DNA of 37,467 nucleotides, taken from positions 1-37,467 of IMG/VR virus record IMGVR_UViG_3300023116_000121; one strand, 5' to 3'. A program made the position numbers and the translations under genes. The stretch is from a virus. This document shows, piece after piece, positions 1 through 37,467 of this stretch. A model generated the notes under the pieces. It was not told where the DNA came from. It saw nothing but the letters and a program-made list of their open reading frames with translations, and did not search any database. Each line of letters starts with the position of its first letter. Within the stretch, counting starts at the first letter, position 1.

Positions 1-69
1 CACTTGTTGAGACAACAAACCTTCTAACTGCATATAAGTTTCTATATAGTTACTATTTATTTGTTCCAT
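1..69 (-). CDS. possible leftward gene, cut by the window edge
   Basis: An ATG on the minus strand at 69 opens 23 codons (MEQINSNYIE...) with no stop before the window edge. There is no Shine-Dalgarno. A -10-like TATAAT (minus strand, 82-77) with a weak TTGTAG 17 bases upstream would start a nearly leaderless transcript. The late genes further right also run leftward, so a divergent gene here would make sense. The open stretch is too short to rule out chance. Confidence 0.3.
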   Translation of the reverse strand, partial: MEQINSNYIETYMQLEGLLSQQV

Positions 70-254
70 AGTATATATTATACACTATACAGTAAGACTC
101 TACAATAGAGAATACTAAAAAAATATAAAAAAATATACTATAGAGCTACTACAAAGCATACTTTATAGTACCGGACTGTGGTATTTTAGCAACAGTGATA
201 GATATCTTTTTATTTCTAGATGATAATGCCTAGTATTTTGCTAAATATGTGAGT

Positions 255-336
255 GGGGTATATATATAATATGCATGCGTGTGCGTTTTTGCGTGTACCC
301 CTACGCATTATGCGACTCAGCCATGCAAATTTTGCA
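255..336. repeat. cluster of short dyads and GCGT repeats
   Basis: GGGGTA at 255-260 mirrors TACCCC at 296-301. Between them GCGTGT occurs twice (277-282, 291-296), separated by a T run. CGCAT-T-ATGCG lies at 304-314 and TGCAAA-T-TTTGCA at 324-336. GC-rich blocks inside AT-rich DNA could bind a regulator or initiator. No known origin motif is recognised. Confidence 0.35.
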
Positions 337-344
337 AAGGAAAC

Positions 345-396
345 CTAATTAAACCTCTGTAGTAGTAACATAGTGTTACTACAGAGGGTTAATTAG
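345..396 (+). repeat. intergenic inverted repeat, copy 1 of the shared family
   Basis: The outer arms CTAATTAA (345-352) and TTAATTAG (389-396) flank an inner stem built from CCTCT...GTAGTAACA (354-370) and TGTTACTAC...AGAGG (374-387). The left arm carries three extra bases. The inner sequence TCTGTAGTAGTAAC...GTTACTACAGA recurs at 811-863 and, with changes, at 1068-1108. No gene is recognised immediately upstream. There is no T tract, so a classical terminator is unlikely. Confidence 0.75.
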
Positions 397-518
397 TAGT
401 TAATTGCTGACGAAATCTCGCTAATTCATCCGAAGGATGGAGAGATTGGTAACATTCACTACTACGTAGTGGCTAGACAAAATCACTCAAGTCTTTGACT
501 TGCAAGGCTTTTTCACTG

Positions 519-568
519 CTTTGCAGTCAATGCATAGCTGCTCTGCAAAGGATGAAATGCTATGCATT
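519..568 (+). repeat. two interleaved inverted repeats (possible pseudoknot)
   Basis: CTTTGCAG (519-526) is complementary to CTGCAAAG (543-550). AATGCATAGC (529-538) is complementary to GCTATGCATT (559-568). The arms alternate, so in RNA the two stems could form an H-type pseudoknot or be mutually exclusive. The connecting loops would be 2, 4 and 8 bases. It lies just upstream of the -35-like TTGACA at 579. Confidence 0.5.
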
Positions 569-578
569 TTGAAGAGGC

Positions 579-607
579 TTGACAAGGCCAAATGACGATA
601 CTATTGT
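579..607 (+). promoter_or_regulatory. sigma70-type promoter candidate for the early genes
   Basis: A perfect TTGACA (579-584) is followed after 17 bases by TATTGT (602-607), which matches the -10 consensus at four positions. Transcription would start near 614, just upstream of the first small gene at 666. Confidence 0.5.
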
Positions 608-608
608 A

Positions 609-642
609 GCTTTTAGTACGAACTCTAGTGAGTTCTAAAAGC
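609..642 (+). repeat. stem-loop before the first gene
   Basis: GCTTTTA (609-615) pairs with TAAAAGC (636-642), and GAACTC (620-625) pairs with GAGTTC (630-635). A four-base bulge, GTAC, sits in the left arm. It precedes the GAGAGAGG Shine-Dalgarno region of the gene at 666. The sequence differs from the 345-396 family but shares the asymmetric left arm. Confidence 0.6.
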
Positions 643-665
643 GAGCAATAGAGAGAGGAAAAACA

Positions 666-818
666 ATGCCGTATATATTCGTTGGTTTACTCATGGCATT
701 CTTTGCCATGTTTGCTGCTGATCGTTTCAACGATCCATGGCTGATTGGAGGCTGTGGAATACTGTTCCTTATAGGATCAGTATATGTAATTCTTGGTGTT
801 AAAGACGAAGTTAATTAA
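666..818 (+). CDS. small two-helix membrane protein
   Basis: Encodes 50 residues starting MPYIFVGLLM, with two hydrophobic stretches (about residues 3-17 and 25-44) separated by a short charged, aromatic turn (DRFNDPW). A GAGAGAGG Shine-Dalgarno lies about 7 bases upstream of the ATG. It is the first gene after the control region, so probably made early. Small membrane proteins in this position can affect the host envelope or exclude other phages, but no family is recognised. The stop codon lies inside the left outer arm of the next inverted repeat. Confidence 0.65.
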   Translation: MPYIFVGLLMAFFAMFAADRFNDPWLIGGCGILFLIGSVYVILGVKDEVN

Positions 819-863
819 TAACTCTGTAGTAGTAACGAAGTGTTACTACAGAGTTTTAATTAA
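811..863 (+). repeat. intergenic inverted repeat, copy 2 of the shared family
   Basis: TTAATTAA occurs at 811-818 and again at 856-863. Inside, ACTCTGTAGTAGTAAC (821-836) faces GTTACTACAGAGT (842-854), again with three extra bases in the left arm. The core is almost identical to 345-396. It fills the gap between the stop at 818 and the Shine-Dalgarno at 872. Confidence 0.8.
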
Positions 864-881
864 AATATTATGGAGAAAATC

Positions 882-1061
882 ATGTCAAATCTAGTATCAA
901 ATCTTCAATTTGAAATCGACCAGTTCCTTGATAGCAAGTATCAAGTTCATACTTCCACCTGTGGTGGAGCAGTAGATCTTCATGACCACGAAGGATGGTG
1001 GCTAGCTACGCTAGACGAAGACGAAGCAAATATTGAAAATATTTCTGCGATATCATTCTAA
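882..1061 (+). CDS. small acidic protein, unknown
   Basis: 59 residues from ATG 882 (MSNLVSNLQF...). An in-frame ATG 12 bases upstream (870) overlaps the GGAG Shine-Dalgarno at 872-875, so the second ATG is the likely start. The protein is acidic, with a central CGGAVDLHDHEGWW stretch and an Asp/Glu-rich tail. No family is recognised. It lies between two members of the inverted repeat family. Confidence 0.65.
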   Translation: MSNLVSNLQFEIDQFLDSKYQVHTSTCGGAVDLHDHEGWWLATLDEDEANIENISAISF

Positions 1062-1067
1062 CCTATT

Positions 1068-1108
1068 AACCTCTCTATAGTAGTAACCTTGTGTTACTAC
1101 AGAGAGTT
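1068..1108 (+). repeat. intergenic inverted repeat, copy 3 (diverged)
   Basis: AACCTCTCTATAGTAGTAAC (1068-1087) faces GTTACTACAGAGAGTT (1093-1108), with a CTTGT loop. The core GTAGTAAC...GTTACTAC is shared with the copies at 345 and 811, while the outer arm differs by compensated or tolerated changes. It follows the stop at 1061. Confidence 0.75.
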
Positions 1109-1166
1109 ATATAGAACTGTTCAACAACCAGCCAGAAGCAAGTGCTTCGATACATAGGAGATAATC

Positions 1167-1364
1167 ATGGCTACATTCCAAATCTTTGTTAAAGGTAAGA
1201 AAAATAAAACATCTTGGATTGACCTTGAAAAAGGTAAAGACATATTCAGCAAGTCTGCTGAAACTGGGATGCCAATCAGAGTTATCCACCCTTCGGGTAG
1301 CTTCAAAGTGATCCGCAATGCTGACAATCTCCCAGAGGGAGAGCCAACATCTAGCAGAGCCTAG
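1167..1364 (+). CDS. small basic protein, unknown
   Basis: 65 residues (MATFQIFVKGKKN...), with AGGAG (1157-1161) six bases before the ATG. Lysine-rich in its first half, then a GMPIRVIHPSGSFKVI stretch that reads like a compact beta fold. No family is recognised. It is flanked on both sides by intergenic hairpins, like its neighbours. Confidence 0.65.
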   Translation: MATFQIFVKGKKNKTSWIDLEKGKDIFSKSAETGMPIRVIHPSGSFKVIRNADNLPEGEPTSSRA

Positions 1365-1365
1365 A

Positions 1366-1397
1366 CTAAATAATAAACCTACAAGGGTATTATTTAG
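1366..1397 (+). repeat. intergenic stem-loop
   Basis: CTAAATAATA (1366-1375) pairs perfectly with TATTATTTAG (1388-1397) around a 12-base loop (AACCTACAAGGG). It begins two bases after the stop at 1364 and ends 13 bases before the Shine-Dalgarno of the next gene. The sequence is unrelated to copies 1-3 but the placement is the same. Confidence 0.7.
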
Positions 1398-1420
1398 AAA
1401 CTTTAACAATGGAGTATATT

Positions 1421-1624
1421 ATGAAAATTTTACCTTTAAGAGATGGTAGCACAGGTTTTCGTTTTCAAGTATTTGGTATTCAAGGTTTATTCCGCAGGAG
1501 AGCTTTTAAAAAGCTGTGGAATGTTGGATCAGGTGAAACCTGTAATAAAATCAACTTTGGTAAGAATGTCTTATACATTCAAAAATCCACACCATCTAAA
1601 TACTTTGCAAGATTTGCAGGTTAA
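1421..1624 (+). CDS. small basic protein, unknown
   Basis: 67 residues from ATG 1421 (MKILPLRDGS...). An in-frame ATG at 1409 overlaps the GGAG Shine-Dalgarno (1411-1414), the same arrangement as at 870/882 and 2396/2408, so 1421 is preferred. Basic, with FRFQVFGIQGLF and later NFGKNVLYIQKS stretches. No family is recognised. Confidence 0.6.
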   Translation: MKILPLRDGSTGFRFQVFGIQGLFRRRAFKKLWNVGSGETCNKINFGKNVLYIQKSTPSKYFARFAG

Positions 1625-1688
1625 TATATAAATTAAATGGGGTTACAGCGAAGCTGTACTTCATGTAGCCCCATTTGGTGTATATATT
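1623..1688 (+). repeat. long intergenic stem-loop
   Basis: AAATGGGGTTACA (1635-1647) faces TGTAGCCCCATTT (1664-1676), extended outwards by ATATATA and TATATAT runs. The loop contains CAGC-GAA-GCTG (1646-1656). It is the strongest of the left-end hairpins. There is no run of T after it, so it looks more like a processing or stability element than an intrinsic terminator. Confidence 0.75.
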
Positions 1689-1705
1689 AGCAACAGGAGA
1701 TAGCT

Positions 1706-2341
1706 ATGCTAGTAAAAGAAGCTAAAACATACGGTAATATATCTCAAGGTAATACAAAGATGCCGGGTACTACCTTTGCCATAGATGCATTTGCTTGCAT
1801 TACAGGTAGTAAACTTGCAAAGATAGAAGGTACACCTTGCCACTCTTGCTATGCAAGAAAGTTGCAGAAGCTACGTCCTAGTGTGGATCAAGGCTGGAAG
1901 GCTAATCTTGCCAAGTGGCAGAAGTCTGACAAGTCTATGTGGGTCTTTGCTATGGTCTTTCAAATAGAAAGATACAACACAGATGGCTATCATAGATGGT
2001 TTGACAGTGGAGACTTACAGTCTGTAGAAATGCTTAAAAACATCGTAGATGTTGCATTGCTAACACCAAAGATCCAACACTGGCTACCAACTCAAGAGCG
2101 TAGCATCGTTAAACAGTACCGCAAACAGTATGGACAAGAGCCATCTAATCTAGTGATTAGAGTATCAGCATCAAAAGTAGATGCACAAAAAGCTCCAGAC
2201 TTTGCTAATACATCTACAGTATTCAAGGACAAAGCACCCATTGGCAAAGTATGCAAAGCAAACACTAGAGGTAATCAGTGTGGCCCTTGCAGGGATTGCT
2301 GGGATGCCACTGTCGAGATTGTATCCTATCCAAAGCACTAA
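1706..2341 (+). CDS. GP88-like phage protein with two cysteine clusters
   Basis: 211 residues. The opening GNISQGNTKMPGTTF followed by C31, C45 and C48 (PCHSCYA), then a C-terminal CxANTRGNQCGPCRDCW cluster, resembles the phage gene product 88 domain family (PF17338, from memory). The seven clustered cysteines suggest bound zinc or iron-sulfur. FDSGDLQS and LPTQERS are conserved-looking motifs that recall radical-SAM-like 'Gp37/Gp68' phage proteins. The molecular function is unknown. AGGAG (1696-1700) precedes the ATG. It is the largest gene in the hairpin-separated early block. Confidence 0.75.
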   Translation: MLVKEAKTYGNISQGNTKMPGTTFAIDAFACITGSKLAKIEGTPCHSCYARKLQKLRPSVDQGWKANLAKWQKSDKSMWVFAMVFQIERYNTDGYHRWFDSGDLQSVEMLKNIVDVALLTPKIQHWLPTQERSIVKQYRKQYGQEPSNLVIRVSASKVDAQKAPDFANTSTVFKDKAPIGKVCKANTRGNQCGPCRDCWDATVEIVSYPKH

Positions 2342-2342
2342 C

Positions 2343-2393
2343 TTAATTGGAACTCTTAGTAGAGTATCTACGATACTAAAGAGTTACAATTAA
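2343..2393 (+). repeat. intergenic inverted repeat with AATTAA flanks
   Basis: Outer arms TTAATTG (2343-2349) and CAATTAA (2387-2393). Inner arms AACTCTT (2351-2357) with AAGAGTT (2379-2385), and GTATC (2364-2368) with GATAC (2372-2376). The left side again carries extra bases. The design matches copies 1 and 2 although the core sequence differs. Confidence 0.75.
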
Positions 2394-2407
2394 ATATGGA
2401 GATTGTA

Positions 2408-2647
2408 ATGAAAAAAATAATCCACATCAATCAGCACATCATTAAACGCAATGCCAAAACTGGAGAGCGTAACCCTGTAATTACTTGTAAGACATACAAG
2501 TCTAATGACTATGCTCATGAGGTTGCTATTGATGGCCCTTGCAAGATAGTGTATAGTCCAGACAAGCCGCTATCTTGTGGGGCTAAAGTGTGGATAGAGA
2601 CAGAAGCCGGAGTACAATTAAAGATTGTAGAGGAGACTTTGAAATAA
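2408..2647 (+). CDS. small basic protein, unknown
   Basis: 79 residues from ATG 2408 (MKKIIHINQH...). ATG 2396 is in frame but overlaps the GGAG Shine-Dalgarno (2398-2401). Beta-rich appearance (ITCKTYKSNDYAHEVAI, GAKVWIETEAGVQLKIV). No family is recognised. The stop shares a base with the next start (TAATG). From here on, genes overlap rather than being separated by hairpins. Confidence 0.65.
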   Translation: MKKIIHINQHIIKRNAKTGERNPVITCKTYKSNDYAHEVAIDGPCKIVYSPDKPLSCGAKVWIETEAGVQLKIVEETLK

Positions 2648-2856
2648 TGCCAACATATAATTTTTTAATTAAATGTATTGAGTGTGATGGTGAAGGAGAA
2701 TACCAACTAAGTTCAAATCCATCTTCCCCTATTTATGAGTGTAGATATTGTCAAAATGGTTGGACTGAAGAGACAGACTTCTATGATTCCATAAAAGACC
2801 TTCAGCAAGATTATCCTGATGCTGTAGACATCTTTGATGTAGATGACGAATTTTAA
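2647..2856 (+). CDS. small zinc-finger protein, DnaJ-type CxxC motifs
   Basis: 69 residues (MPTYNFLIKC...). CIECDGEGEY and CRYCQNGW give two C-x2-C pairs followed by glycine, the arrangement of half a DnaJ central zinc domain. The C-terminal half is very acidic (DAVDIFDVDDEF). It probably binds one zinc ion; the partner is unknown. The start overlaps the stop of the upstream gene (TAATG), so translation is probably coupled. Upstream in-frame sequence (from 2590) lies within the previous gene and has no Shine-Dalgarno. Confidence 0.7.
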   Translation: MPTYNFLIKCIECDGEGEYQLSSNPSSPIYECRYCQNGWTEETDFYDSIKDLQQDYPDAVDIFDVDDEF

Positions 2857-2874
2857 TAAAAAGGAGTGCAAGTA

Positions 2875-3087
2875 ATGGAATTAACAATGTATAATATAGA
2901 TGAAGTACAAGTTCAAGAACGTAAGCATAAAAATTTTTCTGTATACTCTGTTACAGTAACCGGAAAGACTTACGGAGATAAGGTATATCAGACTGAAATC
3001 AAGCTATTCTCTGATGATACCTCTAAATCTTTTAATGATTTAGTAGGTCAAATCCAGACAGTGGACATGGAGAAAGATGAAGAATAA
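2875..3087 (+). CDS. small acidic beta-rich protein, unknown
   Basis: 70 residues from ATG 2875 (MELTMYNIDE...), with AAGGAG (2861-2866) nine bases upstream. Alternating polar and hydrophobic residues (NFSVYSVTVTGKTYG) suggest beta strands; the C terminus is acidic. No family is recognised. Confidence 0.65.
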   Translation: MELTMYNIDEVQVQERKHKNFSVYSVTVTGKTYGDKVYQTEIKLFSDDTSKSFNDLVGQIQTVDMEKDEE

Positions 3088-3226
3088 AATATCCAGACTG
3101 CGTAGTACGCATCATAAATATATGGGTCAGCTTAGACGTAGTGGTGCGGCTGGCCCACATAAGGACAAGTCAAAAGAGATACCTCGTAATGAAAAACACA
3201 AAGGAAAAAAAGATGAAAAGATTTAA
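3077..3226 (+). CDS. very basic 49-residue phage protein
   Basis: ATG 3077, inside the end of the upstream gene, opens 49 residues (MKNKISRLRSTHHKYMGQ...) with GGAGAAAG just upstream. It is rich in Lys and Arg, with an RRSGAAGPHKDKSKE core that looks like small basic proteins seen in many phages (from memory). It may bind nucleic acid. Overlaps at both ends (11 bases upstream, 14 downstream) fit the compact gene string. Confidence 0.6.
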   Translation: MKNKISRLRSTHHKYMGQLRRSGAAGPHKDKSKEIPRNEKHKGKKDEKI

Positions 3227-3353
3227 ACTGGCATTTGAAAATGGACAAGTTGTTGATATCATTGGCAGAAACTGGAAGGATGCAGTAGAGAATTATCTGA
3301 AATCTTCAGAGATGTCTCCAGTAGATATAAAGGATATCAAAGAATGGACGTGA
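3213..3353 (+). CDS. 46-residue protein, unknown
   Basis: From ATG 3213 (MKRFKLAFEN...), preceded by AAGGA (3200-3204). A longer reading from ATG 3189 adds eight lysine-rich residues and lacks a good Shine-Dalgarno. A strand-strand-helix pattern (FKLAFENGQVVDIIG, then a NWKDAVENYL helix) looks like a small stand-alone domain. No family is recognised. Confidence 0.6.
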   Translation: MKRFKLAFENGQVVDIIGRNWKDAVENYLKSSEMSPVDIKDIKEWT

Positions 3354-3505
3354 AGTTTTCATATAAAGAATATGAGATAATAAAAAAACATATGAATTTA
3401 TATCTACAAAACTACAAGATAGGTGATCCATTTGACATAGAGCCTATGATTGCTAAGAGTATTATTCATAAGATAGAAAAAGAGATGGAAGATGAATTGC
3501 CATAA
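3344..3505 (+). CDS. 53-residue helical protein, unknown
   Basis: ATG 3344 overlaps the end of the upstream gene by 10 bases and opens 53 residues (MDVKFSYKEY...), mostly helix-forming and charged, ending EKEMEDELP. It fills a gap of about 140 bases left between neighbours. No family is recognised. Confidence 0.55.
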   Translation: MDVKFSYKEYEIIKKHMNLYLQNYKIGDPFDIEPMIAKSIIHKIEKEMEDELP

Positions 3506-3677
3506 ATGTAATACTGACATAGGAGTGCGAGGTGAAAAAGGCTTTCTTCTTGACAGTTTGAATGTGTGTTGTTATTGTTGGATAAAGATTGACAAGGAGA
3601 AAAAACATGGGAGAAAAAGAACCAACCCTAGACACCAGATCATACAATCACGTCAACATTCTGCGAGAAGAAATTGA
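3492..3677 (+). CDS. small CxxC protein, possible zinc ribbon
   Basis: 61 residues (MNCHKCNTDI...), with CHKC near the start and CCYCW around residue 28, the two cysteine pairs of a zinc ribbon. The tail is highly basic. It overlaps the upstream gene by 14 bases and the downstream gene by about 70, an unusually long overlap here. The reading could therefore be partly fortuitous, but the paired cysteines support a real protein. Confidence 0.5.
   Translation: MNCHKCNTDIGVRGEKGFLLDSLNVCCYCWIKIDKEKKHGRKRTNPRHQIIQSRQHSARRN
3550..3578 (+). promoter_or_regulatory. internal promoter-like sequence
   Basis: TTGACA (3550-3555), 17 bases, then TATTGT (3573-3578): the same two hexamers and spacing as at 579-607, here with TG one base before the -10. 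It lies inside a gene, 29 bases before the next start, and could be coincidence. Confidence 0.3.
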
Positions 3678-3798
3678 GTTGTTAAAGTCTTATGCAACTC
3701 AGGTTTCTGATAATGCAAAGTTAGTACAAGATATTGAAACAACTACACATATGTTACACTGGCACATTGAAAAGATAATGAAGGAGAATGGCAAGTGA
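3607..3798 (+). CDS. 63-residue helical protein, unknown
   Basis: From ATG 3607 (MGEKEPTLDT...), with AAGGAG (3594-3599) seven bases upstream. A long amphipathic helix, NILREEIELLKSY, followed by a second helix, suggests a helical hairpin or coiled coil. Its stop overlaps the GTG start of the next gene. Confidence 0.65.
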   Translation: MGEKEPTLDTRSYNHVNILREEIELLKSYATQVSDNAKLVQDIETTTHMLHWHIEKIMKENGK

Positions 3799-4106
3799 GT
3801 GATGTTTATAAACATAGAATAGGTTACTCAAGTAAGCTAAGAGCCATGCAACATTTTGTAGATAAAGAATACTTTATATTTAATGAAACCAATCAAGGGC
3901 CAATAGATTTTGTAGCTGTACATTCAGATGGTGATGTTAAGTTTATTGAATGTAAAACTTTATCAAGAAGATCAGATGGTTCTAAAATACATAGAATACT
4001 TTCAATAAAACAAAAGAATTTAAATAAAAATTTTATAAAAAATAAAATAAATGCTAAAGTAGAAATAGTTTATGTTGACCCCGAAACAAATGAGGTATGG
4101 GCATGA
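3795..4106 (+). CDS. PD-(D/E)XK nuclease-like protein
   Basis: 103 residues from GTG 3795 (GTGA overlap with the upstream stop; AAGGAG 8 bases upstream). GPIDFVAVHSDGDVKFIECK gives the catalytic pattern D ... E-x-K of the PD-(D/E)XK fold, after a helix-rich N terminus (SSKLRAMQHFVDK) and before KQKNLNK. The size and layout resemble VRR-NUC or archaeal-type resolvase nucleases. It probably cleaves phage recombination intermediates or host DNA. The substrate is not determined. Confidence 0.65.
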   Translation: MSDVYKHRIGYSSKLRAMQHFVDKEYFIFNETNQGPIDFVAVHSDGDVKFIECKTLSRRSDGSKIHRILSIKQKNLNKNFIKNKINAKVEIVYVDPETNEVWA

Positions 4107-4252
4107 GTATGGAATGGTATCAAGAGATTGCACTAGAAAATATCTACGAAGAAATCGTAGATGAGTTACTGAAGACAGACTTGTCTGTGCGTGAAGCTGA
4201 AACGCAAGCGGCAGAGTTAGCTAGAGAAAAATACATGGAGATGTCAGAATGA
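4103..4252 (+). CDS. 49-residue acidic helical protein, unknown
   Basis: ATG 4103 overlaps the upstream stop (ATGA) and opens 49 residues (MSMEWYQEIA...), acidic and helical throughout. It resembles the acidic helical protein at 8117 in composition (Arg-Glu-Ala repeats followed by a Met/Glu tail). No family is recognised. Confidence 0.55.
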   Translation: MSMEWYQEIALENIYEEIVDELLKTDLSVREAETQAAELAREKYMEMSE

Positions 4253-4455
4253 AAGAATATAATTGGAACTATGAACGTGATCCTATTCCTATACTTAACT
4301 ATGTAGAGAGAATCTATGATCAAATAAATGATGTTTGTCAAACTCTTAGAGATTTTGAAGGAGATATGTATATATCTGATCTGAGAAAACTATATGATAT
4401 GGAGCATAAACTAGCATATTTAGTTGGGCAAATTAAAAATGAGAGTGAAGAATGA
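4249..4455 (+). CDS. 68-residue helical protein, unknown
   Basis: ATG 4249 overlaps the upstream stop (ATGA). 68 acidic residues (MKEYNWNYER...) with two predicted helices (ERIYDQINDVCQTLRDF and ISDLRKLYDMEHKLAYLV). No family is recognised. Translation is probably coupled to the upstream gene. Confidence 0.6.
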   Translation: MKEYNWNYERDPIPILNYVERIYDQINDVCQTLRDFEGDMYISDLRKLYDMEHKLAYLVGQIKNESEE

Positions 4456-4550
4456 GTGATAAGAAAAAGGAAAAAGAACTTAAAGATATTTTAGAAAAAA
4501 TATTAAACAGAACAGATTCAAAGTTAGGAGAGTGGAGAAAAATAAAATGA
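4452..4550 (+). CDS. 32-residue basic peptide
   Basis: ATG 4452 overlaps the stop of the upstream gene (ATGA) and opens 32 residues (MSDKKKEKEL...), a single charged helix. Its stop overlaps the next start (ATGA). The tight coupling at both ends is the main support; function is unknown. Confidence 0.45.
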   Translation: MSDKKKEKELKDILEKILNRTDSKLGEWRKIK

Positions 4551-4939
4551 GTAAAATAAAAATAAAAAAATCTGATTTAACTTATATCATGGATTGGATA
4601 GGAGGTAGACAGGCAATTTCAGAACTTCATATAGATTGGATATTTCCTGAAGATAATAAATATAATTATAAATGTGGAGAAGATGGTTGGCTCCCTCAAT
4701 CGGCTTGGGAAGATTGGTTTATGGAAGCAGTAGAAAGATTTAACGAAGGCTACACTTATAATCCTTTAGATGGTGACATAGGATTAAGACATGAAACTAA
4801 TTTATATAAAGAGCTATGTCCTGAATGTAAAGGCGAGGGAGAAGGGGGATGTCATGTCTGTGAAGATGAAGAATATGTCTTCTTACCTAAAGAAGAATGT
4901 AAAAAGATTTTTGCTAAAGAATTAAAGAGAAAAAAATGA
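4547..4939 (+). CDS. 130-residue protein with a C-terminal zinc motif
   Basis: From ATG 4547 (MSKIKIKKSD...). A longer in-frame start at 4532 lies deeper in the upstream gene; GTGGAG about 10 bases before 4547 favours the shorter form. The N-terminal half is rich in Trp and acidic residues. Near the C terminus CPECKGEGEGGCHVC gives two C-x2-C pairs around a Gly/Glu loop, a compressed DnaJ-type zinc motif like that at 2647. No family is recognised. Confidence 0.65.
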   Translation: MSKIKIKKSDLTYIMDWIGGRQAISELHIDWIFPEDNKYNYKCGEDGWLPQSAWEDWFMEAVERFNEGYTYNPLDGDIGLRHETNLYKELCPECKGEGEGGCHVCEDEEYVFLPKEECKKIFAKELKRKK

Positions 4940-5502
4940 ATATATTCTATTTACACGCCAACCCAGAGTGGGCGGCATCTATGCACTGTGACAAACATGT
5001 AGTCAAGATGATCTTGGAGTCTGCACAATTGTTGTCTACAGCACATCGTTTACTTGATGGTGTAATGTCTGTAGAACTGTCAGAGAAGGGACGTAAGCGT
5101 AAGGTGTGGACATTATCAGATAAGCGAGAGTCTATATTATACAAGGCATCACACATCAATCACCCCTCTGCTAAGTGGGTGCGAGAAAGTAACTTTAATT
5201 ATATCTGGTTGTACAGATTACTAGATAGTTTGTGTACTCAATACACATCAAGGTACTACAAACTACACAAAGTAGAAAGAGATGGTCTTCTATTACATTT
5301 ACACAGGCTACCTCATAACATACCATTCACACCTGCTACACCTATACCACAGTGTATGCCAGACGAGTTTAAAGTAGATGGAGATCCAGTAAAAGCATAT
5401 CGTAACTATTACATGGGACATAAAGTAGAAATGAAAAAGTGGAATCATTCACTCACACCAGAATGGTGGTCAGAAAAAATGACAGAGTGGATGTTCGACT
5501 AG
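4936..5502 (+). CDS. conserved phage protein (DKHVVKM motif)
   Basis: 188 residues starting MNIFYLHANPEWAASMHC, then DKHVVKMILESAQLL. This opening is familiar from phage proteins of unknown function. The clustered His, Cys, Asp and Lys (H17, C18, D19, K20, H21) could be a metal or active site. A later HINHPSAKWVRES-N stretch and a conserved aromatic helix follow. It may be a DNA- or nucleotide-modifying enzyme, but this is not shown. The start overlaps the upstream stop (ATGA). Confidence 0.65.
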   Translation: MNIFYLHANPEWAASMHCDKHVVKMILESAQLLSTAHRLLDGVMSVELSEKGRKRKVWTLSDKRESILYKASHINHPSAKWVRESNFNYIWLYRLLDSLCTQYTSRYYKLHKVERDGLLLHLHRLPHNIPFTPATPIPQCMPDEFKVDGDPVKAYRNYYMGHKVEMKKWNHSLTPEWWSEKMTEWMFD

Positions 5503-5510
5503 GGGGAACA

Positions 5511-5870
5511 ATGAGAACAGGCAAACCACATTCAGAAGAATTAAAAACTGATGTACTCAGACTATTTGAAGAAACAAATATGTCTGCAAGAGATATAGCT
5601 AAAGCTATGAATAAAAAATATAAATATTCATTGCATCAGAAGTTGACTAGGTTATCCTGTTTAGGTATAAAGTGGAGAGCAGGTAAGTGTAAACCAAGAG
5701 AGGTGAAACATACAGTATATGTAAGATCATTTCCATTAGGTAATGAAAGAATAATGTTTAATAATCACCCCAGCGGTGAGTACATAAGATCGTTAGCTTA
5801 CAATGAGTTGGAAGATAAACTTCCAGAAGAAGAAAGAAAAGAAAGATTAACAACTGCATTGAAAGGATAG
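5511..5870 (+). CDS. helix-turn-helix DNA-binding protein
   Basis: 119 residues from ATG 5511 (MRTGKPHSEE...), with AGGGGGA (5501-5507) upstream; an earlier in-frame reading from 5439 lies inside the previous gene. Residues about 10-50 (TDVLRLFEETNMSARDIAKA, then HQKLTRLSCLGIKW) form a helix-turn-helix like those of GcrA- or resolvase-type proteins. The basic KCKPREVKH segment may be a DNA-binding linker. It could regulate phage or host genes. Confidence 0.6.
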   Translation: MRTGKPHSEELKTDVLRLFEETNMSARDIAKAMNKKYKYSLHQKLTRLSCLGIKWRAGKCKPREVKHTVYVRSFPLGNERIMFNNHPSGEYIRSLAYNELEDKLPEEERKERLTTALKG

Positions 5871-5874
5871 ATAG

Positions 5875-6753
5875 ATGCAACAACTACTTGAAAAAAGAGA
5901 TGTAATGTTCCCAGTATACACACAAAGTGTACAGGGAATAGGTGGAAAGATCCATGCACCTGATGTTAAGATGCTAACACGTATAAATAATAATGGTGCT
6001 GAAGAGTACATCTCAGTAGTAAATAAAGACTATCGTGTAGTAGAGAATGCAGAAGTGCTTGAACCTCTACAACAACAGATGATTAACTTTTTTGATCCTA
6101 TTGTATTAGAAGACGTACACATTAAAGATACTATTCTTAAAAATGGTAGAACATGCTTCTCTGAATACATCTTTCCAAAGATAAAGCATGGCATTGAGAC
6201 TGATACAGGACATAAGACTGAGTTTGGTCTGCGCTTTGTAATGAAGAATAGTTTTGATGGTAAGGGATCAGTAGTCATGTGGTCTGGTCTGATAGATTTC
6301 TTCTGCACTAATGGTACAGTTACAGGTAAGTATGATGTCACTCGCAAGAGACACACTCGTAACTTTCATACCAGTGGTTTCTTAGATGCATTTGAGAAAA
6401 CATTAGAAGAACATTCACACATTGTGAATCAGTATCAAATCCTTGCAGATCAAAAGGTTAGCACATATAAGGTGAGAGATTTGTTTAAGAAGCTGACTAA
6501 ATCTCCTGAAAAAAGCAGGAGAAACAATACGTTAGCAAGCAAACTTAACAGGCAGTTTGAAATAGAACGTCTAACTCGTGGAGATAATATGTTCTCTGTT
6601 ATGTCTGCTCTGACACACTATTCCTCTCACACAACAGGTGACTTTTCCTTGACACGTAGTGGAGATCATGGTACTCTCTACAAACGTCAGGAAAAAGTGA
6701 CGAACTGGTTAAACTCAAACATATGGAAGGAGTTTGTAAATGAAGTAGTATAA
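5875..6753 (+). CDS. DUF932 phage/plasmid-type protein
   Basis: 292 residues. The order of motifs matches DUF932 (PF06067): ISVVNKDYRVVENAEVLEPL near the N terminus, GLRFVMKNSFDGKGSV in the middle, then FFCTNGTVTGKYDV, and NMFSVMSALTHYSSH near the C terminus. Family members are common in phages and plasmids; the biochemical role is unknown, with links to replication or anti-defence proposed. It is the last gene before a strong terminator-like hairpin. Confidence 0.8.
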   Translation: MQQLLEKRDVMFPVYTQSVQGIGGKIHAPDVKMLTRINNNGAEEYISVVNKDYRVVENAEVLEPLQQQMINFFDPIVLEDVHIKDTILKNGRTCFSEYIFPKIKHGIETDTGHKTEFGLRFVMKNSFDGKGSVVMWSGLIDFFCTNGTVTGKYDVTRKRHTRNFHTSGFLDAFEKTLEEHSHIVNQYQILADQKVSTYKVRDLFKKLTKSPEKSRRNNTLASKLNRQFEIERLTRGDNMFSVMSALTHYSSHTTGDFSLTRSGDHGTLYKRQEKVTNWLNSNIWKEFVNEVV

Positions 6754-6808
6754 TTTCCTATTAGTATTTTCATGTTTAATTTCGTTTTCGGTTGTTCGTT
6801 GTAAACTA

Positions 6809-6854
6809 GGAGAGTGGGGGGTTTCTTCCCTTCCCTACCACTCTCCATTTTTTT
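6809..6854 (+). terminator. intrinsic terminator after the DUF932 gene
   Basis: GGAGAGTGG (6809-6817) pairs with CCACTCTCC (6838-6846), followed directly by A and seven T. The inner GGGG and CCC runs can extend the stem. This is a textbook rho-independent terminator. The rest of the gap (6754-6808, 6855-6875) shows nothing else except AGGAG before the next gene. Confidence 0.85.
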
Positions 6855-6875
6855 GTGATATAATAGGAGTATGTT

Positions 6876-7088
6876 ATGCAATTACCTCAGTTCAAAACAG
6901 AAGAACAAGTAACAGCATACCTACGAGGTGATAATGATCCACTTGTAATGCAAGCACTAGAAGAGTATTGGGATATTATTTTATGTGATACTCCAATAAC
7001 TGAAGTAGACTTTGAAGAATTAAATGGTTGGATAGAGTATGAATTAAACGAGTGGGAGGATCACTACGATAAATGGTCTGAAGAATAA
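6876..7088 (+). CDS. 70-residue acidic protein, unknown
   Basis: MQLPQFKTEE..., with TAGGAG (6863-6868) upstream. Strongly acidic, rich in Glu, Asp and Trp (NGWIEYELNEWEDHYDKW). Small acidic phage proteins are sometimes DNA mimics, but no family is recognised. It is the first gene after the terminator at 6809-6854. Confidence 0.6.
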   Translation: MQLPQFKTEEQVTAYLRGDNDPLVMQALEEYWDIILCDTPITEVDFEELNGWIEYELNEWEDHYDKWSEE

Positions 7089-7098
7089 GGAGATTGTT

Positions 7099-7251
7099 AT
7101 GGGAATGAGTATGCGTGAAGCAGTTACAGATGCAGTAGAGATACTCTCAATGCTACATCTAAATGGTACAGTAGTAACAAAAGATAACGATAATCTTTCA
7201 GAAATAATTCATACATTAACTTGTTATTTAGATGAGTGTCCAGATGATTGA
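7099..7251 (+). CDS. 50-residue acidic protein, unknown
   Basis: ATG 7099 (MGMSMREAVT...), with AAGGAG 5 bases upstream of the first ATG. 50 residues, acidic, one clear helix (REAVTDAVEILSML). A second methionine, MSM at residue 3, is an alternative start. No family is recognised. Confidence 0.6.
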   Translation: MGMSMREAVTDAVEILSMLHLNGTVVTKDNDNLSEIIHTLTCYLDECPDD

Positions 7252-7288
7252 TAAAATTTTAAAGTTTCTTTTTTGGCCTTTATTCTAA
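7244..7288 (+). other. 14-codon hydrophobic ORF, possible leader peptide
   Basis: ATG 7244 overlaps the previous gene's stop region and encodes MIDKILKFLFWPLF, ending at TAA 7286-7288, whose last base begins the next ATG. The next gene has no Shine-Dalgarno, so this mini-ORF could deliver ribosomes to it. It is too short to assert as a functional protein. Confidence 0.3.
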
Positions 7289-7485
7289 TGTATATTATTA
7301 CACAAGCTGATGGTAAAAAGATCAGCAATATCAATGAGATAGATGTTCTTGTTGATACAGAAACTGAACAGATATGTACGTTTAAAACTATGGTAGAGGC
7401 TTTAGATTATCTAAGTGAGTCAGGTGTATATGTAGAGAGTCTACAAAATCTACCATTCAATATAAAAATTGAGAGGCTTCAATGA
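7288..7485 (+). CDS. 65-residue protein, unknown
   Basis: From ATG 7288 (MYIITQADGK...). No Shine-Dalgarno precedes it, and the start shares a base with the stop of a 14-codon hydrophobic ORF (TAATG). Beta-alpha-beta pattern with DVLVDTETEQICTF and a helix MVEALDYLSES. Its stop overlaps the next start (ATGA). No family is recognised. Confidence 0.6.
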   Translation: MYIITQADGKKISNINEIDVLVDTETEQICTFKTMVEALDYLSESGVYVESLQNLPFNIKIERLQ

Positions 7486-7964
7486 GAATATTAATATTTT
7501 TATTTATGTCAATGGCACTTGCAATATTTCTATCATCAACTGTTAAAGCTGATCAGAAAGCATGTCTAGCTGAAGCTGTTTACTTTGAATCAAGATCAGA
7601 AAGTTTTATAGCACAGTTAGCTGTAGCTAATGTAGTGCTTAATAGAGTAGCTTCTAAGTACTATCCTAATAATATTTGTGATGTAGTACATCAATCTAAA
7701 ACTTATGATGGACATCCAATAAGAAATAAATGTATGTTCTCTTACTGGTGTGATGGTAAACCAGAAAGAATAAAAGATATTAAAGCATATAAAGTAGCTA
7801 TAGATGTAGCTGATCTTGCTTTATCTGGTGTGGTTGTCGAACATGTGATGGGTGCTACGCACTACCATGCACATTATGTAACGCCCCACTGGGCAACGGC
7901 ACCTAGCTTTGAAACACTGACTCAAATAGGTAGTCATATATTTTATGTTGACATGAGGAATTAA
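7482..7964 (+). CDS. secreted SleB-like cell wall hydrolase (endolysin)
   Basis: 160 residues. A signal peptide (residues 1-23, MRILIFLFMSMALAIF with a VKADQ cleavage-like site) precedes a Hydrolase_2/SleB domain: CLAEAVYFESRSES with the likely catalytic Glu, VVLNRV, CMFSYWCDG, then GATHYHAHYV and a final IGSHIFYVD. The family cleaves peptidoglycan. The signal peptide implies export through Sec, so this may act as a secreted endolysin independent of a large-hole holin. It sits in the early/middle operon, far from the holin at 22790. Start overlaps the upstream stop (ATGA). Confidence 0.85.
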   Translation: MRILIFLFMSMALAIFLSSTVKADQKACLAEAVYFESRSESFIAQLAVANVVLNRVASKYYPNNICDVVHQSKTYDGHPIRNKCMFSYWCDGKPERIKDIKAYKVAIDVADLALSGVVVEHVMGATHYHAHYVTPHWATAPSFETLTQIGSHIFYVDMRN

Positions 7965-7965
7965 A

Positions 7966-8124
7966 ATGACATATAATGTTGAGATGGATAAACTCATAGA
8001 ACAAAATCGTGAGCTACGAAAACTAATAAAGTTTCGTGACGATGAGCTTAACAAGCTAAGACTTGAGTTATCACGTCTTAAACAAACAAGAAATAATTCA
8101 TGGGCAGTAATGAAAGATGACTAA
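7966..8124 (+). CDS. 52-residue coiled-coil protein
   Basis: ATG 7966, two bases after the hydrolase stop, opens 52 residues (MTYNVEMDKL...). Heptad pattern from about residue 8 to 40 (LIEQNRELRKLIKFRDDEL...) predicts a coiled coil; no membrane segment, so it is unlikely to be a spanin by itself. No family is recognised. Confidence 0.6.
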   Translation: MTYNVEMDKLIEQNRELRKLIKFRDDELNKLRLELSRLKQTRNNSWAVMKDD

Positions 8125-8302
8125 AAATTTATGGCAGATGGATCGCAACGAAATATTTCGTGATCTTGTTGATCAATATTTAGATGAAGGCTACTCCAAG
8201 AGAGAAGCACGTAAGCTGGCAAAGCAGGAGGCTGACGAGATAATGATTGACAAGAATGAATTTGTTGATACTGTTTGGGAAGAAAGTTTCCATGACCGCT
8301 AA
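8117..8302 (+). CDS. 61-residue charged helical protein
   Basis: ATG 8117 overlaps the upstream stop (ATGACTAA). MTKNLWQMDR... followed by GYSKREARKLAKQEADEI and an acidic tail. Composition is like the small helical protein at 4103. No family is recognised. Confidence 0.55.
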   Translation: MTKNLWQMDRNEIFRDLVDQYLDEGYSKREARKLAKQEADEIMIDKNEFVDTVWEESFHDR

Positions 8303-8447
8303 GTGGTTACTCATATATAGAAACTCAGTGATTGTAGATACTTTCAATACAAAGTATGCAGCAAGAAAGGAGATTGATAATCGTAGACAACTTGCACACA
8401 TGTTAGGAGAAGATGTAGATAGAATATATCAAATAAGAAAGATGTAA
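8292..8447 (+). CDS. 51-residue basic protein, unknown
   Basis: From ATG 8292 (MTAKWLLIYR...), overlapping the upstream gene by 11 bases; the earlier in-frame ATG 8247 lies well inside that gene. The sequence begins with two beta strands (KWLLIYRNSVIVDTF), then a charged helix. It directly precedes the primase-helicase gene. Confidence 0.55.
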   Translation: MTAKWLLIYRNSVIVDTFNTKYAARKEIDNRRQLAHMLGEDVDRIYQIRKM

Positions 8448-8448
8448 A

Positions 8449-10092
8449 ATGGAAGACAGTACACTTGTGTCACACAATGCCTGTCCTGAGTGCGGATCAA
8501 GCGATGGCAACGCACTGTACTCAGACGGGCATACTTTTTGTTACGTTTGCAAAACTTATGGCAAAGAAGGAGAAGCCGAATTGATACCGCAACAACAAAC
8601 ATATCCTCGCATCAATGGCCTACAAAGAAATCAATCAGTTAAAAAGCACTGGGTTACTGCTGAAATTACAGATAGAAAAATCCAAGAAGAAACATGTCGT
8701 GTATATGGTGTAACTGTTGTTCGTAATGGTACTCAGATTACAGAACATATGTACAAGTATAATGATAAAGATGGTAATCATATAGCTACAAAGTTCAGAC
8801 GTACTCAAGACAAACAGTTCTGGTCTGAAGGCCCACTCAATGAAGCAGGTTTATTTGGTCAGAGTGTTTTTGGTAAAGGTGGTAAATACATCACAGTGTG
8901 TGAAGGTGAGATAGATGCGATGTCTGCCTATCAGTTGCTTGGTTCTAAGTGGCCTGTTGTGTCTATCAAGAATGGTGCGGCAAGTGCATACAAGAACTGC
9001 CAACAATCACTGGACTACCTCAACAAGTTCGATCAGATTGTACTATGCTTTGACAATGATAAGGCTGGGCGTGAAGCACAACAACAAGTAGCCCGACTGT
9101 TTGAGCCAAACAAATGTAAGATCATGAGCCTTGATCTGAAGGATGCTAACGAGTATCTCAAGACAGGACAACGTGAGAAGTTTGTTCGACAGTGGTGGGA
9201 TGCATCAACGTATACACCTGCTGGTATCATCAACCTTGCGGATCTTGGAACTTCTCTGTATGAGGAAGCACACTATCAGACCTGTCTATATCCTTGGCCT
9301 AAACTAAACGAGAAGACCTATGGTATGCGTACTGGTGAGCTAGTGACTTTCACATCTGGTGCAGGTATGGGTAAGTCCAGCATCATGCGTGAGCTAATGC
9401 ATCACATCATGTCAAACACAGAAGATAACATTGGTGTGCTTGCTCTTGAAGAGAACACACGTAACACTGCGTTCAATATTATGAGTGTGGAAGCTAACGC
9501 CAGACTGTACATCAAGGAGATACGTGATCAGTACACACAGGAGCAACTCAACGAGTGGCAGAAAAAGACTATTGGATCTGGTAGGTTCTTTGCCTTTGAT
9601 CATTTTGGTTCTATTGCCAACGATGAAATACTAGATCGTGTACGCTACATGGCAAAGGCACTGGAATGTAAGTGGGTGTTTCTTGATCACTTGTCTATCC
9701 TTGTTTCAGGTCAGGAAGACAATGGAGATGAACGTAAGTCCATTGATATTCTGATGACCAAGCTGCGTTCTCTTGTTGAAGAGACAGGCATTGGTTTATT
9801 ACTTGTCAGTCACCTACGTAGACCTGCTGGTGATCGTGGACATGAAGATGGACGTGAGGTATCACTCTCTCACCTACGAGGGTCAGCTTCTATTGCTCAC
9901 CTATCTGACGCAGTAGTAGCATTGGAGCGCAACCAACAAGCTGACGATGAGGTAGAAGCTAACACCACAACGATTCGTATTCTAAAGAATAGATATACTG
10001 GCGAGACAGGTGCAGCTTGCTACTTGCATTATGATAAAGAAACTGGTAGAATGTCACAGATAGATAATCCCTTCATGGAGGAAGAGGCATGA
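8449..10092 (+). CDS. bifunctional primase-helicase (T7 gp4 type)
   Basis: 547 residues, close to the T7 enzyme. The N-terminal zinc-binding domain has C12, C15, C31 and C34. A TOPRIM primase core follows, with CEGEIDAMSAY near residue 150 and VLCFDNDKAG near 200. The C-terminal DnaB/RecA-type helicase has Walker A GAGMGKSS (about 303-310), LALEENTR, and Walker B-like VFLDHLSI. It unwinds DNA at the fork and lays down primers for the polymerase at 10814. It is ATG-initiated one base after the upstream stop; its own stop overlaps the next start (ATGA). Confidence 0.93.
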   Translation: MEDSTLVSHNACPECGSSDGNALYSDGHTFCYVCKTYGKEGEAELIPQQQTYPRINGLQRNQSVKKHWVTAEITDRKIQEETCRVYGVTVVRNGTQITEHMYKYNDKDGNHIATKFRRTQDKQFWSEGPLNEAGLFGQSVFGKGGKYITVCEGEIDAMSAYQLLGSKWPVVSIKNGAASAYKNCQQSLDYLNKFDQIVLCFDNDKAGREAQQQVARLFEPNKCKIMSLDLKDANEYLKTGQREKFVRQWWDASTYTPAGIINLADLGTSLYEEAHYQTCLYPWPKLNEKTYGMRTGELVTFTSGAGMGKSSIMRELMHHIMSNTEDNIGVLALEENTRNTAFNIMSVEANARLYIKEIRDQYTQEQLNEWQKKTIGSGRFFAFDHFGSIANDEILDRVRYMAKALECKWVFLDHLSILVSGQEDNGDERKSIDILMTKLRSLVEETGIGLLLVSHLRRPAGDRGHEDGREVSLSHLRGSASIAHLSDAVVALERNQQADDEVEANTTTIRILKNRYTGETGAACYLHYDKETGRMSQIDNPFMEEEA

Positions 10093-10817
10093 TTTGGAAG
10101 TACAGAACAGAGCAAGATAAAGAGCATGTTGAAAATTACTTAACAGATAAGGGATTATCTTTTAGCTTTGATGAAAGATTACCTGCTTTTTATATAGATG
10201 ATCCTGACCCAAATAAACATTACATAGCTTATCAGTATTATTATACTACAGGTAGATGGGGAGTTATGTATAATAAAAGAAATAAAAATAGAAAACATTA
10301 CATGTGTAGAGATGTAGAAACTTTGGTAAATAAATATATCTTAAAAGATCAAGATGAAGTGAGTGACATGAGAAAACCTTTTGACAAAAGTGTATACGAT
10401 GAAGCAGATAAAGCTGCGAAGGATGCAGCATTTAAATTTATCAGCACCATGAACTATACAACTGTTGATACAACAGAGCGTAAAGACTTTGATATTGTAT
10501 GTAAAGCAAGAACAGAGATACATCACCTCTATGAAGTAGAAGTAAAGTATGCATGGAAAGGAGAGTGGCCTGAGTCTTGGACTGAGATACGTATACCACA
10601 TAGAAAGAAAAGATTGCTGGACAAGTGGAAGAAAGAATATCCCAATGCTCTCTTCACCTTCATGGTATTTCGTAATGATTGTAAAAAGGCTTGGCATATT
10701 GATGCAAACATTTTACTTGACTGTGAAGTTAAAGAAGCGTATAACAGAAACATAGCTAAAGGAGAAAAGTTCTTTCACATTCCTGTAAAGGATGCGTATA
10801 TAGTAGATATAGAATGA
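10089..10817 (+). CDS. two-part protein with C-terminal PD-(D/E)XK nuclease domain
   Basis: 242 residues. The N-terminal 85 or so (AFYIDDPDPNKHYIAY, then RWGVMYNKRN) form an unrecognised beta-rich module. From about residue 95 a linker leads to a nuclease-like region: KDFDIVCKARTE, then HHLYEVEVKYAW, giving D...E-x-E-x-K, plus a WTEIRIPHRKKRLL helix and a LFTFMVFRND strand. In T7-like phages a Holliday-junction endonuclease lies in the replication block, so a junction or flap nuclease role is plausible. Tight overlaps with helicase and polymerase genes support a replication role. Confidence 0.65.
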   Translation: MIWKYRTEQDKEHVENYLTDKGLSFSFDERLPAFYIDDPDPNKHYIAYQYYYTTGRWGVMYNKRNKNRKHYMCRDVETLVNKYILKDQDEVSDMRKPFDKSVYDEADKAAKDAAFKFISTMNYTTVDTTERKDFDIVCKARTEIHHLYEVEVKYAWKGEWPESWTEIRIPHRKKRLLDKWKKEYPNALFTFMVFRNDCKKAWHIDANILLDCEVKEAYNRNIAKGEKFFHIPVKDAYIVDIE

Positions 10818-12448
10818 TACAAGCAGTTGTTGATATAGAAACAGATAGTCTGAATGCTACAAAGATACATTGTATTGTAGCGCAGCACTATCAAACAGGT
10901 GAGATACGTAAGTGGGTTGGCGAAGAGTGTAAACAGTTTGGCGAGTGGTCTAAAAAGATTGACCAGTACATCATGCACAATGGCATCAGCTTTGATGCTC
11001 CCACTCTGAACCGACTCACTGGTTCTAAGATTAGACCAGATCAAGTAAGAGATACTTTACTTGAATCTCAACTGTACAATCCGGTGCGTGACAAGGGACA
11101 TTCTCTAGCATCTTGGGGTGAACGTCTTGGCTTTTCAAAGCTGGACTTTGAAGAGTTTGATTACTATACACCTGAGATGTTAGAGTATTGTCAACGTGAC
11201 GTAGAGCTAACACGTAAACTAGCACAACAGCTAGAGAAAGAGAGTAAAGGTTTTTCTAAGTACTCGTATGATCTAGAAAGAAACATACGTATCATAATTG
11301 ATAGACAAGAACGTAATGGTTTTGCTTTTAATCTTATGGAAGGACAACTACTACTAGCTCAGTTAGAAGATGAACAACATGAACTAGAGAAACAATCTGT
11401 AGAAATGTTTGAGCCAACAGTAGTTGAACTTAAAACTAAAACTAAGTATATACCATTTAACATAGCAAGTAGAAAGCAGATAGCTGACCGTCTCATGGAT
11501 CGTGGTTGGAAACCAGACAAACATACAGAGAAAGGTAATGTGATTGTGAATGAAGAAGTTCTCTCACACATTGACATGCCTGAAGCTCAGATGTTCAGTC
11601 GTTACTTTCTTCTACAGAAAAGAACTGGTCTACTAAAAGCTTGGATAAAGGAGTGTAGAGATGACTCTCGTGTACATGGTAATGTTCTTACTCTTAAAAC
11701 TATTACTGGTCGCATGGCTCACCACAGTCCCAACATGGCCCAAGTACCAGCAGTATATAGTCCATATGGAAAAGAGTGTCGTTCTCTCTGGACAGTATCA
11801 AACAGAAAAACACACAAACTTGTAGGGACTGATGCTAGTGGTCTTGAACTTAGATGTCTGGCTCACTATATGAATGATCCAACATTTACTAACGAGGTTC
11901 TTACTGGTGACGTACATACTGCAAATCAAAAAGCAGCAGGACTATCTACCAGAGATCAAGCAAAGACTTTTATCTATGCTTTTCTTTATGGTGCTGGTCC
12001 TGCAAAGATAGGTAAGATAGCTGGTGGTTCAGCTAACACAGGACAAAAACTAATATCAAAGTTTCTATCTAATATGCCAGCCCTGAAAAGATTACGTAAC
12101 AATATTCAAGAGGCTGCTCGATCTGGAACTATTCCGGGTCTTGATGGTAGAAAATTACATATACGTTCAGAACATGCTGCACTTAATACTTTACTTCAAG
12201 GTGCAGGTGCTATAGTATGCAAGCAGTGGCTTGTAAACATAGATGAACGTATACGTAAGACAGGGTTAGATGCAAAGCTGGTGGCATCTGTTCACGATGA
12301 GTATCAGTTTGAGGTAGCTAACTCTGATGTAGAAAGATTTACAAAACTAACAAAGGAGGCAATGTACACAACACAAAGAAACTTTAAATTTAAATGTGAC
12401 CTAGATTCTGACTATAAAGTTGGAAATAATTGGGCAGAAACTCATTAA
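10814..12448 (+). CDS. polA: family A DNA polymerase (PolA)
   Basis: 544 residues, shorter than T7 gp5 (704). The N terminus carries a 3'-5' exonuclease with D7 and E9 (VVDIETD), then MHNGISFDAP and a YCQRDVELT motif. Polymerase motif A is TDASGLELRC (D340). The O-helix R380-x3-K384-x3-Y388-x3-YG has Tyr at the position equivalent to E. coli F762, as in T7. Motif C is VHDEY with D495. It replicates the phage genome with the helicase at 8449. ATG overlaps the upstream stop (ATGA). Confidence 0.93.
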   Translation: MIQAVVDIETDSLNATKIHCIVAQHYQTGEIRKWVGEECKQFGEWSKKIDQYIMHNGISFDAPTLNRLTGSKIRPDQVRDTLLESQLYNPVRDKGHSLASWGERLGFSKLDFEEFDYYTPEMLEYCQRDVELTRKLAQQLEKESKGFSKYSYDLERNIRIIIDRQERNGFAFNLMEGQLLLAQLEDEQHELEKQSVEMFEPTVVELKTKTKYIPFNIASRKQIADRLMDRGWKPDKHTEKGNVIVNEEVLSHIDMPEAQMFSRYFLLQKRTGLLKAWIKECRDDSRVHGNVLTLKTITGRMAHHSPNMAQVPAVYSPYGKECRSLWTVSNRKTHKLVGTDASGLELRCLAHYMNDPTFTNEVLTGDVHTANQKAAGLSTRDQAKTFIYAFLYGAGPAKIGKIAGGSANTGQKLISKFLSNMPALKRLRNNIQEAARSGTIPGLDGRKLHIRSEHAALNTLLQGAGAIVCKQWLVNIDERIRKTGLDAKLVASVHDEYQFEVANSDVERFTKLTKEAMYTTQRNFKFKCDLDSDYKVGNNWAETH

Positions 12449-12453
12449 AGTTG

Positions 12454-12482
12454 TTGACAAACGAATCACTTTATGATACTGT
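12454..12482 (+). promoter_or_regulatory. promoter candidate upstream of the SSB gene
   Basis: A perfect TTGACA (12454-12459), 17 bases, then TACTGT (12477-12482), a weak -10. It is placed right after the polymerase stop, in the only gap of more than 100 bases in this block. It would allow extra expression of the ssDNA-binding protein. Confidence 0.4.
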
Positions 12483-12488
12483 CCTCAT

Positions 12489-12534
12489 GTTGTTTAGTAG
12501 TAGACAACGTAACTCAAGGCTGGAATGGTCCAGC
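12489..12534 (+). promoter_or_regulatory. two stem-loops in the SSB leader
   Basis: GTTGT (12489-12493) with ACAAC (12504-12508), then GCTGGA (12519-12524) with TCCAGC (12529-12534) around ATGG. They lie between the promoter candidate and the GGAG (12546-12549) of the SSB gene. ssDNA-binding proteins of some phages (T4 gp32) repress their own translation by binding a structured leader; a similar role here is speculation. Confidence 0.4.
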
Positions 12535-12555
12535 GGAAACTAAATGGAGAACTAA

Positions 12556-13014
12556 ATGAAAGATCCAATCTATATCACTGGTAAATGTCACTATGCTTCA
12601 ATCACTGAACCGAATACAAAGTTCGATCCGGTGTGGAGTATTCAAGTAGAAGTGAACGATGATAACCGTTCTGTAGTCGAGAGTGCAGGACTTCCAATCG
12701 CCAATAAAGGAGATGAGCGTGGCGATTTTGTAACAATTAAACGTAAAGTATATCGTAAAGATGGTAGCGAACGTCAGGCTCCCATTGTAAAAGACTCTCA
12801 GAATAATTTGTGGAATGGTAAATTAATTGCCAATGGTAGTTTGGTAAACGTCAAAGCAATTCCATATGATTGGAACTATGCAGGTAAATCAGGCGTATCT
12901 GCTGACCTTGCCGCTGTTCAGGTTGTAGACTTTATTGAATACACTGATGGCAGGGAAGATTTTGCCCCCGTCTCTGGTGGATACGTACAAGAATCTACCT
13001 CAGTGCCGTTCTAA
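12556..13014 (+). CDS. single-stranded DNA-binding protein (gp2.5-like)
   Basis: 152 residues, shorter than T7 gp2.5. Beta-rich OB-fold pattern (IYITGKCHYASITEP, WSIQVEV, DFVTIKRKVYRKDG, GSLVNVKAIPYDW) with an acidic stretch (EYTDGRED) and a C-terminal phenylalanine (STSVPF), the terminal residue important in gp2.5 for contacts with replication proteins. Start: GGAG seven bases before ATG 12556. Assignment rests on position between PolA and exonuclease plus the fold pattern, not on a recognised signature. Confidence 0.7.
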   Translation: MKDPIYITGKCHYASITEPNTKFDPVWSIQVEVNDDNRSVVESAGLPIANKGDERGDFVTIKRKVYRKDGSERQAPIVKDSQNNLWNGKLIANGSLVNVKAIPYDWNYAGKSGVSADLAAVQVVDFIEYTDGREDFAPVSGGYVQESTSVPF

Positions 13015-13017
13015 TCT

Positions 13018-13066
13018 AAGGAGAGGGGGAGTAGTATTCGCTGTTGCTGCTCCCCCATTTTTTATG
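13018..13066 (+). promoter_or_regulatory. Shine-Dalgarno placed next to a start codon by a hairpin
   Basis: AAGGAG (13018-13023) lies 40 bases from ATG 13064. The hairpin at 13025-13056 occupies almost all of that distance; when folded, only 8 unpaired bases (A 13024 and 13057-13063) separate Shine-Dalgarno and ATG. No other Shine-Dalgarno is present before this start. T4 genes 25 and 38 use such structure-bridged starts. Confidence 0.5.
13025..13063 (+). terminator. hairpin plus T tract between SSB and exonuclease genes
   Basis: GGGGGAGTAG (13025-13034) pairs with CTGCTCCCCC (13047-13056), one G-T wobble, 12-base loop, followed by A and six T. It looks like an intrinsic terminator, but the next start codon follows immediately, so it may instead or also bridge the Shine-Dalgarno (see the overlapping entry). 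Confidence 0.75.
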
Positions 13067-13933
13067 AAAAATATAGATACATTAGTCTCAGATATATATG
13101 AACTATTTAATCTCACTCCATTGGAGATGGACGAGAAGGAGGTAGACAAACATATAGATAACTTTGGAGAAATGCTGAAGGTACATATCAAAAGCTTTCT
13201 CTATGAAGTTCCCAGAGATAGAAGTAATTTAAGATTATCTTCCATTGGTAAACCTGATCGTCAGATATGGTATGACATACACAGAAAGTTAGATGGCACA
13301 CAATTAAAACCATCTACACGTATTAAGTTTTTGTATGGATATATTCTTGAAGAGCTTTTACTTTTGTGTGCTTCTATTGCTGGACACTCTGTCACAGATC
13401 AACAGAAAGAAGTCTCTGTTGGTGGCGTCTTAGGACATCAGGACTCTATCATAGATGGTGTTCTTGTTGATTGTAAGTCAGCAAGTGGTAATGGTTTTAA
13501 AAAGTTTAAGTTTAATACTTTGTTAGAAGATGATCCCTTTGGTTATATTGCACAGATATCTGCATATGCTCAAGCAAATGGCTTAGATCAAGCAGCTTTC
13601 CTTGCAATAGATAAATCAACTGGAGAAATATGTTTATCTAAAGTACATAACATGGAGTTTATTAATGCAGAAGCTCGTGTTAACTCTCTTAAACAAGTTG
13701 TATCAAATGATCAGCCACCTACTAGGTGCTTTCCTGATCTTCCTGATGGCAAGTCTGGCAATCGTAAGTTGGGTATTAACTGTGTGTATTGCAGCCACAA
13801 GTCGGAGTGTTGGTCTGATGCTAATCAAGGTAAAGGCTTACGTGTTTTTCAATATGCAAAGGGTAAAAGGTTTCTTACACATGTAGAAAAGGAACCTGAT
13901 GTAGAAGAAGTATATGCACTGGAAGTTTCATAG
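13064..13933 (+). CDS. RecB/Cas4-like PD-(D/E)XK exonuclease
   Basis: 289 residues from ATG 13064 (MKNIDTLVSD...). Core motifs: GYILEELLLL, then VLGHQDSIIDGVLVDCKSA with the D...D-x-K active site, and QISAYAQANGLDQAAFL. Toward the C terminus NCVYCSHKSECW contains three cysteines, which with the earlier CFPD may bind iron-sulfur or zinc, as in AddB/Cas4-type nucleases. It probably degrades DNA ends for recombination, packaging preparation or host DNA breakdown. An upstream reading from 12935 runs through the SSB gene and the terminator and is rejected. Confidence 0.8.
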   Translation: MKNIDTLVSDIYELFNLTPLEMDEKEVDKHIDNFGEMLKVHIKSFLYEVPRDRSNLRLSSIGKPDRQIWYDIHRKLDGTQLKPSTRIKFLYGYILEELLLLCASIAGHSVTDQQKEVSVGGVLGHQDSIIDGVLVDCKSASGNGFKKFKFNTLLEDDPFGYIAQISAYAQANGLDQAAFLAIDKSTGEICLSKVHNMEFINAEARVNSLKQVVSNDQPPTRCFPDLPDGKSGNRKLGINCVYCSHKSECWSDANQGKGLRVFQYAKGKRFLTHVEKEPDVEEVYALEVS

Positions 13934-14303
13934 TAAACCAGACACAATAAATAACTTTGGGTTTGTCTATCTTATTACAAACAAAAAAACAAAGAAAGCT
14001 TACATAGGTTGTAAGCAATACTTTGTTAAACGAAATGGTAAGAATGTCGAATCAAACTGGAGATCCTATACTGGATCAAGTAAGTATCTGAATGAAGATA
14101 TTAAAAAACTTGGTAAGAAAAACTTTACGTTTAAAATTTTATTAGAGTGTAAGAACAAAAGAAGTTTAAGATATTATGAGTGTTATTATCAAATGTTACA
14201 TAAAGTATTAACAACAACATTGGAGGGTACGGATGAGCCAGCTTACTATAACAATTATGTAGGTGGTAAATTCTATCGTCCAGTTCAAGAGCTAGATGTC
14301 TGA
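13914..14303 (+). CDS. GIY-YIG endonuclease
   Basis: 129 residues (MHWKFHSKPD...). GFVYLITNKKTKKAYIGCKQ is the GIY-YIG signature (VYL ... YIG). Later RSYTGSSKYLNEDIKKLGKKNF and the helix RSLRYYECYYQ match phage Seg-like domains. The YYNNYVGGKF tail supplies a likely active-site Asn. It may be a free-standing homing nuclease or a resolvase-type enzyme. It overlaps the end of the exonuclease gene by 20 bases. Confidence 0.8.
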   Translation: MHWKFHSKPDTINNFGFVYLITNKKTKKAYIGCKQYFVKRNGKNVESNWRSYTGSSKYLNEDIKKLGKKNFTFKILLECKNKRSLRYYECYYQMLHKVLTTTLEGTDEPAYYNNYVGGKFYRPVQELDV

Positions 14304-14610
14304 AGAGTTTGGAAATCTATACGATTTAGCTGAAAAAAATTCAGATAGATCTTTATACATTGCAATAATTCTTCAGGCTCTTCTTGACTTGACTAAACCA
14401 AAAGAGTATGATGAAACAATTCAAACAGCAATCCAGCGTGATCAAGCAAGCGCATGGGTGTTTGCTTCTATTGGTGTAACGTGTGATAATTTTGTTGAGA
14501 CTTGTGAGCTTGCAGGTTTCGAACCAAGAACAGTTAGGAACTTTGCATTAAAAGCAATAACATCAGGGGATATAAATGAAATTAGAAGAAGACTCCACTC
14601 ATTCCTATGA
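14296..14610 (+). CDS. conserved phage helical protein, unknown
   Basis: 104 residues (MSEEFGNLYD...), acidic, helical, with RDQASAWVFASIGVTCDNFV and GFEPRTVRNFALKAI, a helix-turn-helix-like stretch. It seems familiar from alphaproteobacterial phages, but no function is known. Start overlaps the upstream gene by 8 bases, and the next gene begins 35 bases before its end. Confidence 0.6.
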   Translation: MSEEFGNLYDLAEKNSDRSLYIAIILQALLDLTKPKEYDETIQTAIQRDQASAWVFASIGVTCDNFVETCELAGFEPRTVRNFALKAITSGDINEIRRRLHSFL

Positions 14611-14866
14611 GAACAGAGATGCTTATATTCTTAGACGTATGAAAGAATCTGCATTAGAAGAACAGATAGGTGGCAGCCACTATAAAGATTGTCAGATACA
14701 ACCAGTAGAGTATATAGTTAGAAATGGTTTAGACTTTCTTGAAGGTAACATTATTAAATACACAACAAGGCACAGAACAAAAGGACAAGGTAAAGAGGAC
14801 ATACAAAAGGTAATACATTATGCGGAAATGATTCTGCATTTTTACTACGAGGGGCAAGATGATTAA
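14576..14866 (+). CDS. DUF3310 protein
   Basis: 96 residues. GGSHYKDCQIQPVEYI, then GLDFLEGNIIKYTTRH, and EDIQKVIHYAEMIL match DUF3310 (PF11753), small phage proteins often labelled nucleotide kinase-like and found beside nucleotide metabolism genes. AGGGGA lies seven bases before ATG 14576. It precedes nrdA directly, with 8 bases overlap, in keeping with a dNTP supply role. Confidence 0.8.
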   Translation: MKLEEDSTHSYENRDAYILRRMKESALEEQIGGSHYKDCQIQPVEYIVRNGLDFLEGNIIKYTTRHRTKGQGKEDIQKVIHYAEMILHFYYEGQDD

Positions 14867-16649
14867 CGACATTATTAAAGTTTCTCCAGAGAGAGATGAC
14901 TTATTCGATGAACTTGGGATAGCTCGACTTAAAGAATCTTACATGATGGACCATGAGCTATCTCCACAAGAGAGGTTTGCATATGTTTCCAGATGTTTTG
15001 GCACTAATGAAGAACATGCTCAAAGGCTTTATGAATATTCTTCAAAGCATTGGTTATCCTATTCAACTCCTATACTATCATATGGGCGTTCCCGGCGTGG
15101 CCTTCCTATTAGCTGTTATCTTAATTATATACACGATAGTGCAGAGGGTTTAGTTGATAACTTATCAGAAACGAATTGGCTTAGTATGCTTGGCGGTGGT
15201 GTTGGTATTGGCTTTGGTATTCGCTCTAGCGATGATAAGAGTACTGGAGTCATGCCACATCTCAAGATGTACGACTCCTCTAGTCTTGCTTATAGACAAG
15301 GACGCACAAGACGAGGATCATATGCGGCATACTTAGACATCTCACACCCAGATGTATTAATGTTTCTTGAGATGCGAAAGCCTACTGGCGATCAGAACTT
15401 TCGTTGTCTTAACATGCATCATGGTATTAATATATCAGATGAGTTTATGAATGTGCTTGAACACTGCATGGTCAATCCATATGCTGATGATACTTGGGAC
15501 TTGGTTGATCCACACAGTAAGAAAGTATGCGATGTAGTCTCTGCTAAAGAACTGTGGCAACGTATTCTAGAGATGCGTATGCAGACAGGAGAACCTTACT
15601 TACACTTTATAGATAAGTCTAATGCTGAGATGCCATCATGGTTGAAGCAGAGAGACTTAAAAATAAATCAATCTAATCTTTGTTCAGAGATTATCCTACC
15701 AACATCTGTAGACAGGACGGCAGTATGCTGCTTATCTTCTGTTAATCTAGAATACTTTGATGAATGGTCTAAAGACAAATACTTTCTTATGGATACACTG
15801 GAGATGTTAGATAATGTTCTACAATCTTTTATTGAAGAAGCTCCTGATAGTATTAGTCGTGCTAAGTTTTCCGCTATGCGTGAACGCTCAGTCGGTGTTG
15901 GAGCATTGGGATTCCATGCCTACTTGCAAGCTAAGAACATTCCATTTGAATCAGCAATGGCTAAGTCAATCAACATGCGAATGTTTAAACACATACGAAC
16001 AGAACTTGATCGTGCAAACAGAGGCTTGGCAGTCCTTCGAGGAGAAGCACCTGATGCAGCAGGAACAGGGTTACGTTGTTCTCATGTCATGGCAATTGCC
16101 CCTAACGCTTCAAGTTCGATTATCATGGGAAACACATCACCCTCAATTGAACCTTGGAGAGCTAACGCCTATCGCCAAGATACTCTTAGTGGTTCCTTTC
16201 TAAATAAGAACAAGTTCTTAGATAAGATAATCAAAGAGAAGTGTGAGAAAGATAGTAAGCTAAACTATGATCGTATCTGGTCAAGTGTTATAGCTAATGA
16301 TGGATCTGTGCAGCACCTACGTTGTCTTGAACCAGAGGAGAAAGAAGTATTCAAGACTGCTATGGAGATAGATCAAAGATGGGTGATTGAACATGCAGCA
16401 GATAGACAGCAGTACATAGATCAGTCTCAGTCTCTGAATGTTTTCTTCAGACCAGATGTTGACATAAAGTATCTACATGCTGTACACTTCATGGCATGGA
16501 AGAAAGGTCTGAAGACTATGTACTATTGTAGATCAGAGAAGATTGGTAAGGCTGATAAGGTCAGTCGTAAGATAGAACGTCAGATCATTGACGAGTTAAG
16601 TATGGAAGCACTTGCTTCTGGTGAAGAATGTCTAGCATGTGAGGGGTGA
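14859..16649 (+). CDS. nrdA: class I ribonucleotide reductase, large subunit
   Basis: 596 residues. Active-site residues are visible: C86 (GLPISCYLNY), N273/C275/E277 (SNLCSEI), C290 (AVCCLSS), the YY dyad in KTMYYCRS, and the C-terminal pair C591/C594 (CLAC). It makes deoxyribonucleotides with NrdB at 17204. It lacks the roughly 90-residue N-terminal ATP-cone of E. coli NrdA (761 residues), so dATP feedback inhibition is probably absent. An HNH nuclease gene separates it from nrdB. Confidence 0.93.
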   Translation: MINDIIKVSPERDDLFDELGIARLKESYMMDHELSPQERFAYVSRCFGTNEEHAQRLYEYSSKHWLSYSTPILSYGRSRRGLPISCYLNYIHDSAEGLVDNLSETNWLSMLGGGVGIGFGIRSSDDKSTGVMPHLKMYDSSSLAYRQGRTRRGSYAAYLDISHPDVLMFLEMRKPTGDQNFRCLNMHHGINISDEFMNVLEHCMVNPYADDTWDLVDPHSKKVCDVVSAKELWQRILEMRMQTGEPYLHFIDKSNAEMPSWLKQRDLKINQSNLCSEIILPTSVDRTAVCCLSSVNLEYFDEWSKDKYFLMDTLEMLDNVLQSFIEEAPDSISRAKFSAMRERSVGVGALGFHAYLQAKNIPFESAMAKSINMRMFKHIRTELDRANRGLAVLRGEAPDAAGTGLRCSHVMAIAPNASSSIIMGNTSPSIEPWRANAYRQDTLSGSFLNKNKFLDKIIKEKCEKDSKLNYDRIWSSVIANDGSVQHLRCLEPEEKEVFKTAMEIDQRWVIEHAADRQQYIDQSQSLNVFFRPDVDIKYLHAVHFMAWKKGLKTMYYCRSEKIGKADKVSRKIERQIIDELSMEALASGEECLACEG

Positions 16650-16650
16650 C

Positions 16651-17211
16651 ATGGAATTAACTGCTGAAATAGTTAGAGAGTTATTAGATTATAATCCTAA
16701 TACTGGAGAGCTTTTTTGGAAGAAAAGACCTCTAAAGTATTTTAAAAATAAACATGATAGAGATAAATGGAACGGTAAATTTTCTGGTAAGGAAGCATTC
16801 ACTACTATCTATCGTCAAAAAACTGGAAGAATTTCAAGAAAAGAAGGTAGAATTTTTGGAAAAAAATATTTAGCACATCGTATAATATGGCTACATTATT
16901 ATGGTTGTTTACCTAAAAATCAAATAGATCATATTAATCATGATCCAACTGATAATAGAATAATTAACCTTAGAGAAGTTACTCCTTCTGAAAATAATAG
17001 AAATAGAACACTACAATCTAATAATAAAGTAGGACATAATGGTGTTTACTATGATAAAGATAATAATAAATATAGAGCACACATAGCAATTAATAATGTT
17101 AGTAAATGTTTAGGACGTTATACTACTCTTGAAGAAGCAGTAGAAGCTAGAAGAATAGCTAATATAAATTATAATTTTCACGCTAATCATGGGGCAGAGA
17201 AAAATGACTGA
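16651..17211 (+). CDS. HNH homing-type endonuclease with AP2-like domain
   Basis: 186 residues from ATG 16651 (MELTAEIVRE...); GAGGGG lies just upstream. It starts with a YNPNTGELFWKKRP module common to phage HNH proteins, then QIDHINHDPTDNRIINL and NNRNR, the HNH core. The C-terminal GVYYDKDNNKYRAHI to LGRYTTLEEAVEARRIA is an AP2-like DNA-binding domain. Codon use is more AT-rich than in the nrd genes on either side, consistent with later arrival. It overlaps the start of nrdB by 8 bases. Confidence 0.88.
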   Translation: MELTAEIVRELLDYNPNTGELFWKKRPLKYFKNKHDRDKWNGKFSGKEAFTTIYRQKTGRISRKEGRIFGKKYLAHRIIWLHYYGCLPKNQIDHINHDPTDNRIINLREVTPSENNRNRTLQSNNKVGHNGVYYDKDNNKYRAHIAINNVSKCLGRYTTLEEAVEARRIANINYNFHANHGAEKND

Positions 17212-18175
17212 GTTAAAACTACAAGATGAACGAGATTACTTTAAACCATTTCATTATCCTTGGGCTTATGATGCATGGCTAAAGCATGAGCAATCACACT
17301 GGCTGCATACTGAAGTGCCAATGATTGAAGATGTCAAGGACTGGAAAGATAAACTATCTACAGAAGAGAAGTACTTTCTCACAAATATTTTTCGTTTCTT
17401 TACACAGTCAGACATAGATGTATCTGGTGGGTACGTAAATAATTATCTGCCTAACTTTCCACAACCAGAGATACGTATGATGTTGTCGGGCTTTGCTGCT
17501 CGTGAGGCTTTACATGTAGCTGCATACTCACATCTCATTGAGTCTCTTGGTATGCCAGAGACAACATATAATGAGTTCAATGAGTATGAAGCTATGCGAG
17601 ACAAGCATGAGTTCTTCAAGGCAAACGTGTCCTCTGGTAAGCTGCCTATACCTCTACAGATTGCAGCTATCTCTGCTTTCACTGAGGGCTTGGCATTGTT
17701 CAGTAGCTTTATTATGCTGCTTAACTTTCCTCGACATGGCAAGATGAAGGGCATGGGACAGATAGTTACATGGTCTATTGTAGATGAAACACAACATGCA
17801 GAAGGTATGATCAAGTTATTTAGAACTTATGTAGAAGAGAATAGGAATGTTTGGAATGACAAAACCAAATCAGAAATCTATAAGACGGCAACTAAGATGG
17901 TTGAACTGGAAGATAAATTTGTCGATCTTGCGTTTAAGATGGGTGCGATTGATGGCCTCACTCCGACAGAAGTTAAGGAATACATTCGGTATATAGCAGA
18001 TCGTAGACTAATATCTATGGGCATGAAAGGCATATTCAAAGTCAAGACTAACCCATTGCCGTGGGTAGAGACTATGATTAATGCTCCTACTCATACAAAC
18101 TTCTTTGAGAACAGAGCTACAGACTACGCTAAAGGTGCATTACAAGGAGACTGGTCAGATGTTTGGGCAAACTAA
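17204..18175 (+). CDS. nrdB: class I ribonucleotide reductase, small subunit
   Basis: 323 residues from ATG 17204 (MTELKLQDER...); the earlier ATG 17189 lies in the HNH gene. Metal ligands are visible: D70 (FTQSD, tentative), E101 and H104 (REALH), E161 (TEGLALF), E195 and H198 (DETQH). Y108 matches the radical tyrosine of E. coli (Y122). It therefore looks like a functional tyrosyl-radical subunit that pairs with NrdA. The next gene overlaps its end by 17 bases. Confidence 0.93.
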   Translation: MTELKLQDERDYFKPFHYPWAYDAWLKHEQSHWLHTEVPMIEDVKDWKDKLSTEEKYFLTNIFRFFTQSDIDVSGGYVNNYLPNFPQPEIRMMLSGFAAREALHVAAYSHLIESLGMPETTYNEFNEYEAMRDKHEFFKANVSSGKLPIPLQIAAISAFTEGLALFSSFIMLLNFPRHGKMKGMGQIVTWSIVDETQHAEGMIKLFRTYVEENRNVWNDKTKSEIYKTATKMVELEDKFVDLAFKMGAIDGLTPTEVKEYIRYIADRRLISMGMKGIFKVKTNPLPWVETMINAPTHTNFFENRATDYAKGALQGDWSDVWAN

Positions 18176-18398
18176 AGAACACCTACAAGAAGTGGAGATG
18201 TCTTACTGGCAGCACTTCTGGTTTGCACTTGGTTTGATTCCATTCTTTCTATTTGCAATAGTCTTTTCTATTATACATGCTATATTACCGGGGCTTTTTC
18301 CTGATACAGTAAGTTCTATCGTAGAAGAGTTACGTTTTAAATTATCTTACAGTAAGAATGATTCTGCTCATGTTTTAAATCAAGATGATAAATGTTAA
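18159..18398 (+). CDS. small membrane protein, DUF6356-like
   Basis: 79 residues from ATG 18159 (MFGQTKEHLQ...), with AAGGAGA (18144-18150) eight bases upstream. The segment SYWQHFWFALGLIPFFLFAI followed by IHAILPGLF and a helix resembles the DUF6356 family of small alphaproteobacterial membrane proteins (from memory). One or two membrane segments. The function is unknown; its presence hints at an alphaproteobacterial host. It ends shortly before the Hsp20 promoter. Confidence 0.65.
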   Translation: MFGQTKEHLQEVEMSYWQHFWFALGLIPFFLFAIVFSIIHAILPGLFPDTVSSIVEELRFKLSYSKNDSAHVLNQDDKC

Positions 18399-18405
18399 AA
18401 AGTTC

Positions 18406-18434
18406 TTGACAAATGGTATATCTTGTATTATAAT
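18406..18434 (+). promoter_or_regulatory. perfect consensus sigma70 promoter for the hsp20 gene
   Basis: TTGACA (18406-18411), 17 bases, TATAAT (18429-18434): both hexamers and the spacing match the consensus exactly. Transcription would start near 18441. It is the strongest host-type promoter in the window. Confidence 0.85.
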
Positions 18435-18439
18435 ATATG

Positions 18440-18462
18440 TGTGATGCTAATAATAGATCACA
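18440..18462 (+). promoter_or_regulatory. 5'-end stem-loop of the hsp20 transcript
   Basis: TGTGAT (18440-18445) and ATCACA (18457-18462) form a short stem right at the predicted transcript start. It could protect the mRNA end. The 11-base gap is too long for a CRP site and the sequence is not CIRCE. Confidence 0.4.
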
Positions 18463-18489
18463 TACACTTTGCTTAATAAGGAGGTAATT

Positions 18490-18912
18490 ATGTTTCCATA
18501 CACAGAATCTATGGTAAAAAACTTTTTAGAAAATTCAATAGGCTTTGACAGCTTACTGTATAGTATAAAAGAACAGACCAATCAATATCCACCTTACGAT
18601 ATTATCAAGCTGGATGATCTGTCCTATGAAATTAAACTAGCACTGGCTGGATTTTCTAAAGAAGATATCAGTGTAATACAAGAAAAGAATATTGTTACAA
18701 TTAGTAACACTAAGAAAGTTGATGATGTTGGTAGCACTGTAGATAGAAAGTACATACATAATGGTATTGCTAAAAGACCTTTCACTAAGAAGTTTAATCT
18801 ACTCAATAATACACGAGTAAGTGATGTGTCTTTTGAAGATGGTCTACTAACATTGAAGATTGTTGTAGAGATACCTGAAGAAGAAAAGCCTAGACAAATA
18901 GAAATACAATAA
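18490..18912 (+). CDS. small heat shock protein (Hsp20/alpha-crystallin)
   Basis: 140 residues from ATG 18490 (MFPYTESMVK...), preceded by a perfect AGGAGG (18479-18484). Alpha-crystallin features: YDIIKLDDLSYEIKLALAGF, KEDISVIQEKNIVTIS, a GIAKRPFTKKFNL strand and the terminal DGLLTLKIVVEIPEE. Hsp20 proteins hold unfolding proteins; phage versions are common in marine phages and may aid virion assembly or protect host proteins during infection. It is a monocistronic unit with its own promoter and terminator. Confidence 0.9.
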   Translation: MFPYTESMVKNFLENSIGFDSLLYSIKEQTNQYPPYDIIKLDDLSYEIKLALAGFSKEDISVIQEKNIVTISNTKKVDDVGSTVDRKYIHNGIAKRPFTKKFNLLNNTRVSDVSFEDGLLTLKIVVEIPEEEKPRQIEIQ

Positions 18913-18918
18913 CAAACT

Positions 18919-18953
18919 ATGGGGAGTAATTAATTTTGCTCCCCATTATTTTT
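18919..18953 (+). terminator. terminator of the hsp20 gene
   Basis: ATGGGGAG (18919-18926) pairs with CTCCCCAT (18939-18946), followed by a T-rich tail (TATTTTT). It begins six bases after the stop. The GGAGA of the next gene follows at once. Confidence 0.8.
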
Positions 18954-18962
18954 GGAGATACA

Positions 18963-19733
18963 ATGAGAAAAGCACCCAACACTATTTACATAGGCTACGA
19001 TCCTAAAGAACAGGTAGCTTATGACGTATTAAGATTTACAATAGAACGTATATCTGTAGAGAATGTACGTATTGTTCCTATAAGAAAAGATATTCTAGAA
19101 CTAACTGGTATGTATACTAGGAAACATGAAGTTGTAGATGGTCAGAACATTGATATCATAGATGGTAGACCTTTCTCAACTGAGTTTAGTTTTACTAGGT
19201 TTCTAGTGCCAGCTATGAATATGTATGAGGGTTGGGCTTTGTACATGGACTGTGATATGTATCCACGTACAGATATCAATAGTTTATTTGATGAATATAA
19301 TTTAGAATACTATCCATTATATTGTGTTAAACATAAATATGAACCCGGCGATGGTGTTAAGATGGATGGTATGAAACAAGAAAACTATCGTAGAAAGAAC
19401 TGGTCTAGTTTTGTTTTATGGAACTGTTCACATCCATTAAATAGAACGCTTACTCCAGAGGTTGTAAACACACAAACAGGACAGTGGCTTCATGCATTTG
19501 GTTGGTTGCCAGATAAAGAAGCTGATATTGGTGCTATAGATGAAGAATGGAACTGGTTAGACAATCACTCTCCTGAAGATGTTGAAGCTAAGAATGTACA
19601 CTTTACTACAGGTGGTCCTTGGTTTAAACAGTGGAAGTGTGGTAGACATATAGATGGTAAGTATGCAGCAGAATGGAATGCTGACTACACATACCTAGCA
19701 GGTACAAGAAAGATAAGTAGCCATGAAATATAA
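18963..19733 (+). CDS. glycosyltransferase (GT-A fold, family 8-like)
   Basis: 256 residues from ATG 18963 (MRKAPNTIYI...), with GGAGA five bases upstream; a TTG at 18936 inside the terminator is rejected. It has an N-terminal IYIGYDPKEQVAYDVL strand-helix, the FTRFLVPAMN helix, and ALYMDCDMYP with a D96-x-D98 metal and nucleotide-sugar motif. A basic and aromatic C terminus (HFTTGGPWFKQW) follows. It transfers a sugar, perhaps onto a phage or host glycan. It overlaps the start of the next gene by 11 bases. Confidence 0.8.
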   Translation: MRKAPNTIYIGYDPKEQVAYDVLRFTIERISVENVRIVPIRKDILELTGMYTRKHEVVDGQNIDIIDGRPFSTEFSFTRFLVPAMNMYEGWALYMDCDMYPRTDINSLFDEYNLEYYPLYCVKHKYEPGDGVKMDGMKQENYRRKNWSSFVLWNCSHPLNRTLTPEVVNTQTGQWLHAFGWLPDKEADIGAIDEEWNWLDNHSPEDVEAKNVHFTTGGPWFKQWKCGRHIDGKYAAEWNADYTYLAGTRKISSHEI

Positions 19734-22110
19734 AATAGTAACTTGTTTTAATGAAACAATTCTAAACAAGAATGCTGCTAAACTTATTCAACAGTTCGTA
19801 GATAAGTGGCAACCTGTAAAGAGTATAGAGTTTCACTGCTATTATTATGATGTAGATCTGAGTAACTACTCTTTACCTGAGAGTAATAATATATTCTATC
19901 ACAATCTTGAAGAGCTTGATGACTTCAATGCTTTCATGGAACGTAACAAAACACATGACGGTACTGAAGCAGGAGCTATTGAATACAATGTTATGCTTGA
20001 TGCTACAGGTCAAGCTCCAAAGATATTTGCACTAAGTGAGTGTGCTTTTAATAATAAAGATTCATGGATGGTGTGGCTTGATCCTTACTGCTACACAATG
20101 AAAGACATTCGATTGTCTTCTATTAAAAATATTCTACCACCTAAAGAGAAAACATTTTCTTTTCTCAAGCTGCAAGACTTTGATCATTTCATGGCATTTG
20201 ATATTACAAATCAATCTGCCGTGGAGTTACTTGCTGATGTACGTGGTGCTTTTATAACAGACGAGTTTATGAATTACAGAGAGTGGAATGCTGCTCTTAT
20301 TCTAAACACTCTCCTGTCTTTATACAATGCACATGGTTTTTCTTACAAGATAATAACAGAAGAAACTATTAATTATATTAATGAACTATTTGTAGATACA
20401 AACAATCCTACAACTAAGAACCTTAGAGACTCTGATGGTAACAGAGTTGTAGCTCTAAGAGAAGATGCTACAACACCTGACATTCTCCCTCAAAGATACA
20501 AACAACTAGCTGATTTAATCAGGCACTATGAACCTGAGACAATCCTTGAGACAGGTACATGGAATGCAGGTCGAGCTATTGAGATGTCTCTTGCTGCTTT
20601 TGACAGAAAAGATAAAATACACTACATTGGTTTTGATTTATTTGAAGATGCTACGGCAGAGACTGATAGCATAGAGTTTAATTCTAAAGCACATAACACA
20701 ATGGCGGCTGTACAGAAACGACTGACGGAGTTTGCTGACTATGTTAAAAAAGAACAGAACAAAGAGTTTACCTTTGAGCTTTACAAGGGCGATGTCAAAG
20801 ATACCCTCACTTCTTCTCACGCTTCTAAAGTTGATTTTGGTGTCATTGGTAGTGGTAATAGCATCAATACTGTAGCTCATGAATATGAGATACTAAAAAA
20901 TGTTCCTGTTGTTATAGCTGATCATTACTTTACGAAAGATGAAGCAGATGAAATACCACCAGAGAAGTATCAAGGTGTAAACGAAGTATTTAAATCTGTT
21001 GCAACTAAGAAAGTAGAAGCAGAGAATGCCCCAGACGAAGACGGCTGGACTACGTTTGATGAAGAAGCAACAACACGTAAGCATGTACTACCATCAAATG
21101 ATAGAGTTGTAGGTGGTGGTTGTACACATTTAATTATATTTATACATGATGTAAATGCAGCAGACATACCTGAAGATATCAAACGTGTACCTATTGTTGT
21201 GCATCCTCGTGACTGTGTTCCTAAAGAATACATTCAGACAAACATACAAACAAATGTAAAGATGATTGACGAAAAGAAGTGGGTTGTAAAACATCCTGCT
21301 CATAGAGAGCTAGGAATTATAGTATCTGCTGGTCCTTATCTTGATTATGATAAACTAAAAAGTTTTATTAGAATAGAGAAAGAACGTGGTAGAGATCCAA
21401 AAGTTTTAGCTGTTAAACATGCATACCCACATCTATTAAAACATGGTATAAAACCTTGGGGATGTATTGTTTTAGATCCTCGTTCTATTGAAGGTAAAAG
21501 CACACATAACATTGTAAGAAAAGACTTGTTTAAAGACATAGACCCTGATACAATATTCTTTGTTGCCTCTATGACTGATCCTTCTGTAACAAAACATTTA
21601 AAAGATCGTGATGTTAATATATGGGGCTGGCATGCTTTTACTGAGTCACTACGTAGAGAAGATGAAAGACAACAAGCAATTCAAAATCAAACAGTTAAGT
21701 TAAATGAAGATCTTGGAATACCACAAGGTGCGACACTTATTACAGGTGGTACATGTGCAGCCATGCGTGGTATAGGTATGATGCATACAATGGGCTTTCG
21801 TGAGCTACATCTATTTGGTTTTGATTGTTGTAGAGATGAGCCAACAGATGAAGAGAAAACAGAAACAACTGGAGATATTGAAGGTGGTGAAACTCCTAAA
21901 CCTAAATACATACAGGTAACTGTAGGAGATAAAACATACTGGACTACAGGAGAGCTTCTTGCTATGGCACAAGATTGTGAGAAAATATTTGCAGACACAT
22001 CACTAGATGGTGTATTACAGTTTCATGGAGAAGGAACAATGGTTGCTGATCTTTGGGACATAAAACTACAGAAAGAGAAAAGACCACAGTTTAGGAACTA
22101 TTATGCTTAA
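19723..22110 (+). CDS. three-domain protein: GT-like, methyltransferase, DUF115
   Basis: 795 residues. Residues 1-225 resemble the glycosyltransferase next door, but at its DxD position this one has WLDPYCYT, so the second Asp is missing. Residues 255-470 form a class I methyltransferase-like region (ILETGTWNAGRAIEMS, then YIGFDLFED). Residues 525-785 match DUF115/MptE-like (GIIVSAGPYLD, LKHGIKPWGCIVLD, LITGGTCAAMRGIG, LHLFGFDCC), the domain of Maf flagellin glycosylation factors. It probably acts with its neighbours on a glycan. Substrate unknown. Confidence 0.7.
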   Translation: MKYKIVTCFNETILNKNAAKLIQQFVDKWQPVKSIEFHCYYYDVDLSNYSLPESNNIFYHNLEELDDFNAFMERNKTHDGTEAGAIEYNVMLDATGQAPKIFALSECAFNNKDSWMVWLDPYCYTMKDIRLSSIKNILPPKEKTFSFLKLQDFDHFMAFDITNQSAVELLADVRGAFITDEFMNYREWNAALILNTLLSLYNAHGFSYKIITEETINYINELFVDTNNPTTKNLRDSDGNRVVALREDATTPDILPQRYKQLADLIRHYEPETILETGTWNAGRAIEMSLAAFDRKDKIHYIGFDLFEDATAETDSIEFNSKAHNTMAAVQKRLTEFADYVKKEQNKEFTFELYKGDVKDTLTSSHASKVDFGVIGSGNSINTVAHEYEILKNVPVVIADHYFTKDEADEIPPEKYQGVNEVFKSVATKKVEAENAPDEDGWTTFDEEATTRKHVLPSNDRVVGGGCTHLIIFIHDVNAADIPEDIKRVPIVVHPRDCVPKEYIQTNIQTNVKMIDEKKWVVKHPAHRELGIIVSAGPYLDYDKLKSFIRIEKERGRDPKVLAVKHAYPHLLKHGIKPWGCIVLDPRSIEGKSTHNIVRKDLFKDIDPDTIFFVASMTDPSVTKHLKDRDVNIWGWHAFTESLRREDERQQAIQNQTVKLNEDLGIPQGATLITGGTCAAMRGIGMMHTMGFRELHLFGFDCCRDEPTDEEKTETTGDIEGGETPKPKYIQVTVGDKTYWTTGELLAMAQDCEKIFADTSLDGVLQFHGEGTMVADLWDIKLQKEKRPQFRNYYA

Positions 22111-22789
22111 TGATACAGAAATAAAATATGGTGAAGAGTATTCTGCTAAGTCACCATCAGAAAGATATACAAAATTACTAAGTCAATACGTTGATATGCA
22201 TGACTCGTCTGATGAAATGTTCAACGGTAAGAGTCTATATAAGTTTGTATACTATATAAAAAATCTTATTAAAAGACATGATGTTAAATCCATATTAGAT
22301 TATGGTTGTGGTAAGGGCCAACTATATACAGAAGACTACAAGAAGATTGCATCTGGATTGTCCGCACCTCTTCCTAAACTATGGAATCTAGATAGCTATC
22401 ATCTCTATGATCCGGGCTATAAAGAACATGATAAACTTCCTAAGAACAAACAAGATGCAGTTATATGTACAGATGTTCTTGAACATGTACCTTCCTCAGA
22501 TATGAAATGGGTAGTAGAAAACATTCTATCTTATGCAAGAAAGATTGCTTTCTTTAATATCTCTTGTATGCCAGCAGTTAAGAAGTTTCCTGATGGTGAG
22601 AATGTACATGTATCTATTTATAATCCAGAGGTATGGGCTAGATTCTTTTGTAAATTATTAAAGGATGAAAGTTATAAAGATCTTACAGTATATGTTCATG
22701 CAGACTATAGATTAGATGATCATGGTATAGCAAGTAGATTGTTTCAAATTAAATATCATCCAACAATCTTTGAGATAAAGGAGATCTAA
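22103..22789 (+). CDS. class I SAM-dependent methyltransferase
   Basis: 228 residues. Motif I SILDYGCGKGQ is the SAM-binding glycine loop; later AVICTDVLEHVP is the motif IV region. A C-terminal FARDLRL-type extension is not recognised. The glycosyltransferase genes immediately upstream (8-base overlap) suggest methylation of a sugar or of a cell-surface precursor. Other small-molecule substrates cannot be excluded. Confidence 0.8.
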   Translation: MLNDTEIKYGEEYSAKSPSERYTKLLSQYVDMHDSSDEMFNGKSLYKFVYYIKNLIKRHDVKSILDYGCGKGQLYTEDYKKIASGLSAPLPKLWNLDSYHLYDPGYKEHDKLPKNKQDAVICTDVLEHVPSSDMKWVVENILSYARKIAFFNISCMPAVKKFPDGENVHVSIYNPEVWARFFCKLLKDESYKDLTVYVHADYRLDDHGIASRLFQIKYHPTIFEIKEI

Positions 22790-23194
22790 ATGTTAGGACT
22801 TGCAGAAAGTGTGGTAGGTGTAGCTGGTAAAGTTCTTGATAAGTTTGTAGAAGACAAAGATCTGAAGACTAAACTAGAGGCAGAACTAAAACAGCAAATG
22901 ATTAGCCTTGATCTTGCTCAAGCACAGACAAACTTAGAGCAAGCTAAACATCCTTCTATCTTTGTAGCCGGAGCTAGGCCAGCCATCATGTGGATATGTG
23001 CCATAGCTCTTGGATGGCAGTTTATTCTTGCACCTATATCTTCATGGATTATTATAACTTGGTATCCTATGGTAACACTACCTGTGTTAGAAACAGGAGA
23101 ACTAACAAGTCTTATTCTAGCTCTTCTTGGTCTTGGTGGTATGCGTACAGCAGAGAAGTGGAAGGGTGTTGCTAGAAATAATATGAAGCAGTGA
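22790..23194 (+). CDS. holin, 3-TM family
   Basis: 134 residues (MLGLAESVVG...). It begins with an amphipathic helix and a KLEAELKQQ coiled segment, then GARPAIMWICAIALGWQFIL, SWIIITWYPMV, and LTSLILALLGLGGMR, ending in a charged WKGVARN tail. This matches the Holin_3TMs family (PF11351) of GTAs and phages. It would permeabilise the inner membrane to time lysis. It directly follows the methyltransferase gene. Confidence 0.85.
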   Translation: MLGLAESVVGVAGKVLDKFVEDKDLKTKLEAELKQQMISLDLAQAQTNLEQAKHPSIFVAGARPAIMWICAIALGWQFILAPISSWIIITWYPMVTLPVLETGELTSLILALLGLGGMRTAEKWKGVARNNMKQ

Positions 23195-23286
23195 TAGTAA
23201 AACTATTAGCTGCTTTTATATTTCTATGGATAGTGTATATAATTAGTGTTGGTATTATTCAAACATTTTGTAGGTGTCTAGTTTAA
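23191..23286 (+). CDS. 31-residue membrane peptide after the holin
   Basis: GTG 23191 overlaps the holin stop (GTGA) and opens 31 residues (MIVKLLAAFIFLWIVYI...), one membrane helix followed by FCRCLV. Its stop TAA shares a base with the next ATG (TAATG). It is coupled at both ends. It could be a small lysis helper or regulator; the Cys near the end is suggestive but not a lipobox. Confidence 0.5.
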   Translation: MIVKLLAAFIFLWIVYIISVGIIQTFCRCLV

Positions 23287-23639
23287 TGAAAGCAGGAAAA
23301 GTCTGGGGTCAAACCTCTACCATATTTCAGAATGGTGTATTTGAATTTCATCACATTTTATTTAAAGAAGGAAGTAAGTGTAGCAAACACAAACATAAAT
23401 ACAAGTGGAATGGTTTCTATGTAACAAAAGGTGTTTTAATTATTCGAGTGTGGAAGAATGACTATGATCTTGTAGATGAAACTTTTCTTAGACAAGGTGA
23501 GTGGACTACAGTAAAGCCCGGAGAGTATCATCAGTTTGAAGCAGCGACAGATGGTGAAGCATTAGAATTATACTGGGCAGAGTTTGACCACAATGATATA
23601 GAACGTGAGACAGTAGGAGAAGCTCATGGCTCTGAATGA
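23286..23639 (+). CDS. cupin-fold protein
   Basis: 117 residues from ATG 23286 (MKAGKVWGQT...), translationally coupled to the tiny ORF upstream (TAATG). Double-stranded beta pattern: FEFHHILFKEGSKCSKHKHK with a histidine cluster, YVTKGVLIIRVW, a basic turn, and VKPGEYHQFEA, the cupin motif 2. It may bind metal and a small ligand. The substrate is unknown. It overlaps the small terminase gene by 14 bases. Confidence 0.75.
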   Translation: MKAGKVWGQTSTIFQNGVFEFHHILFKEGSKCSKHKHKYKWNGFYVTKGVLIIRVWKNDYDLVDETFLRQGEWTTVKPGEYHQFEAATDGEALELYWAEFDHNDIERETVGEAHGSE

Positions 23640-24093
23640 AAAGCAAGAGAAGTTTGCACAAGCATATGTACTACACCGTAATGCTACAGAGGCTGCAAAG
23701 AATGCTGGATATGCCGCTGACTCTGCATATAACCAAGGCTATCGTCTTATGCAGAACCAAGAAGTAGTTGATAGAGTACATGAATTAGAACAGCAACTAG
23801 AAACAGATGTAGATGTTATAGGTGAGTTAGAAAAACAATATGAGTATGCTAAAAACAATGGTCATTCTAACAGTGCATTAAAAGCATTAGAGTTATTATC
23901 TAGAATACGTGGAGCAAGTGGAGATGTTAACACTGGACTAGATAAAGATACATTAGAGACTGCTATTGTTGGTTGCCTCAATACATTAGGAGAAGAGAAA
24001 GTACTAAAACTTCTAGAGAAGTGTGACTTTGCAAGTAACATATTTGAAGACGGGGATGTAGAAGAAGATGTCAAGGAAATGGAAGGTGTATGA
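23626..24093 (+). CDS. terminase small subunit
   Basis: 155 residues (MALNEKQEKF...). LNEKQEKFAQAYVLHRNATE and AAKNAGYAADSAYNQGYRLM are the terminase_2 helix-turn-helix that binds the packaging site. A central coiled helix (RVHELEQQLETDVD) and an acidic C terminus follow. It recognises phage DNA for packaging. The large subunit is not in the window. It lies in the rightward operon, opposite in strand to the virion genes. Confidence 0.85.
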   Translation: MALNEKQEKFAQAYVLHRNATEAAKNAGYAADSAYNQGYRLMQNQEVVDRVHELEQQLETDVDVIGELEKQYEYAKNNGHSNSALKALELLSRIRGASGDVNTGLDKDTLETAIVGCLNTLGEEKVLKLLEKCDFASNIFEDGDVEEDVKEMEGV

Positions 24094-24205
24094 TTCTGAA
24101 GGTAAGATAGTTATCATCACTACATATAAGAAAGCAGCACTATATATGCTAAAAAGACTATCATCTAAAAAAAGGAGAGGAGCTAAAATAGCTACTGAAA
24201 ATTAA
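24068..24205 (+). CDS. 45-residue basic protein, unknown
   Basis: ATG 24068 lies within the end of the terminase gene (26-base overlap) and opens 45 residues (MSRKWKVYDS...), with a hydrophobic strand KIVIITTYKKA and a basic tail (SSKKRRGAK). It might bind nucleic acid. It fills an otherwise empty 113-base gap. Confidence 0.5.
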   Translation: MSRKWKVYDSEGKIVIITTYKKAALYMLKRLSSKKRRGAKIATEN

Positions 24206-24206
24206 A

Positions 24207-24578
24207 ATGAAACTTTGTATTTATTGTAATAATGATTTTGCTACAGATTTAGACCATACGATACCTTATTCTTTTTATTCATTAGATTATAAAGGAGGTA
24301 GAAAAAAAGCATCTCATAATGATCCAGTGCCTATGGTAGATTCTTGTAAAGAATGTAACATATTACTCTCTAATAAATTAATTCCAGAGGTAGAAGATAG
24401 AAAAAAATATTTATTAAATAAGTATAAAAGTAGATACAAAAAACTATTATCCACACCTTACTGGGATGAAGACGAACTTGAAGAACTAGATAAAGATTTA
24501 AAAAATAAACTTATCTATGATTTTAAAATAAAAAAATGGGTAGAAGAAAAAATAAACTTTCTATCTCTTACTACCTAG
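24207..24578 (+). CDS. HNH endonuclease-like protein
   Basis: 123 residues (MKLCIYCNND...). CIYCNNDF, then LDHTIPYSF (D-H followed by P), and CKECNILLSNK form a zinc-bound HNH core with two C-x2-C pairs. The C-terminal half is a charged helix. It lies beside the small terminase, where HNH proteins assist packaging in some cos phages, though it may be a homing nuclease. Its last 18 bases overlap the convergent gene at 24561. Confidence 0.75.
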   Translation: MKLCIYCNNDFATDLDHTIPYSFYSLDYKGGRKKASHNDPVPMVDSCKECNILLSNKLIPEVEDRKKYLLNKYKSRYKKLLSTPYWDEDELEELDKDLKNKLIYDFKIKKWVEEKINFLSLTT

Positions 24579-24803
24579 TTTAGCATTTTGAAATGCAGTT
24601 GCACCAAAGTAAGCTGCAACTAAACCAGATAAAGCTAGATATGCCATCTCAAGTACAGATGTTTTCTCATATCTCTCAGGCCATCCTAGTATAGCAATCG
24701 TAATAACAAGCAACATTGCTAAGACAACCCAACACATACGCCTACGATTTACTTGATAGGCTTGTTTATCAGGGATCATGTCTTCTTTCTTTTCTTCACT
24801 CAT
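24561..24803 (-). CDS. two-helix membrane protein, possible second holin
   Basis: 80 residues (MSEEKKEDMI...). A charged N terminus is followed by two membrane helices, CWVVLAMLLVITIAILGW and MAYLALSGLVAAYFGATAF, with KNAKLGSKR-type basic C terminus. The size and layout resemble class II holins. AGGAG lies upstream. It is the last gene of the leftward virion operon and overlaps the convergent HNH gene tail to tail. Confidence 0.6.
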   Translation of the reverse strand: MSEEKKEDMIPDKQAYQVNRRRMCWVVLAMLLVITIAILGWPERYEKTSVLEMAYLALSGLVAAYFGATAFQNAKLGSKR

Positions 24804-24812
24804 AATAATCTC

Positions 24813-25301
24813 CTATTCTGTAGGTATATTTAAATAGACAACCGTACCTATTGTTATGATTATTCCAACAAACAAAGTTATCAGCGCAGCTAGTCCAACA
24901 TTCTTAATTGTTTCTAATCTCTTAGCTTGTTTCTTTGCCGCATCTTCTTTTGCTCTCTTGAGTTCGAGTCTTGCTTCTCTTTCTAAAGCTAAAAACTGTT
25001 GCCAACTACCCGGAGTTCCATAGAGTTGCATAAACTCACGTAGTTCTTCTCGCTGTCTTTGTACAGTCTGAGTATGCAATAGACGTTTCATAGCAGTCTC
25101 AGAACTAGAACTGCCCATGAGTTTTGTTCTATTGTTTTCTTCTTGTACTTGCGAACAACCTTTAGCCCAATCAGTTAGCTGCTTACCACAATCTGCAACT
25201 GTTCTACCATTTTGAAGAAGTTGTTTTACTTCTTTAAATGCTTTGTTAGCTAAAGCTATGCCACTAATAACTGTGACCGGATCAACCAAATTTACCCCCA
25301 A
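24813..25301 (-). CDS. conserved phage protein with C-terminal membrane helix
   Basis: Up to 162 residues. No ATG is near; TTG 25301 gives the longest form, and TTG 25289 lies just after a GGGGG sequence, so the exact start is uncertain. DPVTVISGIALANKAFKEVK, a conserved Cys pair (C38, C49), a basic helical middle and a single C-terminal membrane helix near residues 134-158 recall conserved proteins of marine podoviruses. No function is established; association with tail or lysis genes is likely from position. Confidence 0.6.
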   Translation of the reverse strand: MGVNLVDPVTVISGIALANKAFKEVKQLLQNGRTVADCGKQLTDWAKGCSQVQEENNRTKLMGSSSSETAMKRLLHTQTVQRQREELREFMQLYGTPGSWQQFLALEREARLELKRAKEDAAKKQAKRLETIKNVGLAALITLFVGIIITIGTVVYLNIPTE

Positions 25302-25311
25302 TTAAATTAAA

Positions 25312-26100
25312 TTAACATGGTACTGGATCATTTAAAATATAAACTACAGAAAAATCTGCTGATACTAAATTGTTTGATCCTGAACTAGACGCTCTAATTT
25401 CTATATCAGTTTTTTCTTCTACTCTTATTGGATAACGAATTACAAAATCTGCTACACCTCCAGAACCTATTGACTGTTTTAACATTACTCTAAAGACACC
25501 TCCAAAATTTCTTTGTAAAGCTCTAACAGTTATGTACTGATTAGCATTTGTTGTACCAGTTGCTACATTGAAATGATCTATAAAAGCTGTATATCCAGCA
25601 GGTACAGTCCAAATTCCCATTAAAGTTTGGTTCTCACCTAAAGTTATTTGAGCATAGATATTAGCAGGTACACCTAAAGTTAAAGTTCCAGTACCTACAT
25701 AAATATTACCAGCAGCAGTTCCTCCACTTCCAGCCGTTACAACATATGCTCTATAAATTCTTAAATAAGACTTAGAAGTGCTAACACCTGTCTGACCATT
25801 TAAAGAAACAGTTTCTTCAATCTCATTGTAGTCAGCGTCTAATCCTTGAACAAAGACAGTTCTTGCCCCTGTGCCAGCAGAAGTATCATTAGTACTTCCA
25901 CTTGATACAGTCATAACTGTAGCTGATGGAGGATAAGAATATATACCACCAGCATCCCAAACAGTTTCTTCAGTACCATTTATATCTGGATTAAATCCAA
26001 ACTTAAATATATGTTTATGATAACTAATTTGATCACGAGCTATCTGTAAATCAAATGGTTCATTACGACCTATTCTTGTTATAGAAGATGCTATTGCCAT
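25312..26100 (-). CDS. beta-rich virion structural protein
   Basis: 262 residues (MAIASSITRI...). Long Gly-, Thr- and Ser-rich beta strands: DAGGIYSYPPSATVM, GTGARTVFVQGLDADYNE and SVVYILNDPV. This pattern occurs in structural proteins of marine phages. A minor capsid or tail role is likely. AAGGAT lies upstream on the minus strand. It is in the distal half of the virion operon. Confidence 0.55.
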   Translation of the reverse strand: MAIASSITRIGRNEPFDLQIARDQISYHKHIFKFGFNPDINGTEETVWDAGGIYSYPPSATVMTVSSGSTNDTSAGTGARTVFVQGLDADYNEIEETVSLNGQTGVSTSKSYLRIYRAYVVTAGSGGTAAGNIYVGTGTLTLGVPANIYAQITLGENQTLMGIWTVPAGYTAFIDHFNVATGTTNANQYITVRALQRNFGGVFRVMLKQSIGSGGVADFVIRYPIRVEEKTDIEIRASSSGSNNLVSADFSVVYILNDPVPC

Positions 26101-26110
26101 TTTATTATCC

Positions 26111-26338
26111 TTATACTAATATTTCTTTTGTACTATTTGATTTACCTACTTCTACTTCTTGACCATATCTATCATATAATGTAGTGGAGGATTCAGATAC
26201 TCTGACAACAGGACCATCTATTGTGTACTTACGTGTTATATAAGTAAGATCATCTCCACCAGATTGTATTGTATGTCGTGTATACACTTCTATAGGAACT
26301 GTGCTTATACCCATAGTATGTGTATGCACAGGCTCCAT
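26111..26338 (-). CDS. 75-residue protein, unknown
   Basis: Starts at ATG 26338 overlapping the upstream peptidase stop (TAATG). MEPVHTHTMG with two histidines in the first seven residues, then beta-type sequence (YTIDGPVVRVSESSTT). No family is recognised. Its place between a peptidase and a structural gene suggests a virion or lysis role. Confidence 0.6.
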   Translation of the reverse strand: MEPVHTHTMGISTVPIEVYTRHTIQSGGDDLTYITRKYTIDGPVVRVSESSTTLYDRYGQEVEVGKSNSTKEILV

Positions 26339-26724
26339 TACTTATAGCTCCACACTGTAGGTCTAGGGCTACGATCTGAGTCATCCATATCATCTATATG
26401 AATAAACCTTTTATTATTTGCTCCACGTTGAGCTACACCTATGCCTGTAAAGCCATGTTTAAAAGCAAGAGATAAAATATCATATGCTTCATTACCAGAT
26501 ACTAATATGTCTACTGCTCTACCGTGTACATGTGCTGAGTTAGGAGAACCACCTACTGCACTATTGTGTGCTTGACTACGATAACCAGATGTGATAATCA
26601 TTGGTCTGTTGTAGTCTTCTCTTAGGTCAATTAATTTTTCCATGAACTTTTCATCCATGTTGCACTCACCAGTACCTCTGCACTGCATTTCTTTTTCGGT
26701 AAAGTATACCCAATCTATTGACAT
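26338..26724 (-). CDS. M15A-type zinc peptidase (endolysin-like)
   Basis: 128 residues. Zinc ligands: SAHVHGRAVDI gives H65 and D72 of the SxHxxGxAxD motif, and FIHIDD gives H109. IITSGYRSQAHN completes the peptidase M15_3 fold. It cleaves peptide cross-links in peptidoglycan, either as a lysin in the lysate or as a virion-associated enzyme for entry. There is no signal peptide, unlike the SleB-like hydrolase at 7482. It lies next to a TM/coiled-coil protein. Confidence 0.88.
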   Translation of the reverse strand: MSIDWVYFTEKEMQCRGTGECNMDEKFMEKLIDLREDYNRPMIITSGYRSQAHNSAVGGSPNSAHVHGRAVDILVSGNEAYDILSLAFKHGFTGIGVAQRGANNKRFIHIDDMDDSDRSPRPTVWSYK

Positions 26725-26725
26725 C

Positions 26726-26971
26726 TTACTTAGTAATCCTTTCTATCATGTTATCTATTTTAGTTTCTATTTTATCAAAACGATCCATAAGCTTTTGCAT
26801 GTCTCGTTCTACTTCATCTCTACGTGCATACTCTTTAGCAAACTCTTCTCTTGTTCTACTAATTAGTATACGAGCTTCATCAAGTTTTGTATTTACACCA
26901 CGTATCCACCACACTACTGCACCAGCAAAGCCGCTAAGTATTAGGTTCCATATCATTGCGCTCTCTGGCAT
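26726..26971 (-). CDS. membrane-anchored coiled-coil protein (spanin- or DUF2730-like)
   Basis: 81 residues (MPESAMIWNL...). One N-terminal membrane helix (LILSGFAGAVVWWI) followed by a long charged coiled coil (EEFAKEYARRDEVERDMQKL...). This is the topology of an inner-membrane spanin; DUF2730-like proteins share it. GGAGAAG and a TAATG overlap couple it to the giant gene upstream. The adjacent peptidase suggests a lysis cassette. Confidence 0.6.
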   Translation of the reverse strand: MPESAMIWNLILSGFAGAVVWWIRGVNTKLDEARILISRTREEFAKEYARRDEVERDMQKLMDRFDKIETKIDNMIERITK

Positions 26972-29900
26972 TACTCTTCTCCTTGTTGCGATTTTAATAT
27001 TTCTTCCTGATAAGCTTTAGCAAGCTCACCCATAATACCTGTTGGATTGTAATCTCCAAATTTTTCTTGTAAAATAAATACTAAATTGTCATTATCAACA
27101 GGATTATTTACCATATCAATAAACGGTGATAGCATAATTTCACTTGCTTTCTCAGAGTTACGTTCATATCTTCCATTAGGACCAGCAACAGCACGTAACA
27201 CACCACCTACTCCTAACTTTTTAGACTCGCCATCTACTCCTTCATAGCTAAACTCAGAAAATAACTTCATTTCATCTTGTAAATTTTTATAGTTCTTTCT
27301 TTTCACTTCCATTGAATCTTTATATTTTGTAATAATATCTTTTACAATTTCAGGAGTCATCTGTTGTGGTTTAATTTGTTTTAAATATGTTTCAAAAGAT
27401 TTATCACTTAAATCTAACTGTCTCATTTTCTTATAGACAGTATATCCAATAGATTTATTAAGATCATTTGTTGTTGTTCTCTGACCAGTAGTCAACCAGT
27501 TATTCATATCATTCATGGTAAGAGGAAAACCATAAGAATTACGAGCTACATCTTGAACTTCTGATGCAGCTAGTGTATCTATGTAAGCTCGTACAGCTTG
27601 TGATGTACCCGGCTCTAACGATTCAGCTAGTTCAACAACAGCACGTTTTATATTCTCTGCATTTATTCCCGGCTGTTCTTCTGAAAATAAATCTCCATGA
27701 CCAAGAGCACTAGCAGCAATATTAATAAGACCATCAACTACAAATTTAGGAGACAGATATGGACCCATAATAGATGCACCCAAACCTTTAACAGCATCTT
27801 CTACTTCTACTTCTGTTAGATTATCTCCACCAAGAACACGACCTACTAATCTAGTAGCTACTTTATTAAAGTCCATTGCATCATACTGAGCAGAGTTTGC
27901 ATAACGAATTATAATATTACCATTCTTATCTTCTTTAGCACCCTCTAATATGTATGGTTTACCACCTCTTGTCCATGAACCACCAACACGTTCTAATACT
28001 CTTTCATTTATCTTAGCTTGTTCAGCGGCTGTTCTTTCTTCATCAACAATGTCAGTCAATAATTCATTGTTAGAGTTTACATATGATTCAAGTCCTACAG
28101 TTGCAGCAGCAAGACCAGCACTTCTTCTTGCTCCTCTGCCCATTAACTGACCACCAAGTTTAACATTACCTTTACGCATTTCATTAGCACCTTTTACTAA
28201 ATCCATGACAGAATATTTAATAATGTTTTTAGTAGTTCTTACCATCTCAGATGGAAAGAGAGCATATGTACCAATAGGTAGTCTAGATAACATCCTAGCT
28301 CCGGGTGATGCTACACTATAAGATGGCATTACATCACGTACTATTTTGGAAGCCATCTCAAATAATTCGTCATCAGGAACTTTATCACCGTACATTTTTT
28401 TAAGTGTACGATATTCTAATTCATGTGCAATTAGTTTAGCATACGTATCAGGAACACCATAAGCTTGGCTTAAATTTTCCATACCTTTTTTATATGCTTT
28501 TGCAAGTGGATTTGTCAGGTCTTTACCATAAAGATTAATATTCTTACGTATTATTTCAGAAGACAAATCACTATCAACAACACCTTGTTCTTTTAATTTA
28601 GCTAATCTTCCTAACGATTCTTTACTTTTTAATGTATACATTTGAAGAACATCTTTAGCTGCTTTATCTACTAAATTATCTTTACCAATAGCAGATAGAA
28701 TATAACCATTAGTTCCTAAGTTTTGTAAAGCACCTAATGAGTTAATTATATAAGCAGGTAGATCAAGAACTGTTTGAGTAGCCTGTCCATATGCAGCTAT
28801 ATTAGCAAGACTACTACCAATAAAACCACCACCTAATTGTGAGTTACTAAAATAATCTACACCTTTATCAAAGTAATCGTAGAATTTAGGAGAAGTATAA
28901 ATATCTTTTAAAAATACTCCTGAATTTTTAATACCTTCTCCAAGCTGTTGAGAAACTAAATTTGATAGATCACCTTCTGCATCAGCCGGAGGTGTACGTT
29001 TTTCACCTTTAGGTGTAACTTTTTGTTTTAATACAACTCTTTGTTTTGGTAAGAAATCAATAAGACCACCAAGCTCTATTGTTGCAGTATCACTATCACT
29101 TTTTTGTAATGCTTGTTTAGCAAATTGATCTAGTTCAGAAAAGTATTCAGCACTTCTAATTAATTTTTGTTGCGTAGTTAAAGTTTCTGCTAATCTTCCT
29201 ACTGCATCTTTACGCTCACCTAATAAATTAAGAATAGGTTGATCTAATTCTTTTCTTCTTCGTAATGAGTTCTTAGCACGTAATAGATTAGAACCTTCTC
29301 TTGGAGCTAGATCTCCTAAAAGTTTTGGAATATCTAGAAGAAAATCTTTTGACTCTGTTTCTCCAGATAATCTTCTAACCATATGAACTATAGTATCATC
29401 TACATTTTCTGCTTTCATGTTAGGAGAAACTTTTCTAATTGCTTCTCTAGCATCATCTACTTTTGCTAAAAAGTCTGCATCTACTTTAGCTCGTTTTGTT
29501 TCATCAACTCCAGCAGAAACAGCTTCTCTTATTTTTTCTAGGTAAGCAGGATTATTTACAGCTTCAAAACTTCTTGTTATGTAAAATTTACCTTTATCAC
29601 GATTAACACCAAGTTTCTTTTTACCTTTAAGTCCTAGAACTTTATTTAGTTTGTCTTCATTAGCTGATATATTTTTACCTACTTCTTCTAAAGCTTCTAA
29701 TACTTTTGTACCTTGTAAAGATGGAGCAACAGTGCCTTCGTCAAAGTATAAGTTTATATCTTCATTAGTAATTCTAACTTCTTCTTTATTTTTAATACGT
29801 TGTGCTGTATCTTCTTTCAAAGCTTTATCTAATTTATTAATAGATCGTTTAATTTCTAAACCTGTTCCACTACCACGTTCTCTTTTTAAAGCAGCATTAA

Positions 29901-31143
29901 ATAATTCTTTTGGTAGAGCAGCATTAGAAGATAAGAAACGACCAGCCTTTGTATTTAATGTAGCTAGTCTTTCTGTTATCTTACTTCTAACTGGAGCTTC
30001 AGGGTCAACAACATCTACATCTTCTTTTAAAGTTTTTAGTTTTACATTCTCAGTTGAGGGAGCTTCATCTAAATTTTTACGAACAGCTTGTGCTACATTC
30101 TCAGCTTCTCTTCCAACAGGAAGCAGACGACCTAAAACACCACCACTAACAGCACCTATCCCTGTAGATATAGCAGCTTTTTGTACATCTACTGGAGCAT
30201 CAGGAGCACTAATAATTTGTGTTCCCACATCAAAGCCACCGCCATAGATCCCACCAGCAACTGCACCAGCACCTATTTGCTTTGCTCTTAGAGCTTTTAC
30301 TGCGCTTTTCTTTAGTTGATCATCTGTTACTTCTTTAACTGTTTTCTTAACAACTGTATCTTTACCAACTTCTTTAACAGTTTCATCAACTATATTTTTT
30401 TTAGTTAGTTGTTCTACAAGTTGTTTCTTAAATGATAACTTAGCTGCTGTAGTTGCCGCTTTACCACCAATTAATTTAGCTAATACACCTACACCTAAAG
30501 TACCTACTAAACCTATGATAGTTTCAGGAGCAAGTGCTGCATTCTTTACAGCACGTAAGAAACTTTTCATATCTGAGTCGGCTACTTCAAATTGTTCTAA
30601 AGAATCTGACCATGCTTGTTGTTGTTCTTTGGTCATGTCCCCTATTTTAAAAGCAGTCATACCAAGATTAGTTAGATCATTTCCTAATCGTGAATGACGA
30701 TCCATAAACCAATCAGCTATACTGTCATAACCTTCTGCTTCTGGATCAAATTCTACACCGGGATTTTCTTGCTCCCATATAATCTTAGCATTTTTAATCC
30801 ACTCTTTATTATCAGCTAATGCAGATACAGTTTTAGACTCTTCTTCTTTTACAGCTTTTTCATATGCTTCTTTACCTAAATCTTTAGTACGAGGTTGTAT
30901 CTGAGATAAAGTATCAGCAGATATTCTACCTCTTGTTAGTCGTGCATACTCTCCTGATTCGTCAAGAGGATCAGCTTCCATAGCAGTAGGCGTAGGTTCT
31001 ACAACAGTTTGCCATTCATTGTTCTCATTAAGAGCAACAATCTCACCTGTTATAGGATGTTCAGCAACATCTGTAGCAATCCATTCATTATCTTTTAAGA
31101 CTACAGCTTGCTTAGTATCTGGATTAAATGCTAAATTAGCCAT
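26971..31143 (-). CDS. giant internal virion (ejection) protein
   Basis: 1390 residues. The N terminus has short repeats about planned for tail or virion proteins (WIATDVAEHPITGEIVAL, then NEWQTVVEP). Residues 120-160 read WEQENPGVEFDPEAEGYDS. A Gly/Ala-rich hydrophobic segment (about 200-310) suggests membrane insertion. The rest is helical. Size, helical content and place in the operon fit T7 gp16- or gp15-type ejection proteins that form the DNA channel in the host envelope. Membrane insertion is inferred. AAGGAAA lies upstream of ATG 31143. Confidence 0.7.
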   Translation of the reverse strand: MANLAFNPDTKQAVVLKDNEWIATDVAEHPITGEIVALNENNEWQTVVEPTPTAMEADPLDESGEYARLTRGRISADTLSQIQPRTKDLGKEAYEKAVKEEESKTVSALADNKEWIKNAKIIWEQENPGVEFDPEAEGYDSIADWFMDRHSRLGNDLTNLGMTAFKIGDMTKEQQQAWSDSLEQFEVADSDMKSFLRAVKNAALAPETIIGLVGTLGVGVLAKLIGGKAATTAAKLSFKKQLVEQLTKKNIVDETVKEVGKDTVVKKTVKEVTDDQLKKSAVKALRAKQIGAGAVAGGIYGGGFDVGTQIISAPDAPVDVQKAAISTGIGAVSGGVLGRLLPVGREAENVAQAVRKNLDEAPSTENVKLKTLKEDVDVVDPEAPVRSKITERLATLNTKAGRFLSSNAALPKELFNAALKRERGSGTGLEIKRSINKLDKALKEDTAQRIKNKEEVRITNEDINLYFDEGTVAPSLQGTKVLEALEEVGKNISANEDKLNKVLGLKGKKKLGVNRDKGKFYITRSFEAVNNPAYLEKIREAVSAGVDETKRAKVDADFLAKVDDAREAIRKVSPNMKAENVDDTIVHMVRRLSGETESKDFLLDIPKLLGDLAPREGSNLLRAKNSLRRRKELDQPILNLLGERKDAVGRLAETLTTQQKLIRSAEYFSELDQFAKQALQKSDSDTATIELGGLIDFLPKQRVVLKQKVTPKGEKRTPPADAEGDLSNLVSQQLGEGIKNSGVFLKDIYTSPKFYDYFDKGVDYFSNSQLGGGFIGSSLANIAAYGQATQTVLDLPAYIINSLGALQNLGTNGYILSAIGKDNLVDKAAKDVLQMYTLKSKESLGRLAKLKEQGVVDSDLSSEIIRKNINLYGKDLTNPLAKAYKKGMENLSQAYGVPDTYAKLIAHELEYRTLKKMYGDKVPDDELFEMASKIVRDVMPSYSVASPGARMLSRLPIGTYALFPSEMVRTTKNIIKYSVMDLVKGANEMRKGNVKLGGQLMGRGARRSAGLAAATVGLESYVNSNNELLTDIVDEERTAAEQAKINERVLERVGGSWTRGGKPYILEGAKEDKNGNIIIRYANSAQYDAMDFNKVATRLVGRVLGGDNLTEVEVEDAVKGLGASIMGPYLSPKFVVDGLINIAASALGHGDLFSEEQPGINAENIKRAVVELAESLEPGTSQAVRAYIDTLAASEVQDVARNSYGFPLTMNDMNNWLTTGQRTTTNDLNKSIGYTVYKKMRQLDLSDKSFETYLKQIKPQQMTPEIVKDIITKYKDSMEVKRKNYKNLQDEMKLFSEFSYEGVDGESKKLGVGGVLRAVAGPNGRYERNSEKASEIMLSPFIDMVNNPVDNDNLVFILQEKFGDYNPTGIMGELAKAYQEEILKSQQGEE

Positions 31144-31162
31144 TAATATTTTCCTTACTGTC

Positions 31163-33307
31163 CTACTTAGATGGAACTATATTAAACTGATTTGGAGGTG
31201 GTGGTGTTTTTGGTGTTCCGGGTCTTCCTCCTTGACCACGATTCTTTGTTTTATCTGACTTAGAATTTTTAGATTTATTTTTTACTTCTGAGTCAAGTCC
31301 AAGTATCTTTCTAACTTTTTCTGAAAAATCAGAACCTATTATATTTATAGGTTTTTTACCTATTTGTCTCAAAGCTTCTTCATGAGCTTTTGCTAGTTGA
31401 TTGTTAATTCTATTTTGCATATCTTTATCTTGACCATAAAAAGATTTTTTAACTCTAATTGATCCATCAGGACCAACAGAAACATTACCTTGCATTGAAA
31501 AACCAACTGCGTCTTTTGCTGCTTTAGATAGTGCGTTCATTTGTGTAGTAATCTTTTCAGGACTCATCTGTCCTTCAGATTTTGCTTCTGCTTTTAATTT
31601 TTTAATTTCAGATCCTGTTTTTTCTATATTCTTTCCTGCTTGTTCAGCTTTAACCATCTTTTCACGTATTGCTGATGTTTCAGCAAATGCTTCTTTACTT
31701 TGATTTGCTTTTGCTTCAGCAGCTTCTCTTTTGAAATCTATTTTCTTTTGGTTTATCTCATCTAACTTTTGTTGATCCTTTTCTGCTTGAGCTTCTTTTC
31801 TTTCTTGGTCTAACATATCTTGTTTAAACATAGCATCAAGATACTTACGTTGTTCTTTATCTAGATCAGATCGTACATCAGCATAGACAGACATACCAGC
31901 AGCACCTGCTGCACCTAATGCTCCAACAAGTCCTACATTCTTAGTTTGAAGTGCAGCCTTACTTGCAGCCGCCAAAGGTTTTGTAAGCATCTCTCCAGTA
32001 GTCATGGTAGGTTCACGTTCTTTTCTATACTTATCCATTAAAGCTTGACGTAATAAATTACTTTCTTGCTGTTGTCTTTTTCTTGCTTCATTAGAAGCTC
32101 TCAGACGAGCAAGAGTAGCTGTTCTTGCTTCTTGTTGAGCAGCTATACGTCCTCGAATCTCTTTCTGAATATCCCCAGATCCTAATCTTTGTTGTAATGT
32201 TTTTATTAATGGACTTGCAAATCCTGACCTAACTGATCCGGGGGTCTGTCTTTTAACTACAGGTAAACTACTTAGTCCTTTATTAATTTTTCCACCATTT
32301 TTAAATCCAAAAATAGAAAAAGGATTTTTACCTGTAGATTGTCCATATATATTTAATCCAGTTAGACCAGCACTTAATAGCTGTTGACCAATAGGAGTTC
32401 TAGGAGTAGATGTTGATTCTGTTTTACTAAGAGCTTGTGTAAAAGGACTACCATATACAAAACCTTGATACTTAGCAAGTTCAGTAGGTAAGAACTCTCT
32501 TTTTTCCATCTCACGAGCATAAGCCTCATCAAGAAGTGCTTGTGTTCTTTGCCTTCTTTGTTGTCCTATATCAGTTAATAATCCAGCTTCAGCAAGACCT
32601 ACATTAAATTTCTGTAGTCCTAGTCCTCTTCTATCTTCAGCAGCACCAAGTCTTCGTTCTTCTGCACCCAGAATGTCACCAGCTTGTTGACGAGCAGCAG
32701 CTTGCGAATATTGAAACTGTCTGACAGCATCTTCATAAGCTTTTTGAGAACCTTTTGCTTGTATGTCTGCAAGGGTTTGTGCTTGACCTGTACCAAGAAG
32801 AGCAGCTTGTACACCAGCACGACTACCAAGACCAGACATACCTCCAGCAGATATAGCCTGTCTCTCAAACTCAGGCATAATTCTTTGAGCAAAATCTTCT
32901 TGGGCTTTTCTTTTCTGTACATCTACAACTGCTTGTTGATAAGGACTCATATATTCTTGTAGTCCTTCAGCAGTCATATCAGTTTGCATACCTTCTATAG
33001 ATTTTCTAAACTCATCTAAAGATCCACCATAGTCACCTAATGCAGCTTCATAATCTTCTAGATAGGGAGTCTGAACTCCAACAAGTCCTTTTAATTTTTC
33101 AAAAGCAGCAAGTTCATCAGGATCAAACTCAGCAATAGTTTTTCCTTCATATGGTTGATAACCTTCTTCTTTACGTTTAGTAAAGATATCTTGAGCTTCT
33201 TTTAAAATCTCTTCTGCATAAGGTTTTAATTCTGGAGAAATATCGCCAACAACTTTTGAAGTTGTAGTTGTCTGTGGTTTACCAAAAAGAAAATCAAACA
33301 TACCCAT
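31163..33307 (-). CDS. large helical internal virion protein
   Basis: 714 residues (MGMFDFLFGK...). The N-terminal third carries helices rich in Ala, Gln and Glu with SAGGMSGLGSRAGVQAALL, typical of podovirus internal virion proteins. A helical, Lys/Gln-rich middle (RIAAQQEARTATLARLRAS) and a Lys/Pro-rich tail (TKNRGQGGRPGTPKTPPPPN) follow. It probably travels in the capsid and is ejected with DNA. Directly upstream of the giant protein, 19 bases apart. Confidence 0.65.
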   Translation of the reverse strand: MGMFDFLFGKPQTTTTSKVVGDISPELKPYAEEILKEAQDIFTKRKEEGYQPYEGKTIAEFDPDELAAFEKLKGLVGVQTPYLEDYEAALGDYGGSLDEFRKSIEGMQTDMTAEGLQEYMSPYQQAVVDVQKRKAQEDFAQRIMPEFERQAISAGGMSGLGSRAGVQAALLGTGQAQTLADIQAKGSQKAYEDAVRQFQYSQAAARQQAGDILGAEERRLGAAEDRRGLGLQKFNVGLAEAGLLTDIGQQRRQRTQALLDEAYAREMEKREFLPTELAKYQGFVYGSPFTQALSKTESTSTPRTPIGQQLLSAGLTGLNIYGQSTGKNPFSIFGFKNGGKINKGLSSLPVVKRQTPGSVRSGFASPLIKTLQQRLGSGDIQKEIRGRIAAQQEARTATLARLRASNEARKRQQQESNLLRQALMDKYRKEREPTMTTGEMLTKPLAAASKAALQTKNVGLVGALGAAGAAGMSVYADVRSDLDKEQRKYLDAMFKQDMLDQERKEAQAEKDQQKLDEINQKKIDFKREAAEAKANQSKEAFAETSAIREKMVKAEQAGKNIEKTGSEIKKLKAEAKSEGQMSPEKITTQMNALSKAAKDAVGFSMQGNVSVGPDGSIRVKKSFYGQDKDMQNRINNQLAKAHEEALRQIGKKPINIIGSDFSEKVRKILGLDSEVKNKSKNSKSDKTKNRGQGGRPGTPKTPPPPNQFNIVPSK

Positions 33308-33316
33308 TTTATGTAC

Positions 33317-33934
33317 CTATCCTATTGCTGCTCTTAGTGATGCTAATCCATTAATCTCATTAGGTTGCTTATCTGTACCATAAGCTTTCTTCCTAATTTC
33401 TTTTACTACTTTATCCATTACATCTGCACCTGCGTCTGCACTACCATTACCTAGTGCAGCCATTGTATGTGCATCTACAATATATTCATCTGGACTTACT
33501 GCAAGAGTTGCTACCTGATCACCATTCTGCATAATTGGCATCTGCACATTATCTTGCATACCATGTCCTTCACCCGGAACCATGCCGTTACCAAAGCTTA
33601 CTGTCATTCCCTCTGTGCCAGCTTTGGCCTGTACTGTAGGCTGTTGTTGCATACGCATCATAGCTATATTATCTAGAGGACTCTCAGTATTCAAAGCTTG
33701 TTTTATATTCTGTAAGTTAGCCATACGTTGTGGATCTGATGGTCTTACATTCATAGGTCTTTGATTAGCTGGTAACATCTCTTGTTCAGGCATTTGAGGT
33801 GTCATTGGTGTAGGCATCGTAGAAGGAGCTATTAACTGTTGGGCTTGTTGAAACTCTTCAATAGTAATACCTGCATTTTGAGCAAGCTTATTAAGCCCTG
33901 ATAGCTTTAACATTTCTCTCAGTTGTTCATTCAT
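33317..33934 (-). CDS. virion protein with Met/Pro/Gln-rich N terminus
   Basis: 205 residues (MNEQLREMLK...). A Met-, Pro- and Gln-rich first half is followed by GEGHGMQDNVQMPIM, VSPDEYIVDAHTMAALGNGS and DAGADVMDKVVKEIRKKAYG. This second half is a recurrent motif in phage structural proteins, where it can bind or cap other virion parts. No enzymatic signature. It sits between the small protein at 33931 and the internal virion protein at 31163. Confidence 0.6.
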   Translation of the reverse strand: MNEQLREMLKLSGLNKLAQNAGITIEEFQQAQQLIAPSTMPTPMTPQMPEQEMLPANQRPMNVRPSDPQRMANLQNIKQALNTESPLDNIAMMRMQQQPTVQAKAGTEGMTVSFGNGMVPGEGHGMQDNVQMPIMQNGDQVATLAVSPDEYIVDAHTMAALGNGSADAGADVMDKVVKEIRKKAYGTDKQPNEINGLASLRAAIG

Positions 33935-34116
33935 TTTAATTTACTTTCAAAAGGATTAGCCATCATGTTATTATAGTTCATGTTCTTAATCTTTCCAAAC
34001 TGCTCCATCTTCTGATCAAGACGAAAACGATTTGGATCTACAGCCTGTCCAGTATTCATATTACCAATCAGGGTACTGTTATTCACAAGATCAAAATGTT
34101 CCTTCATACTCTTCAT
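33931..34116 (-). CDS. 61-residue virion-operon protein, unknown
   Basis: From ATG 34116 (MKSMKEHFDL...), which overlaps the stop of the upstream gene (TAATG) and has AGGA at the right spacing. A longer start at 34134 adds six residues but lies inside the upstream gene. Asn- and Met-rich, basic. No family is recognised. Confidence 0.6.
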   Translation of the reverse strand: MKSMKEHFDLVNNSTLIGNMNTGQAVDPNRFRLDQKMEQFGKIKNMNYNNMMANPFESKLK

Positions 34117-34391
34117 TAATTTAAATCCTGCCATGAAGTTTCTACACCTAAACTTACATATCCTCTAAACTTTCCAGAGCTTGTTGAATATGCTATGTCA
34201 CCTTTTTGTGGACGACCTAAACTTGTTACTGTTACCACTGTGCGAAATGTTGTAGATGGTGTTAAATCTATTGCAACATCTCTGTTATTTAATTCTTGTA
34301 CTAAAGTGTTCCCCCACCTTTGTACTTCATTATACATTTGAATTAGATCATCATTTGTAAGAGCAAATGGTAATATAGGATACTGAGCCAC
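34116..34391 (-). CDS. 91-residue small structural protein
   Basis: GTG 34391 overlaps the upstream TAG stop, with GGAGAG nearby. MAQYPILPFA then a helix (DLIQMYNEVQRWGNTLVQEL) and a beta C terminus (GRPQKGDIAYSTSSGKFRGYVSL). It resembles the small proteins next to stabilisation proteins in marine phages. Probably a tail or neck part. Confidence 0.55.
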   Translation of the reverse strand: MAQYPILPFALTNDDLIQMYNEVQRWGNTLVQELNNRDVAIDLTPSTTFRTVVTVTSLGRPQKGDIAYSTSSGKFRGYVSLGVETSWQDLN

Positions 34392-36241
34392 TATCTCTCT
34401 CCATCACCTTGTAATGCTATTCGTACTGATCCCCATCGCCAACTAGCATTGTTTGATCCACATGATACTCTAATCTTTGCTTGCCTTCCTCTTGCTCTAA
34501 AATCTACTTTCTGTGTGTTGTTAAAAATATCAAACTCTTTCTCTACTGTCTCTGTACTCTCTGGATATTTCTTTGTAATAACTTTCATTTTAAGCTGACC
34601 AGTAGACAGGTCAAAGTCTGGTATAACTCTGTTCATATACATAACTGCATTACCATCTTGTACATCAAAGTCTGCTGATTCAATAAAGGATGGTAATACT
34701 TCACCACTACCAGTAAAGACTGTAGGTGGTTCATTATTATAAATGTTATTACCAACAGCAGTAACACCAGTTGTTATTACATTTGTAAATGTAGTTCTAT
34801 CTTCAAATGTAGTAAAGATACTATCACCATATACCCAGTAGTTTTCTTCTGGATTAAAGATAACATACTTATCACATTCTGTACTTGTAGTAGAAGGATA
34901 GAGCCAAATTATTTCTCTAAACTCTGAGTTAATACCACAATATATTTTATCATAGTAAGTTGTATTAATGTCATCAAAGATATATCTACGTACTGTACAA
35001 TCTATAACTTGTGCTGCACCAGTGTTACGATAGAAGTTATCATGTCCCATCCAATAAGTAATACCATTATAGTCTATAGCTGCATGTTGTCCAATAAGAC
35101 CACAGTTAGTTCCTAATTGTTGAAAGTTAAATACAAAACTACCACCAACATAAGTCATTAACCAGAGAGAATTATCTGTCCAAATATTAATAGCAGTTCT
35201 TGATCTTACTGCTCCAACTATACGAGTACCATCTGTAAGAACAACTTCACCTGATGTTGTATCTGCTCTTGGATTCCACTCTGTACGGTCATCTTGATCA
35301 GACCAACGAACTAACATTGGATTAAACGTACCACTTACTGTAGCTGCAACATCATATTGATTAGCTCCCATACAAATAAGATGCCTATCATTAGGAGACA
35401 CAATAATTGAATTAACACTTACAGGCGATGTTGTTACTGATGTAGCCCTATCTAATTGTCCACCAGTAGAAGCATCTGAGTCATAGTAAAATATACCACC
35501 ACCCTTACGATTTGCTACAACATCATCACCCCAGTTATCAAAGCTCCAGTTTGTAATATCAAAAAGTATACCACTTGCACTTAAAGAAGCTGGTTGATTC
35601 CAAGCTCTTGTTTGAGATGCACACACTGTAGCTTGATAAGCAGCAGCACTATATCCTAAACCAGCCGCTGCTGTAGAATTACCTGTAGGTATATAATATT
35701 TAAATGTTGCTTTACCTACACCTGTCTCTGTGCTATCTGCATTTGAAGTAACATTAATTGTAAATACATTAGCACTTTCAATAGATACTATTTGATATGT
35801 ATTTCCCTGTAAAGATACATTACTTGATCCTATAGCTGAAGTAGATGTAAATAAAACATAATCACTTATTGCTCTACCATGTCCTGTATCTGAACAACAA
35901 ACTCTTGTGCTTCCAGACGATGTTCCAAAACAAGCTGTTAAAGTAGTAGTAGTTGTTATTGGTGTTACATCATATAATTCATCACCTTCATGAACATATA
36001 ATTTATCTGGTGTACCAAATATAGCAGTAGCATTATTATCTGCTGGTAGCCAAGTTAATAGAGCACGAGCAGAGCCATCAAAGGTAGTTCCTTGCGCTCT
36101 TGTTTCATACCCACGCATATTCTCAGGTTTACCTTCTCGAAAGCGCACACGGTTTCCATCGTACCACTTACCCTCTTCAGCGTATTGTGTGGACTCTCTG
36201 TGAAAACCCGGTACAAAATCAAACTTAGTTAATGTTGCCAT
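34391..36241 (-). CDS. P22 gp10-like packaged-DNA stabilisation / tail protein
   Basis: 616 residues. The opening FVPGFHRESTQYAEEGKWYDGNRVRFREG is condensed here as the residues 8-36 block; its FxPG...RESTQY...WYD...VRFR pattern is typical of podovirus stabilisation proteins. The rest is mostly beta-propeller-like (SPNDRHLICMGANQYDVAA, NIWTDNSLWLMTYVG, YWMGHDNFYRN). In P22, gp10 closes the portal channel after packaging and joins the tail. It directly follows the collar protein gene. Confidence 0.65.
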   Translation of the reverse strand: MATLTKFDFVPGFHRESTQYAEEGKWYDGNRVRFREGKPENMRGYETRAQGTTFDGSARALLTWLPADNNATAIFGTPDKLYVHEGDELYDVTPITTTTTLTACFGTSSGSTRVCCSDTGHGRAISDYVLFTSTSAIGSSNVSLQGNTYQIVSIESANVFTINVTSNADSTETGVGKATFKYYIPTGNSTAAAGLGYSAAAYQATVCASQTRAWNQPASLSASGILFDITNWSFDNWGDDVVANRKGGGIFYYDSDASTGGQLDRATSVTTSPVSVNSIIVSPNDRHLICMGANQYDVAATVSGTFNPMLVRWSDQDDRTEWNPRADTTSGEVVLTDGTRIVGAVRSRTAINIWTDNSLWLMTYVGGSFVFNFQQLGTNCGLIGQHAAIDYNGITYWMGHDNFYRNTGAAQVIDCTVRRYIFDDINTTYYDKIYCGINSEFREIIWLYPSTTSTECDKYVIFNPEENYWVYGDSIFTTFEDRTTFTNVITTGVTAVGNNIYNNEPPTVFTGSGEVLPSFIESADFDVQDGNAVMYMNRVIPDFDLSTGQLKMKVITKKYPESTETVEKEFDIFNNTQKVDFRARGRQAKIRVSCGSNNASWRWGSVRIALQGDGER

Positions 36242-36242
36242 A

Positions 36243-37466
36243 TTACGTCTTGATAATGTAGTTTAAGATAAATGTTGGCTGTACGTTATTGTGTGATGTA
36301 TCACTACCAGTGTTTTGAACTAACAAGTCACCCTCTGTGCTTTGTGTTTCATAAGTCGGTGGCTGACCTGTCTGATACTGATCTTGCCGTCCAACACCTT
36401 TAAGTGTTGTATTTGCTTGTCCTTCATCAGTAGGATAATCACCTAATAATCCATGACTATGTGCTGCTAATTCAGCAGTTGTAAGTTGATGAGTTTCATC
36501 ACCACCAGAAGCACCAAGAGTATCTCCATCTACACCACCAGTTTGTCCTGTAAGTCTATCAGCACTTGATCCACCCATATCATCTTGACCAGCAACAACA
36601 CGACCACGCAAGTCAGGAAGATTAAATGTTGTAGAACCATCACCTGTACCATACGTTGTACTTATAGCAGAAAATAAATCACTATAAGTAGTTCTACTTA
36701 TTGCTTGGCCATAACAGAATAGATACCCACTAGGTTCAGTTGTACCAGCATAAGGAATAATTCCTCCAACTGGAAGAGTTACAATATTTGTTAAGTTAGA
36801 ACCATCACCATAGTAAGCACTAGCACATACTTTAGAACTTACTAATACATTTCCTTTTACTGTAACATCACTACTAAATGTAGCATTACCTGATACAGTT
36901 ACAGTGCTATTAAATGTAGCTGCTCCTGAAACTGCCATTGTACTATTAAATGTTGCAGCACCTGAAACTGTCACACTAGATTCAAATGTAGCAGTAGATT
37001 GAAATGTTGCTGCACCAGCCGCAGTTATTGCACCAAACTCTGAAGGGACAACATTATACACTGAAGTACCATCACATATTACATGTTGGTTAGTAGCAGG
37101 AGCTATTGTTACACCAGTATTACCAGCTACTTTAAGAATAATATCTGCACCTGCTGAAGCATATGATACAGAGTTACGAACAATATAACCTTTAGATTGA
37201 TTAGGAACAATAATATTAATAGTACTTTGTGTTCCACCTACACTACCTGTTAGTTCTAAAAAAGCAGCACGAGCTTGATCACCTGTTCCAGAGTTAGCAG
37301 TAAGTGTAACATTAGCACTAACACCTACAGTTATTGATTCGTATCCTGCTATTGCATCATCAACAAGACTAATAACTCCATCATTGAGAACTTGGCCCCA
37401 ACTATTTGGATTATCTCCATCGCCTTGTTTTGTAAGACGTAAACTGGATGTATATGTACTAGCCAT
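36243..37466 (-). CDS. tail fibre-type protein with repeats and a phage collar domain
   Basis: 407 residues, complete from ATG 37466 at the window edge. Residues 1-150 form an N-terminal domain (SLRLTKQGDGDNPNSWGQ) seen in marine podovirus fibres. Residues 150-212 are imperfect repeats based on VSGAATFNST. Residues 230-300 are a phage collar domain (VGGIIPYAGTTEPSGYLFC, FNLPDLRGRVV), and the C terminus ends HNNVQPTFILNYIIKT, as in collar-type proteins. It probably binds the host surface. It is the first gene of the leftward operon visible here. Confidence 0.85.
   Translation of the reverse strand: MASTYTSSLRLTKQGDGDNPNSWGQVLNDGVISLVDDAIAGYESITVGVSANVTLTANSGTGDQARAAFLELTGSVGGTQSTINIIVPNQSKGYIVRNSVSYASAGADIILKVAGNTGVTIAPATNQHVICDGTSVYNVVPSEFGAITAAGAATFQSTATFESSVTVSGAATFNSTMAVSGAATFNSTVTVSGNATFSSDVTVKGNVLVSSKVCASAYYGDGSNLTNIVTLPVGGIIPYAGTTEPSGYLFCYGQAISRTTYSDLFSAISTTYGTGDGSTTFNLPDLRGRVVAGQDDMGGSSADRLTGQTGGVDGDTLGASGGDETHQLTTAELAAHSHGLLGDYPTDEGQANTTLKGVGRQDQYQTGQPPTYETQSTEGDLLVQNTGSDTSHNNVQPTFILNYIIKT
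36831..37019 (-). repeat. coding repeats in the tail protein
   Basis: Five or six imperfect repeats of about 10 residues (SGAATFNSTV, SGAATFNSTM, SGNATFSSDV), residues 150-212 of the protein. The DNA is repeated but diverged. A triple-beta-helix shaft is likely. The number of repeats may vary among relatives. Confidence 0.7.
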
Positions 37467-37467
37467 T

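Follow-up and report, generated by a model that had tools for sequence, protein, structure and literature searches.

The window, a viral DNA of 37,467 nucleotides (IMG/VR record IMGVR_UViG_3300023116_000121), carries a block of three overlapping genes whose central product is a true three-domain fusion, in which a GT-A glycosyltransferase-like domain, a methyltransferase and a DUF115/MptE-like domain follow each other on one chain. The three-gene set belongs to the core of a large, uncultivated and apparently marine phage clade, and it most likely assembles and caps a short sugar chain, either on the virion or on the surface of the host. Phage glycosyltransferases are common, but they are usually patchy accessory genes. 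Here, a set of five activities (three domains of the sugar-transferase type and two methyltransferases) occurs in every relative tested. The block is a defined three-gene unit amenable to expression and testing, offers a marker for this apparently mosaic clade and would extend DUF115/Maf chemistry beyond flagella.

Table 1. Positions of the block, its domains and its neighbours in the window, with the support for each
Feature	Position	Strand	Support
Sigma-70-type promoter, upstream of HSP20 and the glycan block	18406..18434	+	12/12 match, TTGACA-17-TATAAT
HSP20 gene, same direction as the block	18490..18912	+	Pfam HSP20, E 2e-14
Hairpin then T-run, between HSP20 and the glycosyltransferase	18919..18946	+	Sequence
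GT8-like glycosyltransferase, 256 aa, phrog_28018	18963..19733	+	Invariant DxD (D96, D98)
GT-A : methyltransferase : DUF115 fusion gene, 795 aa	19723..22110	+	ORF, relatives, model, structure matches
Fusion domain 1, aa 1-245, GT-A fold, glycosyltransferase-like	19723..20457	+	Fold and profile matches
Fusion domain 2, aa 246-478, COMT/Methyltransf_24-type class I methyltransferase	20458..21156	+	Fold and motifs
Fusion domain 3, aa 490-795, DUF115/MptE-like (Maf_flag10) transferase domain	21190..22107	+	PF01973, profile, fold
Stand-alone class I methyltransferase, 228 aa, phrog_24759	22103..22789	+	Methyltransf_23, E 3.5e-6
Holin, directly downstream of the methyltransferase (context neighbour)	22790..23194	+	phrog_3427, E 1.5e-27
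Putative terminase small subunit	23626..24093	+	Position and sequence character

The original prediction had placed three overlapping genes at 18963-22789. All three are real open reading frames, with overlaps of 11 bp (glycosyltransferase and fusion) and 8 bp (fusion and stand-alone methyltransferase), and the holin gene begins 1 bp past the last stop codon. The first gene starts at the ATG at 18963, with GGAG ahead of it; the TTG at 18936, given as its start in the ORF list, lies inside a hairpin. This hairpin is a putative terminator or attenuator, and comparable ones occur in about a tenth of the relatives. A near-consensus promoter was detected no more than 900 bp upstream of the glycosyltransferase in 51 of 95 relatives (about 0.024 expected in each), and in several relatives without a detected HSP20 gene in between it lies 46-64 bp before the glycosyltransferase ORF. 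HSP20 adjoins the block at 63 of 95 loci, about two thirds of the relatives, and is a neighbour outside the core block. The block comes after the replication and ribonucleotide reductase genes. Anti-phage defence models had no match.

The first gene, proposed earlier to be GT8-like, does encode a GT8-like glycosyltransferase. Fourteen of its 25 relatives match Glyco_transf_8 (PF01501; best E 1e-4), the DxD motif is invariant, and a Verrucomicrobial protein 37% identical to the window protein exceeds the Pfam GT8 cut-off; the window protein itself has no PF01501 match in the Pfam search. Homologues with 38-40% identity occur in Mosig EXVC030M, S-SCSM2R, CcrSC and Manatee Spring podovirus, where they adjoin methyltransferases (FkbM), a sulfotransferase or, in S-SCSM2R, KdsA/KdsB. 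These phages differ from the clade in that the fusion is unmatched by tblastn, and PF01973 is absent by HMM from Mosig and S-SCSM2R. The profiles of this enzyme and of the fused GT-A domain are not similar, so paralogy of the two was rejected.

Searching the PDB by sequence, with the whole fusion or with one domain profile at a time, yielded chance-level matches only. An AlphaFold2 model of the whole fusion, built from a 56-sequence alignment, has a mean pLDDT of 83 and supersedes a poor earlier model from 12 sequences (pLDDT 65). HMM, profile-profile and structure comparisons agree on the predicted order of glycosyltransferase, methyltransferase and DUF115, and they are consistent with the description of the locus as a glycan-modification block. 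No transmembrane segment is indicated by the sequence.

Domain 1 has no match in Pfam. Its model adopts the GT-A fold: the nearest solved structure among the matches is A064R-D1 of the chlorovirus PBCV-1 (2p6w; Z 14.8, rmsd 2.9, 177/206 aligned), and 4ayl also matches (Z 14.5). In addition, its profile matches the GT-A half of cellular methyltransferase-glycosyltransferase proteins (L128/L129) with E 2e-24. The canonical DxD is replaced by D-P-Y in the window, and this position is variable, with a third-position D in 14 of 56 relatives and N-T-N in L127. Because the position is degenerate in most members, domain 1 may work without a metal or may have no catalytic role. Some GT-A enzymes lack DxD (metal independence is described for 4ayl), and the loss of this motif alone excludes no activity.

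Domain 2 shows the class I SAM fold and matches COMT-family structures with Z about 15. Motif I (ETGTWNxG), D305 and D400-H401 are invariant or nearly so among 56 relatives. Methyltransf_24 (PF13578) is sub-threshold in the window fusion (E 0.016) and, at E up to 1, is found in 42 of the 56 members (best E 2e-5). The separate methyltransferase is likewise borne out by its Methyltransf_23 match (Table 1); its DYGCGKG and CTDVLEH motifs are conserved, and it is 38% identical to a methyltransferase of a Verrucomicrobial glycan cluster. No profile similarity was found between the two methyltransferases, and paralogy was rejected on this ground.

Domain 3 is matched by MptE-like PF01973 at aa 507-704 (Pfam E 8e-14; 52.2 bits against a cut-off of 34.6), and the same family is found in 56 of 56 relatives. 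The earlier assignment to the domain of Maf proteins is upheld by hhalign, which aligns domain 3 with 19 alphaproteobacterial Maf-like proteins at probability 97 and E 8e-11. On this profile evidence, it is a homologue of the transferase domain found in the Maf enzymes that glycosylate flagellin. Maf O-glycosylates Ser/Thr of flagellin; its Maf_flag10 domain is similar to Cst-II, a sialyltransferase, and for one Maf both Kdo and Neu5Ac can serve as donors (PMC11339370). The best structure match of the entire fusion model is also a Maf (5mu5; Z 18.6, residues 239-780). The prediction contains both a methyltransferase fold (COMT) and a DUF115 fold (5mu5, 8sd5). Maf comprises a degenerate Rossmann N-domain, the DUF115/Maf_flag10 domain and a helical C-domain. 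Both proteins carry a Rossmann-type domain ahead of DUF115, but that of the phage is a methyltransferase of the COMT type whose SAM motifs are conserved; the structural alignment with 5mu5 covers it, whereas profile-profile comparison shows no homology with the Maf N-terminal domain. Furthermore, the phage fusion has an additional GT-A domain in front, and its model aligns to 5mu5 only through residue 503 of 632, with no counterpart matched for the helical C-domain. The link of Maf to flagellin and nonulosonates is not seen in the phages either: no such genes were seen, no flagellar gene was recognised around the block, and the CMP-sugar synthetase family PF02348 had no match in seven long relatives.

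PF01973 takes its name from archaeal MptE, a 6-hydroxymethylpterin diphosphokinase, and the Methanocaldococcus jannaschii structure (8sd5) matches domain 3 with Z 14.8 and rmsd 3.3 over 200 residues. Domain 3 could accordingly be pyrophosphokinase-like, with a protein or a small molecule as the substrate of the methyltransferases and with glycosyltransferase domains yielding a glycosylated small product such as a modified nucleotide or a pterin-like compound; COMT-type and TrmR folds do work on diverse small molecules and tRNA. We consider this improbable, since domain 3 also clearly matches Maf-type proteins by profile, two glycosyltransferases within one operon point to glycan chemistry, and a non-exhaustive search recognised no pterin or nucleotide-modification genes adjoining the block. 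MptE is moreover a small stand-alone enzyme of cofactor synthesis, whereas the phage domain is fused to a glycosyltransferase and a methyltransferase in a glycan operon.

Full-length homologues of the block are present in well over 100 viral contigs. For the occupancy test, contigs were collected through an independent anchor, the putative terminase small subunit, a gene unrelated to the block. In 65/65 of the anchor contigs with enough upstream sequence, the three genes occur together and the fusion is intact. The three genes are under strong purifying selection (dN/dS 0.012, 0.055 and 0.10 against one close relative), and the fusion evolves nearly as slowly as the DNA polymerase (mean identity 63% vs 67%; r 0.76). 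No relative tested lacks the block, and its conservation comes close to that of the polymerase, so the clade apparently cannot do without it.

The fusion had been thought new to described phages, and this holds in part. Annotated INPHARED phages gave no tblastn match to the fusion or to its DUF115 part, megablast of the window found no match, and the literature, mostly judged from titles, yielded no description of DUF115 or MptE-like domains in phages. The fusion is, however, universal in a large uncultivated clade, and MptE-like multi-domain proteins from uncultured Caudovirales phages are already on record, uncharacterised. One of these, A0A6J7X5Q0 (714 aa, 'Methyltransferase domain containing protein'), is the top BFVD match and covers almost the full length of the model; at 24% identity across 825 columns (E 4e-53), this uncharacterised record probably represents the same architecture in another phage.

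Among cellular genomes, a profile search of contigs with the whole-fusion alignment returned nothing, and the methyltransferase domain returned six loci. Methyltransferase-GT-A fusions occur in marine Alphaproteobacteria (L128, L129) and a glycosyltransferase-methyltransferase fusion in ANME-1 (L130). No viral relative was found for the L129 protein. A Verrucomicrobial glycosyltransferase cluster (L132) holds homologues of the glycosyltransferase, the fused methyltransferase and the separate methyltransferase within 6 kb, adjoining GT4 enzymes and a KdsD-like SIS-CBS protein.

Such a neighbourhood, like the KdsA and KdsB genes in S-SCSM2R, speaks for a glycan on the surface of the host, such as the LPS inner core or an O-chain-like structure, to which sugars would be added and methylated late in infection. 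Sibling phages or phage debris would then cease to bind, leading to superinfection exclusion or particle release. Host glycans are the target of most known phage-encoded surface modifiers, and the adjacent holin suits late expression. This reading is the main rival of the virion target preferred below and somewhat less likely than it. Uniform conservation sits poorly with it, given that GC (31.6-41%) and ribonucleotide reductase type vary in the clade, and bacterial DUF115 is best known from protein glycosylation (PMC11339370). The lack of any GtrA-type flippase in seven long relatives also counts against it; this absence does not exclude a host target, because LPS core too is built on the cytoplasmic face. 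The same seven relatives contain none of the sugar nucleotidyltransferase or epimerase families tested, which disfavours one of the three roles suggested earlier, that the block builds a modified sugar, at least from phage-encoded precursors.

We tentatively prefer a reading in which the block is an assembly line in the cytoplasm, using the host's sugar nucleotides to make an O-methylated glycan on a virion protein. A virion part is favoured over variable host surfaces because the block is always present, unbroken and co-evolving with the DNA polymerase. Further points in favour are the three transferase folds of one chain, the Maf homology of domain 3, the A064R-D1-like fold of domain 1, the cellular relatives in fusions and glycan clusters, and the lack of transmembrane segments, of a GtrA-family flippase and of the tested sugar-nucleotide synthesis families. 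The three products would be soluble and draw on host nucleotide sugars. Hexose-type sugars would be added by the GT8-like enzyme and by the GT-A domain, the DUF115 domain (Maf family, GT42-like fold) would transfer a further sugar, possibly a CMP-activated acidic one, and the fused and stand-alone methyltransferases would O-methylate and so cap the product. The acceptor would most likely be a phage-made virion protein, glycosylated before assembly. We infer here the donor types, the order of steps, that sugar and not protein is methylated, and that the virion is the target. The degenerate DxD position of domain 1 counts against this reading. The FkbM, sulfotransferase and KdsA/KdsB neighbours of related phage glycosyltransferases, which speak against a virion target, also fit host-surface glycans.

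The assembly line would be a phage functional counterpart of PBCV-1 A064R and A061L. A064R, with two glycosyltransferases and one methyltransferase, acts on the glycan of the major capsid protein together with the separate methyltransferase A061L (PMC9614988). In both systems, one viral protein joins an N-terminal GT-A domain, a second transferase and an O-methyltransferase, and a separate viral methyltransferase partners it. However, the order is GT-GT-MT in A064R and GT-MT-DUF115 in the phage, A064R-D2 is described as a new glycosyltransferase family and not as DUF115, and A064R-D1 and domain 1 share only 11% identity in the aligned GT-A part. PBCV-1 is also a eukaryotic giant virus with a proven glycan target, whereas the virion target of the phage block is putative. 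If virion glycosylation were true, the block would be, throughout a phage clade, the equivalent of capsid glycosylation in chloroviruses, with a flagellin-type transferase domain serving the virus particle. That this whole clade of apparently marine podophages depends on self-encoded protein glycosylation, the fusion putting a methylated, possibly ulosonic-acid-bearing glycan on the virion, seems rather unlikely.

DNA glycosylation is known in phages such as T4, and the location of the block after the replication and ribonucleotide reductase genes would suit a role in resisting restriction, with the DNA or nucleotides of the phage glycosylated and methylated. This is very improbable: no known family of DNA glucosyltransferases or base-modification enzymes is matched by any domain of the block, the structure matches are glycan and small-molecule enzymes, and the homologues cluster with glycan genes.

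Two placements of the clade were considered. Identity with CRP-810-type phages was rejected, as these have Prim-Pol and cobS/cobT (PMC11288001), whereas PolA and a primase-helicase are found here; identity with the HTVC103P 'group IV' (PMC8528129) is not supported, the capsid and terminase of HTVC103P being unmatched in relative G001. The replication genes (PolA and primase-helicase) resemble those of HTVC103P pelagiphages and the portal that of HTVC023P/027P, and the clade has the appearance of a mosaic, HTVC103P-like in its replication module and HTVC023P/027P-like in its structural ones.

Three overlapping genes are considered here: a glycosyltransferase gene (GT), a gene encoding a 795-residue fusion protein and a stand-alone methyltransferase gene (MT). 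The overlaps amount to 11 bp between GT and fusion and 8 bp between fusion and MT.

Features of the glycan block and its surroundings in the window
Feature	Position	Strand	Remark
Ribonucleotide reductase locus	14859-18175		type varies between relatives
HNH-like gene	16639-17211		between NrdA and NrdB
Predicted sigma-70-type promoter	18406-18434		upstream of HSP20; 12/12 consensus match
Hairpin and T-run	18919-18946		between HSP20 and GT
GT, 256 aa	18963-19733	+	phrog_28018
Fusion, 795 aa	19723-22110	+	three domains
MT, 228 aa	22103-22789	+	class I methyltransferase
Holin	starts at 22790		directly behind MT
Cupin/cysteine-dioxygenase-like gene	23274-23639		between holin and putative terminase small subunit
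262-aa gene	25312-26100		phrog_8198

The fusion was modeled from 56 homologues with a mean pLDDT of 83; the pTM of 0.56 leaves the placement of the domains uncertain. In the model, residues 1-245 adopt a GT-A fold closest to the glycosyltransferase domain of the chlorovirus PBCV-1 enzyme A064R (2p6w; Z 14.8, rmsd 2.9, 177 aligned), residues 246-478 resemble methyltransferases of the COMT type (Z about 15) and residues 494-769 the MptE-type HPPK of M. jannaschii (Z 14.8). Together with the Pfam match to MptE-like PF01973 (E 8e-14), these folds agree with the three-domain content of the original prediction. Taken as a whole, the model best matches a Maf glycosyltransferase, 5mu5 (Z 18.6 over residues 239-780); the rmsd of 14.6 points to an alignment of two bodies joined by a hinge. 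In the methyltransferase domain, motif I, D305 and D400-H401 are conserved among 56 fusion relatives. The fused GT-A domain may be metal-independent or inactive since three quarters of the members lack a canonical DxD. Both flanking genes were also correctly named at first reading: GT relatives match Pfam Glyco_transf_8 in 14 of 25 cases (best E 1e-4) and share an invariant D96-x-D98, as befits a GT-8-like enzyme, and the separate MT is, by its sequence, a class I methyltransferase.

To relate the phage domains to Maf flagellin glycosyltransferases, PF01973 proteins were gathered from 372 alphaproteobacterial genomes for profile comparison. The comparison places the DUF115 domain of the phage fusion in the Maf DUF115 family, but the whole fusion is not a Maf: of its three domains, DUF115 alone matches the 19 Maf-like proteins (probability 97, E 8e-11), with no match from the methyltransferase or the GT-A domain. 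In Maf, the DUF115 domain resembles Cst-II and the N-terminal Rossmann domain is degenerate (PMC11339370), whereas the Rossmann domain of the phage fusion retains the residues listed above. Among the cellular DUF115 proteins found, the closest (E 2.6e-10) is a stand-alone 268-aa protein of one alphaproteobacterial genome (L134, 1381-2187), which adjoins sulfotransferase-like genes.

Consistent with the claim that the fusion is not known from described phages, tblastn against the annotated phages gave no match. Uncultivated viruses contributed 18 loci (close search) and the best 80 of 262 confirmed relatives (profile search). GT is present in 94 of 95 fusion loci, the sole exception (L087) starting inside the fusion, and MT in 82, most others ending in or shortly after the fusion. 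As these loci were selected for the fusion, the searches were repeated with unrelated anchor genes. With the putative terminase small subunit, GT, an unbroken three-domain fusion and MT occurred in all 65 contigs whose upstream sequence reached 6.5 kb or more; with the DNA polymerase, the block occurred in 8/8 contigs extending 9.5 kb or more downstream, one being cut by the contig end. Each anchor scan covered the best 80 relatives, so the result holds for the clade and not for every virus with such genes; the searches have some contigs in common. A further branch, at 45% identity to the window fusion, comprises 57 full fusions (GT 54/54, MT 50/50), and BFVD contains a protein of 714 aa from an uncultured Caudovirales phage with 24% identity along nearly the entire length. 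One fusion (L318, 4165-6507) carries a single in-frame stop between its methyltransferase and DUF115 parts, a mutation or an assembly error.

The DNA polymerase is 45-47% identical to those of pelagiphages HTVC103P/104P/115P. The portal of one relative is 41-43% identical to those of HTVC023P/027P, and this relative gave no match to the HTVC103P capsid and terminase. With relatives of this kind, the clade appears to be marine. PF01973 was not found in HTVC027P, HTVC103P or HTVC115P. On these comparisons the clade looks like a mosaic with a glycan block of its own. No isolate of the clade was found.

A scan of cellular genomes returned six loci matching the fusion methyltransferase domain. One of them (L127, PAKP01000072.1) belongs to the phage clade itself: the contig was binned in a Sneathiella MAG, and IMG/VR contains the identical contig of 33,035 bases (L316). 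At the DxD position of domain 1, its fusion (5203-7548) reads N-T-N, some relatives D-A-D and most D-P-x. Two alphaproteobacterial proteins of ~498 aa (L128, L129) carry these two modules the other way round from the phage fusion, the methyltransferase preceding GT-A, with IDADT in the GT-A part, and a third locus (L130) encodes a GT2-like-methyltransferase fusion. L132 brings together, within 6 kb, homologues of GT (37%), of the fused methyltransferase (31%) and of the separate MT (38%); GT4 genes and a KdsD-like SIS-CBS gene surround them. Cells therefore pair such modules in glycan contexts.

The block is very probably a glycan-building unit. Its two GT modules, DUF115 transferase and two methyltransferases could build a short glycan stepwise and cap it by O-methylation. 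The likeness is to PBCV-1 A064R and A061L, for which both activities were demonstrated experimentally (PMC9614988). Sugar donors would probably be drawn from the host and the reactions probably take place in the cytoplasm, because CMP-sugar synthetase, epimerase and NTP-transferase families and GtrA were not found in seven long relatives (56-62 kb) and hydropathy indicated no transmembrane segments in the block proteins. As acceptor, we tentatively favor a virion protein, for two reasons: the block does not vary within the clade, and the protein modified by Maf-type DUF115 enzymes undergoes assembly after its modification. Nearly as credible a target is a host glycan of the LPS type, which both the L132 gene cluster and the KdsA/KdsB neighbors in phage S-SCSM2R fit.

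Promoters are here predicted elements, i.e. matches to the consensus. Near-consensus matches lie within 900 bp upstream of GT in 51 of 95 relatives (~2 expected from the background rate); in several relatives with no HSP20 gene detected in between, the match is found 46-64 bp before the GT ORF. The cupin/cysteine-dioxygenase-like gene is present in 12/95 loci.

Mean pairwise identity is 67% for GT, 63% for the fusion, 50% for MT and 67% for the DNA polymerase, and dN/dS relative to a close relative is 0.012, 0.055 and 0.10 for GT, fusion and MT. Inside the fusion, mean column identity is highest in DUF115 (76%), followed by methyltransferase (62%) and GT-A (57%). Variation is greatest in the stand-alone MT, which falls to 44-45% identity in some pairs whose fusions are 80% identical, as might be expected of a constant core with a variable cap.

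The ribonucleotide reductase type varies among the window, L002-L011 and L025-L083, next to the constant glycan block. The window and some relatives encode NrdA and NrdB, the window with its extra HNH-like gene; most relatives lack NrdB and have a single reductase protein of 558-578 aa with only 21-25% similarity to NrdA. Two small alphaproteobacterial genomes (L136, L137; 1.2-1.3 Mb) carry a Methyltransf_24-like gene directly behind nrdB. The 262-aa gene of the window has no counterpart in the relative L001 (13197-13448), most of whose other genes are 95-100% identical in protein to those of the window.
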